A DNA stretch of 64,000 bases from positions 1-64,000 of the forward strand of contig CAIRLC010000018.1 of assembly GCA_903879335.1 (NCBI GenBank), in the 5' to 3' direction. Each line of letters begins with the position of its first letter. Within the stretch, counting starts at the first letter, position 1. The translations under genes and the position numbers were made by a program. The DNA comes from an uncultured Pseudomonadota bacterium. Lineage in GTDB: Bacteria; Pseudomonadota; Gammaproteobacteria; Steroidobacterales; Steroidobacteraceae. The notes below the pieces were generated by a model, which ran no database searches, was not told the origin of the DNA, and saw nothing but the letters and a program-made list of their open reading frames with translations. Shown piece by piece: positions 1 through 64,000 of this stretch.

Positions 1-25
1 TCCGGTGCAAGCGCATCAAACGCAC

Positions 26-30
26 TCTCA
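26..30. repeat. Target-site duplication TCTCA, left copy
   Basis: TCTCA lies directly outside the left inverted repeat, and the same pentamer occurs directly outside the right repeat at 969-973. Five bases is the duplication length made by Tn3-family transposition. Confidence 0.85.
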
Positions 31-68
31 GAGGTGCACTTGATTTTAGTGCAATAACTCCCGGTAGG
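31..68 (+). repeat. Left terminal inverted repeat of the Tn3-type element
   Basis: This 38-bp repeat starts GAGGTGCACTTG. Bases 33-67 are a perfect reverse complement of 932-966. The two mismatches to the right end are the second base (A for G) and the last base. Confidence 0.9.
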
Positions 69-153
69 ATTTCTCGGTAATTATAGCGGCGACCGGGGAT
101 TTCTCCCAACAGATCAATCAGTTGCTGCTCCCGATTTCTGAGAAGATATTGAC

Positions 154-819
154 ATGTGTCCGAGATTAAAGGCGCTCAAGGATCGGCATTTGTTTCTGCC
201 GCGCGGCTGTGAGGTACCCGAGATTCTGAGGTCGATTTGCGAGGCCAACCTGGATTTTGACCAGGTGCCGACGTACTGGGATCAGTGGGTTCATTTGATC
301 GCCTCCGTCCACAGTGGCCACACCAGCGCCGTCAGCGTCATGGCACGCTTTGGTTCCGCCGCACGTGGGGATCCGCTGTATGAGGTCGGTGTCGGAATTG
401 GTCGCTTGCTGCGGACGATATTTTTGGCCGACTACTTTGTCAAACCGGCATTCAGGCGTGAGCTGCTACGCGTACTCAATCGCGGCGAGGCGACCAACGC
501 CCTGAAGCGCCTGATCTACACCGGCCGCGTCGCCAGCTATCAAGCCAAGAGCGAGGAAGAAATGCAGGCGGTCGCCGATGCGTTGAGCCTGCTCGCCAAT
601 ATCGTCATGGCGTGGAATACGGCAAAAATGCAGGCGATCTTCGATCGCTGGGCACGACGCCGCAGCGGGGCGATACCGCCGGAATTGATCGCGCGATGCG
701 CCCCGACCCGCACCGAGGGCCTGAACATGCGCGGCATTTTCCGCTTCCCGATCGAGCTCTACCTGGAGCAATTGCTGCCGTCCTGGGTGAGCCCAAAAAT
801 CCAAGTTTTGGAGCCCTAA
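154..819 (+). pseudogene. tnpA: Tn3-family transposase, C-terminal remnant
   Basis: The 221 codons match the C-terminal part of Tn3-type TnpA. Typical landmarks are the start PRLKALKDRHLF, the LNRGEATNALKRLIYTGRV block (residues about 107-126) that carries the conserved glutamate region, and the LLANIVMAWNT helix. Full-length family members are about 950-1000 residues, so roughly three quarters is missing, including the part with the two catalytic aspartates. An in-frame TGA lies 15 bases before the ATG. The remnant sits inside intact terminal repeats, so it is a passenger relic and cannot catalyse transposition by itself. Family assignment is by motif recognition; whether a peptide is made is unknown. 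Confidence 0.85.
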
Positions 820-930
820 ATCTGCGCTCGCGATGCTCGAAAAGCCATGTTTTGGGAGGCACCTGAACAACCTACAGAATCAATGCCTTACAGCGGGAGG
901 CTAGAAAATCCTCGGGAAATAGGCGGTGTT

Positions 931-968
931 TCTACCGGGAGTTATTGCACTAAAATCAAGTGCACCCC
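931..968 (-). repeat. Right terminal inverted repeat of the Tn3-type element
   Basis: On the minus strand it starts GGGGTGCACTTG, the canonical Tn3-family tip. It pairs with the left repeat over 36 of 38 positions. Confidence 0.9.
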
Positions 969-973
969 TCTCA
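969..973. repeat. Target-site duplication TCTCA, right copy
   Basis: This is the exact partner of the left copy at 26-30. Removing one copy together with the element rejoins an open frame that enters from the window's left edge and ends at a TGA at 1058-1060. Confidence 0.85.
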
Positions 974-1290
974 GCTCCACAAACACGACAGCGGCACGGC
1001 GGGCAACCTGTCCCCAAACGCACCGAAGTCGCTGCTGTCATAGAGAACGACACCATTTGAGGCGCTGGAAAGCCTCATGGTGGTTGTTGAGGCACTTTGC
1101 CCCATGTGGCCGCCCCGGAAGACATTCTCGGACAGGGATGTTTTCAAATTGTGGCGGGCTGGTTCACGGATCTGGTGGTGGCCAAGGCGAGTTTACCCTG
1201 AGGCCTTTGCTGGAATCGCGTACATCACCGCCGTCGAGTCACCGATAGGCCATACTGACGGACCCTGAACGTCTGGAGACCAGGTAGCTC
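974..1290. other. Gap without a convincing gene, right of the Tn3 element
   Basis: About 317 bases. If the element is removed, the first 28 codons here (up to the TGA at 1058) continue an open frame from positions 1-30, so this may be the tail of a gene that begins left of the window and was cut by the insertion. The rest holds only short unrecognised open frames (for example 1077-1268) without a good ribosome-binding site. No RNA gene is seen. Confidence 0.4.
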
Positions 1291-1500
1291 ATGAGTGTCT
1301 TTACCCAACGCCCGGCTCGCCTTTTGGCCGGTTTAGCGCTCGTCACCGCCGCAGCCGTCGGGCTGTATCGAGCGATGCACAGCACGGACTCGGTGGCCGG
1401 GGCCGTCGCTGCAGTCGGGCCGCTATGGGCCGTCTGCGGCGCTGCCTGGTGGATGGTCCGTCGCCTCGGGCAAAGCCAGAACAATAAAGACTTGAGCTGA
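1291..1500 (+). CDS. Small two-helix membrane protein, unknown function
   Basis: This 69-residue protein starts with ATG behind a GGAG-containing leader. It has two hydrophobic stretches, at about residues 11-28 and 36-55, separated by a short polar loop and followed by a charged tail (RRLGQSQNNKD). That suggests a small inner-membrane hairpin protein. I do not recognise a family. It stands alone between the Tn3 element and a convergent glyoxalase-fold gene. Coding status rests on its composition and plausible start only. Confidence 0.5.
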   Translation: MSVFTQRPARLLAGLALVTAAAVGLYRAMHSTDSVAGAVAAVGPLWAVCGAAWWMVRRLGQSQNNKDLS

Positions 1501-1510
1501 CGCGAGCAAT

Positions 1511-1954
1511 CTAAACGCCTAATGGTTCGCCGCCCACTGCCGCTTCGGGACACTGACCCCGGCACACCACCGCTAGTTTATTGCCGTCGGGGTCGCGCAC
1601 ATACGCGGCATAGAAATCCGCGTTGTAATGCGGTCGCCACCCCGGCGCTCCTTCACACGTACCGCCGAATTCGAGCGCAACGCGATGAAAAGAATCCACT
1701 TCCGCGAGCGAAGCCGCCTTGAGTGCGACCATGACGCCGTTGCCAGGAGCGGCTGACGCTCCATCGAAAGGAGGGCACAGCCACAAGGCCAACTGATCGG
1801 CGCCATACCGAGCGTAGTGCCCCCAACCCGCCCAATCCCCAAATTCCTCATCGGGTGTTTGGCAGCGCATTAAGCCCAGACAGGCCAGAATTCGATCATA
1901 AAACACTTGGGACCGTTTTGGATCGTTAGTCCCTAGGCACACGTAGGCGAACAT
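1511..1954 (-). CDS. VOC (glyoxalase/bleomycin-resistance fold) family protein
   Basis: The 147-residue product has the paired beta-alpha-beta-beta-beta layout of the vicinal-oxygen-chelate superfamily. It opens with a MFAYVCLGTNDPKRSQVFYD strand-helix unit and ends with the typical YAAYVRDPDGNKLAVVCRG block (about 115-133), in which the DPDGNK turn is diagnostic. A substrate cannot be read from sequence; members include glyoxalases, dioxygenases and antibiotic-binding proteins. It lies 60 bases downstream of the tannase-like gene on the same strand and could share its transcript. Confidence 0.85.
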   Translation of the reverse strand: MFAYVCLGTNDPKRSQVFYDRILACLGLMRCQTPDEEFGDWAGWGHYARYGADQLALWLCPPFDGASAAPGNGVMVALKAASLAEVDSFHRVALEFGGTCEGAPGWRPHYNADFYAAYVRDPDGNKLAVVCRGQCPEAAVGGEPLGV

Positions 1955-2014
1955 CGGTATTCCAATTTGTCGGACAAAAGGTAGCGCCTGACTGAGGCCT
2001 TTCAGAATCTCTGA

Positions 2015-3541
2015 TTAGCGCTTTACGCAGGCAAAACTCTGCGCATCGCGTGGATCCCCGTGACCCCGATAACGCGCCTGCTGCGGAAAAGGACACTGGG
2101 GGCGCGAGAAACTCGGACTTTCACCTTCGCCGGGGTGATGAGCAGGAAGCGCCTCAGGCGCCCGCCCCGTCTCGACCCACGTGTCGAGTGCGCTGAGCCA
2201 ATCGATATCGCCGGCACCAGCGCCACCGCCGCAATGGTCCATGCCCGGCACTTCGTAATAGCGCACGCCCGTCGCGGCTGCCGATCCCACCGAGTGCTGC
2301 ACGGCCAGGACGTAGTGACGCGTGTTCAAGTAAGGAATGAGGCCATCCGTTGTTCCGTGATAAGTCAGCAGCTTACCGCCATGGTTTAGAAATGACCTCA
2401 AGTTAGGATCCATGGCGCTTGCGGCACCTGCATCCCGCTGAATCCCCGCCGCGAGGTCACGATCGACGTTGAATGCGGACACGGACCACTCGGGATCATT
2501 GTACACGAGGTATCGAAAGGCACTTTCACCGATACGGAAATCGGGGTTCACAAATGCCGCCCATTGAATCTCGCTGCCCGGCCCCGTTCCCGGGTACACC
2601 ACCCGTCTCCGCCCGTCGACCACGCCCCGATAAAGGCGCTGGGCTGCGGCAACTTCAGGGGCGGTCAAGCAAGCGTCCGTCCCCGCCGCGCTACACAGCA
2701 AGGCTTTGGGATCAAAGCGACACCGATCCGGATCGCTAATGACGCCATCGACCACGCCATCCGCGGCATCACAGGCCGCAACCGCAGCGCGCCGCAGGAG
2801 GGCCAATTTGGACACCGGCAGGCCATCCGGCGATAGCAATTCGCGCTGAAATAGCACCGCGAGCAGTCCGGTGGGGATCCAATTCGCCGCCGGCGCCCCG
2901 GCCGCCACCCCGTCGTAGTCGTCTGGATAACGTTGCGCCTCAACGTACCCCTGCCGACCGCCCGTAGAGCAACCGAGCCAATAAGACAATCTCGGGCGCT
3001 CGCCGTAGTACTCTCGGGTCATGGCTTTACCGGCGAGGGTGACCTCATGGACCGCTCGGTAGGCAAAGTCGGTGACCTTCTCCGGATGGCCCACCGCCCA
3101 GGAAAAATCGCCACCACCCCCACTGTGCCCGGTGTCGGTGTGCACCACGGCGTAGCCCCGCGACAACGGGACAACCAAGGCGGGATAAACGATGGAACCC
3201 GCCGCCCCGCCATTACCGGCCTGCAGGAACTTGCCGTTCCAGCCCGTCACGGGCATCCACAGCTCAAACCCAATTTGAGAGTCTGGCGTCGGATGCAAGC
3301 TGCCAGCCACTCTGCAAAATGCGGGCAGCTGCGCGTACTCCTGACCGGTGGACCATGGCGATCGCTCGGGTGGAACGAAGGCGCCTGCAGCCACCGTCTC
3401 TGCTAACGTGATGGTCGTCGCATCGCGCTTAAGTGATTGAATATCCTCACATCGCGCGCCGGCTCGCGCAGTCAGTGCGACGCTACACAGCAGCGTCGCG
3501 ACCCAGACCAACGGAATGCCCAATCGACTCGATACGCTCAC
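2015..3541 (-). CDS. Tannase/feruloyl-esterase family secreted hydrolase
   Basis: The 508-residue protein has a signal peptide (about 1-28). The body is of the tannase/feruloyl esterase type: the nucleophile elbow GCSTGGRQG puts Ser at 192, GTTDGLIPY supplies the likely acid, and DHCGGG near 440 the likely histidine. Family members hydrolyse gallate or hydroxycinnamate esters of plant polyphenols. The start is GTG, fixed by an AAGGAG box seven bases upstream. A pair of cysteines flanking the active site (in GCST and DHCGGG) is a known feature of the family. The exact ester used is not predictable. Confidence 0.87.
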   Translation of the reverse strand: MSVSSRLGIPLVWVATLLCSVALTARAGARCEDIQSLKRDATTITLAETVAAGAFVPPERSPWSTGQEYAQLPAFCRVAGSLHPTPDSQIGFELWMPVTGWNGKFLQAGNGGAAGSIVYPALVVPLSRGYAVVHTDTGHSGGGGDFSWAVGHPEKVTDFAYRAVHEVTLAGKAMTREYYGERPRLSYWLGCSTGGRQGYVEAQRYPDDYDGVAAGAPAANWIPTGLLAVLFQRELLSPDGLPVSKLALLRRAAVAACDAADGVVDGVISDPDRCRFDPKALLCSAAGTDACLTAPEVAAAQRLYRGVVDGRRRVVYPGTGPGSEIQWAAFVNPDFRIGESAFRYLVYNDPEWSVSAFNVDRDLAAGIQRDAGAASAMDPNLRSFLNHGGKLLTYHGTTDGLIPYLNTRHYVLAVQHSVGSAAATGVRYYEVPGMDHCGGGAGAGDIDWLSALDTWVETGRAPEALPAHHPGEGESPSFSRPQCPFPQQARYRGHGDPRDAQSFACVKR

Positions 3542-3813
3542 GGATGACTCCTTAGGTTTAGGCCGGCCCTGAGTGCTGACAGTAATCCCGCATTTTGAGC
3601 CTGTGAAGCGCCGAAACGTTGCACGGCTGATCGGCGTGACAACTTAAAAGTTTGCTCTGAGATCCTTGATCTAAGACCTTGCTTTCTCGGTGATATTTTT
3701 TGTATTTTTGCGATTGGCATCACGAACTGCGCCCACCAATCAAGATAAAATCAGGTTTAGTTATCGTGATTTTTCCGCGCTTTTCATGACTGAGAACGCA
3801 TACCGAGGGCCGC

Positions 3814-4191
3814 ATGAACCACGTTAGAACACTGCATGCAGCCACCCTTGAGTTGGTCTCAAATTTGCCGTTAAAACAGCGGCTTATCAATGCATTCACG
3901 AATCATCTTCAATCTTTAGAGCCGGACCATTTTCACGGCGCCCTGGCGGCGGATTGGGCGCGACTGCACGCCGACCTGACCGCCCATCGGGGCGTCGGGC
4001 GCGAAGAAGCGGTGGTGGCCACGGTACGCAAACTCAGCCCGAGCGAACTGGAAGACCTCGCCGGCAGAATCGTCCGGCTTTACCGCGATGCCGCCGCAGC
4101 GGGTCCGAGCCTCCGAATGGTTGAAAATACCGGCCAGGCGGTGGCCGAGGATGCGCAGACCCTCCCCCTCCTATTTTCAGCCAGCGCCTAA
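3814..4191 (+). CDS. Hypothetical protein, 125 residues
   Basis: The start is ATG with a GAGG box six bases upstream. The protein appears all-helical and soluble, with an acidic and alanine-rich C-terminal half (KLSPSELEDLAGRIVRLYRDAAAAG). No signal peptide, membrane segment or known motif is seen. It is followed after six bases by the convergent TIR-like gene. I do not recognise a family. Confidence 0.65.
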   Translation: MNHVRTLHAATLELVSNLPLKQRLINAFTNHLQSLEPDHFHGALAADWARLHADLTAHRGVGREEAVVATVRKLSPSELEDLAGRIVRLYRDAAAAGPSLRMVENTGQAVAEDAQTLPLLFSASA

Positions 4192-4197
4192 ATCAAC

Positions 4198-4653
4198 TCA
4201 GTCGAGGGTAAAGTCGATCGTGTCCCAGCGCGCGGTGGACTCTTGCCGGCCGTAAAGCCGCAACGCATTCACAATCGCCCGTTCGTTCCAATCCACCAGC
4301 GCAGTGGCTTGACGACTCAGCGCCGTGGGTGGCGGCAGCACCGAACCAAAGCGTCGCATCAACAACACCGGCTTTGCGGCTGATTTCGCGAAACGAACTT
4401 GAAACTCAATGCCCTCCGGATCGACATCCGCATGGGCGCTGAGCATCAGCGCCACTTCGGACGCCTGGATTTGCTGGCGCCAGACGTCGCGTTGTCCCTC
4501 ACGGCCGCCCAAAACCGGCGCCGAAGGGTCTGAGGTCAACTGATAGTAGAACCGGCGCGTCCCATCCAAGTATTCCTGAACGCGCAGATACTCTTCGTCC
4601 GCGACGAATCGGTGACTCACGTAGATCCGAATCGGGTGATCACTGACGCTCAT
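4198..4653 (-). CDS. TIR-like domain protein (DUF1863/ThsB-like)
   Basis: The 151-residue protein begins IRIYVSHRF, resembling the first strand and phosphate loop of the MTH538-type TIR-like domain. The family order follows: an ASEVALMLSAHAD strand (about 76-88), an acidic DPEGIEFQVRFA helix whose glutamate may be the catalytic position, then AAKPVLLMRRFGS, and a C-terminal ALVDWNERAIVNALR. In Thoeris such domains (ThsB) make an NAD-derived signal; others have unknown roles. No ThsA partner is adjacent. I chose the ATG at 4653 because AAGGG precedes it; an upstream ATG at 4722 would add 23 unlike residues. The fold is a pattern-based call. Confidence 0.65.
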   Translation of the reverse strand: MSVSDHPIRIYVSHRFVADEEYLRVQEYLDGTRRFYYQLTSDPSAPVLGGREGQRDVWRQQIQASEVALMLSAHADVDPEGIEFQVRFAKSAAKPVLLMRRFGSVLPPPTALSRQATALVDWNERAIVNALRLYGRQESTARWDTIDFTLD

Positions 4654-4878
4654 TCTGTATCCCTTATTCCCTGAGCCAGGACAGCGGCCCCGGACCGCAT
4701 CACCGATGAAACGAGCCTTCAATCATAGCTGATTGATATTTATATCGATTAAGTTATCGAGGGTCGCCGGTTGCCCATTTCTTTGATCGGATGCCATGCG
4801 GCAGCGTCGTCCGACGCCAACCAACTTGTGGGAACGATGCCGCCGAAGTCGGTAAGATTGTGTGTCGACGAGGCTCCT

Positions 4879-5616
4879 ATGCGCATCTTGGTTTACAACA
4901 TTCGTTACGCGACCGGCACTGGCCCGTCTTTCCATTTGCCGCTACCCGGAGCCGGCTACCTGCGGCCCAATCGCCAGGCGCTGGAGGACATCACGGCCTT
5001 CATCCGCCGCGAGGATCCAGACATCGTCGGCCTCGTCGAAGTCGACACCGGCTCCGTGCGCAGCGGCATGATCAACCAAGCCGAGTACATCGGCGCCGCA
5101 ATTGGGCATTACTCCACCTACGAATGTAAGTACGGCAGCGAGTCGATCAGCTCGATGGTCCCGATCGTCCGCAAACAGGCCAACGCGATCCTCGCAGCAC
5201 CCCGTGTGCATGGCCAGCGCTTCCACTACTTCGACACCGGGATGAAGCGCCTAATCATCGAGCTTGAGCTCGAAGAGGTCGTGATTTTCCTGGTTCATCT
5301 TTCCTTGAAGTACCGCACCCGCCAGGAGCAACTGCGCGCCCTCCACGACCTGGTGCGTCAGTCCACGAAACCGGTGATATTGGCCGGGGACTTCAACACC
5401 TTCTTTGGCGAAGATGAAATGTTCCTGTTCCGTGAGGCCACGGGGCTGCGCAGCGCGAATGTCACCGGGCTGAAGACCTATCCCAGCCATCAACCGCGGA
5501 TGGAGCTTGATTTCATTCTCTATAGCTCGGGACTTGAGGTGATCGATTTTCGAGTTCCGCAGTTGCGGTATTCCGACCACTTGCCGCTGATCTGCGATTT
5601 CAACCTGACCGCCTGA
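4879..5616 (+). CDS. Endonuclease/exonuclease/phosphatase (EEP) family protein
   Basis: The 245-residue protein shows the EEP series: RILVYNIRYATG at the N-terminus, DPDIVGLVEVD with the metal-binding glutamate, FLVHLSLKY, PVILAGDFNTF with the Asp/Asn pair, LDFILYS and the closing YSDHLPLICDF with the catalytic histidine. Relatives are metal-dependent phosphodiesterases acting on nucleic acids, phospholipids or inositol phosphates. There is no signal peptide, so it should be cytoplasmic. The ATG at 4879 follows a GAGG box by seven bases; a longer in-frame start at 4771 adds residues unlike the family. It is divergent from the TIR-like gene. Confidence 0.88.
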   Translation: MRILVYNIRYATGTGPSFHLPLPGAGYLRPNRQALEDITAFIRREDPDIVGLVEVDTGSVRSGMINQAEYIGAAIGHYSTYECKYGSESISSMVPIVRKQANAILAAPRVHGQRFHYFDTGMKRLIIELELEEVVIFLVHLSLKYRTRQEQLRALHDLVRQSTKPVILAGDFNTFFGEDEMFLFREATGLRSANVTGLKTYPSHQPRMELDFILYSSGLEVIDFRVPQLRYSDHLPLICDFNLTA

Positions 5617-5634
5617 TCGTTGGAGGTTGGTGCC

Positions 5635-5997
5635 ATGGGCCTGACCCTACTGTTCGTTTTTGTGCTCGGCTTGTTTTTACTGCCGATCACCTATTACATC
5701 CGCACCCGTCGGCAGTGGTGGCAACGCCTGTGCGCGGAGGGAACGCCTGCCACCGCCACCGTCGTTGATCTCAATCGCCTGCAGAAGCAGCGCCACGACG
5801 GACAATGGTTCGCAGTCACCTTTGAGTTCTCGATTCCCGAGCACGAGGGCACGCTTCGCAGCGCGGTGTCGGTTCGCCACGCCGACGTGCAGGCCGCTGG
5901 GCTCCACTTGGGCATGGAGGTCAGGATTCGCCACTACACCTTAGTGCCCACCGAAGCGGCACTTGCGGACGTGTATTGCGAGCCTTACGGCACCTGA
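5635..5997 (+). CDS. DUF3592-like single-pass membrane protein
   Basis: The 120-residue product has an N-terminal membrane helix (about 2-22), then a soluble beta-rich part (GTPATATVVDLNR... VTFEFSIPEHEG...LHLGMEVRIRHY) that resembles DUF3592 proteins, which have a beta-sandwich after a membrane anchor. The start is the ATG eight bases after GGAGG. It follows the EEP gene by 18 bases and is probably co-transcribed. The function is unknown. Confidence 0.65.
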   Translation: MGLTLLFVFVLGLFLLPITYYIRTRRQWWQRLCAEGTPATATVVDLNRLQKQRHDGQWFAVTFEFSIPEHEGTLRSAVSVRHADVQAAGLHLGMEVRIRHYTLVPTEAALADVYCEPYGT

Positions 5998-6078
5998 GCG
6001 TCGACCCACCTAAGGCCGAGCGAAGCCGATAGACTGCGCACCCTGTTGTGATTTAAGCGACGCCTAAGCTGGGAGTCG

Positions 6079-6516
6079 ATGATGAGCCACTCTACACCGC
6101 GTGCCTTGGTCGCCCTCGTCTGTGACGACGTGCGTGAGGAAGTCGGGCATAAATCGACGCTGGTGGGGGTTTATCAGGGCGATTTATGTGTCAATGAAGC
6201 GCCCACCACACTGCCGAGGCTCAGTTTCTTCTTTCGCGTTCGCGCCCATGTGGATCGACCCCTGACGCACCTCGTGGTGCGGGTCCTGCGCGATGGCGAA
6301 AATTATCTGACGGCTGACTTTGCGGCCGATGCGCTGCCCATACCGGGCGAATCGGATGACGGCTCTTATCATGTGCAGATTGTGCTGCAGGCCCAACCCT
6401 TTGAGGTCACCGGTCCGGGTGAACTGCGATTCATTGCCGAAACGGAATCGGAAACACTGGATGGCGGGCGCTTGTTGATCCGCGCCGCGCAGACGATTTC
6501 GACCTTGCTGCAATAG
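6079..6516 (+). CDS. Hypothetical protein resembling the DUF6941 group
   Basis: This 145-residue soluble protein begins with a domain of the form ALVALVCDDVREEVGHKSTLVGVYQGDL and continues with alternating strands (FFFRVRAHVD, LVVRVLRDGEN, FEVTGPGELRFIAE). Small proteins with this CDDVR.E..GK..LVGVY opening occur widely in proteobacteria without known function. GGGAG precedes two consecutive ATG codons, of which the second (6082) is better spaced. A CAATAGCC/GGCTATTG hairpin overlaps the stop codon. Confidence 0.7.
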   Translation: MMSHSTPRALVALVCDDVREEVGHKSTLVGVYQGDLCVNEAPTTLPRLSFFFRVRAHVDRPLTHLVVRVLRDGENYLTADFAADALPIPGESDDGSYHVQIVLQAQPFEVTGPGELRFIAETESETLDGGRLLIRAAQTISTLLQ

Positions 6517-6531
6517 CCACCGCGGCTATTG
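6511..6531 (+). terminator. Possible hairpin terminator at the end of the DUF6941-like gene
   Basis: This is an eight-base perfect stem (CAATAGCC with GGCTATTG) and a five-base loop, overlapping the stop codon. There is no real U-tract, so termination is uncertain. Confidence 0.3.
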
Positions 6532-6612
6532 TTCGGCGACTCGATCGCCGGAGATCTGCCGTTGGCTCAGCCTTAAATCAGGATCCTGCGGCTCGGCGAG
6601 ACACCGCGAGCC

Positions 6613-6924
6613 CTACTCGCCCCCCTCGCGCTCCATCGCCAAAATCCGCGCCTTGCCACGCGGGTGAGCCACGTGCTCACACCCGAAGTCAGCGTAGAAG
6701 ACGTCCCCGGCTTCTCAGGTCACGACCTGCTCCGGGCCCAGCACTCGGTAGCGCATGTCTACCGTGCCATCCAAGACCGCGAACACTTCTGCGCCATCAT
6801 TGATGTGCCAGCGATAGGGCTGATCGGTCCAATGCAGCCGCACCGTGGTGCCATTCACTTGGGCGATATCGAGCGCGCCCCACGCGCCCTCGGCGGTGAA
6901 TTTCCGAGCCCGAATCACGTTCAT
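6613..6924 (-). pseudogene. Cupin-fold protein gene interrupted by an in-frame TGA
   Basis: The reading frame from the ATG gives a small cupin: VRLHWTDQPYRWHINDGAEVF, then VLDGTVDMRYR, up to EQVVT, where a TGA (6715-6717) stops it after 69 codons. The same frame continues without a break as EAGDVFYADFGCEHVAHP and RILAMEREGGE to a TAG, exactly the C-terminal half expected for this cupin family (GDVFYAD..EHVAHP). A single base change therefore splits an otherwise intact 103-codon gene. It could be a true recent nonsense mutation or a sequencing error. It follows pilZ on the same strand with a 13-base gap. Confidence 0.75.
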
Positions 6925-6937
6925 GGCACGCGGTGGC

Positions 6938-7288
6938 CTACATCGTGTGGGTGGCTTTGTCGCCGCCGAGCACCCCGACCAAATAGGACTCGATCTTCTT
7001 TTGGGTGTTACCGCGGTCCTGATCAGAGAACTGCACACCGATACCCGCCACACGGCGTCCGGCAACGCCCTTGGGGGTCACCCAAATCACTTTGCCGGCG
7101 ACCGGCAATTTCTCATCATCGCCCATGAGGGAGAGCAACATGAAAACTTCGTCGCCCAATCGGTAAGGTGTATTCGTTGGGATAAAGAGGCCGCCGTTTT
7201 TCACGAAGGGCATGTACGCGAGATACAGCGCCGACTTGTCCTTGATGGTCAGGTTCAAAAGCCCAGGCTTGCCTGCGTTGGTCGACAT
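6938..7288 (-). CDS. pilZ: PilZ-domain protein (type IV pilus PilZ type)
   Basis: The 116-residue protein fits canonical PilZ (about 110-118 residues). The order is LTIKDKSALYLAYMPFVKNGGLFIPT, then YRLGDEVFMLLSLMGD, KLPVAGKVIWVTPKG and RVAGIGVQFSD. Like type IV pilus PilZ it lacks the RxxxR motif needed for c-di-GMP binding, so it probably acts by protein contact, for example with PilB and FimX. The start ATG follows AAGGGG. It is the last intact gene of the fab/tmk/holB run, its usual place in many gammaproteobacteria. Confidence 0.92.
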   Translation of the reverse strand: MSTNAGKPGLLNLTIKDKSALYLAYMPFVKNGGLFIPTNTPYRLGDEVFMLLSLMGDDEKLPVAGKVIWVTPKGVAGRRVAGIGVQFSDQDRGNTQKKIESYLVGVLGGDKATHTM

Positions 7289-7298
7289 GGCTATCCCC

Positions 7299-8318
7299 TT
7301 AAGTTCGACGCGAGGCGACGCGCAAAGCATCCATCTCGCGAGCGATCGCAACAAAGACCTGCTCGAACAGCAGCGCCACCGCGGCGTTCGAGGTCAGCAA
7401 CAGCATACGCGCTCGACGCACTTCATCGAGCAGCTGATACAAGCCTTGAATGTGTCGACGTCGCACCTCCGCCGACACGCCGGGTTGCCCGCCCGTGCTG
7501 GGAGGCGGCGAGGTGAGGCCGTAGCGAATCCGTTCACTGATCCAGTGCTCGAGGCAGCGTAGGCGCTCGGCCGGCAGGTGTTTCTGGCAGCGTTCAGCCA
7601 ATGCCGGAATATCGACTTCACCTCGGCCGAGCATCTGCGGGACGTCGGCCATCTCGGCCGCCACTTCAGGGGCTGCGGACAGGGCCAGTGCCGCCAATGG
7701 AGCGCCGGCACTCAAGGTCAGCGGCAATGTCCAATCCTGATCGCCGCCCTGCTGCATCAACCACGTGCGCGCCACGTCATCGGCAGGCGCCTTGAGCTTA
7801 ACCCGTTGGCAGCGACTCGCGATCGTGGCGGGCAAACGCTCGGGTCGAACGGCCACGAGGATCAGGAGGGCGCTGCCGGAGGGTTCTTCCAAAGTTTTCA
7901 GGAGTGCATTGGCGCCATTCACGTTTAAGGCATCCGCCGGTTGCACCACGGCCACCTTGCGCCGACCGCGATAACTCGACAGCGCCAAGGCTCCGATCAT
8001 TTCGCGGATCGAATCGATGGCGATCTGCTTTTTGCCTTCCTCAACCCCAACCCGCAGTAAATCTGGATGGTTATCTGCCTGATAAAACTGGCAGGCAGGA
8101 CACTGCCCACAGGCATCGACGCCAGGGTCATCGCATAAGGCATAGCGGGCGATCCATTCTGCGAGGCCCGACTTCCCTAAGCCCGGAATCCCCTGCAGCA
8201 GGAGCGCCTGCGGCAGGCGATCGTCCTGAACTGCGCCGATGATCGCCTCCCGCGCGGCGGCAAGCCACGGCGCGGTCGCCGCGATCGCGATCGGCGTTGG
8301 CTCGGTGGATTCGCTCAT
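7299..8318 (-). CDS. holB: DNA polymerase III delta-prime subunit
   Basis: The 339-residue clamp-loader subunit has a P-loop-like GIPGLGKS at 43-50, a four-cysteine zinc site (C62, C70, C73, C76; CDDPGVDACGQCPAC), the NGANALLKTLEEP sensor/SRC neighbourhood and ATIASRCQRVKL. The delta-prime subunit is part of the tau3-delta-delta-prime complex that opens the beta clamp. I take the ATG that overlaps the tmk stop codon (ATGA) instead of one eight codons upstream, because this overlap is typical here. It is co-transcribed with tmk and pilZ. Confidence 0.95.
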   Translation of the reverse strand: MSESTEPTPIAIAATAPWLAAAREAIIGAVQDDRLPQALLLQGIPGLGKSGLAEWIARYALCDDPGVDACGQCPACQFYQADNHPDLLRVGVEEGKKQIAIDSIREMIGALALSSYRGRRKVAVVQPADALNVNGANALLKTLEEPSGSALLILVAVRPERLPATIASRCQRVKLKAPADDVARTWLMQQGGDQDWTLPLTLSAGAPLAALALSAAPEVAAEMADVPQMLGRGEVDIPALAERCQKHLPAERLRCLEHWISERIRYGLTSPPPSTGGQPGVSAEVRRRHIQGLYQLLDEVRRARMLLLTSNAAVALLFEQVFVAIAREMDALRVASRRT

Positions 8319-8941
8319 GAGGGCAGCAAGGGTCGAACCCAAGCGTCGATTCGTGCGCCGACCTCATCCCGCGAACCCGTGGCGTCAACCACCTTGATCC
8401 GCTCAGGCTCGTCGGCCGCACGCTGCAGGTATCGGGCACGGACGCGCTCGAAGAAGGCCACGGCCTCGCCTTCGATCCGATCGGTTTTACCGGTGCGTGC
8501 CCGGGCACGTGCCAAGGAGGGCGCGACCGGCGCATCCAAAAGCACGGTCAGCGCCGGCCACAACCCCCGTTGCGCAAGCGTCGCGAGTGGGTCGATCAAC
8601 GCATCATCAATGCCGCGGCCACCGCCCTGGTAGGCATAGGTCGCATCGGTGTACCGGTCACAGAGTACGATGGCGCCGCGCGCCAGTGCGGGGCGAATCA
8701 GGTTCTCCGTGTGCACCGCGCGCGCCGCGAACATCAACATCAATTCACCCGCATCGGGCATGGGCTCAGAGCGGTTATGCAGCACAAGCGCACGGATCTG
8801 TTCTGCGAGCGGCGTACCGCCGGGCTCCCGCGTCACGACCACATCGAGTCCGCGAGCCAACAAGGTATCTTCAAGACGAGCTAACTGGGTCGACTTGCCG
8901 ACCCCTTCCACGCCCTCGAAGCTGATGAAACAACCGCTCAT
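8315..8941 (-). CDS. tmk: Thymidylate kinase
   Basis: The 208-residue enzyme phosphorylates dTMP to dTDP with ATP. The P-loop FEGVEGVGKST is at 8-18, the DR(Y/H) motif appears as CDRYTDATYAYQGGGR (about 94-109), and the lid region as RARARTGKTDRIEGEA. Length is normal for the family. It overlaps mltG by four bases upstream and holB downstream, so the three are translationally coupled. Confidence 0.96.
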   Translation of the reverse strand: MSGCFISFEGVEGVGKSTQLARLEDTLLARGLDVVVTREPGGTPLAEQIRALVLHNRSEPMPDAGELMLMFAARAVHTENLIRPALARGAIVLCDRYTDATYAYQGGGRGIDDALIDPLATLAQRGLWPALTVLLDAPVAPSLARARARTGKTDRIEGEAVAFFERVRARYLQRAADEPERIKVVDATGSRDEVGARIDAWVRPLLPS

Positions 8942-9972
8942 CGCTGATTGCCCTTCTGTCGTTTGCTCGCCACGTAACCGGCTACCGCTGCATTATGCGC
9001 CGCCAACGTCGCAGAAAACGTATGTCGACCATCGCCTTTACCGGACGCCACAAAATACAGGGCGTCAGTATGGGCCGGATGCAAGGCGGCATTGATGGAC
9101 GCCACTCCCGGCATGGCGATCGGTGTGGGTGGAAGCCCATCGCGCGTATAGGTATTCCACGGCGTATCTTTGGTCAGATCCTTTTTGTGAATCGTGCCGT
9201 TGTACTGATCGCCGAGGCCGTAAATCACGGTGGGGTCTGTCTGCAGACGCATCCCTTTGCGCAAACGATTCACGAACACACTGGCGATGCGGGCACGCTC
9301 GTCGGGCGTCCCGGTTTCCTTCTCGATGATCGAGGCGAGGATCAAGGCCTGATACGGGGTTGCCAGCGGCAGACCCTCGGCCCGCTGGGCCCAAGCCTCC
9401 GATAATTGACCGGTCATCCGCGCATGCGCCATTTTCATTACATCGACATCCGACGTGCCCTTCGGGACCAGATAGGTGTCGGGGAATAATTGACCCTCGA
9501 TCGAGCTCTCGGTAATCGCGAGGACCTGACGCAAGTTGGGAGCCGAGACACCACTGACCTGAGGTCGAATAAAGGGTTGATCGTGCAACTCGTCCAGCGC
9601 TTCTGCCGCGGTCCAGCCCTCAACCAAGGTCACGGGGTGCAAGAGCACTTTGCCGGACACTAGCACGCCGATTAATTCATGCGGTGAGGCATGGGCGTGG
9701 ACTTCGTACTCACCGGCGCGGATATGACCAGCGAGACCACGCAGTCGCGCTTGCCAGGTGAGTAAAAGCGGGAAATCAATCGTACCCTGAGCCGCCAAGC
9801 GTTGACTGATGGTGGCAATTCGATCACCGGATTGGATCTCGATCACCGTCGCTGCACGCAAGCCGGTTAACGGCGTATCCCACCACGCCATCGCCCAGTG
9901 CACACCCAAGCCCAGCACGCCGACCAGCGCCGGGAGCAGCAGGAGCACGCGTCCGCCTCTCAGTCTTGCCAT
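8938..9972 (-). CDS. mltG: Endolytic murein transglycosylase
   Basis: The 344-residue YceG-like protein has one N-terminal membrane helix (about 9-29) and a periplasmic LysM-like region. The catalytic domain carries the EKET signature at 217-220 followed by ERARIASVFVNRLRKGMRLQTDP. MltG cleaves nascent glycan strands and so ends their growth. It overlaps pabC by 13 bases upstream and tmk by four downstream, the arrangement known from Escherichia and Xanthomonas. Confidence 0.95.
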   Translation of the reverse strand: MARLRGGRVLLLLPALVGVLGLGVHWAMAWWDTPLTGLRAATVIEIQSGDRIATISQRLAAQGTIDFPLLLTWQARLRGLAGHIRAGEYEVHAHASPHELIGVLVSGKVLLHPVTLVEGWTAAEALDELHDQPFIRPQVSGVSAPNLRQVLAITESSIEGQLFPDTYLVPKGTSDVDVMKMAHARMTGQLSEAWAQRAEGLPLATPYQALILASIIEKETGTPDERARIASVFVNRLRKGMRLQTDPTVIYGLGDQYNGTIHKKDLTKDTPWNTYTRDGLPPTPIAMPGVASINAALHPAHTDALYFVASGKGDGRHTFSATLAAHNAAVAGYVASKRQKGNQR

Positions 9973-10772
9973 GTCGCCACCTCATCCATGAGTCGCCGCG
10001 TCACTGGCCCGACCGACAAGGCGCGTCCATCGAACTCACCGATCGGCCATAGGCCGATGAGCGCGTTGGTCAAAAACCCTTCGCTCGCACCCACGCACTC
10101 ACTGAGCATGACATCCCGGACAGCGACCGCGATGCCGAGTCTTGCGCAGACGGCCAGCAAAGCCCCGCGCATCACGCCATCGATGCCGCAGCGATGCAGC
10201 GCGGGAGTGGTCAGGGTCCCGTTCAGGAGCAGAAAAACATTGGACATGCTGCCGCACACCAGACGCCCCTCAGGGTCGGCGACTAGGCCTTCATCCACCC
10301 CGAGCGCCGCCACGTCCTGCCGGAACAGCACTTGGTCTAACCGGTTCAGATGCTTGATACCCGCGAGGCGCGGCTGGATCGCCATCGGCGTAGGCAATGT
10401 CGCAACACGCACGCCACGCTCTAGCGCACTCGGGGCACGCCGACGTGAGGGTGCCGCCACCAGATAGCGCCGGGACAGCCGCGAGTCGTCGACGGCATAC
10501 CCAAGGCCGCCATCGCCGCGGGTCAGGACCAGTTTTAGCACGGCGGTACCGGGTGCCTGTGCGGCTGCGATGATCTCGGCGCGCAAAAGGTCGCGCGACG
10601 GTGGCTTGATCCCTAACCGTGCGCAACCTGCAGCCAGCCGATCGAGATGTCGGTCGAGAAGTCGCACGCGGCCGTTGAGCACCGCCATGGTCTCGAACAG
10701 ACCGTCGCCAAATTCCAGACCGCGATCCAAAGGGGCCGCAGGCTCGCTCGCGATGCCGTCGATCCAGAGCAT
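9960..10772 (-). CDS. pabC: 4-amino-4-deoxychorismate lyase
   Basis: The 270-residue fold-type IV PLP enzyme releases pyruvate from aminodeoxychorismate to give p-aminobenzoate for folate. The probable PLP lysine is K140 in AGIKHLNRLDQV, and the N-terminal RGLEFGDGLFET motif is typical. It starts within the pabB stop (TGATG overlap), so both folate steps are coupled. Close relatives include branched-chain aminotransferases, but length and operon context favour PabC. Confidence 0.94.
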   Translation of the reverse strand: MLWIDGIASEPAAPLDRGLEFGDGLFETMAVLNGRVRLLDRHLDRLAAGCARLGIKPPSRDLLRAEIIAAAQAPGTAVLKLVLTRGDGGLGYAVDDSRLSRRYLVAAPSRRRAPSALERGVRVATLPTPMAIQPRLAGIKHLNRLDQVLFRQDVAALGVDEGLVADPEGRLVCGSMSNVFLLLNGTLTTPALHRCGIDGVMRGALLAVCARLGIAVAVRDVMLSECVGASEGFLTNALIGLWPIGEFDGRALSVGPVTRRLMDEVATWQD

Positions 10773-12148
10773 CAGGCCTCCAGAGCGCCTAAGGCCCGCA
10801 ACAATCCGCGCGCCTTGGCACGCGTTTCATCCAACTCACGCTGTGGGTCTGAATCGGCAACGATCCCCGCGCCGGCCAAGATTGATAGCTCACGCTGGCC
10901 CGCAGACTCCGTCACCATGGCCGTACGAATCAGAATGTTAAGGTCCATGCGGCCGTCACAACCGAGATACCCGAGCGAGCCGGTGTAGGCGCCGCGCGGC
11001 CTGCCCTCCAACTCCGCAATCAACTCCATACACCGCACTTTCGGGCAACCGGTGATCGTTCCGCCCGGGAACAGCGCTCGCACGATGCCACCCGGTGTCA
11101 CATCGGGTCGCAGTTCGCCCACCACGTTCGAGACGATGTGGTGCACGTGCGCATAGCTCTCCACCACCATGTACTCCTCGACGCGGACCGAGCCGCCCAC
11201 CGACACCCGACCGAGATCGTTACGCTCGAGATCCACGAGCATCACGTGCTCGGCCCGCTCTTTGACATTCTCGATGAGTTCGCGGATCACCGCCGTATCA
11301 TCGCCACGGCGCGCGCGGGTGCCCGCAATGGGTCGGCTTTCCACGCGACCGCCGCGGGAGGCCACCAGCCGTTCCGGTGAGGTCGACAGCACGGCCGTAC
11401 CCGGCAGGTTCGCCAAGGCCGCAAATGGGCCTGGATTGGCGCGGCGCAAATGACTGTAAAGGGTCTCTGCCCGCACGCCCTGAGGCAGCGCCACCCGCCA
11501 CTCGCGCGCGAGGTTCGCCTGATAAATATCCCCGGCGGCAATGTACTCGCGCGCGCGACGAACGGCTTCGCGGTAATGCTCCGGATCGTCTTCGGTGATC
11601 GTGAGTGGTGGCAGATCGCTCAAGGCGTAATCGCGATCATAGGGCTTGAGAATCGACTCGAGCCAAGCCGCTTCGTCCTCGGCACCCGGCTCGTGGACGA
11701 TCGACAGCTGTTGATCCGCGTGGCTCCACACCGCCGCCGTGCACACGCGGCGGGCGTACGCTCGCGGTGCGCCGCCAGCGGGCAAGCGCAGGCGCGGCTC
11801 CACCTCGCCGGCAAACTCATAGCCGAAATATAAAAACCAACCGCCGGCAAAGGGCAGGCCGTCCGCCTGAGCGCCCACCTGCACGCGCCGATACCACTCA
11901 TCCAGCGCCGCCAGAAAGCTGCCCATTTCGCTGCATTGACCCGACAGCTGTCCCGAGCCATCCAATAGCAGCGCGGCGTCATTCGCGAGCATGAGGATGT
12001 CGTAGCGACCGATGGCCGTGCCGTGACTGGCACTCTCTAACAGGAACGGGAGGCGTGCGGGGTATTCGGCGTGCGCCCGCAATAAATCTGGGCGTCCGCC
12101 GGGAATATCCCGGCGGATGACAGTCGTCCTCGCGTGGCCGTGGATCAC
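10772..12148 (-). CDS. pabB: Aminodeoxychorismate synthase component I
   Basis: The 458-residue chorismate-binding enzyme adds the amino group to chorismate together with an amidotransferase (PabA, not in this window). Signatures include GDIYQANLAREW, SPERLVASRGGRVESRPIAGTRARR, a lysine-free KERAEHVMLVDLERNDLG block, and PGGTITGCPKVRCMELI near the C-terminus. I start at GTG 12148, eight bases after the fabF stop; the open frame runs further back only as an antisense-like shadow of fabF. pabB sits between fabF and pabC, linking folate with fatty-acid genes. Confidence 0.93.
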   Translation of the reverse strand: MIHGHARTTVIRRDIPGGRPDLLRAHAEYPARLPFLLESASHGTAIGRYDILMLANDAALLLDGSGQLSGQCSEMGSFLAALDEWYRRVQVGAQADGLPFAGGWFLYFGYEFAGEVEPRLRLPAGGAPRAYARRVCTAAVWSHADQQLSIVHEPGAEDEAAWLESILKPYDRDYALSDLPPLTITEDDPEHYREAVRRAREYIAAGDIYQANLAREWRVALPQGVRAETLYSHLRRANPGPFAALANLPGTAVLSTSPERLVASRGGRVESRPIAGTRARRGDDTAVIRELIENVKERAEHVMLVDLERNDLGRVSVGGSVRVEEYMVVESYAHVHHIVSNVVGELRPDVTPGGIVRALFPGGTITGCPKVRCMELIAELEGRPRGAYTGSLGYLGCDGRMDLNILIRTAMVTESAGQRELSILAGAGIVADSDPQRELDETRAKARGLLRALGALEA

Positions 12149-12155
12149 GGCTCGA

Positions 12156-13400
12156 TTACTGCAGGCGACGGAATACCAAGCTGCCGTTCGTGCCGCCGAA
12201 GCCGAATGAATTCGACAGCGCCACGTCAATGTGCATCGAACGGGCGACGTTCGGCACATAGTCGAGGTCACAGCGTGGATCTGGGTTCTCCAGATTGATC
12301 GTCGGCGGCGCCACTTGGTCGCGGATCGCCAGGATCGCAAAAATAGCCTCAACAGCGCCCGCCGCGCCCAACAAATGCCCAGTCACCGACTTCGTCGCGC
12401 TGATCGCGACCTTGTAAGCGGAATCGCCGAGCGCCCGCTTCAAGGCCATCGTCTCGCCGACGTCACCGAGCGGTGTGGAGGTGGCGTGCGCGTTGACGTG
12501 CTGCAAATCCGACGGGTTCACGCCGGCGTCTTTGAGCGCGTTCTGCATCGAGCGTCGCGCGCCGTCACCATCTTCTGGCGGCGCCGTGATGTGATAGGCG
12601 TCGCCGCTCATGCCAAAGCCCACGAACTCGGCGTAAATGCGCGCGCCGCGCGCTTTCGCGTGTTCGTACTCTTCCAGCACGATGGCGCCCGCGCCATCGG
12701 CCATGACAAAGCCGTCGCGATCCCGATCAAATGGACGGCAGGCCTTTGACGGGTCGTCATTGCGCTCAGAGAGCGCCTTCGCCTGACAAAATCCGCCGAG
12801 ACCGAGTGGATTGATGGCCATCTCGGCGCCACCAGCCACCATCACGTCCGCATCGCCGTACTGGATGGTACGGGCTGCGATGCCGATGCTGTGAGTTGAC
12901 GTGGTGCACGCCGTGACCAGCGCCAAGTTCGGGCCCTTGAGACCGAAGGCGATGGAGACGTGGCCCGAAATCATATTAATGATGCTGGCCGGGATGAAGA
13001 ACGGCGACATCTTGCGCGGTCCCTGAGCATCAATCAGCTTGAAATGGGTTTGCTGGATGGTGTCGAGGCCACCGATACCGGCACCCATGGCGACGCCCAT
13101 CCGCTCAGCATTCTGCTCAGTCACTTCAAGGCCTGAGTCCTTGAACGCTTGCGACGAGGCCGCAAAGCCGTACTGAATGAAATGATCCATGCGGCGCGCT
13201 TCTTTCGCCGGCAAATAGTCTTCGACCGCGAAGCCGCGCACTTCGCCACCAAAGCGGGTGGGAAAGGCGGACACGTCGAAATGCGTGATCGGGGCAATGG
13301 CCGAACGACCGTTGACGACGTTGTCCCACGCCTCGATGACTTGACTGCCCACCGGCGACACAATGCCGAGACCGGTGACCACAACACGACGCTTGGACAA
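12156..13400 (-). CDS. fabF: Beta-ketoacyl-ACP synthase II
   Basis: The 414-residue condensing enzyme elongates acyl-ACP with malonyl-ACP. The active-site Cys is C165 in LVTACTTSTH; the two histidines lie in NAHATSTPLGD (about 303) and SVTGHLLGAAG (about 340), and the C-terminal NSFGFGGTN is also present. The start codon is TTG behind GGGAGG. It follows acpP with a 114-base gap that contains a strong hairpin. Confidence 0.97.
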   Translation of the reverse strand: MSKRRVVVTGLGIVSPVGSQVIEAWDNVVNGRSAIAPITHFDVSAFPTRFGGEVRGFAVEDYLPAKEARRMDHFIQYGFAASSQAFKDSGLEVTEQNAERMGVAMGAGIGGLDTIQQTHFKLIDAQGPRKMSPFFIPASIINMISGHVSIAFGLKGPNLALVTACTTSTHSIGIAARTIQYGDADVMVAGGAEMAINPLGLGGFCQAKALSERNDDPSKACRPFDRDRDGFVMADGAGAIVLEEYEHAKARGARIYAEFVGFGMSGDAYHITAPPEDGDGARRSMQNALKDAGVNPSDLQHVNAHATSTPLGDVGETMALKRALGDSAYKVAISATKSVTGHLLGAAGAVEAIFAILAIRDQVAPPTINLENPDPRCDLDYVPNVARSMHIDVALSNSFGFGGTNGSLVFRRLQ

Positions 13401-13469
13401 AACAGCCTCCCGCTCCGGGATCCGGACGTTCGAGTTAGAAGCTCAGTAAGAACTCAGATATCAAAGCAC

Positions 13470-13499
13470 TGCGTCCCGGCGTTTGAATGCCGGGACGCA
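13470..13499 (-). terminator. Hairpin between acpP and fabF (partial terminator or processing site)
   Basis: An 11-base perfect stem, TGCGTCCCGGC with its complement, and an eight-base loop, placed after the acpP stop and before fabF. The U-tract is weak (GTGCTTTG), so it may reduce read-through or protect the short acpP mRNA, not end transcription fully. Higher acpP than fabF output is usual. Confidence 0.5.
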
Positions 13500-13514
13500 T
13501 GTGCACGGCGCGAC

Positions 13515-13757
13515 TCAGGCCTTGGCCTGGTGCCCGTTGATGTAGTCGATCGCCTGCTGGACGGTCGTGATCTTCTCGGCATCCTCATCAGGGATCTCGG
13601 TCTCGAATTCTTCCTCGAGCGCCATCACGAGCTCGACCGTATCGAGCGAGTCGGCCCCGAGATCATCCACGAACGACGCGTCGTTGGTGACTTCCTCCGA
13701 CTTCACCCCGAGCTGTTCGGCAACGATCTTCTTGACTCTCTCTTCTACGCTGCTCAT
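13515..13757 (-). CDS. acpP: Acyl carrier protein
   Basis: The 80-residue acidic helical carrier has the [10 protein letters not shown] motif, with Ser37 the phosphopantetheine site. Length and sequence match housekeeping AcpP. It holds the growing acyl chain for FabD, FabG and FabF encoded beside it. The upstream gap to fabG (160 bases) has room for its own promoter. Confidence 0.98.
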
Positions 13758-13844
13758 CGTTAGGTTTTCCTTTATGACGCTAAGCTAAAAAACGCCGCCG
13801 CGGTCGGCGGGATCCCCATCCCGATCCATTCCGCGGACGGGCGC

Positions 13845-13850
13845 ATTTTA
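13845..13850 (-). promoter_or_regulatory. Possible -10 element of an acpP promoter
   Basis: On the minus strand TAAAAT lies about 90 bases before the acpP ATG in the only AT-rich stretch between fabG and acpP. No convincing -35 box is visible at 17 bases. This is a guess from position. Confidence 0.3.
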
Positions 13851-13917
13851 GGGCAATCCGAAGCGCCCTGCCACGCAGTTTTTTTGTTACGGATCAATAA
13901 CTTGACTTTTTGCCCTC

Positions 13918-14676
13918 TCAGGGCATGTGCATTCCGCCGTTCACGGACAGGGTTTCACCGGTGATATAGGCCCCCGCCGGGGAGGCTAAAAACACCACCG
14001 CCGCCGCAATATCATCCACCGATCCAAGCCGAGCCAGCGGGATCTGCCCCGACAGCGCCGCGCGCTGCTCGTCGGACAACGCGCGAGTCATATCCGTATC
14101 GATGAAGCCCGGCGCCACCACATTGGCGGTGATGCCGCGGGAAGCCACCTCACGCGCCAACGAGCGCGTGAAGCCGATGATGCCGGCTTTAGCCGCCGCG
14201 TAATTGGCCTGACCGGCATTACCGATCTGGCCGACGATGGACGCGATGCTGATGATGCGACCCGTGCGAGCCTTCATCATGCCGCGCAACACCGCCTTGG
14301 ACATGCGGAACACCGAGGATAGATTGGTATTCAAAATGGCGTCCCAGTCTTCCGCCTTCATGCGCAGCAATAAGGTGTCGCGGGTGATGCCGGCGTTGTT
14401 GATGAGGACGCCGACCGCGCCCTCATGCGCCTCGATGTCTTTCAACACCGCCTCAACACTGGACTCATCGGCCACGTTGAGAAGGAGACCCCGGCCCGCG
14501 TAGCCCGCCTCGGCCAGCGTTGCCGTGATCGCCGCAGCACCGGTTTCACTGGTCGCTGTGCCCACCACGGTGGCGCCAGAAGCCGCCAGTGCATGCAGAA
14601 TCGCTCGGCCAATGCCGCGCGAGGCGCCGGTCACGAGAGCAACTTGTCCATCCAGACGGAAAGAAGGCAGTGACAT
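13918..14676 (-). CDS. fabG: 3-oxoacyl-ACP reductase
   Basis: This is a 252-residue SDR. The NADPH site is TGASRGIG at 16-23, NNAG is at about 93-96, and the catalytic set is S146 (ISIASIVG), Y159 and K163 (NYAAAKAG). The C-terminal GGMHMP end is typical of FabG. It reduces 3-ketoacyl-ACP. It starts four bases after the fabD stop codon. Confidence 0.96.
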   Translation of the reverse strand: MSLPSFRLDGQVALVTGASRGIGRAILHALAASGATVVGTATSETGAAAITATLAEAGYAGRGLLLNVADESSVEAVLKDIEAHEGAVGVLINNAGITRDTLLLRMKAEDWDAILNTNLSSVFRMSKAVLRGMMKARTGRIISIASIVGQIGNAGQANYAAAKAGIIGFTRSLAREVASRGITANVVAPGFIDTDMTRALSDEQRAALSGQIPLARLGSVDDIAAAVVFLASPAGAYITGETLSVNGGMHMP

Positions 14677-14679
14677 CGT

Positions 14680-15615
14680 TCAAACTCCCAAGGCAAGGGC
14701 GGCGGCAAGGCTCGCCGGGTCTTCGATCGCGGACATCCCGATCTCTTTATTGCGCTCAATGCGCCGATTCAGTGAGGTCAGCACTTTGCCCGGACCACAC
14801 TCAACAATCTGGGTGGCGCCATTCGCGACCATATCGCGCACCGTATCCGTCCAGCGCACCGCGCCGGCCAACTGCGCAACGACCTGCGCGCGAATGGCCG
14901 CCGGCGAATCGTGGCGCTTGAGGCCGATGGCATACACCGGAATCGTCGGCACCCGCACCGACACGCCCGCGAGGTGCTCGGCCAAACGCTCGGCGGCTGG
15001 CTGCAACAGCGAGCTGTGCGCCGGCACGCTCACCGGCAACAGCAAGGCGCGCTTCGCGCCACGGGCCTTACAAGCCTCAAGCGCCCGGCTTACCGCCGCG
15101 GCGTGGCCGGCAATCACGAGCTGTCCCGGGGAGTTGTAGTTCACCGGCTCAACCACTTCGCCCTCGGCAGCTTCCGCGCAGGCGGCTTCAACATCGGCAT
15201 CTTCAAGGCCGAGGATGGCAGCCATCGCCCCGGCGCCGGCTGGAACCGCTTCCTGCATCACCCGGCCACGGAACTGAACGGCGGCGATCGCATCGCGAAA
15301 ATCGAGGGCGCCGGCACAGACGAGCGCGGTAAATTCCCCGAGGCTGTGTCCCGCCATGACCGACGGCGTCGGCTTGCCCTGCTCGGTCCAGACGCGCCAG
15401 ACGGCAACACCGGCAGCCAACATCGCCGGCTGCGTGCGCTCGGTCGAGTTCAGCGTCTCCCCGGGGCCGCCTTGCACCAGTGCCCAGAGGTCGTAGCCGA
15501 GCACCTCGGAGGCTTCCGCAAACGTCGCCTGTACCGACGGAAAGGCAGCCGCCAGCTCCGCGAGCATGCCAACCGATTGGGAACCCTGACCCGGAAATAC
15601 CACCGCTAGCGTCAT
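14680..15615 (-). CDS. fabD: Malonyl-CoA:ACP transacylase
   Basis: The 311-residue enzyme has the opening VVFPGQGSQSVGML, the nucleophile GHSLGEF with Ser91, and the histidine in PVSVPAHSSLL. It charges AcpP with malonate. It is the first gene of the minus-strand cluster here; plsX, fabH and rpmF, which often precede it, are absent because a divergent gsp operon starts at once. Confidence 0.97.
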   Translation of the reverse strand: MTLAVVFPGQGSQSVGMLAELAAAFPSVQATFAEASEVLGYDLWALVQGGPGETLNSTERTQPAMLAAGVAVWRVWTEQGKPTPSVMAGHSLGEFTALVCAGALDFRDAIAAVQFRGRVMQEAVPAGAGAMAAILGLEDADVEAACAEAAEGEVVEPVNYNSPGQLVIAGHAAAVSRALEACKARGAKRALLLPVSVPAHSSLLQPAAERLAEHLAGVSVRVPTIPVYAIGLKRHDSPAAIRAQVVAQLAGAVRWTDTVRDMVANGATQIVECGPGKVLTSLNRRIERNKEIGMSAIEDPASLAAALALGV

Positions 15616-15640
15616 TGCCGTTCCTTATTGTTAAACCGCC

Positions 15641-15646
15641 AGTATA
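15641..15646 (-). promoter_or_regulatory. Possible -10 element of the fabD promoter
   Basis: TATACT on the minus strand, 26 bases before the fabD ATG, in the 114-base divergent gap to gspG. There is no clear -35 box. Confidence 0.35.
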
Positions 15647-15729
15647 ACCGAGGCTCGTCGGCACCGGCTTGTCACGGTACCGACGTCAGACCTTGCTATG
15701 ATCGGGCACCAATGGAATTGGAGTTCCCT

Positions 15730-16158
15730 ATGCACCGTCGTCAACGTGGATTCACCCTGATCGAGATCATGGTCGTCGTCGTGATCTTGGCCATTCTCGG
15801 CACCTTGGTCGCCCCGCAAATTCTGGGCCGTATCGATGAGGCGCGAATCACCAAGGCCCGCGAGGACCTGAAATTATTCGAAAGCGCGCTGGACCTGTAT
15901 CGCATGGACAATTTCCGCTACCCGAGCAGTGAGCAGGGTCTCGACGCCTTGGTGCATCGCCCGAATGACGCCAGTTTGAAAAATTGGCGTGCCGAAGGCT
16001 ATGTGAAGCAGTTGGTGAAGGATCCGTGGGGCCACGACTACGTCTACGTCTCCCCAGGCACCGGCGGCGCGCCCTACGACCTGATGAGCTTTGGTGCCGA
16101 CGGCGCCCCAGGCGGCACCGGCAACGACGCCGATCTCAGCATCCGCGATCCGAAGTAA
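15730..16158 (+). CDS. gspG: Type II secretion major pseudopilin GspG
   Basis: The 142-residue protein has a short basic leader ending MHRRQRG before FTLIEIMVVVVILAILG, so prepilin peptidase cuts after G7, with Glu at mature position 5. The C-terminal calcium-loop region (DPWGHDYVYVSPG... FGADGAPGGTGNDADL) is diagnostic of GspG. It is the main subunit of the periplasmic pseudopilus. I choose the ATG with GGAG six bases upstream over one 18 bases earlier. It is the first gene of an eight-gene operon. Confidence 0.95.
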   Translation: MHRRQRGFTLIEIMVVVVILAILGTLVAPQILGRIDEARITKAREDLKLFESALDLYRMDNFRYPSSEQGLDALVHRPNDASLKNWRAEGYVKQLVKDPWGHDYVYVSPGTGGAPYDLMSFGADGAPGGTGNDADLSIRDPK

Positions 16159-16161
16159 GTC

Positions 16162-16710
16162 GTGATCCGCGCCCGATCGCCCGCAGCGCGCGGCAATTCG
16201 GCGCGCGGATTCACGCTGATCGAAATTCTGGTGGTGCTGGTCATCATTGCGGTGATGACCGGCGCCGCGCTGTACCGCATCACCGTGACGGGCGTCGATC
16301 GAGGGCTTGATATCGAAGGCGATCGCTTGTGCGACGTGGTGCAAGCAGCCAACCAGCAATCCGGCCTTGAAGGTCGGGATCTGGGGATCCGCTTCATACC
16401 GGATGGTTACGAGGTGCTGGCGTTTTCAGGCTTCAGCAACCAGTGGGCGGCCGTAACGGATGATCGCACCTATGAGCGACACACCTTACCCGAGGGCGTT
16501 CATCTGGCGGTGGAACTCGAAGGCAAGGCCGCGGTGCTGAAAATGCCGACCGCGGAAGAACCCGCTAGCCCGCAGGTGATCATTTCAGCGGCCGGCGACG
16601 CCTCGAGTTATCGGGTGACCTTCACCCGCGAAGGTACCGACCACGAATTTGTCATCGAAGGCCAAACCGACGGCACGCTCAAAGTGCGTCGACCCGGAGC
16701 CACCCCGTGA
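16162..16710 (+). CDS. gspH: Type II secretion minor pseudopilin GspH
   Basis: The 182-residue prepilin has its cleavage site in SARG/FTLIEILVVLVIIAVMTG, with an unusually long leader of 16 residues. A beta-rich globular part follows. It starts at GTG, four bases after gspG. Minor pseudopilins H-I-J-K form the tip of the pseudopilus. Assignment among minor pseudopilins uses gene order. Confidence 0.88.
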   Translation: MIRARSPAARGNSARGFTLIEILVVLVIIAVMTGAALYRITVTGVDRGLDIEGDRLCDVVQAANQQSGLEGRDLGIRFIPDGYEVLAFSGFSNQWAAVTDDRTYERHTLPEGVHLAVELEGKAAVLKMPTAEEPASPQVIISAAGDASSYRVTFTREGTDHEFVIEGQTDGTLKVRRPGATP

Positions 16711-17186
16711 GACGCCGTGGCTTTACCCTGATCGAAGTACTGGTGGCGCTGGCAATCGCCGCGATTGGGCTGGGCGCCGCCCTCTCTGTGGTCACGAACG
16801 CGACGTCAAACACCGTCTATCTGCGCGATCGCGTGCTTGCCTCGTGGATCGCCGAGAACCGGATTGCCGAGATGCGGCTCGGGCCGAATTTGCCGGAAGT
16901 GACGCGAGCGGATGGTGTCGTCGAGTTTGCCGCACGTAAATGGAAATGGCAGTCGACCGTCACCCAGACCCAGGTGGACGGCTTACGCAAAATCGATGTA
17001 GAAGTGCGAGACGCCGAGAATGAAGCCGGCTCGGCGCTGGCGAGCATGAGTGGCTTTGCCGGACGAACCGCGCTCGTGGCCTCTCAAGGGATCTCCGGCG
17101 ATCCCTTCGATCCCAGCGCCGGTGGCCTGCCGCAGGTGCCGGCGACCCAGCCCGTTCCCGGTCAACCGAGCCTCAAGACCCAATGA
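16707..17186 (+). CDS. gspI: Type II secretion minor pseudopilin GspI
   Basis: The 159-residue prepilin has leader MRRRG/FTLIEVLVALAIAAIGLGAAL. The ASWIAENRIAEMRLG helix is the usual GspI segment after the N-terminal helix. The C-terminal extension rich in Pro/Gly/Gln goes beyond the usual 120-130 residues. It starts with GTG overlapping the gspH stop by four bases. Confidence 0.9.
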   Translation: MRRRGFTLIEVLVALAIAAIGLGAALSVVTNATSNTVYLRDRVLASWIAENRIAEMRLGPNLPEVTRADGVVEFAARKWKWQSTVTQTQVDGLRKIDVEVRDAENEAGSALASMSGFAGRTALVASQGISGDPFDPSAGGLPQVPATQPVPGQPSLKTQ

Positions 17187-17815
17187 ACATGAGCGCCAGA
17201 CTGCGTGGCCGCGGCTTTACCCTGATCGAGGTCTTGGTCTCGGTCTTCTTAATGGCCGTGCTCTCGGGGCTGGCCTTTGAGGCCCTGAATTACGTCCGCC
17301 GGTCACGCGAAGTCACCCGCGACGTCTATACGCGCTTGGGTGCCGTTGAATTGACCGTGCACATGCTGTCGACAGACTTCGAACAACTCGAGCCGCGACC
17401 GGTACGCGACGTGGTGGGCACGTCGAATGTGCCTGCCTTGCTCGCCGACTCGCGCACCACGAACCTGGCAACCCTCACCCGTGGCGGGTGGATGAACACC
17501 GCCGGCTTGCCGCGCTCCACCTTCCAAAGAGTCACCTGGCGTTTGGACGGCACCACCCTGATTCGCGAGCACACGACGGTCCTCGACGCTACGCTCTCGA
17601 ATACGCCCGTGCAGCGCGAGATGCTGAAAGATGTGTCCGCCATACGACTGCGCTACATGGACGCACAGCGGGTCTGGCAAGAGACGTGGCCGGCGCAGCA
17701 GAGCACCAACGGACCCGGTGGCTTGCAGCTCGGCACCCGCCCGCGGGCAGTCGAGATCACCTTGGAACTGAAGGACCTCGGCACGATCACGCGGTTAATC
17801 GAGGTGCCCGGATGA
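17183..17815 (+). CDS. gspJ: Type II secretion minor pseudopilin GspJ
   Basis: The 210-residue prepilin has its leader up to RGRG/FTLIEVLVSVFLMAVLSG, and a larger globular domain with DFEQLEPRPVRD and RLRYMDAQRVWQETWP, typical of GspJ. It overlaps gspI (ATGA) and gspK (ATGA), so the whole block is translationally coupled. Confidence 0.92.
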   Translation: MNMSARLRGRGFTLIEVLVSVFLMAVLSGLAFEALNYVRRSREVTRDVYTRLGAVELTVHMLSTDFEQLEPRPVRDVVGTSNVPALLADSRTTNLATLTRGGWMNTAGLPRSTFQRVTWRLDGTTLIREHTTVLDATLSNTPVQREMLKDVSAIRLRYMDAQRVWQETWPAQQSTNGPGGLQLGTRPRAVEITLELKDLGTITRLIEVPG

Positions 17816-18753
17816 ACCGGTCACGCGGCGTCGCCTTGATCATCGCGCTGGTGATCGTTGCCTTGGCGACGATCTTTGCATCTCGTATCGGCGCGGAAGG
17901 CGCACTCGACCAGCGGCGCGCGGCCACCCTGCTCGCCCAAGAACAATCCCTCGAGGTGGCCTACGGCGCCGAGGATTGGGTGATCGAGACCTTGCAGCAA
18001 GACGCGCAGCAATCACAACAAGTCACGCTCAACCAAATGTGGGCGATGCCCATGCCGACGCTGCCTATCGACGGTGGCGAGGTGACGGGCCGTGTGGAAG
18101 ACCTCGGCGGGCGTTTCAACGTCAATAACCTCGTCACGGCGCAGGGCACCAAAAACGTCTTTGCCGTCGAATGGTTCCAACGGCTCCTGATCCGCCTGCA
18201 GATCGAACCCAAGTGGGCCTCGTTACTGCTCGATTGGATCGATCCCGACAACGTGGCTGATGGACCGGATGGCGCAGAAGATGGCGTCTATTTAGGTCTG
18301 AACCCACCCTATCGGCCACCCAATCGCCCGATTGCCACGACCACTGAATTGTTGTCTTTGCCTGGCTTTGGGCTAGCGCGCTACCGCAAGCTGCAACCGT
18401 TCATCGCCGCGCTGCCGGTCGGTACGCCCCTGAACGTCTGCACGGCGAACGGGCTCGTGCTCGAGTCGCTCGCGCCTTCGTTGTCAGCCTTTGCTCAAGA
18501 CTCCAAATTATTGATGAGTTACCGCGCCAAGGGTTGCTTCCCCACCCTGCGCGATGTGACCACGGCCATCCAATCCACCCTGCAGCCGGCGGAGAAAACC
18601 GCAGCGGCAGGCCTATTGGCGGAGACTTCAGCGTGGTTTCGCCTGACCACGTCCGTGCGTATTGGCACTACTGAGGTCACGCTGTACAGTCTGCTGCAAC
18701 GAAACCCAGCCGGGCAGTCCCGCGTCGTGCTGCGCAGCTTTGGGACCGAGTGA
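17812..18753 (+). CDS. gspK: Type II secretion minor pseudopilin GspK
   Basis: The 313-residue protein starts MNRSRGVALIIALVIVALATIFA, with the GVALI variant of the prepilin motif, in which the usual Glu5 is absent, as is normal for GspK. The large domain has GRVEDLGGRFNVNNLV and LLDWIDPDN, plus a helix-hairpin-like LSLPGFGLARYRKLQPF. The start is the ATG inside the gspJ stop. GspK caps the pseudopilus tip. Confidence 0.93.
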   Translation: MNRSRGVALIIALVIVALATIFASRIGAEGALDQRRAATLLAQEQSLEVAYGAEDWVIETLQQDAQQSQQVTLNQMWAMPMPTLPIDGGEVTGRVEDLGGRFNVNNLVTAQGTKNVFAVEWFQRLLIRLQIEPKWASLLLDWIDPDNVADGPDGAEDGVYLGLNPPYRPPNRPIATTTELLSLPGFGLARYRKLQPFIAALPVGTPLNVCTANGLVLESLAPSLSAFAQDSKLLMSYRAKGCFPTLRDVTTAIQSTLQPAEKTAAAGLLAETSAWFRLTTSVRIGTTEVTLYSLLQRNPAGQSRVVLRSFGTE

Positions 18754-18755
18754 CC

Positions 18756-20000
18756 ATGTCCGATACCCTACTGATCCGTTATCCGATCGAACACCCCAGC
18801 GCCGAGTGCAACTGGCTGCGAGTGGATGCCGAGGCGAACGCGCACGGCACAACCCAGCACGGCACCCTGGCTGAGGCCGCAGCGGCTGCCGAGAACGCAC
18901 GGGTGATTCTCGTGCTCCCCGGTGATGCCGTTGCGCAGGCCACACCAACCCTGCCCCCGGGCAGTGGCAAGCGCTTAGCCGCCTTAGTCCCCTTTGCGCT
19001 CGAAGACCAGGTCGCCGCCGAACTGGAAACGCTGCATTTTGCGATCGGTGCCCAAACGGCGGACGGTGCCGTGGAGACGGCCATCATCGATCGGGACACC
19101 CTGAGCGCCCATCTGAGCACCCTGGCGGCGCACGGCTTAACGCCCGCGGCGGCCTACGGCACGACGCAGCTGACGCCGGTCATTCCAGCGACCACCGTGA
19201 TCCTGATTGAGGACCAGCGCCTCAATGTGCGCCAGCCGGATGGCTCGGCCTACTGCGCGGATTTATTGCCGAACTTGGAAACCGCCCAGTGCCTCAGCCT
19301 GTCCGAGACCGAGCCGAGCGCCTGCGTCGTCTACACCACGGCCACCGCCTACACGAATCGACTCGAGCTGTTGCCGAACGACACCGGGCTACCGGCCGGC
19401 GGGTCCTATGTCGGCAGCGGGCCGCAGTTTCTTGAAAACGGCCCCCTGCAGAAATACGCCGAGATGGCGCTGCGCCACGCGCCGGTCAATTTGTTGCAAG
19501 GGCCTTTCGCCCCGCCGAGCAGCGCCGCGGCCGGTTGGGCGCGGTGGCGGGTGGCGAGCTTCGTCCTGCTCGCCTGCGTGCTCGTCAATGTCTTGGCGTC
19601 CGGCGTCGATTGGCTGCGCGCGCATCGCGAGGAGGCGCGCCTCGACACGGAGCTGCACGCCGCCTATGCACAAGCCCTGCCGGGCGTCGAACCGTCACGA
19701 TTGCCTGCGCCGCGCCTGATCGTGGAGTCGCATGTCCGCCGACTGAATGGATCCGGCCAAGATGGCCTACTCGGCAAACTTGAAATGCTCGGCGCTGCGG
19801 TGAACGCCACCGCCGGTGTGAGCGTGAAGTCCGTCAATTTCCACGACGGGGCACTCGAGGCCTTGCTCACGGCTGGCGATCTCGCGTCGCTGAACCAAGT
19901 CCAACAGGCGATGGGGCCGCAGGCGCGTCTGGCCGGAGTCTCGACGCCTGACCCGCAACACGCGGAAGGACGACTCGAGATCAATGGAGGTGGCCGATGA
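18756..20000 (+). CDS. gspL: Type II secretion inner-membrane protein GspL
   Basis: This protein of about 414 residues has a cytoplasmic actin-like N-terminal half (LPPGSGKRLAALVPFALEDQVA), which binds the GspE ATPase, one membrane helix (about 266-284, VASFVLLACVLVNVLAS), and a periplasmic ferredoxin-like tail. ATG is used here; a GTG at 18750 overlapping the gspK stop (GTGA) is an equal alternative that adds two residues. Confidence 0.9.
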   Translation: MSDTLLIRYPIEHPSAECNWLRVDAEANAHGTTQHGTLAEAAAAAENARVILVLPGDAVAQATPTLPPGSGKRLAALVPFALEDQVAAELETLHFAIGAQTADGAVETAIIDRDTLSAHLSTLAAHGLTPAAAYGTTQLTPVIPATTVILIEDQRLNVRQPDGSAYCADLLPNLETAQCLSLSETEPSACVVYTTATAYTNRLELLPNDTGLPAGGSYVGSGPQFLENGPLQKYAEMALRHAPVNLLQGPFAPPSSAAAGWARWRVASFVLLACVLVNVLASGVDWLRAHREEARLDTELHAAYAQALPGVEPSRLPAPRLIVESHVRRLNGSGQDGLLGKLEMLGAAVNATAGVSVKSVNFHDGALEALLTAGDLASLNQVQQAMGPQARLAGVSTPDPQHAEGRLEINGGGR

Positions 20001-20479
20001 GTGCCTGGATGGAGCGTGTCGAGCGCGCCTACGCGGGGCTACAGCCGCGCGAGCAACTCCTGGTGCGTGTAGGCGCAATCCTGTTGGGCGTGCTGCTCGT
20101 CATCGGCTTGCCCGTACGACTTCACACGGTCGCCCAAGCGGCCACGGCTCGGGTTGCTGCAAAACAAGCGGATCTTGCCTACCTGCAGTCTGTGCTGCCT
20201 TTACTGGCCTCGGCGCCCGCCGTCCAAGACGGGGTGCCACTCGTCAGTGTGGTCGATGCCAGCACCCGGGATGTCGGCTTAGCCGCTGAACTGCGCGGCA
20301 CAGAACCTTCGGGGAATGACGCGCTGCGGGTGCGCTTTGAAGGCGCGTCCTTCGCGCAGTTGACCAATTGGTTCGTGCAATTGAGCCAGAACTACGGTGT
20401 CAGCATTGACCAGGCGACCTTAGAGCGCACGGACACCCCAGGGCGAATCAACGCCAGCATCATGATCGCGCGCCACTGA
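19997..20479 (+). CDS. gspM: Type II secretion inner-membrane protein GspM
   Basis: The 160-residue bitopic protein has a short cytoplasmic N-terminus with YAGLQPREQLLVRVGA, a membrane helix (about 24-41), then a periplasmic domain with LTNWFVQLSQNYGVSIDQATLERTD spread over its last third, as in GspM. It pairs with GspL. It overlaps gspL by four bases. Confidence 0.9.
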   Translation: MSAWMERVERAYAGLQPREQLLVRVGAILLGVLLVIGLPVRLHTVAQAATARVAAKQADLAYLQSVLPLLASAPAVQDGVPLVSVVDASTRDVGLAAELRGTEPSGNDALRVRFEGASFAQLTNWFVQLSQNYGVSIDQATLERTDTPGRINASIMIARH

Positions 20480-20482
20480 GCT

Positions 20483-21223
20483 GTGCGGCGACTCCGTCCG
20501 TATCTGGCGCTGGGGCTGGCCGTGTTCGTGCTGGCGGCTGTGGCGAGCTTACCCGCGGCGCTGCTGTCCCGAGGGCTGCCGAGCCGTGTGACCCTGGAGG
20601 GCGTCTCGGGGACGCTGTGGGACGGTGCGGCAACGACACTGCGCTTGGATGGCGCCGCGCTCGGCGCTTTGGACTGGACACTGTCGCCGTGGGCGCTATT
20701 GCGCGGCACGCTGGCCGGTCAAGTGGTGCTGACCCGGCCCGATGGTCATCTGAACGGCCATCTCGTCCTGCACGCGGACGGCGCGCTCGAAGCCTCGTCA
20801 TTGACGCTCGATTTGCCCTTAACGACCCTGCACCCGGAGCACGACGCGAAGACGTGGGACGGCCGCATTCGAGGTCAAGTGGCCTACGCCCGCCTCGACC
20901 TTGGCTGGCCGGTCGCGCTGCAGGGTCATTTCGACTTACTCCACCTGCACGCCCCCCAGTCGCCGGATGACCTGGGGAGTTTCGTGTTGGATTTTGATCC
21001 ACGGGACGCCAAACCCACCGCGCTGCTCGGCCGTTTACACGACACCGGCGGGCCATTGAGCGTCACCGGCCAATTGCGACTCGAGCAATCGCGCGCCTAT
21101 CAACTCGATGGTGATGTCGCGGCTCACGGGGTCATCTCCGAGGATCTGACTCGTACGCTCGCTTTCTTTGGATCACCACAACCGAATGGCAGCCGACCCT
21201 TCACGATCACGGGGACGTTTTAA
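20483..21223 (+). CDS. gspN: Type II secretion protein GspN
   Basis: The 246-residue protein has an N-terminal membrane helix (about 5-25) followed by a GLPSRVTLEGVSGTLWDG start and the repeated beta layout of GspN (WTLSPWALLRGTLAGQVVL). The role of GspN is not settled; it is kept in some type II systems only. It starts at GTG, three bases after gspM. Confidence 0.88.
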   Translation: MRRLRPYLALGLAVFVLAAVASLPAALLSRGLPSRVTLEGVSGTLWDGAATTLRLDGAALGALDWTLSPWALLRGTLAGQVVLTRPDGHLNGHLVLHADGALEASSLTLDLPLTTLHPEHDAKTWDGRIRGQVAYARLDLGWPVALQGHFDLLHLHAPQSPDDLGSFVLDFDPRDAKPTALLGRLHDTGGPLSVTGQLRLEQSRAYQLDGDVAAHGVISEDLTRTLAFFGSPQPNGSRPFTITGTF

Positions 21224-21537
21224 TGCACCGCGACGTGGCCGTCCATGACCATCCCGAGCGCCAACGGTTCGAGTGGCTCATCGACGGTCAATGCGCGATC
21301 GTCACCTATCAGCGCGAAGGACGCACCCTGTGGCTGAATCATGTCGGGGTTCCGGCCGCGCTCGCGGGGCGCGGAATAGCCTCCACCCTGGTGGAGGCGG
21401 TGCTGCAGCAGATTCGGGCTCGAGGCGAACGCATTGTGCCGGTCTGCTCATTCGTCGTGCATTACCTCGAACGACATCCCGCGGACCGTGACCTAGTGCT
21501 CACGGCCGGGGCTGCGCCCGACGCGGCCGACGATTAG
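21223..21537 (+). CDS. GNAT-like N-acetyltransferase (YjdJ type)
   Basis: The 104-residue minimal GNAT has WLNHVGVPAALAGRGIASTLVEAVLQQIR, containing the acetyl-CoA loop R/Q-x-x-G-x-G/A form (AGRGIA), and ends with VPVCSFVVHYLERHP. This class is half the size of normal GNATs. Its ATG shares bases with the gspN stop, so it is the last gene of the gsp transcript, though unrelated in function. Confidence 0.87.
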   Translation: MHRDVAVHDHPERQRFEWLIDGQCAIVTYQREGRTLWLNHVGVPAALAGRGIASTLVEAVLQQIRARGERIVPVCSFVVHYLERHPADRDLVLTAGAAPDAADD

Positions 21538-22778
21538 ACCACCGGTCGCGCGACGGCGGCTTGGAGCTCCGTCTCGATCCGCCGGAACACCTCCAGCAGC
21601 ACCGGCGGCTCCGGCAACAGCGTGACCCGGAAATGACTGCGATAGGGTGTGTTGAAGCTGACTCCCGGCGCAATCACGACATGCTGATGCTCCAGCAGAT
21701 CAAGCGCGAACGCGTGGTCATCGAACTGCGGATACGCCTCAGGCTTCACACCGACGAAGGCGTACATGGCGCCCATGGGGCGCTTCAGCTCTAAGAACCG
21801 GCTGCGCGACACAGCATCCAGAATGGCCGCCCGTGACGCGTGCAAGCGCCCGCCCGGGGCGACCAAATCCCGAATGCTCTGATATCCGCCCAGCGCGGTC
21901 TGCACGGCCCATTGACCCGGCACGTTCGCGCACAAGCGCAGGCTCGACAACAGTTCCAACGCCTGCAAGTAGTCTGCGGCCCCTTTGCGTTCGCCGGAAA
22001 ACGATGCCCAGCCGATCCTAAAACCACAGGCGCGATAGATCTTCGACAGGCCTGACAGCGTCGCACACAGGGTGTCGTGCACGAGGGTCGCCATCGGGAT
22101 AAACGTCGCCTCGTCGTAGGTCATCTGGTCGTAGATTTCGTCGGCGAGCACCAGCAAACGATGGCGTTCAGCGAGCCGCGCAATTCGCGCCAAGACCTCA
22201 CGACCGTAGACCGCGCCCGTGGGGTTGTTCGGATTGATCACCACAATGGCGCGTGTCCGCGGCGTGATCAGGGTTTCGATCTCAGCAGGATCGGGGATCC
22301 AGCCATGCTCGGCGCGACAGGGGTAATGCACGGCACGACCGCCGTTCAAAATGGTCGCCGCGGTCCATAACGGATAGTCGGGGCTGGGCACCAGCACCTC
22401 GTCGCCGTCGTTCAATAACGCGCGCAGCGTCAGATCAATCAGCTCGGAGACCCCGTTACCGATGAAGACATCATCGTCCGTCACATCGCGCAAGCCACGC
22501 TCTTGCTGCTGCATCACGATCGCTTCGCGCGCCGGGAAAATACCCTTTTGATGCACGTAGCCCTCGGCAGCGCGGACGTTCTCGATCATGGCAAGGCGCA
22601 TCGTCTCCGGTGTGCGAAACCCGAAGGCACCGGGGTTGCCGATATTTAAGGCAATGAGGTCGTAACCCATGCGTTCCAATTCGTGGGCGCGACGCGCAAT
22701 GGGCCCTCGGATTTCGTAGCGTACGTCGGCCAATGCCGTGGCCGGAGTAATGGTATAATTCGTCATAGCAGAAAGCAT
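21534..22778 (-). CDS. PLP-dependent aminotransferase, AlaA-like
   Basis: The 414-residue fold-type I class I/II aminotransferase has NPNNPTGAVYG, DEIYDQMTYD, the PLP-lysine block SGLSKIYRACGFRIGW and a C-terminal RVTLLPEP. The opening (I.RGPIARRAHELERMG..LIALNIGNPGAFGF) matches the glutamate-pyruvate transaminase AlaA group, so alanine formation is the best guess. The first ATG is used; a second lies four codons later. It converges with the GNAT gene. Confidence 0.85.
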   Translation of the reverse strand: MLSAMTNYTITPATALADVRYEIRGPIARRAHELERMGYDLIALNIGNPGAFGFRTPETMRLAMIENVRAAEGYVHQKGIFPAREAIVMQQQERGLRDVTDDDVFIGNGVSELIDLTLRALLNDGDEVLVPSPDYPLWTAATILNGGRAVHYPCRAEHGWIPDPAEIETLITPRTRAIVVINPNNPTGAVYGREVLARIARLAERHRLLVLADEIYDQMTYDEATFIPMATLVHDTLCATLSGLSKIYRACGFRIGWASFSGERKGAADYLQALELLSSLRLCANVPGQWAVQTALGGYQSIRDLVAPGGRLHASRAAILDAVSRSRFLELKRPMGAMYAFVGVKPEAYPQFDDHAFALDLLEHQHVVIAPGVSFNTPYRSHFRVTLLPEPPVLLEVFRRIETELQAAVARPVV

Positions 22779-22808
22779 ACCGAAGCCCCATGGCGCTGTC
22801 CTCGACGA

Positions 22809-23558
22809 TCAGCCGCCGGCCAGAGCCACCAACTCCGCCAACGCGGTTGAGGTCGGCGCCTGAAAACAGCGCGCCGTCGGACCCTCTTCGACCAGATGCC
22901 CGCGCTCAAGAACCACGAGTCGTTCGGCCACGGCGCCGAGGGCTGCGAGGTCGTGACTGACCATCAAAAAGGCGGCCCGTCCCTCGCCCCTCAGATCCGC
23001 GAGCACATTGAGTAACTCGGCCGCAGAGGACGCATCCAGCGCGCTCGTCGGTTCGTCCATCACGACGAGTGCGGGCTCGGTGATCAGCGCACGCGCAATC
23101 GCTACCCGTTGCGCCTCACCACCGGAGACTGATCGCGGCAGACGGGTGGCAAACGAGACGGGCAAGCCAACACGTCCTAAAGCCACCTCGACCCGATCAC
23201 GCACCGCGCGCGCCGATAGGCGGCGCTCATGGGTCCACAGCGGCTCAGCCACGCATTCGCCCAGGGTTAGTCGTGGATCGAGACTGCTCGCCGGTTGCTG
23301 AAACACCGCGCCGATGTGGCGTCGCGCGGCGCGAACTTGCCTCGCCGACGCGCGCCACGGATCCACCTCACCCCAGCGGACGCATCCACGCGTTGGTCGC
23401 TCTAAGCCGAGCGCGACGCGCAGCAGCGTACTTTTCCCCGCGCCCGACACGCCGACAACGCCGACGGTTTCGCCCGCCATGACCTTCAGCGAGATCTGCT
23501 CAAGCAAGATGCGCTCAGCACGACACACGCTGACGTCCTCTAACCTCAGCACGCTCAA
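22809..23558 (-). CDS. ABC transporter ATPase, peptide/nickel-type (OppF/DppF-like)
   Basis: The 249-residue ATPase has Walker A GVSGAGKSTLL, signature SVSGGEAQRVAIARA and Walker B ALVVMDEPTSALD. Its start is TTG overlapping the stop of the preceding ATPase (TTGA); an in-frame GTG two codons later is possible. It lacks the Cys-rich oligopeptide-transporter tail that its partner has. It forms a heterodimer with the neighbouring ATPase to drive import through the two permeases. Confidence 0.9.
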   Translation of the reverse strand: MSVLRLEDVSVCRAERILLEQISLKVMAGETVGVVGVSGAGKSTLLRVALGLERPTRGCVRWGEVDPWRASARQVRAARRHIGAVFQQPASSLDPRLTLGECVAEPLWTHERRLSARAVRDRVEVALGRVGLPVSFATRLPRSVSGGEAQRVAIARALITEPALVVMDEPTSALDASSAAELLNVLADLRGEGRAAFLMVSHDLAALGAVAERLVVLERGHLVEEGPTARCFQAPTSTALAELVALAGG

Positions 23559-24514
23559 GCGGAGGACTCCACGTGATGGCAGGCCACGAGCCGGCCTTCG
23601 ACCGGCCGCAAAGGCGGCACCTCGCTGCGACACCGCGCAGTGACCTGCGGACAAGCGTGCGCGAACGCACAGGCTTTCGCCTCTCGCTCGGCCGGCCCTG
23701 CCCGCGGTGCCACCGGCCAACGGGCCGGTCGCTCACCCGTGAGTGGCGGATGCGCGGCGATGAGCGCCTGGACGGTCGGGTGCGCGGGATGCTGCAGCAA
23801 CTGCGCGGTGGGTCCGACCTCGATCAATCGTCCGCCCGCGAGCACCGCGATGCGATCCGCCACGCGGGCCGTCGCGACTAGGTCGTGACTGATCAGCAGG
23901 ACGCCGCGGCCAGCCGCCCGCGCGGGTTGCGCCAGTAGCGTCAAGAGCGCAGCGGCGGCCACCGGATCCAAGGCTGAAGTGGGCTCATCGGCCAAGATAA
24001 GCTTGGGAGCACCCGCGAGTGCCAGAGCCACCAAGACTCGCTGACCTTGACCGCCGGAGAGTGCGTGCGGGTAGCGCGACAAATACGAGGCGTCCAGGCC
24101 TACGCTCTGCAACAGTGCCTCGGCGAGCTGGTCATGGTCGGCGCGTGAGCACTCCGTGCGGTGCGTCACCAGCACCTCCTTCAGTAATCCACCGACCCGC
24201 CGATGGGCGGGCAAGCTGGCCTGAGCGTCCTGGGGCACGTAGCCGATCCGTCGGCCCCTCAGGCGGCGGAAATCCTTATCCTCGGCTGCAGCATAGTCCC
24301 TGCCCTCGAACTGCAAGGTGCCGTGCACGCGCGCATCCGCCGGCGATAAGCCGAGCAGCGCGCGCAGTAAGGCGCTCTTGCCGGCCCCCGACGGTCCGAC
24401 CACCGCGACGACTTCACCCGCTCCCACCGTGAGTTGCAGGTCCGACAAGATTCGGCGGGCGCCGTAGTCGAGGCTCAAGCCCTCGAGCCGCAGGATGGGC
24501 GTATCACTCAACAT
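23555..24514 (-). CDS. ABC transporter ATPase, peptide/nickel-type (OppD/DppD-like)
   Basis: The 319-residue ATPase has Walker A GPSGAGKSALL, signature ALSGGQGQRVLVALALA and Walker B LILADEPTSALDP. The C-terminal oligo/dipeptide-transporter extension has four spaced cysteines (CAFAHACPQVTARC ... VACHHV), known to bind an iron-sulphur cluster in some DppD proteins. The ATG overlaps the end of the permease gene. The longer upstream TTG start gives a tryptophan-rich sequence that reads as a permease shadow. Confidence 0.92.
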   Translation of the reverse strand: MLSDTPILRLEGLSLDYGARRILSDLQLTVGAGEVVAVVGPSGAGKSALLRALLGLSPADARVHGTLQFEGRDYAAAEDKDFRRLRGRRIGYVPQDAQASLPAHRRVGGLLKEVLVTHRTECSRADHDQLAEALLQSVGLDASYLSRYPHALSGGQGQRVLVALALAGAPKLILADEPTSALDPVAAAALLTLLAQPARAAGRGVLLISHDLVATARVADRIAVLAGGRLIEVGPTAQLLQHPAHPTVQALIAAHPPLTGERPARWPVAPRAGPAEREAKACAFAHACPQVTARCRSEVPPLRPVEGRLVACHHVESSA

Positions 24515-25313
24515 GGTCCACCCGATCACGCAGCGCCTCGCCCAACACGGTGAGCGTGCCCACCACCACCAATAACAGCGCAGCCGGCGCAATCAACAGC
24601 CATGGTGCGCGTTCCATATCGCGCGCACCGTCATGCAAGAGATTGCCCAAGCTCGCCGCCGGTTCCTGCACCCCGAGGCCCAAAAATGATAAGAAACTCT
24701 CCAGCACGACTAAAGACGGTACGGTCAAGGTGGCATGGACGAGGACCGGACCCATCAAGTTCGGTAACACGTGCCGCGAAATGATCCGCAGCCGGCTGAC
24801 ACCCATCACGGTGGCGGCGAGCACGAAGGGCGCCTCAGCGAGCCGTCGAGTCTCGGTTCGAACCATGCGTGCGGTCGACAACCAGCCGACCGTGCTGGCG
24901 GCCATCAGGAGCGTCGTCATGCCCCGACCAAGCACCACCGTGAGCAACAAGGCAACCAGCACCACGGGTAGGGCGTAGCCCACATCGACCATACGCATCA
25001 AGGCGGCATCCGTCAGTCCACCGCGGCTTCCGGCCAGCGCACCGGTGGCGACCCCGATGATTAAGCCGACCCCCGTGGCGATCAATGCAATCGCCAGCGA
25101 CACCTGTAACCCGGCCAAAACGCGCACCAGTAGGTCGCGGCCGAGCGTGTCGGTCCCGAACCAATGGGCCGCCTGCAGGCTCGGCCCGATCGCCGGATGA
25201 TCCCAATCGAGGTCCGCAACCTGCCATGGGCTGAGCCACGGACCCACGAGTGCAAGCAGCACCAAAGCGGCCAGTATCGTTAAAGAGGCCTTGAGACGCA
25301 GCCGCGTACTCAA
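24504..25313 (-). CDS. ABC transporter permease, OppC/DppC-like
   Basis: This permease of about 269 residues has an N-terminal helix after a short basic start and the extracytoplasmic HWFGTDTLGRDLLVRVLAG motif of OppC-type subunits. The EAA loop follows (VLAATVMGVSRLRIISRHVLPN). It starts with TTG overlapping the stop of the first permease (TTGA), the same arrangement as between the two ATPases. Confidence 0.9.
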   Translation of the reverse strand: MSTRLRLKASLTILAALVLLALVGPWLSPWQVADLDWDHPAIGPSLQAAHWFGTDTLGRDLLVRVLAGLQVSLAIALIATGVGLIIGVATGALAGSRGGLTDAALMRMVDVGYALPVVLVALLLTVVLGRGMTTLLMAASTVGWLSTARMVRTETRRLAEAPFVLAATVMGVSRLRIISRHVLPNLMGPVLVHATLTVPSLVVLESFLSFLGLGVQEPAASLGNLLHDGARDMERAPWLLIAPAALLLVVVGTLTVLGEALRDRVDHVE

Positions 25314-26269
25314 GCCTGCGACCTTTGCTCGTGCAGTCGCGGATTGAGGGCTAGGATCGCAAGATCGGCGCCTAAATTGAGCATCAACACGAGCACGGCG
25401 TAGACGATCACCTTGCCGAGCACCAGCGTGTAATCGCGGTTGAGCGCGCCCTCCACCAAAAACCGACCCATCCCGGGCAAACCAAAGACGCTCTCCACCA
25501 CCAGCGACCCACCCAGCAAGCCCGCGGCTGCGCCGCCCAGATAGGCTAACACCGGCGAGAGCGAGGCCGGCAATACATAACCCCACAGCACCCGAATCGG
25601 CGCCAGTCCGCGCGCTCGAGCGGCGAGAATGGCGGGTGAGTCGAGCACGTCTAACACACAGGCCCGCATGATGCGCAGCACGCTGCCGGCCGTGGGCAAG
25701 GCCAAGGCGATGACCGGCAAGACGAGATCAAGCGGCCGACCGGCCTCCCAGCCGGCCACCGGCAACCAACCGGCGGTGACAGCAAAGGCCCAGACCAAGA
25801 GTGGCGCCATCACGTAGGGCGGCAAGCCCACCGCCAGCACCGAAGCCAGCGCCAGTAGCCGATCCCAAGCCCGACCGCGACGGTAGGCCGAGAGCACGCC
25901 CCCACTGAGGCCGAGCACGAGCGCCAAGCCGAGCGCGAGGCCACCGAGCGTGAGACTCACCGGCAGTCCTTCGCGCACCAGGTCAGCCACCCGCCGATCG
26001 CGTAAGCGCAGCGAGGGACCCAAATCGCCGTGCACGAGACCTTTCAGGTAACGCAGATATTGCTCTGGCAACGGTCGATCGAGCCCGTACGCGCGATCCA
26101 GATTGGCTTTGACTGCAGCCGGTAACCGTTGCTCGTCATCAAAGGGGCCGCCGGGCGCAAGGCGCACCAGCAGAAACGAGAGCGTGACCACCACCCAGAG
26201 CGTGGGTAAGGCGCCGAGTAGACGACCCACCACGAGGCGTAAAACGGGATAGCGGCGACTCTCGGTCAT
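25310..26269 (-). CDS. ABC transporter permease, OppB/DppB-like
   Basis: This permease of about 319 residues has the OppB N-terminal order: RLLGALPTLWVVVTLSFLLVRLAPGGPFD, then YLKGLVHGDLGPSLRLRDRRV, and the EAA loop ILAARARGLAPIRVLWGYVLP. The ATG used sits directly against an intrinsic-terminator-like hairpin with seven Us and lacks a Shine-Dalgarno box. A GTG at 26326 with GAGGGGG seven bases upstream is an alternative and would place the hairpin inside the gene. No substrate-binding protein gene is next to this operon. Confidence 0.88.
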   Translation of the reverse strand: MTESRRYPVLRLVVGRLLGALPTLWVVVTLSFLLVRLAPGGPFDDEQRLPAAVKANLDRAYGLDRPLPEQYLRYLKGLVHGDLGPSLRLRDRRVADLVREGLPVSLTLGGLALGLALVLGLSGGVLSAYRRGRAWDRLLALASVLAVGLPPYVMAPLLVWAFAVTAGWLPVAGWEAGRPLDLVLPVIALALPTAGSVLRIMRACVLDVLDSPAILAARARGLAPIRVLWGYVLPASLSPVLAYLGGAAAGLLGGSLVVESVFGLPGMGRFLVEGALNRDYTLVLGKVIVYAVLVLMLNLGADLAILALNPRLHEQRSQA

Positions 26270-26294
26270 AAAAAAAGCGGCGCCGTAGCGCCGC
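26270..26294 (-). terminator. Intrinsic-terminator-like hairpin abutting the first permease codon
   Basis: On the minus strand GCGGCGC, loop TACG and GCGCCGC form a perfect seven-base stem, followed at once by seven Us and then ATG. No clear gene lies upstream on this strand, so it would end a leader transcript (attenuation or a small RNA) unless the importer starts at the upstream GTG. Confidence 0.65.
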
Positions 26295-26560
26295 CCTTTA
26301 ACTCCACCAGCGGCGTCTTGACGCACACCAGTTCCCCCTCCCGTCCTGCATTGTCGTTTTTGAATCTTCGAAGGACGGTTTTCAATTCGCGCCGAACAGT
26401 AACATCAACCAAAATAGAGAGTAAAGCTGCACTGCAAAAATCGGTCAGCTCGGGGGGTGTTGCGGCCGCCGCCCTCTGGGAAACCCGCAGGGTCATTGAC
26501 ACTCAGGCAACCTTCCCATAGCGTGCCGCATCGCAAAAATTGGCGGGCGTGGAGTACCAC
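26295..26560. other. Divergent spacer between etfB and the ABC importer
   Basis: It must hold the promoters for both directions. On the minus strand an open frame (26502-26266) ends RRELKTVLRRFKNDNAGREG and onward, with its TGA overlapping the permease ATG (ATGA). It has no good start signal and I do not recognise it. It might be a coupled small gene or simply the leader RNA. A long A/T-rich patch lies at about 26340-26440. Confidence 0.35.
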
Positions 26561-27310
26561 ATGCGCAAGATTCTGGTTGGTGTTAAGCGGGTCGTTGATT
26601 ACAACGTCCGAGTTCGGGTCAAGCCGGACGGTTCAGGTGTCGCCCTCGAAGGCGTCAAAATGAGCGTCAATCCCTTCGATGAGATCGCGCTGGAAGAAGC
26701 GCTGCGGATCAAAGAACGCGGCGAAGCGGCTGAAGTGGTTGCGGTCAGCATTGGCACGGATGAGGCCCAGCAGCAGCTGCGCACCGCATTGGCGATGGGC
26801 GCTGATCGCGCCATCCTCGTCAAGGTCACCGAAGCGGTCGATCCCTTGGTGGCTTCGCGGGTGCTCACCGAGATCGCCAAGAGAGAGAACGCGGATCTCG
26901 TCATCCTCGGCAAGCAGGCGATCGACGACGACGCGGCGCAGACCGCGCCGATGGTCGCCGCCCTCTGGGGCCGTCCGCAGGCGACTTTTGCCTCGAAGAT
27001 TGCGATCAATGGCGGCACCGCGATCGTCACGCGCGAAGTGGATGCCGGCCTTGAGACCATTGAAGTGGACTTGCCGGCGGTATTCAGCGCGGACCTGCGC
27101 TTGAACGAACCGCGCTACGTCAAGCTGCCCGACATCATGAAGGCGAAGAAGAAGCCGCTCGATGTCGTCGAGTTTGCGTCGCTCGGCGTCACCGCGGACG
27201 TGGGCCTCAAGACCGTATTTGTGGAACCGCCGAAGCCGCGTGCCAAGGGCATTGTGGTCAAAGACGTCGCCGAATTGGTTGACGCGCTCAAGAAGAAGGG
27301 GCTGGTCTAA
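26561..27310 (+). CDS. etfB: Electron transfer flavoprotein beta subunit
   Basis: The 249-residue subunit starts MRKILVGVKRVVDYNVRVRV and includes MSVNPFDEIALEEALRIKE, the AMP-binding ADLVILGKQAIDDDAAQTAPMVAALWGRPQ, and the LPAVFSADLRLNEPRYVKLPDIMKAKKKP loop that docks to partner dehydrogenases. The start has GGAG six bases upstream; a longer in-frame start adds seven residues. With EtfA it passes electrons from acyl-CoA dehydrogenases to ETF:ubiquinone oxidoreductase. Confidence 0.97.
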   Translation: MRKILVGVKRVVDYNVRVRVKPDGSGVALEGVKMSVNPFDEIALEEALRIKERGEAAEVVAVSIGTDEAQQQLRTALAMGADRAILVKVTEAVDPLVASRVLTEIAKRENADLVILGKQAIDDDAAQTAPMVAALWGRPQATFASKIAINGGTAIVTREVDAGLETIEVDLPAVFSADLRLNEPRYVKLPDIMKAKKKPLDVVEFASLGVTADVGLKTVFVEPPKPRAKGIVVKDVAELVDALKKKGLV

Positions 27311-28254
27311 TGAGCAAGATCCTGATCATTGCCGAACATGACGGCAGCGCACTGAACCAAGCGACGGCCCGAGCCGTCACCTGCGCCCGCCAGATCCCTG
27401 GCGCGCACGTCACCATCGCGGTGTTCGCCGCAGAGCCGGCTGCTGTGGCCTCGGCCGCGGCGGTCTTGGCGGGTGTGGACGCCGTCGTGACCGTGGCGTC
27501 GGCCGCGAACGGCCACGCGCTCGCCGCGACCTTGGCGCCGCAAGTGGTGGCACTGGCCGCCGGTTATACGCACGTGTTCGCGGCATCGACCTCGTTCGGC
27601 AAGGACCTCTTGCCGCGCGTCGCCGCGCTGCTTGGCGTGCCACAGATCTCGGATGCCATGGCGGTGGAAGGCGCTTACAAGTTCAAGCGTCCAACCTACG
27701 CGGGCAATGCAATCGTGACGCTCGAAGCGCCGGCGGATCGCATCCTGGTCGCCACCGTGCGCAGCGCCAGCTTCGAGCCTGCGGCCGGTGGCGGCAGCGC
27801 GTCGATCAGTGCGGCCGACGTCTCGGCTGAACTGCCCACGCACACGCGTTTTGTCAGCCTCTCCGCGGCCCCCAAGAGCGACCGCCCGGACCTCGCGTCG
27901 GCCGCCAAGGTCGTCTCGGGTGGCCGTGCACTCGCTTCGAAGGAAAACTTCGACATCGTCTACAGCCTCGCCAGCAAGATGGGCGCTGCAGTCGGTGCCT
28001 CACGTGCGGCGGTGGACGCGGGGTACGCGTCCAATGAACTGCAGGTCGGTCAGACTGGCAAGATCATTGCGCCGGAACTGTATGTCGCGGTCGGTATTTC
28101 GGGGGCGATCCAACATCTGACGGGCATCAAGGATGCCAAGACGATCGTCGCGATCAACAAAGATCCTGAAGCGCCGATTTTCGAAGTGGCTGATTTCGGT
28201 CTCGTCGCCGACCTGTTCGTCGCCGTGCCTGAGATTGAAAAAGCCCTCAGCTAA
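27310..28254 (+). CDS. etfA: Electron transfer flavoprotein alpha subunit
   Basis: The 314-residue subunit has a C-terminal FAD domain with [45 protein letters not shown] and [22 protein letters not shown], all typical. The N-terminal half folds like EtfB. The ATG overlaps the etfB stop (TAATG). The operon ends at a strong hairpin 41 bases after the stop. Confidence 0.97.
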
Positions 28255-28295
28255 GTCTGACGGCACCACGCACGCGCGGCTTCGGCCGCGTCCAG

Positions 28296-28323
28296 AGGCC
28301 CGGCAAGGCAACTTGCCGGGCCT
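28296..28323 (+). terminator. Terminator hairpin after etfBA
   Basis: A 12-base perfect stem AGGCCCGGCAAG with its complement and loop GCAA, followed by TTGTCGTT. The stem is strong and the U-tract moderate. Confidence 0.75.
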
Positions 28324-28544
28324 TTGTCGTTCTCAGGGCTTACCCGATAACCAGTGTCGGTTTCGAAACGTGGCGGCAGGAGGCGAGTAGGTAGTCTCCA
28401 CGGCAACGTTCGCACTCGCGCAGGAAACGCCGCCGTAACCTCGCCTTCCCGTAATGCGCAACGGAACTCCGATATGGGCGACAAAAGGGCCAAAAGGTAC
28501 CTTGAATCTCGGCTGGAAGATTCAGCCCTACTGAGGGATGCCCT

Positions 28545-29906
28545 ATGAAAATCACGCTCATGCGAACGAAGTGGCTGACCGGCGCGCTGGCAACGCTCGC
28601 GCTCGCACTGCTCTCGACCTCGGCCCAGGCCGTGCCGAGTTTCGCCCGGCAAACCGGCATGGCCTGTGAGGCTTGCCACACGGTCTGGCCGGAACTCACC
28701 CATTTCGGGCGCGTCTTCAAGGCCAACGGCTACATCCTGGATAACCTCAAGCAAGTGCGCGGTGTCTCACAACGCAAGGATGAGTTGCTCTCACTGGCCA
28801 CCCTGCCCCCCTTATCGATGATGGTGCAGATCTCCGACACGCAACTGGCGAAGCCACTGCCGGATACGCAAAACGGTAGCGTGGCCTTCCCGCAGCAGAT
28901 CAGCTTGTTTTACGCCGGGAAAATCGCGCCCCATGGCGGCGCCTTTATCCAATTGACCTACGCGCACGACAGCGGCGGTATCCAGATCGATAACGCGGAT
29001 ATTCGCTTTGCCGACATCTTGACCACCGAGACGGGTCACAGCCTCGTGTACGGCGTGTCCTTGAACAACAATCCGACCGTGCAGGATCTCTTTAACTCAA
29101 CCCCGGCCTTTGGATTTCCCTACGCCGGCTCGAGTGCTGCTCCGGGCATTCCCTTCGGCGCGCAGATTGACGGCGCGCTCGGCCAAAATGTCGCCGGCCT
29201 GACCGGTTACGTCTACCTGAACGAGTCGCTCTACGCCGAGGCGGGCTTCTATCGCTCCGCGCAGCAGCGCTCACTGCCACTCGACAGCAGCGCCGCCGGT
29301 GTACTATCTGGACTCGCCCCCTACTGGCGCTTGGCCTATGAGCACAGCTGGGATCGGCACAACCTCTCGGCCGGTGTGTACGGTGCGACATTTAAGCTCT
29401 TCCCCGGTAACGGCAGCGCGCTCACCGGCCCCACCGACACGTACAAAGATGTCGCTGAGGACCTTCAATATCAGTTCACCGCCGACAATCACCTGTTCAG
29501 TCTGCAGGCCACGCGGATCAGTGAGAACGCGTCGCTGGATGCGACCTACCAGGACGGTGTCGGCAGCTCGAATCTGAAAAATAAGCTGACCACTACGCGA
29601 GCCTTTGCGACCTACTACTACAAGCGTCGCTTCGGCGGCACGGCGGGCGTCTTCCAGACCACCGGGACGGGCGATGCGATTCTGCACACGCCGGCCGGCT
29701 TAGAGCCTGATCCGACGGCCTCGCCCGACACCACCGGCTGGATTGCGGAGCTGAACTACTTGCCGTGGATGAACACCAAGTTCTCGCTGCAATACACTGC
29801 GTTCAGCAAATACAACGGTCGCACCAACGACATCCAATACGACGGCACGGGCCGCTCGGCGAGTGACAACAACTCGCTGTATTTGGTCGCTTGGTTTGCG
29901 TTCTAA
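28545..29906 (+). CDS. Cyc2-like fused mono-haem cytochrome and outer-membrane beta-barrel
   Basis: The 453-residue protein has a signal peptide (1-29, ending AQA) and then a single haem site, CEACH at 41-45, inside VPSFARQTGMACEACHTVW and a following FGRVFKANGY. No other cysteine pair is seen. Residues from about 80 to the end are alternating strands with aromatic girdles, ending in Phe as in outer-membrane barrels. This architecture, a very short cytochrome domain plus porin, is that of Cyc2, the outer-membrane iron oxidase of Fe(II)-oxidisers. The FARQTG..C..CH core is what I recall of that family. Iron oxidation itself is not shown; related proteins of unknown donor exist. A c4 cytochrome follows 18 bases later. 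Confidence 0.75.
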   Translation: MKITLMRTKWLTGALATLALALLSTSAQAVPSFARQTGMACEACHTVWPELTHFGRVFKANGYILDNLKQVRGVSQRKDELLSLATLPPLSMMVQISDTQLAKPLPDTQNGSVAFPQQISLFYAGKIAPHGGAFIQLTYAHDSGGIQIDNADIRFADILTTETGHSLVYGVSLNNNPTVQDLFNSTPAFGFPYAGSSAAPGIPFGAQIDGALGQNVAGLTGYVYLNESLYAEAGFYRSAQQRSLPLDSSAAGVLSGLAPYWRLAYEHSWDRHNLSAGVYGATFKLFPGNGSALTGPTDTYKDVAEDLQYQFTADNHLFSLQATRISENASLDATYQDGVGSSNLKNKLTTTRAFATYYYKRRFGGTAGVFQTTGTGDAILHTPAGLEPDPTASPDTTGWIAELNYLPWMNTKFSLQYTAFSKYNGRTNDIQYDGTGRSASDNNSLYLVAWFAF

Positions 29907-29924
29907 CGCCGTAAGGACACACTC

Positions 29925-30551
29925 ATGAAAACGATCATTCGTTCCTTATTGGCCTGCGCCTGCCTAAGCACTGCGCTCGCCGCCTACGGTGAGGACCCGG
30001 CACCCGAGGCCTTGGCGCTCGCCAAACGGGTGGCCATCACCACCTGCGGCACCTGCCATGGCGTCCAGGGGGTCAGCGCCCAACCGAAGTTCCCCAATCT
30101 CGCCGGCCAGTCGGAGAACTACCTGGCCGCGCAGTTGAAAGCCTTCCGCTCGCAGACGCGTGGCGATGCCGATGCATTGGCCTATATGTGGGGCATGGCG
30201 GCGCCCTTGGATGACGACACCATCCAGGCCCTCAGCGCGCTGTATGCGAGTAAACCCGGGGCGGCGGGTAGCCGCGTGACTGATCCGGCTTTGGTGGCGC
30301 GTGGTCAGTCGCTTTACCTCGAAGGCAAGCTCGATCAAGGCGTACCGGCGTGTGCCGCATGTCACGGCCCTGACGGGCACGGCATCGCCGACTTCCCTCG
30401 CCTCGCCGGTCAACACGCCCAGTACCTGTTAAAGCAGCTGGATTCCTTCCAGACCAACATGCGCAATGTCGCCGTCATGCACGGCGTCGCTTCAGGACTC
30501 AAAGGCAGTGATGCCGAGGCCGTGGCGGCGTACCTCGAGAGTTTGCCGTAA
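29925..30551 (+). CDS. Di-haem cytochrome c4
   Basis: The 208-residue periplasmic protein has a signal peptide (about 1-20) and two homologous c-type domains with CGTCH at 41-45 and CAACH at 143-147. Each is followed by the c4-type FPNLAGQ...YLAAQL or FPRLAGQHAQYLLKQL segment. Methionines in YMWGMA and AVMHGVASGL are likely axial ligands. c4 proteins carry electrons to terminal oxidases. Its place directly after the Cyc2-like barrel suggests it takes electrons from that protein across the periplasm. Confidence 0.93.
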   Translation: MKTIIRSLLACACLSTALAAYGEDPAPEALALAKRVAITTCGTCHGVQGVSAQPKFPNLAGQSENYLAAQLKAFRSQTRGDADALAYMWGMAAPLDDDTIQALSALYASKPGAAGSRVTDPALVARGQSLYLEGKLDQGVPACAACHGPDGHGIADFPRLAGQHAQYLLKQLDSFQTNMRNVAVMHGVASGLKGSDAEAVAAYLESLP

Positions 30552-30601
30552 CGCATCGCGCTCGGGACGCACGGTGACGGCGACCGGTGTGCGCACCCAA
30601 A

Positions 30602-30637
30602 AAAACGGGTTCGGATCAGTCGATCCGAACCCGTTTT
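30602..30637. terminator. Bidirectional terminator between cytochrome c4 and peroxiredoxin
   Basis: A 16-base perfect stem starting AAAACGGGTTCGG with loop AGTC, with a U-tract on both strands. It separates the convergent genes. Confidence 0.9.
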
Positions 30638-30652
30638 GCATCGTCGCGACGA

Positions 30653-31135
30653 TTAGAGATGCGCGAGGACGTTCTCAGCGGTGCTCGCCTTGAACTCGCC
30701 GCCGTTCTCGACGTGGAGTGCTGTAACCACGCCGTCTTTGGCCACGAGCGCAAAACGCTTGCCGCGCACGCCCATACCAAAACCGGTGGCATCCAGCTCG
30801 AGGCCGAGCGCGCGCACGAAGTCCGCGTTGCCATCGGCGAGGAAGCCGATCTCGGCAGCCGCGTTGCTGGCCTTACCCCAGGCATCCATCACGAACACGT
30901 CATTCACGGCCGTGCAGACAATCGCATCCACACCCTTCGCCTTGAGCGCATCCGCGTGGGTCACGAAACCTGGCAGGTGCTTGGCGTGGCAGGTGGGCGT
31001 GAAGGCACCCGGGACAGAGAACAGCACAACCGTCTTGCCCGTCGTCAGTTCGCTGACCGACACATTGGTTGGACCGTCCTTGGTCATCTGCTTGAACGTG
31101 GTTTCAGGCAATTTATCGCCGACTTGAATCGTCAT
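30653..31135 (-). CDS. Peroxiredoxin, Prx5 type
   Basis: The 160-residue thiol peroxidase has the peroxidatic Cys49 in VPGAFTPTCHAKHLPGF, the strongly conserved Prx5 motif. The GFGMGVRGKRFALVAKDGVV segment is also typical. There is no signal peptide and no glutaredoxin fusion, so it is cytoplasmic and needs an external reductant. It reduces hydrogen peroxide and alkyl hydroperoxides. Confidence 0.93.
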   Translation of the reverse strand: MTIQVGDKLPETTFKQMTKDGPTNVSVSELTTGKTVVLFSVPGAFTPTCHAKHLPGFVTHADALKAKGVDAIVCTAVNDVFVMDAWGKASNAAAEIGFLADGNADFVRALGLELDATGFGMGVRGKRFALVAKDGVVTALHVENGGEFKASTAENVLAHL

Positions 31136-31227
31136 AGGAGAAGTTCCTCGCCTCGGTGGATCGAACTGAATCCGATGATAACCGCTTGCAGGATCCGCGG
31201 GTGGGCTCCTTCAGGTCGCGCAAGGAC

Positions 31228-32013
31228 TCATCCCCGAGCCGGTCGCGCGACCCATGCGGCGATGGCCGTCGCCATCCGCCGCGGCACACAGCGGACTAAA
31301 AAAACAGCGAGTGTATTCACTAAGCCCGGGACCACGAGACGTCGTCCCAAGCGGGCACCCCGATACCCAGCGCGGGCGACGAACGCGGATTCGGCGACCG
31401 GCAACAGACCACCCACGACGAGCGTCGAGCGACGCGATCCTGCCCGTTCGTGGAAACTGCTTTGAGTAGGGCCTGGGCACAACGCGGTCACGGTGACACC
31501 GGTGCCATCCAATTCATGCGACAAGGCCTCCGAGTAATGCAGCACATAGGCCTTCGAGGCGTAATAGGCCGCCATCCATGGTCCTGGCTGGAAAGCCGCG
31601 GTCGAGGCCATGTTCAGGATGCGGCCCGAGCCGCGGGCGACCATCGCCGCCTGGAACGCTTGCGTCAGACGCGTCAGGGCCAAGACATTGACTTTGACGA
31701 TCGTCGCTTCGGCGTCAGGCGGCAGGTCTCGGGATAAGCCCCAAGCGCCAAGGCCGGCGTTGTTGACGAGCAGATCAGGGATGACGCCAAGCCCGCGGGT
31801 CCAGTCGATCACCGCCTGGACGCCTTCAGGCTTGGCCAGGTCGGCCGCCAGGACCTCTACCTGCAATCCTGGACGCAAGAGTTCGGCGGCGAGCGCCTGC
31901 AGGGCGCCCTCGTCCCGCCCCGTTAATAGGAGCCCAGAAACGTCATCGGCCGCGAGTCTTGCGACGTCGCGGCCGATGCCGTGTGAGGCACCCGTAATGA
32001 GCGCCCAAGCCAA
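31228..32013 (-). CDS. Short-chain dehydrogenase/reductase family protein
   Basis: The 261-residue SDR has cofactor loop TGASHGIG (residues about 7-14), VNNAGLG, and a catalytic Ser in MASTAAF with YYASK. A hydrophobic C-terminal part (VPGLVNTLAVFLVRCVP) suggests membrane contact, as in DltE/YqjQ-like SDRs. The start is TTG, four bases after the preceding TPR gene's stop, so it is coupled to that gene. The substrate is unknown. Confidence 0.85.
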   Translation of the reverse strand: MAWALITGASHGIGRDVARLAADDVSGLLLTGRDEGALQALAAELLRPGLQVEVLAADLAKPEGVQAVIDWTRGLGVIPDLLVNNAGLGAWGLSRDLPPDAEATIVKVNVLALTRLTQAFQAAMVARGSGRILNMASTAAFQPGPWMAAYYASKAYVLHYSEALSHELDGTGVTVTALCPGPTQSSFHERAGSRRSTLVVGGLLPVAESAFVARAGYRGARLGRRLVVPGLVNTLAVFLVRCVPRRMATAIAAWVARPARG

Positions 32014-32017
32014 ACGA

Positions 32018-33262
32018 TCAGCCTTGCGGCGGATCCAAGTTCGGCAAGGCGATGAGCCACGCGTGTGCTGCGTGTTCCATGCGCTTGTCGGACTGCGCCT
32101 TGGTGAAGGCTTCGATGGCCTTGTCCTTCTTACCGGCATGCAGGTACGCGATGCCTAAGGTCATGTAGGCGTCATCCAAACGCTTCACCTTTGCGACGCG
32201 TTCGTCGGTCAGGCCGCGTTCGATGGCTTCGATCGCCTTGTCGTACTCACCGAAACCAATGTAGGCGAGACCCACTTTCACATCAGCCTGGCCGTTCTTA
32301 CCCGCGCGCGCTTCCTTGTCGAGCGTCGGCAACAACTTCTTGTCCTCAGCGGTCAAGGTCTTGGCTTGCGACAAGAGTTTGCTGTTGCGGTCAGTCGCCG
32401 CAATGAACTTCACGACATCGCGCTTCTGACCCTGTTCGATCACCTTGAGCGCTTCTGCCGGCGAACCGGCATCGATCGCGCCATCGGTGTAGCTGACATA
32501 CTCGCTCTCACGCGTCATTTCGTTGCGATCGAACAAGAGTCGGTACATGTTCAGCATGGCCAGCGGCTCAGCATCGGCTTCGTAGATGCCGATCAGGTCC
32601 ACCAAGTACTCACGCTTCGGGAACTTGACGACGAGGGTCTCCATGACCGCCTGACGCTTCGCCTTGTTCTCGGTCCGGTAGTAGGCCACGTTCAACTGCT
32701 TGAGCGTGTCTTCCTTCGGCTCCGGCGTCGCCGCCGCGATCTTCTCAAGCCAAGGAATCGCCGCGCCGTAGTCTTGCTGAATCAATTCGATCTGCGAGCC
32801 CAGCGTGTAGGCATCGACGCTATTCGAGGCATCAGCCCACTTGCCCACCCACATCAAAGCCTTGTCATAGACTTTGTTCTGCGCATTGATCTGCGCTAGC
32901 GCCTTGTAGTCTCGCACGCGCTCGTCATCGGCCATATTCGGCGCCGCTTCGAGCAACTGCTCCGTGAACTCGGCATACAGCGTGAAGTCCTGCTTCTTCG
33001 CTGCCGCGTAGGTCATCATGCGCAGCGAGGTTTCACGGTCATAGGGCGTCTTCGCGACGGCCAAGCCCGCCTTCGCGAGCGTGAGACCCCCGTCGAAGTC
33101 ACCCTTGCCCATCGCATCCTGCGCCGGCTTCAACTGCTTGGCGACAGCTTCAGTCAGAGATTCCTTCTTCTCTTTCTCCGCCGCGCCCGCCGAGGTGGCG
33201 ACCAACACTGCCAGAAAACCCGCCATGAGCGGGGCCTTCACCCGTGTAAACCAATTGTTCAT
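32018..33262 (-). CDS. Periplasmic TPR protein, TonB-associated type (copy 2)
   Basis: The 414-residue protein has a signal peptide (about 1-28) and repeated helical pairs, such as DAMGKGDFDGGLTLAKAGLA and the C-terminal VKVGLAYIGFGEYDKAIEAI followed by YMTLGIAYLHAGKKDKAIEAF. It is a paralogue of the upstream gene: both share the order DAxGxDxxDVxxGLxYxxxGxxDKAxEAxxRGL near the end. It probably scaffolds envelope proteins; a partner is not known. It lies between its paralogue and an SDR, downstream of tonB-exbBDD. Confidence 0.82.
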   Translation of the reverse strand: MNNWFTRVKAPLMAGFLAVLVATSAGAAEKEKKESLTEAVAKQLKPAQDAMGKGDFDGGLTLAKAGLAVAKTPYDRETSLRMMTYAAAKKQDFTLYAEFTEQLLEAAPNMADDERVRDYKALAQINAQNKVYDKALMWVGKWADASNSVDAYTLGSQIELIQQDYGAAIPWLEKIAAATPEPKEDTLKQLNVAYYRTENKAKRQAVMETLVVKFPKREYLVDLIGIYEADAEPLAMLNMYRLLFDRNEMTRESEYVSYTDGAIDAGSPAEALKVIEQGQKRDVVKFIAATDRNSKLLSQAKTLTAEDKKLLPTLDKEARAGKNGQADVKVGLAYIGFGEYDKAIEAIERGLTDERVAKVKRLDDAYMTLGIAYLHAGKKDKAIEAFTKAQSDKRMEHAAHAWLIALPNLDPPQG

Positions 33263-33289
33263 GTCACCCCTCGTAGGTGTAGCGCTGAC

Positions 33290-34510
33290 TTAGTTGCCAG
33301 CCCAGATCTTCGCTGCCGCCGCCATGCGGGGGTCAGCCTTCGCTGCCGCAAATGCCTTGTCGGCTTCGGCCTTCTTGTGGAGCTTGGTCAGCACAATGCC
33401 GTACACCAAGTTCGCTTCGTCCGGACGACGCACCTTGGCCACGTGATCAGCCGACAGGCCGCGTGCAAAGGCTTCAGCCGCCTTGTCGTTCTGACCCATC
33501 GAGAAGTAACGCAAGCCGAGCTTCACGTCGGTCTCGCCGTTCTTACCGGCCTTCGACTCGGCATCCAACTGCGCGACATTCTTGGCGTCATCGGCCGCAC
33601 GATCCTTAGCCTGCTTCAGCAAGGCCTCCGCCTTGTCTTTGCCCTTGGCGCCTACCACCTTCTTCGAGAAAGCCTTCTCCAGCACATGCTGTGCTTCGGC
33701 CGTCGTGCCCTCCGACAGGGCCAAGTCCGCCATCTTCGTGTAATCGCCTTCGTCGGCCAAGAAGTCGCGTTCGTAGCCGTAACGGTACACACCGAGCAAG
33801 GCCAGATCATCCGGCTTCTTCGGCAACAGGTCCGCGAGCACCGCCTGGTACCACTCCTTCTTCGGGAACCGGCGCAGCAGTTCTTCGGCGGTCGACACGG
33901 CCTTCGCGCTATCCTTATCCTGCGTGTAGCAGGTATAACGCAACTTCAGCACCGACTCGCTGGCTTCCTTACCCGCCGGAGCCGCCTTCTCAACGGATTC
34001 CAACGCGCCCTTGCAGTCGTGTGCGCCGTACTGCAACTGAGCCAGCAGTTCCCAATCGGCCGTGCTACCCGCGCCAGCAGTCAGGAAGGACTTCATTTCA
34101 GAAACCGCTTTGTCGTAATGGTTCGTGGCCGCGTAGATCGGCGCCAGCGCCTTGTGGAATTGCACCTTCTCAGCGGCCGAGACACCTTCGGTGGTCAGCA
34201 GCTGCTCCAACGCTTCCTGCTGATCTTGAACCTTGCCCGAGGCACCAGCGACCACCAACAACAGTTTGAGCGCGGCGGTCTTCTCAAAACCCGACTTGGC
34301 GACGCCATGCGCTTCTTTAGCGGCAGCGAGGGCCTTCGGCAGGTCATGGCCCTTATACGCCGTGACGCCCGCGTTGTACTTCTCAGAGAACTCCGCAGAC
34401 GTCTGCGCCTGGGCGTAAGCGCCCTGCGAGGCCAGAGTCGCGACGCCGAGGACACCGGCGACCAGGAGTCCGCGCGTGGCGCGCGAAAGGACAGTAGCGA
34501 GCTTCGTCAT
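33290..34510 (-). CDS. Periplasmic TPR protein, TonB-associated type (copy 1)
   Basis: The 406-residue protein has a signal peptide (about 1-33) and TPR-like helices (FSEKYNAGVTAYKGHDLPKA near the start; VKLGLRYFSMGQNDKAAEAF near 350). It has two cysteines (HDCKGAL and RYTCYTQ), absent from copy 2, that could form a disulphide. The start has GAGG six bases upstream. It begins after the terminator that closes the tonB operon, so the TPR pair has its own promoter in the 83-base gap. The paralogy argues for a tandem duplication. Confidence 0.82.
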   Translation of the reverse strand: MTKLATVLSRATRGLLVAGVLGVATLASQGAYAQAQTSAEFSEKYNAGVTAYKGHDLPKALAAAKEAHGVAKSGFEKTAALKLLLVVAGASGKVQDQQEALEQLLTTEGVSAAEKVQFHKALAPIYAATNHYDKAVSEMKSFLTAGAGSTADWELLAQLQYGAHDCKGALESVEKAAPAGKEASESVLKLRYTCYTQDKDSAKAVSTAEELLRRFPKKEWYQAVLADLLPKKPDDLALLGVYRYGYERDFLADEGDYTKMADLALSEGTTAEAQHVLEKAFSKKVVGAKGKDKAEALLKQAKDRAADDAKNVAQLDAESKAGKNGETDVKLGLRYFSMGQNDKAAEAFARGLSADHVAKVRRPDEANLVYGIVLTKLHKKAEADKAFAAAKADPRMAAAAKIWAGN

Positions 34511-34593
34511 CGTATACCTCAGTAAATCTCAATAAATTCAGTTGATTATCGACGTGCACAACGCCGGACGTTCCCCATCTCCGCGGTGGCACC

Positions 34594-34628
34594 TAAAAAA
34601 CGAATGGGCCGACAGAGCCGGCCCATTC
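34594..34628 (-). terminator. Terminator of the tonB-exbB-exbD-exbD operon
   Basis: On the minus strand a ten-base stem GAATGGGCCG with its complement and a seven-base loop is followed by GTTTTTTAGG. It lies 43 bases after the last exbD. Confidence 0.88.
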
Positions 34629-34670
34629 TTCTACTCTCAACGACTAACCGCAAGGCCCCTCGGCCTACGG

Positions 34671-35090
34671 TTAGAGGTTTCCGCTCGCGTCAGCGACGAA
34701 ACCAATCTTCTTCAAGCCGCCACGCTGCACGGCGAACAGAACGTTCGCAGCGAAGTCGTAACGAGCCCGACGGTCGATCTGCAAGAGGACTTCCGGCTGT
34801 GGCTCGAGAGCCGCCGAGTCCTTGATTCTCGCGATCATCTCCATCGGCGGCAGGTTTTCGCCATTCCACGAAACCGCGCCGTTGTACGCCACCGCGATGT
34901 TGATCGGCTTGGCCGGATTCTCCGGCGGCGGATCATTCGACGCGCGCGGCAAGTCAATCTTGACCGAGTGCGTCATCACAGGGAGCGTGATGATGAAGAT
35001 GATCAGGAGCACGAGCATGATGTCGACCAACGGCACGACGTTAATGGTCGTGTTGTATTCGCCGCTGTCTTTAGGTCCGGAAATTGCCAT
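34671..35090 (-). CDS. exbD: ExbD-type proton-channel subunit (second copy)
   Basis: The 139-residue protein has a short cytoplasmic end, one membrane helix VPLVDIMLVLLIIFIITLP with the proton-carrying Asp, and a periplasmic domain (PEVLLQIDRRARYDFAANVLFAVQRGGLKKIGFV). The start ATG has GGAG nine bases upstream. Two different ExbD subunits in one operon are known from Xanthomonas-type systems, where one can be specialised. Confidence 0.93.
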   Translation of the reverse strand: MAISGPKDSGEYNTTINVVPLVDIMLVLLIIFIITLPVMTHSVKIDLPRASNDPPPENPAKPINIAVAYNGAVSWNGENLPPMEMIARIKDSAALEPQPEVLLQIDRRARYDFAANVLFAVQRGGLKKIGFVADASGNL

Positions 35091-35107
35091 CTGATGCTGC
35101 TCCAAAC

Positions 35108-35527
35108 TTAACCGTGCGGAGGAGGTTCAGCGATGAACGCGACCTTGAGCAGATAATTCCGCTGCAGGGTCGTGAGCACGTCCGCGACGTAAGCGTAGGT
35201 CACGCGCTTGTCGGCGCGGATCTGCACTTCAGGCTGCGGAGACTGCGTCGCCTCGCTCTGTGCAAGCTTCGCCAGGTCTTCCAGCGAAATCTGACCGTCA
35301 TTCCAGTAGACCGTGCCGGCGAAGTCGACTGAGAGACTGATGTTCTCAGGCTTCGTCTCCGTCGGCACATTAGCGTTCGTCGGAAGGACGACTTTGATCG
35401 CCTTCGTCGCCACCGGGATGGTGATGATGAAGATGATAAGGAGCACGAGCATGATGTCGACGAGCGGCACAACGTTAATTTCGTTGTTCAACTCGCCTTC
35501 TTTAATCGGGCCACTACCGCCTGCCAT
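35108..35527 (-). CDS. exbD: ExbD-type proton-channel subunit (first copy)
   Basis: The 139-residue protein has the membrane helix NVVPLVDIMLVLLIIFIITIP, nearly identical to its neighbour, and a periplasmic domain ending DVLTTLQRNYLLKVAFIAEP. With ExbB it uses the proton motive force to energise TonB. It is followed 18 bases later by the second exbD. Confidence 0.95.
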   Translation of the reverse strand: MAGGSGPIKEGELNNEINVVPLVDIMLVLLIIFIITIPVATKAIKVVLPTNANVPTETKPENISLSVDFAGTVYWNDGQISLEDLAKLAQSEATQSPQPEVQIRADKRVTYAYVADVLTTLQRNYLLKVAFIAEPPPHG

Positions 35528-35575
35528 GTACCTGCTCCTCGTCTATCGTCTAAACGCTGTTCTACTGGGTGACTC

Positions 35576-36310
35576 TTACTTCTTAGCCGATGCTGCAGCA
35601 GCGGCCTTCGCAACGGCCACGCGGCCGCCCGAGAGAATCGCCTGGTGCAGGTCGTGCGAGAAGTGGACAACTGCGTCGCTGATCGCCTTGTTACGGCGGG
35701 TCAGCCAGTTGAAACCGAGCACGGCAGGGATAGCAACGCCGAGACCGATAGCGGTCATCCAGAGCGCCTCGCCGACAGGACCGGCAACCTTCTCAATCGA
35801 CGCGTTGCCCGACATGGCGATCGAGCGCATGGCGTTGAGAATACCGAGAACGGTACCGAGCAGACCGACGAACGGAGCGGTCGCGCCGACCGATGCGAGC
35901 ACGGCCATGCCGTCGTTCAAGTCACCGTTGATCTGATCAACGCGACGCTGCATGTGGGTCGAAACCCAGTCGTGCAGGTCGATCGTTTCGGTCAGACGGC
36001 CCTTGTTCTTCTCGTGATGGTTCACGGAGTCCATCGCGTCAACGGCGATCGTGCGGAACACGTTCTCATCGCCGCCCTTCAGGCGCGCGATGCCGTCAGC
36101 GATCGAGGAAGCGCCCCAGAAGTCCTTATCAACCGTCGACGCGTACTTGTTCAGCGCGTTCTGGTCGAGAAGCTTCACAATGAGGACGTACCACGAGTAA
36201 AGGGACATGACGACGAGAATCGTCAGAAGGACCTTGCTAACCGGACCGGAGTCCCAAAGATCCTGAATACCAAAGTTACGAGACTCGGGAGCAACTGCTG
36301 CGTCGGCCAT
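35576..36310 (-). CDS. exbB: ExbB/MotA/TolQ-type proton-channel protein
   Basis: This 244-residue protein has an N-terminal helix (about 24-46), a cytoplasmic loop, and two C-terminal helices around ATAPFVGLLGTVLGILNAM (about 140-160) and GEALWMTAIGLGVAIPAVLGFNW, the MotA/TolQ/ExbB signature. The ATG follows GAGG by nine bases. It lies between tonB and two exbD genes, 71 bases after tonB. Confidence 0.95.
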   Translation of the reverse strand: MADAAVAPESRNFGIQDLWDSGPVSKVLLTILVVMSLYSWYVLIVKLLDQNALNKYASTVDKDFWGASSIADGIARLKGGDENVFRTIAVDAMDSVNHHEKNKGRLTETIDLHDWVSTHMQRRVDQINGDLNDGMAVLASVGATAPFVGLLGTVLGILNAMRSIAMSGNASIEKVAGPVGEALWMTAIGLGVAIPAVLGFNWLTRRNKAISDAVVHFSHDLHQAILSGGRVAVAKAAAAASAKK

Positions 36311-36381
36311 GATCAAAGACCTCTGATGGGTTCAGTAAAAAAAGAACGATGTAGTTACAAGATAACGTTCGGAACAGCGAC

Positions 36382-37005
36382 TCAGTTCGTGAGTCGCCAT
36401 GTCCACTTCATGCGCTGCCAAGAGGCAACCGCTTCATTGCCGACCTTTTGCGGCTCAAAGCGACCCTGGGCGGTTACGCACTTGGCGGCCGCATCGTCGA
36501 GGCGCTGGATGCCACTCGATGTTTCCACCTTGGTCTCCGTCACTTTGCCGTTTGGCGCAATGTAGACGAGAAGAACAACCGAACCCTCTTCGCTGAGACG
36601 CTTGGAGGCGGACGGATAGTACGATGCACACGCCTCACCGAGATTCGACCCCTTGGCGACCTTCGCCTGGGTGATCGGTGGCGGTTCAACCTTCGCCGGC
36701 GGGGGTACAGGCTTCGCCTCAACCTTCGGGGCCACAATGGCCTTCGGAGGTGGCGGACCCTCAACCACAGGCAGGTCGACGAGCGGTGTTTGGACCGGAG
36801 GTGGCTTGAAATCAGGCGGCGGCGGCGGCGGAGTTTTTTTCATCTCCTCCTCAACCTGCTTGACCAAGCGCATATCAAGCGACTCAGTCGCTTGCTGCAC
36901 GTACTTGAATGCCGTGGCAATGATGATGCCGACAGCGAGTGCGACGTGCAGTCCGATGACTACAAATCCAACGATGGCTTTACGAGAATACTTGCCGCTA
37001 GACAT
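36382..37005 (-). CDS. tonB: TonB energy-transducing protein
   Basis: The 207-residue protein has a membrane helix (about 11-31), then a proline-rich spacer (TPPPPPPDFKPPP and on to about 115) and the C-terminal domain with YPSASKRLSEEGSVVLLVYI and GKVTETKVETSSG, which contacts TonB boxes of outer-membrane receptors. The C-terminal domain carries two cysteines (EACASYYP and AKCVTA). It heads the four-gene operon. Confidence 0.94.
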   Translation of the reverse strand: MSSGKYSRKAIVGFVVIGLHVALAVGIIIATAFKYVQQATESLDMRLVKQVEEEMKKTPPPPPPDFKPPPVQTPLVDLPVVEGPPPPKAIVAPKVEAKPVPPPAKVEPPPITQAKVAKGSNLGEACASYYPSASKRLSEEGSVVLLVYIAPNGKVTETKVETSSGIQRLDDAAAKCVTAQGRFEPQKVGNEAVASWQRMKWTWRLTN

Positions 37006-37281
37006 GTCGAAGGGAGCCCCTACTTCTCCCGACTAACTCTCAATGTCCGATGTCCCCGATTCCTCGACGGAACCAAACCCACCGGAGTGATGCCCGACCG
37101 AAGTCAAGCTGAAAACCACAGGTGCGATGCGCATCAAGGGAGAATCAAATCCCCCCGGTGCCTCAGCGCGGGAGGACGATAACCGCTGATGCGCGTCTCT
37201 GCAAGAGTCAATTCACGATGCCGACCTAAAGATTGCAACAAAGTATTGTTCTCTGTGAATCGACATCGCTTCATTCTGCGT
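37006..37281. other. Spacer upstream of tonB
   Basis: 276 bases between the end of ilvD and tonB, both minus. The AT-rich part near 37200-37265 is where a tonB promoter should lie, but I could not fix -35/-10 boxes or a Fur-like palindrome with confidence. No small gene is seen. Confidence 0.3.
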
Positions 37282-39006
37282 TCAGCGGTGTGTTTTCGAG
37301 CCTTTTTTTACAGGCTCTGGCACGTAGTCAGTGACTGCGCCCAATGACGCGCTCGACACCTCACGGACGTATTTCGCGAGCACGCCTTTCTTCGGGCCCT
37401 TCGCAGGCGCCACCCACTTGGCGCGACGTCGCTTCAATTCGGCCGCACTGACCTTCACGTCCAACGTCCGCTTCTTCGCGTCGATGGCGATCTTGTCCCC
37501 ATCACGCACTAAGGCGAGCGGGCCGCCGACGGCCGCTTCAGGTGAGACGTGGCCAACCACAAAGCCGTGACTGCCGCCTGAGAACCGCCCATCGGTGATC
37601 AGCGCCACCTTGTCACCCAAGCCCTTACCCATGATGGCTCCGGTTGGGCTGAGCATTTCACGCATGCCTGGACCGCCCTTCGGTCCTTCGTAACGAATGA
37701 CCACGACGTCACCCGCCGCAATCGTGCCATCAAGGATCGCCTGCAGGCTCTGCTCCTCCGAATCAAAGCAGCGCGCCGTCCCCTCAAAGTGCAAGCCTTC
37801 CTTGCCGGTGATCTTGGCGACGGCACCCTCTTCAGCCAAGTTCCCATATAGAACAACCAGATGGCTGTCCTTCTTAATCGGGTCTGCGAAGTCTCGAACA
37901 ATCGTCTGGCCGGACGGGTAGTCCTTCACCGACTTCAGGTTTTCGGCCACCGTCTTGCCGGTGACGGTCATGCACTCGCCATGCAACAGGCCTTTTTTAA
38001 GCAAGCGCTTCATCAACGGTTGGATACCGCCGATCGCGATCAATTCGGACATCAGGTACTTGCCGCTCGGTTTGACATCGGCCAGCACGGGCACCTTTTT
38101 GCCGATCCGGGTGAAATCGTCCAAGGTCAACTTCACATCGGCGGCCTGCGCGATGGCCAGGAGGTGCAAGACCGCATTGGTCGAGCCCGCGAGCGCGATG
38201 ACGACCGTGATGGCGTTCTCGAAGGCCTTGCGGGTCAAGATACGGGAGGGTCTGATCCCCGCCTTAACCAGTTCCAAAACCGCCTCGCCGGCCCGCTTGC
38301 AGTCATCGAGCTTGTTCGAGGACACGGCCTCTTGGGCTGAGCTGTTGGGCAGACTCATCCCTAAGGCCTCAATGGCCGAAGCCATCGTATTGGCCGTGTA
38401 CATGCCACCGCAGCTGCCCGCACCCGGGATCGACGTCGCCTCCACCTCATGCAGCTGGGCGTCAGAGACTGAGCCGTTGGCGTGGCCGCCGATGGCTTCA
38501 AATACCGAAACGATATCGCGACGATGGGCGCCTGGCCGAATCGTACCGCCATAGACGAACACGGCCGGTCGATCCAAGCGAGCGAGCGCCATCATGCAAC
38601 CGGGCATGTTCTTATCGCAGCCGCCGATCGCAACGACGCCGTCAAAGCCTTGAGCGCCCACGACCGTTTCGATCGAGTCGGCAATGACTTCACGGGAGAC
38701 GAGCGAGTAGCGCATCCCCGGCGAACCCATCGAGATGCCATCGGAGACCGTGATCGTATTGAAAATCCGGCTTTTGCCGCCTGAGACGTCGACGGCCGAC
38801 GCGGCCGCAAGCGCCAAACCGTCCAAGTGCACGTTGCACGGCGTGATGTTCGACCAGGTGGTGGCAACGCCCACCGAAACCTTGTCGAAATCGCCATCAA
38901 CATAACCGACCGCGCGCAACATCGCGCGAGCTGGGGTTTGAGCAACGCCATCCACCACGAGCCTGGAATGCGCGCGCGGATCAACAGTCTTTTTCTTACG
39001 GGGCAT
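37282..39006 (-). CDS. ilvD: Dihydroxy-acid dehydratase
   Basis: The 574-residue IlvD/Edd-family enzyme makes 2-keto acids for Val, Ile and Leu. The iron-sulphur cysteines are in [18 protein letters not shown] and [12 protein letters not shown]. The length matches the 560-residue [2Fe-2S] type. The start is the ATG of MPRKKKTVD; a longer frame of 36 residues has no family match. It is not in the ilvC-leu operon but lies 2 kb from it on the other strand. Confidence 0.95.
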
Positions 39007-39110
39007 GTGAGTTACCGGATTGAAAATAATGACATTCGCCCATGACGAGCGAACCCGAGAACCCATATTGTGGAGGTCAACGCGCCCGACCGCTACCCAC
39101 AATTCGCGCC

Positions 39111-40487
39111 TCAACCTGAGGCGTAGCGTCGCCGCAGAAATTCAAAGACGGCCCGCACCGTGTGTGCGTCAGCACCAACCGGCCGTCCCGGGCGCTCCTT
39201 CGGGTTCCATGCATAGAGATCGAGATGCAGCCAATCTTGAGCCGCCGGGACGAAACGCCGCAGAAAGAGCGCAGCGGTCACCGAGCCCGCGAAGCCGGAA
39301 CTTGAGGCGTTCTGCAGATCAGCGACGCGGGAATTCAGTTCATCCTCATAACCCGACCACAAGGGCATCGGCCACACCGGATCGGCAACCGCTCGCCCCG
39401 CGTCGGCCAAGGCGTGAACGAGCCCATCACTCGAGCCGTAAGCGGCGGGCAATTCAGGCCCAAGTGCAACGCGAGCGGCACCCGTGAGCGTCGCAAAATC
39501 GATCAACACGTCTGGGTGCGCCTCACTGGCGAGCGCGAGTGCGTCGGCCAGCACCAAGCGACCCTCGGCATCCGTATTCGTCACTTCGACCGTCAAGCCC
39601 TGCCGTGTCGCTAAAATGTCCCCCGGGCGAAACGCATGGGGGCCGATTCCATTTTCAACGGCTGGGATGATCAGCAACAGTTTCACCGGCAATTGCAACG
39701 CCAGCACGAGTTCCGCCACCGCCAAGGCGACGGCCGCTCCACCCATGTCTTTTTTCATAAGCGACATGCCGGAGGCCGGCTTCAAATCAAGCCCACCCGT
39801 ATCGAAACACACGCCTTTGCCGACCAAGGCCACGAGCGGACCATCCGTGCCCGCCGTCAGCGTCACTAACCGCGGCGGCTGGGCGCCGGAGCGACCGACG
39901 GCATGCACAGCGGGGAAGCCTGCGCTCAGCAAGGCATCGCCGTGCACGTCGTGGTAGACCGCGCCATAGCGCTCGGCGACGGCCGCAACCGCACCGGCCA
40001 ACTCCCCTGGGCCCATATCTTGCGCCGGTGTGTTAATCAAATCGCGCGCGCGGGCATCTGCCGCAGCAAAAGAATGGATCCAGTGGGCGTTGACTGCGGC
40101 CGGTGGGATCAGCCGTGCTGGGCAGGCCGACAGCGCCTTGTAGCGATTGAATCGATAGGAACCGAGTGCAAATCCAAGCGCGACGGTCGTGGCATCCTGG
40201 CGTGACAGTGTCTCGTCCAACTGGTAGTCGCCACCAGGTAAGCGGTCGCTCAACCCTTGCGCGAGCGCAAGATCGAGGCTCCCGGCGCCGAGTCCGACCC
40301 AAACGGTGGATGGCGTCACATGGTCAGCCGCAGGCATCACGAGCACTCGACCACGCTCAGCGTTAAACGCCTGCGTGCGAATCCAGGCTTGCTCGGTCCG
40401 GTTACAGCCATTGCGAATTGACGACCAGTCCGCCTCAGTGGCGAATCGAAGGGGCATGGGTCGGGGCGCATCAATTATCGTAATCAT
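39111..40487 (-). CDS. Leucyl aminopeptidase family (M17) protein
   Basis: This 458-residue protein has the M17 metal and catalytic motifs [28 protein letters not shown] and [14 protein letters not shown], then [12 protein letters not shown]17 enzymes are cytosolic hexamers with two metal ions that remove N-terminal residues. The N-terminal domain is shorter and divergent from E. coli PepA, as in PepB/PA0831-like members. The ATG with GGA five bases upstream was chosen over two earlier ones. Confidence 0.92.
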
Positions 40488-40547
40488 GAGATTCCGTTGT
40501 CTGTGTCGAGTCATCGGCCGACTGCGGCGAGGATGCTGCGCCGTCAT

Positions 40548-40675
40548 GGCGCCGTCCGGGGCAATCCAGCGTGTGCGCGTAGCGCTGCAAGATCATAGCA
40601 AGCCGACCGCTCGGAGTAGCCCCACACGCCGGATCAAGCTGACCACATTGGACCCGCCCAAAAGACGCTGAAACG
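40548..40675. other. Spacer upstream of the ilvC leader promoter
   Basis: It lies between divergent genes and contains no convincing gene. The TTGACA of the ilv promoter begins right at its end. Confidence 0.4.
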
Positions 40676-40706
40676 TTGACAAGTCACGGTTCCATATGGT
40701 GATATT
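40676..40706 (+). promoter_or_regulatory. Likely promoter of the ilvC-leuACDB leader
   Basis: A perfect TTGACA -35 box at 40676-40681 is followed, 19 bases on, by GATATT. A transcript start at about 40714 would place the leader ATG at +20. The -10 is weak, so the exact box is uncertain. Confidence 0.5.
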
Positions 40707-40732
40707 CGCTCTTCCCGCTTGTCCTTTTGAAG

Positions 40733-40858
40733 ATGAAGCAGACCGTGTCCCATTCGCACATGACCGCCGACTCCTCGCTGACGACCGTCGCGGCGCGTCC
40801 TGTGCTTCTTGTGGACCTCCTTCTCCTTCGTACCAAGGGGTGCGGGATCCACGGCTGA
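40733..40858 (+). CDS. Leu/Val-rich attenuator leader peptide of the ilvC-leu operon
   Basis: A 41-codon open frame whose core VLLVDLLLLR uses GTG CTT CTT GTG GAC CTC CTT CTC CTT, that is six Leu and two Val codons in nine. This is the design of amino-acid leader peptides: slow decoding when Leu/Val-tRNA is uncharged stalls the ribosome here. A shorter frame from the internal ATG at 40760 (32 codons, opening MTADSS) is also possible. The stop lies 24 bases before the terminator stem region. No other reason for such a codon run directly before ilvC is apparent. The regulatory role follows from established attenuation models; the RNA pairing is described in the next entries. Confidence 0.88.
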   Translation: MKQTVSHSHMTADSSLTTVAARPVLLVDLLLLRTKGCGIHG

Positions 40859-40892
40859 GCGAACGTCGCCACCAACACAGGAACCCCGCACC
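40839..40892 (+). promoter_or_regulatory. Antiterminator pairing of the ilvC attenuator
   Basis: GGTGCGGG at 40839-40846 is fully complementary to CCCGCACC at 40885-40892, which is also part of the terminator's 5-prime arm. The two folds exclude each other. A ribosome stalled on the Leu codons just upstream would leave 40839-40846 free to pair and so prevent termination. A competing upstream hairpin CTCCTT/AAGGGG covers the start of the first arm when the ribosome moves on. Confidence 0.75.
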
Positions 40893-40917
40893 GGCTAGCC
40901 GAGGCGGGGTTTTTTTT
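40882..40917 (+). terminator. Intrinsic terminator of the ilvC attenuator
   Basis: Stem AACCCCGC with GCGGGGTT, with an inner CGGC/GCCG hairpin, followed by an eight-base U-tract, 78 bases before the ilvC ATG. It is placed after the leader peptide and before the first structural gene, as in classic attenuators. Confidence 0.92.
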
Positions 40918-40994
40918 AGGGTTCTTTCAGGCTTTTCGATTTGAGTTTGGTTTAGGTTCATTCGTTTAACGACATCACTCTTGGAGCACATCTA

Positions 40995-41987
40995 ATGCGG
41001 ATTTATTCGGCGAAGGACGTTGATCAGAAGGCGCTTAAGGGCGCCACCATCGCAATCGTAGGTTACGGCAGCCAGGGCCGCGCCCATGCGCTGAACCTCA
41101 AGGACAGCGGCTTCAACGTCGTCATCGGTGCCCGCAAGGGCGGCGCGAGCTGGAAGAAGGCTCAGAAGGACGGCCTCAAGGTTGCTGAGCCCGTCGATGC
41201 CGTCGTCGGCGCCGCATTGGTGGCCCTGCTGACCCCGGACATGGCGCAGGCCGCCGTGTACGAAGAGATCGAAGGCCACTTGGCAACCGGCGCTGCCCTG
41301 TTGTTCGCGCATGGTTTCAATATTCATTTCGGCCAGATCAAGCCGCGCAAGGATCTCGACGTCGTCCTGATCGCGCCAAAGGGTCCTGGTGATCTCGTTC
41401 GCCGTCAGTACCAGCAGGGTCGCGGCGTGCCGTGCCTCATCGCTGTGTCGCAGAACGCGACGAAGAAGGCCAAGGTTAAGGCGCTTGCCTATGCCCACGG
41501 CATCGGCGGCACCCGCGGTGGCGTGCTTGAGACCACCTTCGAAGAAGAGACGGTCACCGATCTGTTCGGCGAGCAAGTGGTCCTCTGTGGCGGCGCCACG
41601 GAACTGGTGGTGAAGGGCTTCGAGACCTTGGTTGAAGCCGGCTACAAGCCGGAAGCGGCTTACTACGAGTGCTTGCACGAGCTGAAGCTCATCGTCGACC
41701 TGCTCCAGGAAGGCGGCATCACGAAGATGCACGAGTTCATCTCCGAGACCGCCAAGTGGGGCGCGTTCGTCACGGGCAAGCGCATCGTGAACACCGCGAC
41801 CAAGAAAGAAATGAAGAAGGTCCTCACCGACATTCAGAGCGGCAAGTTTGCCCGCGGCTGGATCCGTGAGAACAAGACCGGCAAGAAGCGCTACAAGAAG
41901 GAGCTGAATGCCGATATCAAGCACCCGATCGAGAAGGTCGGCCGTCAGCTGCGCGCTCGCATGCCGTGGCTGGAGCAGGGCCGCTAA
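40995..41987 (+). CDS. ilvC: Ketol-acid reductoisomerase (class I)
   Basis: The 330-residue NADPH enzyme converts acetohydroxy acids to dihydroxy acids for Val and Ile. The Rossmann motif is [10 protein letters not shown] (about 24-33), followed by [13 protein letters not shown]. The C-terminal knotted domain has [22 protein letters not shown] and [14 protein letters not shown]. The 330-residue length marks the short class I form. SD TTGGAG precedes the ATG. It is the first gene after the attenuator. Confidence 0.97.
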
Positions 41988-42007
41988 GCGTTAACTGGAG
42001 AGCTAAC

Positions 42008-43591
42008 ATGTCGAACCGAGATCCCAATCGCGTCATCATTTTCGATACGACGCTCCGCGATGGTGAGCAGTCCCCGGGCTGCAGCATGACCCCGCCGGAG
42101 AAGCTTCGAATGGCGAAGGCGCTTGCGGATCTCGGCGTAGACGTGATCGAGGCGGGCTTCCCAGCCGCCTCGCGCGGCGACTGGGAGTCCGTGCAGACGA
42201 TCGCCCGCGAAGTTCGCGGGCCGATCATCTGCGGACTCGCCCGCTGCAACCGGGACGATATTGAGAAGGCGTACAGCGCGATCAAAGACGCGCCACGCCA
42301 TCGTATTCACGTTTTCTTGGCCACGAGCGCCATCCATCGCGAGCACAAGCTCAACATGGCCAAGGAAGAGATCATCCGCACCGCGGTCGAAGGCGTGCGC
42401 TATGCGAAATCGATGTGCGAAGACATCGAGTTTTCGCCCGAAGACGCCTCACGGACCGAGCTCGAGTTTCTGGCGGAAGTGGTCACTGCGGTCATTGCCG
42501 CTGGCGCGACGACGATCAACGTCCCAGACACCGTCGGTTATTCGACACCGGTCGAATACGCGGAAATCTTCCAATACCTGAAGAAAAACGTCGTCGGCAT
42601 CGACAACGTCGTGCTTTCGGTGCACTGCCATGACGATCTCGGCATGGCCGTCGCCAACAGCTTATCGGCGGCGCACGCGGGTGCCCGTCAGATCGAATGC
42701 ACCATCAATGGCATCGGCGAGCGCGCGGGCAATTGCTCCCTCGAAGAAGTCGTGATGGCACTGAAGACCCGCGAAGGTTTTTACGGTCTACACACCGGCG
42801 TGCAGACCACCCGCCTCTACCCGACCTCGCGCTTGCTCTCGACAACCACTGGCATGATCGTGCCGCGCAATAAGGCCATCGTCGGCGAAAATGCATTCGC
42901 GCACGAGTCTGGGATCCATCAGCACGGGATGCTCAAGCACCACTCGACCTACGAAATTATGCGTCCACACGACGTCGGTCTGTCGCGCACCAATCTCGTA
43001 CTCGGCAAGCACAGCGGCCGTCACGCATTTCGTGACCGCGTCAAAGATCTAGGCTTTGAATTATCCGAGGAAGACTTGAACCGAGCCTTCACGGAGTTCA
43101 AGACGCTGGCCGACAAAAAGAAAGAACTCTTTGACGGCGACATTGAAGCCATTGTGCTGCGCACCGGCGATGCCGGCGAAGGCCCCTGGAAACTTGTCCA
43201 ACTGTGGGCGTCGGCGACCGCCGGCGAGGCGTCGGCGGTTGTGCGGATGTCGCATAACGACGGCCGCGAGATCGAGCAAGGCGCCACGGGCGACGGCCCC
43301 ATCGATGCCGTGTTCAAGGCCATCGAGCGAGCGACCGGCACGCCAGCCAAACTCGTGACCTTTGATGTGCACGCAGTGACCGAAGGCGAAGATGCGTTGG
43401 GCGAGTCGATCGTTAACGTTGAGCATAACGAGCGTAGTTATCGCGGCGTCAGCCTCAGCACCAACATTCTCGAGTCGAGCGCGCACGCGTTCATCGAGTG
43501 CGTGAATCGCATCCAATCAAGCCGAGCAGAAGGCCATCGCGCGCACGCGCAGCTGTCTGCCGACAATAGTACGGTGAAGATCCCAACATGA
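42008..43591 (+). CDS. leuA: 2-isopropylmalate synthase
   Basis: The 527-residue enzyme has the catalytic TIM barrel [14 protein letters not shown] at its start and [13 protein letters not shown] (about 211-223), with the metal-binding histidines. The C-terminal LeuA dimer domain (about 390-510) is the site of leucine feedback. It condenses acetyl-CoA with 2-ketoisovalerate. It starts 20 bases after ilvC behind GGAG and overlaps leuC by four bases. Confidence 0.97.
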
Positions 43592-44985
43592 CTGCGACCA
43601 CCCTATTTGAGAAAATCTGGCGCGCCCACGAAGTGGTCGCGGAAACCGCTGATACGCCCGCAGTGCTTTATATAGACCTGCACCTCACCCATGAGGTCAC
43701 CAGTCCACAAGCCTATTCGATGTTGCGCGAGCGTGGCTTGCGGGTACGCCGTACCGATCGAACCTTGGCCACGATGGACCATTCCACGCCCACTGATGCA
43801 GACCAGTTGTTCGGCCGAATCCCGATCAAATTGGAAAGCGCCGCCAAACAGGTCTCGCAGCTGGAAAAGAATTGCGCGGAGTTCGGCGTTGAGCTGTTCG
43901 CGGTCGGCAGCCCCCATCGCGGCATTGTGCACGTCATCGGCCCTGAATTGGGCGCCACTCAGCCGGGCAAAACCATCGTCTGCGGGGATAGCCATACCAG
44001 CACGCATGGCGCTTTTGGTGCATTGGCCTTTGGTATCGGCACCACGGAAGTCGGTCATGTGCTCGCGACCCAGTGCTTACTGCAGCGCAAAGCCAAGAGC
44101 CTCGCGGTGAACGTCGAGGGCACCCTGCCCGCCGGCGTCACGGCGAAGGATCTCGTCTTGGCGATTATCCGCAAGCTCGGTGTATCGGGCGGCACTGGCT
44201 CGGTGATCGAATACCGCGGCAGCACCATCCGTGCCCTGTCGATGGACGAGCGCATGACCGTGTGCAACATGTCGATTGAAGCCGGTGCGCGCGCCGGTCT
44301 GATTGCACCCGATGAGACCACCTTTGCGTATCTCAAGGGTCGACCGCGCGCTCCGCAAGGAACGGCGTGGGACGAGGCGGTCGCGCAGTGGCGCACGCTC
44401 GTGAGCGATGAAGGGGCTACCTTTGATCGTGAAATACACATCGACGCCAGCACGCTTGCGCCGATGATCACCTATGGCACCCATCCTGGCATGTCTGTGG
44501 CGCTCGATGAGGCCATTCCCGCGCAAGGCGACGCGGTCTATCACAAGGCGCTTGCCTATATGGGCCTCACGGCCGGTCAGACCATGCTGGGCCAGCCCGT
44601 GCAGGTGGTGTTCTTGGGTAGCTGCACCAATGGTCGACTATCCGACATCGAAGCCGCTGCAGCGCTGTTGCGGGGACGCAAAGTCGCCCCGGGCGTGCAG
44701 TTCTTGGTGGTGCCGGGTTCCGACGCCATCAAGCGCGAGGCTGAGGCGAAGGGCCTTGACCTCATTTTCAAGGAAGCGGGCGCGGATTGGCGCGAGGCCG
44801 GTTGCTCCATGTGTTTGGGCATGAATGGTGACACGGTCGCCAAGGGTGCCTATTGCGTCAGCACCAGTAACCGCAACTTCGAAGGACGTCAGGGTGTGGG
44901 CTCGCGCACCCTGCTCGCCTCACCCGCCACCGCTGTCGCCGCTGCCGTGGCCGGTGTTGTGGCCGATGCCCGCCAGCTCACCTGA
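43588..44985 (+). CDS. leuC: 3-isopropylmalate dehydratase large subunit
   Basis: The 465-residue aconitase-fold subunit ligates the 4Fe-4S cluster through cysteines in [12 protein letters not shown] and [25 protein letters not shown] and [14 protein letters not shown] are also typical. It isomerises 2- to 3-isopropylmalate with LeuD. It overlaps leuA (ATGA). Confidence 0.97.
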
Positions 44986-44992
44986 GGTTGCC

Positions 44993-45571
44993 ATGGAACC
45001 AATTCACTCTATCCGTTCGCGCACGGTCGTCATTGCGAGCACGAACATCGACACGGACCAGCTGATGCCGGCCCGCTTCTTGACCACCACCACGCGTGAA
45101 GGTCTGGGTAAGCATTTATTTGCCGATTGGCGCTATGACGCGGCCGGTCAACCAATCCCGTCATTCATCCTCAATCAGCCAGAAGCCGTGGGCTGCCAGA
45201 TTCTCGTGGCAGGCCGCAACATTGGCTGCGGCTCGTCACGCGAGCACGCCCCGTGGGGCCTGTATGACTACGGCTTTCGAGCCGTAATCTCGACCGAGAT
45301 CGCCGATATCTTCCGTAATAACTCACTGAAAAACGGCCTAGTGCCGGTCGTGGTTGATGAAGCCACGCACGCTTGGCTTCTGGCTAACCCGGGGGTTGAA
45401 ATCACGGTCGACCTCGAGGCCCGCGTATTGCGCTTACCGGATGGCCGTGAAGTGAGTTTCCCGATCGAAAGCTTCGCGCGCTATTGCTTGCTGAATGGCG
45501 TCGATGAGACCGGCTATCTGCTGTCGCAGATTCCAGCCATTGAGGCTTATGAAGCGAGGGTTGGCGCATGA
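44993..45571 (+). CDS. leuD: 3-isopropylmalate dehydratase small subunit
   Basis: The 192-residue swivel-domain partner of LeuC has [14 protein letters not shown] and [27 protein letters not shown]. The ATG lies eight bases after the leuC stop with GAGG before it; the longer open frame that reads back into leuC is not used. Confidence 0.96.
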
Positions 45572-46623
45572 AGGCTCACATTGCGCTCTTGGCGGGTGAT
45601 GGCATCGGTCCTGAAGTCACCGCCGAAGCGGTGCGTTGCCTTGAAGTGATCGCCCGCCAGCATGGCCATGACTTCCAATTCGAATCGGCCTTGGTTGGCG
45701 CCATCGCGATCGACACGACCGGCGCACCCTTACCGGATCCAACCCTCGATCTCGTCAAACGCTCGGACGCCATCCTGTTTGGTGCCATAGGCACACCCAA
45801 ATATGCTGATCCGACGTTGAAAGTCCGACCAGAGCAAGGCTTGCTGAAACTGCGCCAAGAGTTGGGCTTGTATGCCAACTTACGTCCGGTGACCTGTTTC
45901 GATGCGCTGGTCGATGTTTCGCCGCTCAAGGCTGAGTTGCTTGACGGCGTCGACATCCTGGTGATCCGCGAACTCACGGGCGGCATCTATTTTGGCGAAA
46001 AGACCCGTACCGAAACGACGGCCACGGATCTTTGCAGCTACAGCGTGACGGAGGTCGCGCGTATCGTGCGACTCGGCGCGACACTGGCGCGCGCACGCCG
46101 CGGCAAACTCACGTCGGTCGACAAGGCCAACGTCTTGGAAACCTCCCGGCTGTGGCGCTCGGTGACGCAACAGATCATGAAGGACGAGTTCCCGGACGTT
46201 GCGCTCGAGCACATGTACATCGACGCGGCGGCCATGCACTTGTTGCGCCGGCCGAGCGACTTTGACGTCGTCATCACCGAGAACATGTTCGGTGACATTC
46301 TGACGGACGAGGCATCCATGCTGCCCGGCTCGCTGGGCTTGTGCCCATCGGCTTCGCTCGGTTCGGGAACGCTGGGCCTGTATGAGCCCATCCACGGCTC
46401 TGCGCCAGACATCGCGGGGCGCGGTATCGCGAATCCGTACGCCACGATCCTGTCCGCAGCCATGCTGTTGCGACATTCGCTCGGACTTGAGGCTGAAGCC
46501 CGCCAGGTGGAAGCCGCGGTGAATCGGGCCATTGCCGACGGCGTGCGTACGGCAGACCTGAAGCCCTCAGCCGCCGCGGCGAGCACGCGTGAGGCGGGCG
46601 ACGCTGTGGTCGCCCGTCTCTAA
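45568..46623 (+). CDS. leuB: 3-isopropylmalate dehydrogenase
   Basis: The 351-residue NAD-dependent decarboxylating dehydrogenase has [11 protein letters not shown], the substrate loop [13 protein letters not shown], then [13 protein letters not shown] and [18 protein letters not shown]. It completes the leucine-specific pathway and overlaps leuD (ATGA). No clear terminator follows before the convergent phosphatase gene, 10 bases away. Confidence 0.97.
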
Positions 46624-46633
46624 AGACGCCCGC

Positions 46634-48622
46634 TCAACGGCTGGGGTCGTCGGCACCGCGCCGGACGGCTCCAGCCACTGAAAAGAACACGTCCGTATTG
46701 TCGATCACGCCGTGGAAGCGTCGGCTGCCGGCGCCGAAGGCCGATAAGGGCACGTCAGCTCCCGTGTGGGTCGCAGAATCTCCCTCCACCTGCCCATTGA
46801 TCAGCCAGTCACCCGGCACATCGCGGGCGAGCGGAGTGTTCGGATATTCCTTGGGATAAACCGGGAACGGCGATGGGGCTTGCGTCGGCTGCAAGGCATC
46901 GGCCAGCGGTCGCTCATTCGCCAGCCAGTCCTCGTGCCGGTCGGCATTCGCACCGTAACCGATCAAGAGCTTGTGATCCGGATCCATCGTCTGCGGATAG
47001 CCGTCTTCCAGTATCCGATATTGCGGGAACCCGGCCTGCTCATAGGTGCCGACCACACCGTTGCGCAGTGCAACCGCCGACGGCCTTTCTGCTCGATGCC
47101 GTAATTCTTCCGTCGACAGCCGAGATGCGCCGATGATTGATGAGCCGCCGGTCTCATGATCCGCGGTCACGAGTACGAGCGTATCGGGATGCGTGGATGC
47201 GAAGGCTTGCGCCACGGCCACGGCGCGATCGAACTCGAGCACCTCGAGGATCCAACGATCCGAATCCATCGCATGCGCCTGCTTATCGATCGAGGCGCCC
47301 TCAACCATCAGATAGAAGCCCTTAGGAGCCTTCTCCAACACGGCGAGGGCCTTCGTCGTCATCTCATCCAGCATCGGTTGATCGGTCAGGCCGAAATCGG
47401 CGGTGACGGGACTGGCGCCACGACGACCGTTGATCTTGTCGTAAGCCACGTTCATGTTGCCGTAGGCAAACAATCCGAGGATAGGCTGCGATCCACCTAA
47501 AGCGGCCAGCTCCTGCGCATTACCCACGTACGCAAAGCCCGCAGTCTGGAAATCGCGGATGAGATTTCGCTCAGGGTCCTTGGCACCGGGCGCCACCGAC
47601 CACCCCCGGACCAGCGCCTCCGACAACTCGTAGTCCGTCTTCGTATTGCGACTGGAGCCTGCCGTTCCAGCGGGCAAAAACCAGCGTCGCCCGCCGCCCA
47701 TCAAGACCATGAGGCCGGTCTGCGCGCGATCATCCAGATATTGATCCACGATCCCAGAGCCCGCGCCGCGATTCGCGGTATGCACGGCGTTTGCCGCGGG
47801 CGTGGCATCAAAGACATCCGCGGTGGTCACGAGGCCGAGTGCCGTGCCTTGCGTGCGATGCAAGTACTCAGCCAGATACTCGACGCGAGGATTATCGAAG
47901 GGGTCGGCCGTGTCATCGGGCCAGACGCCCTCCTCGTTATTCGCCGCCTTATTGCCGGTGACGTAGTTGGACATGCCGGGGGCCGAGTCAGTGACGATGG
48001 AGTTGAGACTGGCCGTACGGACCAAAGCCACCTCCGGGAAGGTATCCATGGCCAAACGACCCGTCGCCTTGCCTTGCGCATAGCCCTCGGCGACGATGCG
48101 CCCCGCGGTTCGATGGGCGATACCCATGCCATCGCCGAGCAAGAGGATGACGTTCTTGACCGGTCGGCCTTTCCCGACCAAAGGCAGGACCTCGAACTCG
48201 CCTTCGGCTTCACCCTGTGCGCCATCACTTTGCGTGATGTGTACGTGGAGCAGATGTCGACCGGGTGCCGCTACGCTAAAGCCGCGCTGCGATACCACGA
48301 CCGTACCCGCCGGCGTCGGCCGGTGATCGCCGAGGCTTGGGTTGAGGCCGTCTCTAACGAGTTCGGGCACCCCGTTCTGCACGGCTCGTCCGTCCACCTG
48401 AAATTCAGCGCCGGTAATCTGCATCCCGGGATCCGGCACGACCGTGGCTTGCAAATCGAAGCGTTGACCGGGCAAAAAGCGCGCGATGATCGGATCGGCA
48501 AGGCCGTGGCTGAAGCGCTCACTGGGTGGTGTCAAACGGGTCACCACCGGCACCGCATGCCCAGTGCTCGACAGTAGGCCGAAGGAAAAAGCGATGACAA
48601 GCGAACGCCCGTACAGCGACAT
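46634..48622 (-). CDS. Alkaline phosphatase (PhoA superfamily), secreted
   Basis: The 662-residue protein has a signal peptide (about 1-22) and an N-terminal extension of about 130 residues with a beta-sandwich look (QITGAEFQVDGRAV ... GRHLLHVHITQSDGAQ). The phosphatase core follows, with LLLGDGMGIAHR, the phosphoserine site TDSAPGMSNYVTG, MVEGASIDKQAHAMD and TADHETGGSS. It should release phosphate from monoesters in the periplasm or outside. The start ATG has GGAG five bases upstream. The gene stands alone, 69 bases after metB. Regulation by phosphate starvation is possible but no Pho box was found. Confidence 0.92.
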   Translation of the reverse strand: MSLYGRSLVIAFSFGLLSSTGHAVPVVTRLTPPSERFSHGLADPIIARFLPGQRFDLQATVVPDPGMQITGAEFQVDGRAVQNGVPELVRDGLNPSLGDHRPTPAGTVVVSQRGFSVAAPGRHLLHVHITQSDGAQGEAEGEFEVLPLVGKGRPVKNVILLLGDGMGIAHRTAGRIVAEGYAQGKATGRLAMDTFPEVALVRTASLNSIVTDSAPGMSNYVTGNKAANNEEGVWPDDTADPFDNPRVEYLAEYLHRTQGTALGLVTTADVFDATPAANAVHTANRGAGSGIVDQYLDDRAQTGLMVLMGGGRRWFLPAGTAGSSRNTKTDYELSEALVRGWSVAPGAKDPERNLIRDFQTAGFAYVGNAQELAALGGSQPILGLFAYGNMNVAYDKINGRRGASPVTADFGLTDQPMLDEMTTKALAVLEKAPKGFYLMVEGASIDKQAHAMDSDRWILEVLEFDRAVAVAQAFASTHPDTLVLVTADHETGGSSIIGASRLSTEELRHRAERPSAVALRNGVVGTYEQAGFPQYRILEDGYPQTMDPDHKLLIGYGANADRHEDWLANERPLADALQPTQAPSPFPVYPKEYPNTPLARDVPGDWLINGQVEGDSATHTGADVPLSAFGAGSRRFHGVIDNTDVFFSVAGAVRRGADDPSR

Positions 48623-48691
48623 AAACACTCCAATGTCCAAGGCTCTCAGTGCCGCGGCCGCATCGTGCGGGGCGCGACGCTAACTTTCGCG

Positions 48692-49858
48692 TCAGCCCAC
48701 CGAGGCCGCGCGGTCGAGTGCCGCCAAAAGATCCGCCTGCAAATCAGAGGGATCCTCGATACCCACCGAAATCCGTAACAAGCCATCCACGAGACCGGCT
48801 CGTGCCTTGGCTTCGTCAGACATCGAGGCATGGGTCATCGTCGCCGGATGGGCGATCAGGCTTTCGACCCCGCCTAAAGACTCAGCCAGGGTGAAACAAC
48901 CGAGGCCGTCGACAAAGGCCTGCACGGCCGGCAAACCGCCGCGAAGCTCGAAACTCAACATGGCACCAAAACCGGACTGCTGACGTGCCGCCAGCGCGTG
49001 CTGCGGATGCGTGGCGAGGCCCGGGTAGTGCACAGCCGCTACGGCGGAATGGCCGGTTAGCGTCTCGGCCAGCGCTTGAGCGTTCGTCGCATGGACGCCC
49101 AGACGGGCGTGCAAGGTCCGCAAACCCCGCAAGGTGAGGTAACTGTCGAAGGCACCGCCGGTAAGCCCCAGACAGTTAGCCCACCACGCCACATCCTCAT
49201 GCAGTTCAGCCGTCGCTGACACCACAACCCCGCCGACGACGTCGCTGTGACCATTCAGGTACTTCGTGGTCGAGTGCGAGACGAGGTCTGCACCAAATTC
49301 GAGGGGCCGCTGCCAGACCGGCGTCAGGAAGGTGTTGTCGACGGCAACCGTCGCACCGATCGCTTTCGCCTTGGAGATCGTGCGCTCAAGATTCGTGATG
49401 CGCAGTAAAGGATTGGACGGGGTCTCGATCCACACCAAGCGCGGACGCGCCGACAAGGCCGCATCGAGCGCGGACTCGTCGGTGAAGTCGACGAAGCGCA
49501 CATGCAGCGCACCCTGACGTTCGAGCGCCAGGAGGAGGCGAATCGTCCCGCCGTAACAATCGTGCGGCGCGACGACAAGGTCACCCGCTTTGCACTGCTG
49601 ATGCAAGATGACGGTGATGGCCCCCATGCCGGAGGCGGTCACGACGGCGCCAGCGCCACCTTCTAAGGTCGCCAATGCCTCGCCCAAATGATCGCGTGTC
49701 GGATTACCCGAGCGCGAGTAATCGTAACCGCCCTTGCCACCGAAACCATCGAAGGCATAGTTCGAACTCAGGTAGATCGGCGGTACGACGGCCCGATGCG
49801 CGGCATCGGCCGCGAGCGCCGCACGCACCGTGCGGGTCCGCCGCGTCGACGAGGTCAT
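48692..49858 (-). CDS. metB: Cystathionine gamma-synthase
   Basis: The 388-residue Cys/Met-metabolism PLP enzyme has DYSRSGNPTRDHL near the N-terminus, SGMGAITV, and the PLP lysine in SHSTTKYLNGHSDVVGG. It joins O-succinylhomoserine with cysteine. It is coupled to metX (ATGA overlap), which makes its substrate. O-succinylhomoserine sulphhydrylase is a close alternative that motifs alone do not exclude. Confidence 0.9.
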   Translation of the reverse strand: MTSSTRRTRTVRAALAADAAHRAVVPPIYLSSNYAFDGFGGKGGYDYSRSGNPTRDHLGEALATLEGGAGAVVTASGMGAITVILHQQCKAGDLVVAPHDCYGGTIRLLLALERQGALHVRFVDFTDESALDAALSARPRLVWIETPSNPLLRITNLERTISKAKAIGATVAVDNTFLTPVWQRPLEFGADLVSHSTTKYLNGHSDVVGGVVVSATAELHEDVAWWANCLGLTGGAFDSYLTLRGLRTLHARLGVHATNAQALAETLTGHSAVAAVHYPGLATHPQHALAARQQSGFGAMLSFELRGGLPAVQAFVDGLGCFTLAESLGGVESLIAHPATMTHASMSDEAKARAGLVDGLLRISVGIEDPSDLQADLLAALDRAASVG

Positions 49859-50859
49859 GCCGTCTCTCCTTCAATCGCTGTTGCAAATATCGGGCGCAAA
49901 GCCTCGCCTTCCTTGAGAAAGGCGTCATGCCCAAAGAGTGAATTCAACGTCACTAAGCAACCTCGTGGCAATTTAGGTGCAAAAGCCTGCATGTGCCGAT
50001 ACGGGACGAGTTCGTCCTCGGGAACAGCCACCGCGGTGGTCGGCACCGTGATGGTGGCCGGATCAATACTGAACAGGTCAATCGACTCCGACAAGGCGAC
50101 GAAAGATTCGGGCCGATACTGCGCCACATACGCGTCCCCGCGCGCAAACAGATAATCCTCGACGGGCAAACGATACCGGTCGGCATCTCGGCGTGCTGGA
50201 CCCGAAAAACGGGCTTCAAATTCGCGTGGCGTGCGATAGGTCGTCATGGCTAAGGCACGCGCCAACTTCAAGCCACCGTTCGGATCACCGCACTGAATAC
50301 CAAAGCGCACAATCTCGCGCTCCACAGCACGCCAACCCGAGGACAAGGGATGCACGCAATCTGCCGCCGAAATGACGACGAGTCGATTCGCCAATTGCGG
50401 ATAACGCGCACCGAGGGACATCACCACTTGAGCGCCGTAGGAGGCCCCGATCGCCGCTTTCAACACGAGTCCCAAAGATTGCAGCACATGGGCAATCGCC
50501 TCAGCTTGATCGTGCGCACTGATCGTGGGAAACGGGCCACCGCCTCGACTTGGGCCCGTGGAGTCGGCGCTACCGCCGAGATAATCAATCCCTAATACGC
50601 GGTACCGCTCCGTATTCAAAGCGCGACCCGCGCCAACCACCGCCGACCACCAGCCCTGATCTTCAGCACCCACCCGTCGGTGACCGGAAATACCACCGAT
50701 CGCAAGTACCACGGGGGCGTCGGTTGGACCGACCAAGCGCCAGGCCAACTGTGCGCCCTCGATCGCGCCGCCGTGATGCAAAGCAAAAGGAGACGGCAAG
50801 GCGAGTACGCCTTCCGAGACCGAGATGGTGCGCGTGGGCGCTACAGACACGACGGACAT
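49855..50859 (-). CDS. metX: Homoserine O-succinyltransferase, MetX type
   Basis: The 334-residue alpha/beta-hydrolase-fold acyltransferase has the nucleophile Ser140 in AAIGASYGAQVVM, Asp in VPEDELVPY and His in SLFGHDAF. MetX enzymes of this group in gammaproteobacteria use succinyl-CoA, and the LGGSADSTGPS stretch fits the succinyl type; this is inferred. The start is the ATG five bases after GAGGAG. A SAM-I riboswitch lies in the 5-prime leader. Confidence 0.92.
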   Translation of the reverse strand: MSVVSVAPTRTISVSEGVLALPSPFALHHGGAIEGAQLAWRLVGPTDAPVVLAIGGISGHRRVGAEDQGWWSAVVGAGRALNTERYRVLGIDYLGGSADSTGPSRGGGPFPTISAHDQAEAIAHVLQSLGLVLKAAIGASYGAQVVMSLGARYPQLANRLVVISAADCVHPLSSGWRAVEREIVRFGIQCGDPNGGLKLARALAMTTYRTPREFEARFSGPARRDADRYRLPVEDYLFARGDAYVAQYRPESFVALSESIDLFSIDPATITVPTTAVAVPEDELVPYRHMQAFAPKLPRGCLVTLNSLFGHDAFLKEGEALRPIFATAIEGETA

Positions 50860-50864
50860 CAAAA

Positions 50865-50897
50865 CTCCTCAGGACTCCAGTGCGTGGAACTCCTGAG
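50865..50897 (-). promoter_or_regulatory. Likely expression platform of the SAM-I riboswitch (SD-masking hairpin)
   Basis: A hairpin CTCAGGA ... CCA ... TGG ... TCCTGAG has its 3-prime arm overlapping the start of the GAGGAG ribosome site of metX. There is no U-tract, so control is probably at translation initiation. How the aptamer switches this stem is inferred. Confidence 0.6.
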
Positions 50898-50936
50898 ATG
50901 CGCATGACGCGCGCCCCATCGTGATCGATGAAGCCC

Positions 50937-51039
50937 CCTATCTACCGGCGCCCAAAGGCTCCGCAGGAGTTGGCACCTGAACGCAAAGCGCAGGTTGCCC
51001 CGGCTTCAAAGGGCCAGTCCCTCAGCCGGTCTAGATAGG
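50937..51039 (-). promoter_or_regulatory. SAM-I (S-box) riboswitch aptamer controlling metX-metB
   Basis: The minus strand carries the S-box core in order: P1 arm CCTATCTA, then GAGGGACTGGCCC, TTTGAAGCC, GGCAACC, GGTGCCAACTCCTGCGGAG and the closing P1 arm TAGATAGG. All conserved internal-loop and kink-turn segments are recognisable. When SAM binds, P1 closes and expression of the downstream methionine genes falls. S-boxes are common in Firmicutes and rarer in proteobacteria. The leader continues about 75 bases to the metX ATG. Confidence 0.95.
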
Positions 51040-51361
51040 CGCGCGGAGTTTAAGTCTCCGAGTGTTCAGGGTCAACGACTGACTGCCTCGGCGGTGGGTG
51101 CACGCGTTAACACGCGCGGGCACTGGAGGCATCGCGCTGCTGCGAGCCCGTGACCGGGATCTCGACCCGCGAGCTTGCCGAAAACAGGCCCCCATCAGTC
51201 ATCCGTACAGGACGAGCAGCCATCCAAAGGACACCGACGGACAAGGTCCAACCGTTCGTTTCGACGTCGCCAGTTGTAAGACGACGTCGGATATTGAGCT
51301 AGAGCGACTGAAGCCTCAGGTCGATAGACCTGAGGGTCTGAGCGTTCAGCAGGACTCGGGT
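51040..51361. other. Spacer between asd and the metX riboswitch
   Basis: About 320 bases that should hold the metX promoter. A nine-base perfect hairpin (CCTCAGGTC, loop GATA, complement) lies at 51314-51335, shortly after the asd stop, without a U-tract; it may end the asd transcript. Open frames on the plus strand here continue antisense into asd and look like shadows. Confidence 0.4.
51314..51335 (-). terminator. Possible terminator hairpin after asd
   Basis: A nine-base perfect stem with a four-base loop, 27 bases after the asd stop. No U-tract. Confidence 0.4.
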
Positions 51362-52471
51362 TTAACGCTCGAGCAGAATGCGCAACATGCGTCGCAACGG
51401 TTCAGCCGCACCCCAGAGCAACTGGTCACCCACGGTAAAGGCCGTCAGGTAATCGCCTCCCATCGGCAACTTGCGCACGCGTCCGATCGGGATCGAGAGC
51501 GTTCCGGTCACGGCGGCCGGCGTCAGTTCATTCATCGATGCCTCCCGCTCGTTCGGAATGAGGCGCACCCAGTCATTGGCCGAGGCGATGATCGACTCGA
51601 TTTCGGCCAAGGGCCGGTCTTCGGTCAACTTAATCGTCAGAGCCTGACTGTGGCAACGCATCGCGCCAATCCGGACGCAGATGCCATCGACCGGGATCGG
51701 CTTATTCGAACGGCCGAGGATCTTGTTGGCCTCAACGCCGCCCTTCCACTCCTCACGGCTTTGGCCATTACCGAGATCCTTATCGATCCAGGGAATGAGG
51801 CTACCGGCCAGCGCACGACCGAATTCCCGCTTCGGCAATGCATCACCACGCAGGTGCGTGGCCACCGCCGAATCAAGATCCAGAATCGACGAACGCTCGT
51901 CCGCCAATAACGGCGCAGCAGAGCCGTATATCGAGCCCATCTGCGACACCAACTCACGCATATTGGCGGCGCCGGCACCGGACGCGGCCTGATAGGTCAT
52001 CGCGGTCACCCACTCGACGAGGCCCTCACGGAACAGTCCGCCGAGCGCCAATAACATCAACGAGACCGTGCAATTGCCGCCGACATAGTCCTTCTGACCG
52101 GCCGCGAGCGCCGCGTCGATGACGCCGCGATTCACGGGGTCCAAAATGATGGTCACGCCGTCGGTCATGCGCAAGGTGGATGCGGCGTCAATCCAGTAGC
52201 CGCCCCAACCGCTCGCCCGCAACGGACCGTGAATGGCCGAGGTGTAGTCGCCGCCCTGGCAGGTGATGATCGCGTCCATCTCGCCAAGCGCAGCAAGATC
52301 ATGGCCATCGCGTAAGGTCGACGCACCCTGACCGACATCGGGGGCCGCTAGACCCGCCTGAGAGGTCGAGAAAAAAACCGGATGGATCAGCGCAAAATCG
52401 CCCTCCGCTGTCATGCGCTCGAGCAGCACAGAGCCCACCATACCGCGCCAACCGACGATTCCGACCTTCAT
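51362..52471 (-). CDS. asd: Aspartate-semialdehyde dehydrogenase
   Basis: The 369-residue enzyme of the proteobacterial long type has [17 protein letters not shown] at the start, the catalytic Cys134 in [11 protein letters not shown], and ending residues around [14 protein letters not shown]. It reduces aspartyl phosphate, the product of the kinase encoded just upstream. The ATG is six bases after AAGGGG; two upstream ATGs are worse placed. It lies 29 bases after the lysC-lysA fusion. Confidence 0.96.
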
Positions 52472-52500
52472 ATCCATCCCCTTTTGGTCGCCCACGCGAC

Positions 52501-55086
52501 TCAAATCACCCATTCCACTGCCGGTTCACGCAAGTTGTAGCGCGAACTCATGGCATGACCATACGCACCGGCCGTCGCGATCAATACGACATCGCCCTCA
52601 AAACTCTCCGGCAACGTACGTTCATGACCCAAGACGTCACCGGACTCGCAAATCGGTCCAACCACGTCGTAGATCACGGCAGACGGCTCACCGAGACGGG
52701 TCAAATTCACGATGTCATGATGCGCGCCGTACAGCGCTGGACGTATCAGCGAATTCATGCCCGTCGCAACGCCGAGGTACTGTTTCGCGCCCTTGCCCTT
52801 GATCTGGGTCACGCGCGCCAACAAGACACCGGCATTCGCAACAAGATACCGACCGGGTTCAATCCAAATCGTAAAGCGCGGGTGCGTCTCTCGGAACGCG
52901 AGTAGCCCTCGGCCGACCGCGTCGAGATCAATCGGACGCCGGCTGGCTTTATCGGGGACGCCGAATCCACCGCCAAGATCAAGCACCCGCACGTCGGTAA
53001 AGCGCTCGGCAAGCGAGGCGAGTGTCTCTGCGACATCTAACCAGTTATTGCTGGCGAAGATACCGCTGCCGGTATGGGCGTGCAGACCCACGACACGGGC
53101 ACCGGCCGCCGTCACCAACCGCTCCAGTTCATCGATTTCAAATAGCGGAACGCCGAACTTCGAATTCACGCCCGCGGTACGCACGTGGCGGTGATGCCCA
53201 TGACCCTGACCGGTGTCGATGCGCACGAAGATGTCTCGACCCGCGAATAGCGTCGGCCACTCACGCAAGCAGTGCAGATTGTCGAGTGCAACCGTCAGTC
53301 CTTCGTTCACAGCCCAGGCATACTCATGCCGTGGCGCGAAGTTCGGGGTGTAGAGCACGTGCGCAAGGTCCAGATCCGGCACCGCCGCCCGCAAGTGCGC
53401 GACCTCTCCGGGCGACACGCAGTCGAAGCCCACTCCTGCAGCGGCCAACGCTCGCAGCAGTTCCGGGTGCGGATTCGCCTTCATGGCGTAATGCACTTCA
53501 TCGACGCCGGCGAGAGACGTCAGCTCACTGGCTGCTGACTGGACGGTTGCCAGGTCATAGACATAAGCCGAATCCGCATCACCCAAGACCTTGAGCAACG
53601 CGTCGCGGCGCTGACTCCACCACGGCGCGACCCTCGCGGGCTGGGTGTCAGGATCCTGCAACTCGGTCCACGTCGGCCCAAGGACACGATCGTTAACGGC
53701 CGCGCGGATCAGCAATTCATGTAAGGCTGCGACCAAACGATCGCCCTGTGCCTCATCAATCACGAAGGTGAAGTTGAGATCGTTGGCGGCTTGGCTGACG
53801 AGGTAAATGCGTTCCTCTTCAAAGAGACTCAGCGCGTCGCCCAACTCATGCAGGATGCCGCGGATATTCCGGCCCAATAACGAGAGCGCGGCACAAGGAC
53901 CGATCACCTCAGTCCGGCCGAGCGGCGCCAAGGCCTGCAGCAAGCCATCAATCGCGGCTGCATCGAGCGTATTGGCGGCCGGATCCAAGGTCACCGTGAC
54001 GTTCGTCTCGGAGGTCGAGACGAGGTCAACCGACAGGCCGCGCGCCTTGAAGACTTGGAAGACATCGGCGAGGTAACCGACCTGATGCCACATCCCGGGG
54101 CTTTCCATCGAGATCAGCGTGATGCCCTTTTTCAAGGCAATCGCTTTCACCTGCGCCGCATCCCCGCCATCCGGATGCGCACTGATGTGCGTACCCTCAA
54201 CTTCTGGGGTTTGCGTCGCGTAAACGTACAACGGAATGTTGTACTGCTTGACCGGCATGATGCAGCGCGGATGTAACACTTTGGCGCCCGACGAGGCGAT
54301 TTCCTGCGCTTCGTCGTAATGCAATTCCCGCAACAGACGCGCGTTCGGCACGCCCTTCGGATTGGCACTGAACATGCCGGGTACGTCGGTCCAAATTTCC
54401 AAGCGCGCAGCACGCAGCTTGGCCGCGAAATACGCGCCCGAGGTATCCGAACCGCCGCGACCGAGCAGCACGGTGTTGCCGCGCTCATCCGCGGCGATAA
54501 AACCCTGGCTCAAATACACTCGGCCCGGCGCAGAGATTTGCGCAATGAAGGCCTCGTCGGGTGTGTAATCACAGGTCGCCGACAGGATGCGGGCCTTTTC
54601 AGAGGCGCCGGTATTCTCGTCCGCCCGAAGTACAGCACGGGCATCGAGCCATTCGACCTCGAGGTCTTGCGTGGCGAGCCAAGCCGCTCCGAGTTCGGTG
54701 GCCATCAGTTCGCCCGTGGCCATCACCCGGGCGCGTACGCGGTCGGAGATCTCTTTGACCAGCGAGATACCGATCGCGATCTGGCCCAACTCGTCCAAAT
54801 GCCGTTGCACGCGGGGCGGCAGCGGCATACCCAGTTCGCTCGCCAAGGTTTGATGACGCGCGGCAATCGCCTGGAGCGCCTCGGCCGGGTCCCCCTTAGC
54901 GGCGACTGCGAGTAATGCCTCTAAGCGGTCGGTGATGCCCGAGAGCGCAGAGTGCACCACGACCGGATTGAGTCCCTGCGCCAGGCGACGGCGCACCACA
55001 TCGCGAATACTGCGCCAGTTAGCCGCCGTGGACACGCTCGTGCCACCGAACTTAAGGACAACGAATCGAGGGGTTTGGCTTGGCAT
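52501..55086 (-). CDS. Bifunctional aspartate kinase / diaminopimelate decarboxylase (LysC-LysA fusion)
   Basis: 861 residues in two enzymes. Residues 1 to about 455 are a lysine-type aspartokinase: KFGGTSV at 12-18, [16 protein letters not shown], and ACT repeats ([12 protein letters not shown]... [16 protein letters not shown]). After a short linker, about 480-861 is a fold-type III PLP decarboxylase: [12 protein letters not shown] with the PLP lysine, [27 protein letters not shown] and ICESGDVLG. The first and last steps of lysine synthesis are thus in one chain. Such fusions are known from Xanthomonadaceae relatives. asd, the second step, follows in the same transcript. Confidence 0.96.
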
Positions 55087-55118
55087 CTGAATTTACAGCC
55101 CTGACGGGCGATTGAGCT

Positions 55119-55147
55119 TAAAAGGCGCGCCCGGCTGCCGGTGCGCG
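55119..55147 (-). terminator. Possible terminator between the PA3496-type gene and lysC-lysA
   Basis: On the minus strand CGCGC and CCGG pair with CCGG and GCGCG around a three-base loop with one bulged A, then CCTTTTAAG. The stem is strong with a four-base U-tract. It would sit in the leader of the lysC-lysA mRNA. Confidence 0.5.
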
Positions 55148-55174
55148 GGCGGACTGAGGACTCACGAAGCCGAC

Positions 55175-55390
55175 TTAGAGGTCGTCTTCGAAGTCCTCGA
55201 GCTCTTTTTTCAGGCGACGTTCGGCAAGCACATCCTCGAGCTTGCTCCACGCGGCCTTGCCTTTTTTGCCGGGCTGGGCTTTCTTTCGATCGACACGATC
55301 GATGAGGCGATCATAGTCTGGCTCCTCGGCCTCGGCATCGGCGAGAAACTCCTCATCGAGTTCGAAGTGCTCGTCGTCCCGTTCCATCAT
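55175..55390 (-). CDS. PA3496-family small protein
   Basis: The 71-residue, very charged protein has an acidic first half (DDEHFELDEEFLADAEAEEPDYD) and then KAAWSKLEDVLAERRLKKELEDFEDDL. The W.+LE...E.++L+KEL.DF.DD pattern at the C-terminus is that of the PA3496 family (putative envelope-integrity protein). No membrane part or signal is seen. Two successive ATG codons are possible starts. Confidence 0.78.
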   Translation of the reverse strand: MMERDDEHFELDEEFLADAEAEEPDYDRLIDRVDRKKAQPGKKGKAAWSKLEDVLAERRLKKELEDFEDDL

Positions 55391-55571
55391 GCTCAGACCG
55401 CCTGAAAACCTCGTTAAATCAAGGACATGTAAAGTGTCCAGCCTTTCGGCGCCACCGCACTATACAGAAAAGGCGGCCAACTGCAACTGCGCAGGTGCGT
55501 ATTTCTTTCAGGAAACGCAAATAGCCGCTCAGGCCACCGGTTGCCCCGTCACGAAAAAAGGCGGCTCAGGA

Positions 55572-55838
55572 TCAGTTTTGGCCCTGACACGTGCGCAGGC
55601 ACAAGTCGTAGTTGGTGTCGCACTGATGCTGTTTCGCCGTGTCCTTGCCCGCCTCGATCGAGCATTTGTCCGAGGCTGCATCACACGCCGAATCACATTT
55701 GTCATCGGTCATGGGTCGGGCGAGCGACATCGTTGGATCGGCCGGCAGGGCTCGTCCAGCCGCCATCGCGGCGGCACCCGTCAATACGCTAACCCCTACG
55801 AGAATCATGGCTGTCAGGCCACGCACGCTGTTCGTCAT
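55572..55838 (-). CDS. Small secreted Cys-rich protein
   Basis: This 88-residue protein has a signal peptide (about 1-27, ending AMAA) and a mature part with six cysteines in the order C-x3-C-x5-C, then C-x6-C-x3-C (DKCDSACDAASDKC and QCDTNYDLCLRTC). This spacing suggests a helical hairpin tied by disulphides. I do not recognise a named family. ATG at 55838 follows GAGG by nine bases. It is monocistronic. Confidence 0.72.
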   Translation of the reverse strand: MTNSVRGLTAMILVGVSVLTGAAAMAAGRALPADPTMSLARPMTDDKCDSACDAASDKCSIEAGKDTAKQHQCDTNYDLCLRTCQGQN

Positions 55839-56056
55839 TGTTTGAGTCCTCACAAGGCGCCCCCAGACTGCGGAGACACATCTGCACGCCCGATATTGCG
55901 ACGAGGCCGCGCGGCTTGCAACGGCGATATCGGGCGACGGCGAAAGCCGCGGGCCCGAACACCGCGTGCACCTTGACGGATTGCGCAGACACGAACCCCA
56001 CGATCAACGCACAATGCGCCGTTGAACCCCTGTGCCGTCATTCGATTGTCGACCCC

Positions 56057-56857
56057 ATGAGCGCTCTGACCCAAAAAATTTCGCCGATCCTATTCGCAGC
56101 CCTCGTCACCTGGTTCGCCGCTGTCGGGGCCGAGCCCAGCGCCCTGTGCACCGACCGTCCAACAAAATCGACGGGCACCTGCACGGCCGACTCTGGCCAC
56201 CTGCAGGTCGAATCCGATCTGGTCAGCTACACCCGCTCAACGCAGGGCGACATCACCGCGACCACCTGGGTCTTGCTGAATCCCACCGTCAAATACGGCC
56301 TGAGCGACACCTTGGATGCGGAAGCCAGCGCGGCTCTCGCCGTCGAATCCCGCACGTCGGGTGGAGCGAGCAGCGATTCCCTCGCGGGTGTGGGCGACCT
56401 CTATCTGAAGCTCAAGCAGCGTTTCACCCTGACAGACGCGGTGGATCTCGCCCTTATGCCCGTGATCAAACTGCCCACCGCCCGCCATGGACTGGGCAAC
56501 GGGGCGGTCGAATTCGGGCTGCTCGCGCCGGTCGTGATGCGCCTGAATGACGATTGGAGCATCAATTTGAGCCCGGAGATTGATCGGTTGCGCAATCAAT
56601 CGGGGGCCGGGTATCACACGGCCACGGCCCAACTCGTTAATCTGGGACGCGCCCTGCCCCATGATTTTTCGATCTCCTTCGAATGGTGGAGCGCTTGGGA
56701 TCAGGACCCGAATGCTCCATCACGCCAGGCATCACTCGACGTTGGGCTTGCCTGGTTGGCGAGTCGAAATGTGCAGTTCGACTTGGGCGTCAATCGCGGC
56801 CTCAACGCCGCCACGCCGCAGATTCAAGCCTATTTGGGTGTGGCCAAACGGTATTGA
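56057..56857 (+). CDS. Outer-membrane transporter-like protein (Phenol_MetA_deg type)
   Basis: The 266-residue protein has a signal peptide (about 1-24) followed by CTDRPTKSTGTCTADSGHLQVESDLV, then alternating barrel strands (NPTVKYGLSDTLDAEAS, GVGDLYLKLKQRF, LMPVIKLPTA, GAVEFGLLAPV) to a C-terminal LGVAKRY. This is the pattern of the MetA-pathway of phenol degradation family, outer-membrane proteins of mostly unknown cargo. I start at the ATG before the signal peptide and not at an earlier in-frame ATG at 55838. Confidence 0.8.
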   Translation: MSALTQKISPILFAALVTWFAAVGAEPSALCTDRPTKSTGTCTADSGHLQVESDLVSYTRSTQGDITATTWVLLNPTVKYGLSDTLDAEASAALAVESRTSGGASSDSLAGVGDLYLKLKQRFTLTDAVDLALMPVIKLPTARHGLGNGAVEFGLLAPVVMRLNDDWSINLSPEIDRLRNQSGAGYHTATAQLVNLGRALPHDFSISFEWWSAWDQDPNAPSRQASLDVGLAWLASRNVQFDLGVNRGLNAATPQIQAYLGVAKRY

Positions 56858-57112
56858 CGTGCGGCGCGGCGTCGTCGCTGAGGTGACGGGCTCCGCGCCT
56901 CGGTGTAGCCACACCGAGTTACCCGTCTAGCCAGAGGGGAGCACCTGGCGGGCGAACCTGCCATGGTTGCGGGATGGACTCTGTAGGCCTGCAGCACCTC
57001 CTCAGCCGATGGCTCTGACGAGTCAGCCCTGAACCCTGAAAATATTTTCACATTGTCTCGCCTCCGCACCCGGGTGAAGATTTGGGGCACTGACATTGAG
57101 AGGGGCGCTGAC

Positions 57113-59800
57113 GTGAACCGACTTTTCCATGCCTTGTGGATTGCGCTCTGCGCGACCTGCGTGCTGTCTGGCTGTGGTGGCGGTGGTGGTGGCGCCAGCC
57201 AACCCGCCCCGACGCCGCCCACGACCATCAGTTTTGGGGACGCCACCGCCCTGTGGGTCGCACAAGGTACGATCGTCTGGCCCGGTGCGAGCGCAGGGCA
57301 CACCTATAAGCTCGTCTCTGCCGCGAACGCCGGTCTCGTGATCAAATCCGACGGCACGATCACCGGCAGCGACTCGAGCGTTGATCTGGGCACTCCGGGA
57401 TCAATTCCATCGTCGATCGCCGCGAAATACCCCCAGTTATCCGGCGCCATTGCCTTCACCGTGCCCCAAGCCACGGTGCAAAACGTGAAAGCCCTACTCA
57501 AAACCCAATTGGTGGTGGTCGACCTGAACGGCACCTCCGTCGTCAAAGCCACCCACCTGCAACTGCAGGGCGTACTCGACGACACCTACGCCAATGCCGC
57601 CCAATCGGTTGCGCTGGGACCCGTGTTCAATGCCGGCGTGCCCACCTTCCGACTCTGGGCGCCAACCGCACAAAGCGTGTCTATCGTCATCAATGGCGTC
57701 AGCAGCGCCATGAGCGAAGACTCCAATACCGGCATCTGGTCGTTCATCGGGTCAGCCGCCATGCAAAACACGGCCACTTATAACTACGTCATCAAAGTGT
57801 ATGCACGCACCGATGGCCTGAGTGTGAGGACCTACACCACGACCGACCCGTACGCGACTGGCGTCGATGTTTACTCTGGCGCATCCAGTCCGTCGCAACA
57901 CGCCGTGGCGATCGATCTGGACAGTGCAGCCACCTATCCAGCGGACTGGGCGACGCAAGCCGCCCCGCGCGTCAGCCATGCTGCAGACGTGGTGCTCTAC
58001 GAGTTGCACCTGCGCGACTTCTCGGCCAACGACAGCTCAGTACCCGCAGAGGATCGCGGCAAGTTCCTCGCCTTTACCCACCCCGGTTCCACCGGCATGC
58101 AACACCTGCAAGCCTTGGCTCAAGCCGGCGTCAGTCATGTCCATTTATTACCCGTATTCGACATCGGCTCAGTTCCGGACACCGGATGCACGACGCCTTC
58201 GATTAGCAATACCGATCCGGTCTCTCAGGCCCCGCAATCAACCGTCGCCGCCACAGCCGGCACCGACTGTTACAACTGGGGTTATGACCCGCGTCATTTT
58301 GGCGTGCCGACCGGCGCCTATTCCAGTGACGGTACGGCGATGGCTCGCGTGCGGGACTTCCGCGAAATGGTGATCGGTTTACACAACCTTGGGCTAGGCG
58401 TCGTGATGGACGTCGTCTATAACCACATGTACTCCAACAACCTAGACCAGGTGGTCCCGGGGTATTACTACCGATTAGACGCGACCGGCAAGATCACGAC
58501 CACGAGCTGCTGTTCCGACACGGCCACTGAATACGCCATGGCGGAAAAGTTGATGAACGACACGCTGGCGCGCTGGACCGCGGCCTATCGGGTCGACGGA
58601 TACCGCTTTGACGTTATGCAAAACATCCCGCTCGCAGCGATGCAGGACGCCAAAGCCAGCATTGAAGCGGCCGCTGCCGGTCGTTTCGTTTACCTCTATG
58701 GCGAAGGATTCCCCAATACCGAAAACTTCACGCAGGCCAATATCGGGCACCTCGGTGGCTCGCACATTGGCGCATTCAATTACTGGATACGCGACGCGGT
58801 GCGCGGCGGCGGACCGTTTGATAACGGCAACAGCCTGATCACCAATCAAGGTTTCATGAGTGGCCTCTGTTACGACGTGAACTCGACTGCAGGATCCACC
58901 TGCACGACGGCGATGCAGAGCGGACTGAACGCGGCGCAAAATGCGATTCGCGTATCGATGGCGGGTGCGGTATCAGCGTTCCCAGGCGCTGCCGGCATTG
59001 GTTTTAACGGCGCACCCGTTGCGTTTGCGACCAATCCTGACGAGGACGTCAACTACATCGCCTGTCACGACGGCCAGACGCTGTGGGATATCGCGCAATA
59101 CAAACACCCATCGAGCACCTCAACGGCGGACCGCGTACGCGCGCATGCAGTTGGACTTTCCACCGTGCTGCTCGGCCAGGGCGTCCCCTTCCTGATGGCG
59201 GGTGACGAACTCTTGCGTTCAAAAGCCTTCAGCGCCAACAGTTACAACTCAGGTGACTGGTTTAATCGCATCGACTGGACGATGACGAGCAACTATATCA
59301 ACGCCGGCAATCTGACGATGGGCCTGCCTTCGAGCGATCCGAACAGTGCGAACTGGGCCACGATGACACCGTTTCTGCAGAACCCCAGCGTCAATCCAGG
59401 CATGGCCGACATCACGCTCGTCAATGCCATGACGCTGGACCTGCTCGCCATCCGCAGCAGCACCTCGATGTTCCGTCTGCGCAGTGCCGCAGACATCGCG
59501 CAGTGCGTAAGCTTCCCGGACTTCGCGGCGCCCGTGAATGGCCTGATCGTGATGCGCATCGACGCCCAAGGCGCGGATGGCCGGGCCTGTGGTGACCAGC
59601 GCTTCAGTCACGTCGTGGTCCTCGTCAACGCCAATAAAGTCACCCAGACCTACCCGATCAGTAGCCTCGCAAACGCCCCCATGAGTCTGCACCCCGTGCA
59701 AGTCGCGGGACTGGATGCCACCGTCAAAGGGGCTCGCTTTGACAGTCCGACCGGCAGTTTCACGGTACCGGCACGCACCACGGCCGTGTTCGTCCAGTAA
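57113..59800 (+). CDS. Pullulanase-type GH13 lipoprotein
   Basis: The 895-residue protein starts at GTG behind AGGGG. The lipobox ends VLSGC (about residue 27) followed by a glycine run, so it is a lipoprotein. An N-terminal beta-domain precedes a CBM48-type module (PTFRLWAPTAQSVSIVING) and a GH13 barrel: VYNHMY, the nucleophile Asp in YRVDGYRFDVM, YLYGEGF with the acid Glu, and the starch-debranching signature YNWGYDPRHFGVPTGAYS. It should cut alpha-1,6 bonds in starch, glycogen or pullulan at the cell surface, and may be a client of the type II system encoded in this window. Confidence 0.92.
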   Translation: MNRLFHALWIALCATCVLSGCGGGGGGASQPAPTPPTTISFGDATALWVAQGTIVWPGASAGHTYKLVSAANAGLVIKSDGTITGSDSSVDLGTPGSIPSSIAAKYPQLSGAIAFTVPQATVQNVKALLKTQLVVVDLNGTSVVKATHLQLQGVLDDTYANAAQSVALGPVFNAGVPTFRLWAPTAQSVSIVINGVSSAMSEDSNTGIWSFIGSAAMQNTATYNYVIKVYARTDGLSVRTYTTTDPYATGVDVYSGASSPSQHAVAIDLDSAATYPADWATQAAPRVSHAADVVLYELHLRDFSANDSSVPAEDRGKFLAFTHPGSTGMQHLQALAQAGVSHVHLLPVFDIGSVPDTGCTTPSISNTDPVSQAPQSTVAATAGTDCYNWGYDPRHFGVPTGAYSSDGTAMARVRDFREMVIGLHNLGLGVVMDVVYNHMYSNNLDQVVPGYYYRLDATGKITTTSCCSDTATEYAMAEKLMNDTLARWTAAYRVDGYRFDVMQNIPLAAMQDAKASIEAAAAGRFVYLYGEGFPNTENFTQANIGHLGGSHIGAFNYWIRDAVRGGGPFDNGNSLITNQGFMSGLCYDVNSTAGSTCTTAMQSGLNAAQNAIRVSMAGAVSAFPGAAGIGFNGAPVAFATNPDEDVNYIACHDGQTLWDIAQYKHPSSTSTADRVRAHAVGLSTVLLGQGVPFLMAGDELLRSKAFSANSYNSGDWFNRIDWTMTSNYINAGNLTMGLPSSDPNSANWATMTPFLQNPSVNPGMADITLVNAMTLDLLAIRSSTSMFRLRSAADIAQCVSFPDFAAPVNGLIVMRIDAQGADGRACGDQRFSHVVVLVNANKVTQTYPISSLANAPMSLHPVQVAGLDATVKGARFDSPTGSFTVPARTTAVFVQ

Positions 59801-59810
59801 CGGGACCGCA

Positions 59811-59832
59811 GGGGAGGCCTCACCGCCTCCCC
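59811..59832 (+). terminator. Hairpin after the pullulanase gene
   Basis: An eight-base stem GGGGAGGC/GCCTCCCC with a six-base loop, ten bases after the stop. There is no U-tract, so this is a weak call. Confidence 0.4.
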
Positions 59833-59920
59833 AGCCGCGCTCGCGAGGCGATACGGACCTTGCCGTGGGGCGCTGAGTCCCCTAGCCTCAGTCACACAAT
59901 CCAGATTTGAAGGTCCGCGC

Positions 59921-61204
59921 ATGCTACCTGCCCTCTTGTTTGCTTCGCTGCTCGGCAACACGTTCATGCATCCGACGCCCACGCCTAAAGCTGAGCTGCC
60001 AGCCGCGGTGTATCGGGCACGGCGCGAGCGCCTGATGCAGAAGCTCGGGGGCTGTGCTGCTTTGATCTCCGCGCAAGGGGAAGTCTCGGGGGTCACGGAG
60101 GATTTTCGGCAAGATGGCGACTTTTACTGGTTAACCGGCGTGAACGAGCCCGGCGCACACCTCGTCCTAGCACCCCAATCACCGTACCGGAAAGTCACCT
60201 TATTTCTGAAAGCCCGCGATCCTGAGGCCGAGCGTTGGACTGGACCGCGCGAGGCGATCTCCCCCGATCTCATCGACAAATACGGGGTTGATGTCGTCCG
60301 CCGCGGCAGTCCTGACAATGCGCTCGCCATGGCGGCCCAACACCACGACTGTCTCGCCATCATCGCGCCCGGTTCTGGTTCTGCTGAAGAACGCAGCGAC
60401 GCTGCGCTGACCCAGAAGATCGCTGGACGTTTTGGCATCAAGACGGAGTATCGACGTGGGGTGCTCGCTGAACTGCGATCAGCACACGACGCGCCAGAAT
60501 TAGAGCGCATGCAACGCGCCATCGCGATCACCGCGCTGGGCCACGAGGCCGCAGCGCGTGCCACGGTTGCTGGCGTGTCTGAGCGTGATGTGCAGACTCA
60601 ACTGGAGTACGCGTTTTTTGCCGCGGGCGCCACGGGACTTTCGTACCCGTCGATCGTCGGCAGTGGGCCGAATGGCGCGGTATTGCACTGGGATCAAAAT
60701 TCCCGCGTCTTAGGTGATGGCGATCTCGTCGTGATTGATGCCGCCGCCGAGTACGGGCGCTATGCCGCCGACGTGACCCGGACCTATCCCGTATCCGGGC
60801 ATTTCACGCCCGCCCAGGCGAAGGTTTACCGGGCTGTCTATCAGGCCCAAGAAGACATCTTCGCCGCCATTAAACCCGGCGTCTCAATGGCCGAATTGCA
60901 GCATGTCGCTGAGGAGTCCTTGCGCCGTTCCGGCTACCTGGCCGCCTTCATCCACGGCTTTGGTCACTTCGTCGGACTGGACGTGCACGACGCCGGGGAT
61001 GCCGAAAAGCCCATCCCGGTGGGCGCCGTGTTCACGGTTGAACCCGGCGTCTACTTGCCGAGCGAAGGCTTTGGAGTCCGCATTGAGGACGAAGTCCAGA
61101 TGACCGACTCCGGCTACGTCGTCTTGACGCGGGCGATTCCTCGTAAGCTTGAGGACGTCGAAGCCTGGGTGCAACGAGCGCGTCGGTCACCGAGCGGTCA
61201 CTGA
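59921..61204 (+). CDS. Xaa-Pro aminopeptidase (M24B)
   Basis: The 427-residue peptidase has the aminopeptidase-P N-terminal domain (FRQDGDFYWLTGVNEPGAHLVL) and a pita-bread catalytic domain with the two-metal ligands: D in VVIDAAAEYGRYAADVTRTY, H in GFGHFVGLDVHD, E in FTVEPGVYL and E in VRIEDEV. The N-terminus is hydrophobic (LPALLFASLLGNTF) and might be a signal peptide, in contrast to cytosolic PepP. It removes N-terminal residues before proline. Confidence 0.92.
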   Translation: MLPALLFASLLGNTFMHPTPTPKAELPAAVYRARRERLMQKLGGCAALISAQGEVSGVTEDFRQDGDFYWLTGVNEPGAHLVLAPQSPYRKVTLFLKARDPEAERWTGPREAISPDLIDKYGVDVVRRGSPDNALAMAAQHHDCLAIIAPGSGSAEERSDAALTQKIAGRFGIKTEYRRGVLAELRSAHDAPELERMQRAIAITALGHEAAARATVAGVSERDVQTQLEYAFFAAGATGLSYPSIVGSGPNGAVLHWDQNSRVLGDGDLVVIDAAAEYGRYAADVTRTYPVSGHFTPAQAKVYRAVYQAQEDIFAAIKPGVSMAELQHVAEESLRRSGYLAAFIHGFGHFVGLDVHDAGDAEKPIPVGAVFTVEPGVYLPSEGFGVRIEDEVQMTDSGYVVLTRAIPRKLEDVEAWVQRARRSPSGH

Positions 61205-61205
61205 G

Positions 61206-62456
61206 GTGGTCTCACACCTTGACGGCCAGGCGGCGCTTGGGATTCTGGTCTTTATCGGACTCGCCATCCCATTCAGCACCGATTACCGGCGCATCCGTTG
61301 GTCACGCGTTGCGATGGCGGTTCTGTTGCAATTTGCGCTGTGTGGCGCCTTACTGCGCATCCCCATCATCATCCGCACACTCTCCGTCTTAAACACCGGG
61401 GTCGCTGCCGTGGGCGATGCGACCCGAGAAGGGACCTCCTTCGTTTTCGGTTACGTCGGTGGCGGCGCGCCGCCCTTCACGGTCACGGCGGGCACCAACA
61501 CCTTCGTGCTCGGCTTTCAAACACTGGCGCTGATTATCGTCATTTCAGCGCTCTCAGCCGTGCTGTGGCAATGGCGGATTTTGCCGCTGCTGATCGGTGC
61601 AATTGCGGGCTTTTTTCGGCGCGCCCTAGGCACCGGTGGGCCTGCGGGTTTTGCCGTGAGCGCGAATGTTTTCTTAGGCCAGGTCGAGGCACCATTGGTC
61701 GTCAGACCCTACCTGGCCTCGATGTCGCGCTACGAACTCTTACTGCTGATGACGGCCGGCATGAGCATGATCGCAGGTAGCGTCATGGTCTTGTACGCCA
61801 TCCTATTGGCGGGTCAGTTTCCGAATATGCCGGCGCATTTACTGACCAAATCGCTGATGTCGGTCCCCGCAGCGATCCTGTTCGCGCACATCCTGGTGCC
61901 GGAAGACCCGGACACCAGACCCTTACCGTCGCCTAGACCCTATCTCGGCACGGTGGATGCCCTCACGCGCGGCACCTCCGACGGGCTCATGATCTGGCTG
62001 AACGTGATCGCCATGCTGCTGGTGTTGGTTGCGCTCGTCGCCCTCGTGAATCGGGGCCTTGGATCTCTCCCCGTGGTCGCCGGCATACCCCTGTCTCTGG
62101 AACGTATTGCGGGCTGGGGCTTCACGCCCTTGGCCTGGCTCATGGGCATCGACTGGTCACAGGCGTCGATCACCGGCGAATATCTGGGGATCAAGACGGT
62201 GCTCAATGAATTCATCGCCTATCTCCGCTTGGCCGCGGCGCCGGTCGATGCGCTGGACCTGCGCACACGCCTGATCACGGTCTACGCGCTGTGCGGCTTT
62301 GCGAATTTCGCCAGCATGGGCATTCAGGTCACCGGGATCGCCGCCATGGCCCCCGAGCGCCGTGCTGATCTGGTCGAATTGGCGCCGCTCGCCTTATGGG
62401 CGGCTACACTGGCCTCGCTGATGACGGGCGCCGTCGTCGGTATAATCGGGGTCTGA
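61206..62456 (+). CDS. Concentrative nucleoside transporter (CNT/NupC family)
   Basis: This 416-residue protein with about ten membrane helices shows the CNT core: FVFGYVGGGAPPF, ANVFLGQVEAPLVVRPYL, a TAGMSMIAGSVMVLYAIL helix, the NEFIAY segment and ALCGFANFASMGIQVTG. It imports nucleosides with sodium or protons. GTG, one base after the pepP stop, is the likely start; the open frame upstream lies inside pepP. Confidence 0.92.
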   Translation: MVSHLDGQAALGILVFIGLAIPFSTDYRRIRWSRVAMAVLLQFALCGALLRIPIIIRTLSVLNTGVAAVGDATREGTSFVFGYVGGGAPPFTVTAGTNTFVLGFQTLALIIVISALSAVLWQWRILPLLIGAIAGFFRRALGTGGPAGFAVSANVFLGQVEAPLVVRPYLASMSRYELLLLMTAGMSMIAGSVMVLYAILLAGQFPNMPAHLLTKSLMSVPAAILFAHILVPEDPDTRPLPSPRPYLGTVDALTRGTSDGLMIWLNVIAMLLVLVALVALVNRGLGSLPVVAGIPLSLERIAGWGFTPLAWLMGIDWSQASITGEYLGIKTVLNEFIAYLRLAAAPVDALDLRTRLITVYALCGFANFASMGIQVTGIAAMAPERRADLVELAPLALWAATLASLMTGAVVGIIGV

Positions 62457-62479
62457 ACGAATGACGGGATACAGAACTG

Positions 62480-62818
62480 ATGGAACTTGACCTCCAAAGC
62501 AGCGCCGGAACCTCCATCTTGGTGGTGAGTGGACGCGTCAGCGCCGAAATGGCTGCAACGCTCAAGGACCGTCTATACGCGGAACTGAGCGAACACCGTT
62601 ATGCCCTCCTGCTTGATCTCTCACGGGTTGAATTCATGGGCAGTGCCGGTCTCGGGGCGCTCATTGCCGCCGTCAAGGAGGCCCGTTCACACGGTGGTGA
62701 ACTCGTGATCGCTGCGCCATCCGGCGTCGTGCAGACCTTGTTGAACGTCTCGGGTCTACTCGACTTTGTCCGTCATGCCCACACCATTGAGGCTGCAGCC
62801 GAGCTGTTGCAGGCATAA
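62480..62818 (+). CDS. STAS-domain anti-sigma factor antagonist-like protein
   Basis: This 112-residue single STAS domain has LDLQSSAGTSILVVSGRVSAEMAATLKDRL and the DLSRVEFMGSAGLGALIAAVK helix with Ser55, the position phosphorylated in SpoIIAA-type proteins. No anti-sigma kinase or phosphatase gene is beside it. It follows the nucleoside transporter by 23 bases and may share its transcript. Confidence 0.92.
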   Translation: MELDLQSSAGTSILVVSGRVSAEMAATLKDRLYAELSEHRYALLLDLSRVEFMGSAGLGALIAAVKEARSHGGELVIAAPSGVVQTLLNVSGLLDFVRHAHTIEAAAELLQA

Positions 62819-62865
62819 CCTCGGCGCGTGCTTTGACGGCGCGATCAATCGCCGAGGCAGACGCC

Positions 62866-62901
62866 AAAAAAGAACGGGGCCCTAAGGCCCCGTTCTTTTT
62901 G
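62866..62901. terminator. Bidirectional terminator between STAS gene and porin
   Basis: A 13-base perfect core stem (AAAGAACGGGGCC with its complement) and loop CTAA, extended by A/T pairs, giving U-tracts on both strands. Confidence 0.92.
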
Positions 62902-62920
62902 ATGCATCCTCAACGGACGA

Positions 62921-64000
62921 TCAATATTTGACGATGAAGTCGAGCTGCAAGCGCTTGTACGACTCATCATGCGGCGACTTGACCGGATCGGCCGAGCCGT
63001 TGATGTTGAGGTTATTGAGGAAGTACGTCGCGTTCAAGGTCCAGTTCTTCTTCGGCGCATAGCCGATACGGAAGATGTGGCCCTTGGTGTTGGTCACGCC
63101 ACCACCAAAGTCCGAATCCACGAACTGACCGAAGTACGCGTCGCGCTCAAGACGCTCATAGGCGTAGCCCGCTTCCCATGTGCCCTTGTCCGACGCCTTG
63201 CCGACCAAGAAACCACCGGTGTACGCGGTGTCCTGACCGTTGTCGGCGCCACTGTTGTGGGCGTAGTTGGCAAAGACCTGAACTGGCAGGTAGTCGAACA
63301 ACTTCGAATTCAACTCGAGGCTGCCCTCGGTCGTCTGGAACTGGTACAGCAGGTTGCCGTTCGCGTCCACGCTGTTGCCGTTGGCCGCCGCGCCGATCTG
63401 CGCCACGGTCGCCGCCGAACCCTGTGAGATCCAGAACGGCTGATGGCCCTTGCAACCACCGCAATTGGTATACATCGCCGCAGCCGTCAAGGTCGTGATA
63501 TCGCCCAAGTGGAAGCGGTAGCCGACCTGCGCACCATTGTAGTTCGCGCCGTTGCCCTGCTTGCTGAGCGCGCCAGTCTGCGCGCCGGTCACCGGGTTCA
63601 CCGCTGCGGTGCCGATTTCCGACAACCAGAAACCAAATGCGCTGCCGAAGAAGTCGCCGTTCTTGTATCCGACGGACACGCCTTCCGGATTGATGTCGCC
63701 GTCGTTCAAGAGACTCTGACCCGGACGGAACCAAGGATACGGCTGGCGGCCAAGCACGACCGAGGTGCCGGCGAATGGCTTCCAGGTCGCGTAGTACTGA
63801 TCAAGACCGATCGTACGGCGCGCCATGCCGGTGCCCGAGGCGCCGATCGTCTGGTTCGGCGAGCGCGGATCATCACCACCGGTCGCGAGGCGCAGATCAA
63901 CCGACAACTGGTCATTGATCTTGGCGCCGAAGCCGAAGCGCGCACGGATACGGTCGCGAACCTGATCGGTCTTCACATCGCGTGAGATGGACTCATTGCG
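62921..64000 (-). CDS. Putative outer-membrane porin, N-terminus beyond window
   Basis: At least 359 residues of a beta-barrel: repeated strands ending in aromatics, GLDQYYATWKPFAGTSVVLGRQPYPWF, long loops (NCGGCKGHQPFWI), and a C-terminal LQLDFIVKY. The opening (VRDRIRARFGFGAKINDQLSVDLRLATG) followed by SPNQTIG is like the putative-porin group that precedes barrel strands by a coiled-coil. The frame stays open to the right edge, so signal peptide and start are outside. The loop with two Cys in CGGC could be disulphide-bonded. Confidence 0.85.
   Translation of the reverse strand, partial: RNESISRDVKTDQVRDRIRARFGFGAKINDQLSVDLRLATGGDDPRSPNQTIGASGTGMARRTIGLDQYYATWKPFAGTSVVLGRQPYPWFRPGQSLLNDGDINPEGVSVGYKNGDFFGSAFGFWLSEIGTAAVNPVTGAQTGALSKQGNGANYNGAQVGYRFHLGDITTLTAAAMYTNCGGCKGHQPFWISQGSAATVAQIGAAANGNSVDANGNLLYQFQTTEGSLELNSKLFDYLPVQVFANYAHNSGADNGQDTAYTGGFLVGKASDKGTWEAGYAYERLERDAYFGQFVDSDFGGGVTNTKGHIFRIGYAPKKNWTLNATYFLNNLNINGSADPVKSPHDESYKRLQLDFIVKY

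Follow-up and report, generated by a model that had tools for sequence, protein, structure and literature searches.

A cyc2 relative with an adjoining cytochrome c4 gene at a variably filled site in a Steroidobacteraceae genome

Introduction

Could a bacterium that otherwise looks heterotrophic draw electrons from a donor outside the cell? This question is raised by two adjoining genes of an uncultured member of the Steroidobacteraceae (assembly GCA_903879335.1), which lie on a stretch of 64,000 nucleotides of contig CAIRLC010000018.1, the whole of which is called the window here. A preliminary description, made from the letters alone, had likened the first gene to that of Cyc2, the outer-membrane iron oxidase, and had coupled it to a di-haem cytochrome c4, leaving the donor as iron or something else. 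A section of PMC8406198 states that the Cyc2 of M. ferrooxydans PV-1 has been shown by measurement to oxidise Fe(II) and that A. ferrooxidans Cyc2 is reported to do so, and treats iron oxidation by Cyc2 outside the known iron oxidisers as an open question.

Results

The first gene, which we call cyc2 of type A (28545-29906, forward strand, stop codon included), encodes 453 amino acids that are predicted to form a mono-haem cytochrome fused to a porin. Residues 1-29 (MKITLMRTKW...TSAQA; 28545-28631, forward strand) were read by eye as a signal peptide, with a hydrophobic core in the hydropathy plot. The sole CXXCH of the protein is the haem site C41-H45 (CEACH, residues 41-45; 28665-28679, forward strand) inside AVPSFARQTGMACEACHTVWPEL, after which come FGRVFKANGY and about 370 residues with an aromatic C-terminus (...YLVAWFAF). 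The hallmarks of Cyc2, as given in the same section of PMC8406198, are AXPXFAR[Q/K][T/Y] before CXXCH, PXL after it and a length of at least 365 residues, with a fused porin part of 16 predicted strands. Compared with this consensus, the motif AVPSFARQT-GMA-CEACH-TVW-PEL (28629-28697, forward strand) fits in both halves, AVPSFARQT before the haem site and CEACH-TVW-PEL as a single CXXCH followed by PXL, and the length is 453 residues against the family minimum of 365.

The motif in its strict form, including haem site and PXL, recurs in 110 of 167 full-length relatives; at least one CXXCH was the entry condition of this set, so that only the finding of not more than one counts as a result. Rows lacking CXXCH were removed before the trees were built and before the 167 were counted; in one set these were two pieces of broken genes. 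Among relatives chosen by similarity alone, with two broken copies excluded, all 38 of 38 have exactly one CXXCH. As to the predicted barrel, hydrophobic alternation reached 1.495 against 1.197 +/- 0.103 in column shuffles (largest of 500: 1.564), an indirect sign in its favour, and the number of strand-like peaks was no better than in shuffles (18 versus 16.8). M93 is the only conserved candidate for a sixth haem ligand, present in 142 of the 167 sequences; it was not kept as the ligand, being missing in 25 of them. Searched alone, the protein had no match at E <= 1 in Pfam or NCBIfam and two chance matches only in the PDB (at 0.1 and 0.3), and a profile search of the PDB gave one unrelated match at 0.88. 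Upstream of cyc2, a search by eye found no common motif.

Matches at E <= 1e-5 occur in 37 of 118 related genomes, so the ORF is not a product of chance, and the best match from another genome is 74% identical over 439 residues. In wider searches, the class gave matches in 63 of 369 genomes and the phylum in 88 of 398, the window's own genome being included in all three counts. In that genome (3.1 Mb, 46 contigs, 96.8% complete) cyc2 is present as a single copy. Profile alignment to Cyc2 encoded in rus operons extends over the full length (446 columns, E 4e-101). Against Cyc2 that we call Zetaproteobacteria-like (family f220), a reading from gene content for a set without the PV-1 sequence, a 51-row profile aligned over 382 columns (E 3e-29) and an 11-row profile over 239 columns only (E 5e-24), and in whole-genome profile searches these members were matched near the N-terminus only.

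The placement of the protein was examined in a quick tree of 101 chosen rows, 7 of them from rus operons, and in a careful tree under a mixture model with 47 rows chosen from the 101, 4 of them from rus operons; both were rooted, by our choice, on the group bearing the KY motif. One clade unites the window protein, its c4-linked and azurin-linked relatives and all rus-operon Cyc2 of both trees (support 99 in the quick and 100/99 in the careful tree). The Zetaproteobacteria-like group (100; 100/99) and the group that includes the KY-motif proteins (96; 98/95) are set apart, and the tree program flagged long branches joining inside the latter. Within the shared clade, the line of the window protein and the rus line are separate. 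Taken as a surrogate placement, the trees put the protein inside the Cyc2 family and not in an unrelated cytochrome or porin family, and with the full-length profile match they uphold the Cyc2 link proposed at the outset; the protein is almost certainly a member of Cyc2. Our name for the clade, cluster 2 type, follows from the section of PMC8406198, where cluster 2 is defined by the Cyc2 of A. ferrooxidans, and from the rus operons that mark the clade; it is a label that rests on the rus-operon copies and not on the chromosomal protein of A. ferrooxidans; by sequence, the window protein would be a Cyc2 of this type.

The second gene (29925-30551, forward strand) starts 18 bases after the cyc2 stop, as had been described, and encodes a di-haem cytochrome c4, a Cyc1-like periplasmic carrier of 208 amino acids with two CXXCH (PF00034 at 9.1e-20). 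It has two c-haem domains of the PF00034 type, and its periplasmic location is taken from a signal peptide read by eye. The genome has two other c4-like proteins, 35-36% identical to the one encoded here, which appears to be a dedicated copy.

The coupling of the two genes, claimed from this one locus, proved to be conserved: in a tree that omitted rows of 250 amino acids or less, c4 is the next gene in 24 of 24 rows of the subclade to which the window protein belongs, and 22 of these rows come from its own family. A more distant homologue in the family (L050) has no c4 next to it. A scan of named genomes with the pattern A[VM]PSF[AS]RQ[TL], covering the best 80 of 493 relatives, placed a c4 start within 600 bases in 59 of 81 Cyc2 copies, with a median gap of 15.5 bases when the window's pair is included; among the 22 misses are some copies truncated at a contig end and some with c4 further off. 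Among these best 80 of 493, the pairs include records labelled Gamma-, Beta- and Alphaproteobacteria, most of the Acidobacteria records have c4 within 9 kb downstream, and none is the A. ferrooxidans chromosome. Distances of Cyc2 and c4 are correlated (Spearman 0.83 for 70 pairs; largest of 999 shuffles 0.26), which we do not count as proof of interaction because shared host ancestry remains in the figure. In two loci (L049 and L053, genomes G042 and G066) cyc2 is interrupted by a stop or frame change while the adjoining c4 ORF is open; that of L049 shows one CXXCH only. For a specific porin whose haem has a structural role alone, one can cite the absence of measured activity for the window protein; against it stand the exactly one CXXCH kept throughout the relatives chosen by similarity and the redox partner encoded beside cyc2 throughout the subclade, and we find this reading hardly credible.

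Type B, a second Cyc2 that falls in the same large clade, occurs in 10 of the 15 genomes of the genus. Its haem site is C-x-Q-CH in 9 of 11 sequences, with two extra residues before PxL, and the R of FARQT is often missing from its motif. A blue copper gene lies next to it in 10 of 13 loci from the genus and family: L061:6793-8621 (genome G007), L051, L054, L055, L058, L059, L060, L062, L063 and L367 have an azurin or azurin-like gene, and L064, L065 and L368 do not (L367 and L368 were assigned to type by blast, not by tree). Five of the ten azurin-like partners had themselves built the search profile; Pfam (PF00127) served to check three of the blue copper genes, and one scores as an azurin above the curated cut-off (TIGR02695, 185 bits versus 105.1). 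Within the genus, eight of the ten type B genomes have the copper gene, the other two being G003 and G010, whose copy is cut by a contig end. Type A is present in 13 of the 15 genomes, being absent from G007 and G013 and split into two pieces on two contigs in G006; both types occur in nine genomes, and neither in one fragmented genome. The parts of the literature on Cyc2, azurin and iron oxidation that were covered contain no cyc2-azurin pair, which is weak evidence of novelty.

Both carriers bear on the direction of electron flow. Since direction is not readable from sequence, a cytochrome-porin might also be drawn as an exporter that reduces an external acceptor. However, c4 and azurin are kinds of carrier that usually have high potentials, and the tested family members, as described in the section of PMC8406198, take electrons from Fe(II); export is therefore very improbable in our judgement.

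The cyc2-c4 pair lies between genes for the beta and alpha subunits of an electron transfer flavoprotein (ETF; 26561-28254, forward strand, PF01012 and PF00766) and a peroxiredoxin of the Redoxin family (30653-31135, reverse strand, PF08534). A hairpin terminator follows the ETF genes (28297-28322, forward strand) and is matched in genome G010 (ETF alpha 86% identical), where the gap is empty, with about 100 bases and one terminator. The sequence absent from that empty gap defines the cassette (28332-30644, edges approximate), which is closed by a hairpin with T-runs on both strands (30602-30637, by eye) that weakly matches the empty site (20 bases, E 0.23). Judged by ETF alpha, G007 is the nearest of the other 14 genomes (91%), and its gap contains type B and azurin. 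In G005, G006 and G009, type B and azurin lie beyond the peroxiredoxin gene as seen from the gap, and the contig that carries them in G006 lacks the ETF genes. Short alignments (69-75% identity) place the window's cassette to the right of the terminator and that of G007 to the left. Because the cassettes are on opposite sides, the simplest reading would be that they arrived separately, or at least that their junctions differ, although the hairpins are short and could mislead. Shared 12-mers at the cassette edges were not found, and the G+C content of the cassette is 61.7% against 61.8% in its surroundings. The second Cyc2 type, mostly azurin-linked, and the variable filling of the ETF-peroxiredoxin gap are new here.

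Beyond the peroxiredoxin, the window continues with an SDR, two TPR proteins and an ExbD-ExbD-ExbB-TonB series (31231-37005). This block is common to several genomes of the genus, and one TPR protein is weakly MamA-like, far below the cut-off. The C-terminal part of a Tn3-type transposase (PF01526) lies near the window edge (154-816).

The flanking peroxiredoxin might suggest a protective role, in which external oxidation of Fe(II) limits Fenton damage and the electrons pass to oxygen or a peroxidase. A Pfam-checked di-haem peroxidase of the CCP/MauG type lies divergently beside cyc2-c4 in L033:6620-8002, and a relative of it likewise in L036:7176-8282. However, such a neighbour is present in few loci, and the peroxiredoxin gene stays in place where the cassette is absent (L356), so that we regard it as a neighbour and dropped it as a part of the system. 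A primarily protective role seems quite improbable.

The genome encodes both aa3 and cbb3 oxidases, whose subunits I score above curated cut-offs; cbb3 had been named as the oxidase to look for. No rusticyanin match (TIGR03095) was found in the genome (G000, assembly 96.8% complete) at E 1e-6, nor any match to the RuBisCO large subunit. The heterotrophic look first noted is confirmed by the tannase, pullulanase and nucleoside carrier families, together with the lack of a RuBisCO match.

Discussion

From the presence of aa3 and cbb3 and the lack of RuBisCO and rusticyanin matches, the likely route leads from a donor through Cyc2 and c4 to an oxidase in a heterotroph. We propose that this Cyc2 and its dedicated Cyc1-like c4 probably carry electrons from Fe2+ to aa3 or cbb3. 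Dissolved Fe2+ would enter the predicted outer-membrane barrel and give one electron to the single c-haem, which may act as a plug where the barrel opens to the periplasm; electrons from Cyc2 would be collected by the di-haem c4 encoded beside it and passed to the aa3 oxidase, the cbb3 oxidase or both. Because RuBisCO was not found, a heterotroph would benefit through additional proton-motive force. Several observations count against this explanation: there is no match to cup, coxB, coxA, coxC or rus in the window and no rusticyanin match in the genome, the subclade of the window protein forms a line apart from that of the rus operons, and M93, the sole conserved sixth-ligand candidate, is absent from the four rus-operon Cyc2 that have c4 (listed as L302, L303, L304 and L308). 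In addition, the section of PMC8406198 cautions that function is uncertain far from the characterised Cyc2.

The conduit could be the same with a natural donor other than iron, such as humic matter in reduced form, a different reduced metal or another cell. The carrier gene beside such porins varies (c4, azurin, and in one plasmid a HiPIP gene 0.8 kb upstream), several relatives are heterotrophs, and, as part of PMC5371394 reports, Ca. Tenderia electrophaga expresses a cyc2 homologue differently when the electrode potential is changed. Those Cyc2 that the section of PMC8406198 names as tested nevertheless oxidise iron, and many of the named relatives (best 80 of 493) come from MAG series that read by name as mine drainage or peat. 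A donor other than iron thus appears rather unlikely, and iron would be the probable main donor of the route proposed above.

Relatives of cyc2 also occur on plasmids of cultured bacteria, in 9 of 72,556 records, five of which were inspected. On the plasmid of Caballeronia sp. SBC1 (L375:2915-5932), a c-type cytochrome gene lies downstream of cyc2 and the HiPIP gene, which might represent a third kind of partner, about 0.8 kb upstream; on that of Methylocystis sp. MJC1 (L376:3818-7588), three consecutive genes for c-type cytochromes come after a cyc2-like gene. The Ideonella dechloratans plasmid carries cyc2 and a c-type cytochrome, on a plasmid of an A. ferrooxidans strain cyc2 is followed at about 0.5 kb by a smaller c-type cytochrome, and that of Paraburkholderia phytofirmans OLGA172 has a cytochrome upstream and none after. 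The cyc2 relative on the plasmid of A. ferrooxidans YQ-N3 (L374:4890-6257) scored equally with the copy on the Acidiphilium cryptum JF-5 plasmid.

We tentatively suggest, as a possibility about which we are still doubtful, that Cyc2 and its own carrier (c4, azurin, or HiPIP plus c-type cytochrome) may form exchangeable and self-contained cassettes for electron import, which move among heterotrophs independently of any autotrophic iron pathway, types A and B being functional alternatives in this genus and the slot having been filled separately in sister species. If the cassettes oxidise iron, heterotrophic iron oxidation would be far wider than assumed. A two-gene cassette that is present, absent or replaced by an azurin-linked one at a single gap in sister species offers a clean comparison on Cyc2 function, and deletion tests look possible because cultured bacteria (Ideonella dechloratans, Caballeronia sp. 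SBC1) carry pairs of cyc2 and a c-type cytochrome on their plasmids.

Among known systems, the window protein shares motif, length class and single haem with the rus-operon Cyc2 of Acidithiobacillus, Acidiferrobacter and Acidihalobacter (cluster 2 of McAllister/Keffer). Of the seven rus operons that we found, four have the order cyc2-c4-cup-coxB-coxA-coxC..rus (L321, where c4 appears as three overlapping pieces, L324, L330 and L331) and likewise have di-haem c4 (cyc1) as the gene after cyc2; three have cyc2-cup-coxB-coxA-coxC..rus, without c4 (L142, L337 and L338), the rusticyanin of L142 (G378:C3:236058-236486) scoring 137 bits, below the cut-off of 146.7. These orders are close to the one that part of PMC10654088 gives for the three genera, where the A. 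ferrooxidans operon starts with cyc2-c4. In contrast, the window protein belongs to a line of its own, with 35% identity in the profile alignment, and cyc2-c4 stands without cup, coxBACD and rus beside it; cup, coxB, coxA, coxC and rus had no match within the window. A renewed search for Cyc2 in six genomes, on account of rusticyanin-like matches, found none in four (G322, G267, G472 and G229), although 15 of 18 genomes of the family of G322 had one. In L191:2134-3483 (isolate BP6.bin38), cyc2 has coxB and coxA downstream and no c4 was found, possibly a rus-like operon. With the Cyc2 of Zetaproteobacteria and Gallionellaceae (cluster 1, for example M. ferrooxydans PV-1), the window protein shares the motif and the profile match of 382 columns, but it differs in spacing after CXXCH and lies outside their well-separated group (100/99). 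The c4 has a clear sequence relation to cytochrome c4 and Cyc1 of solved structure (best relatives 1etp, 6q2u and 1h1o), all with two c-haem domains.

The closest published parallel is within the family itself. Steroidobacteraceae MAG 28 from the Cabin Branch mine drainage has the same type A cyc2-c4 pair, its Cyc2 being 51% identical to the window protein (L047, which is one and the same contig as L218), and the excerpt of PMC8357290 describes it as a MAG that may have a Cyc2-like cytochrome and states that this homologue 'may' serve Fe(II) oxidation; a table of PMC8357290 gives carbon fixation for MAG 28, unlike the window's genome with its lack of a RuBisCO match. For Steroidobacteraceae, a table of PMC12285243 gives 0-2 genes for oxidative EET. 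The literature therefore already contains a Cyc2 homologue from a MAG of this family, and the fresh part of the present find is the exchangeable carrier together with the shared slot.
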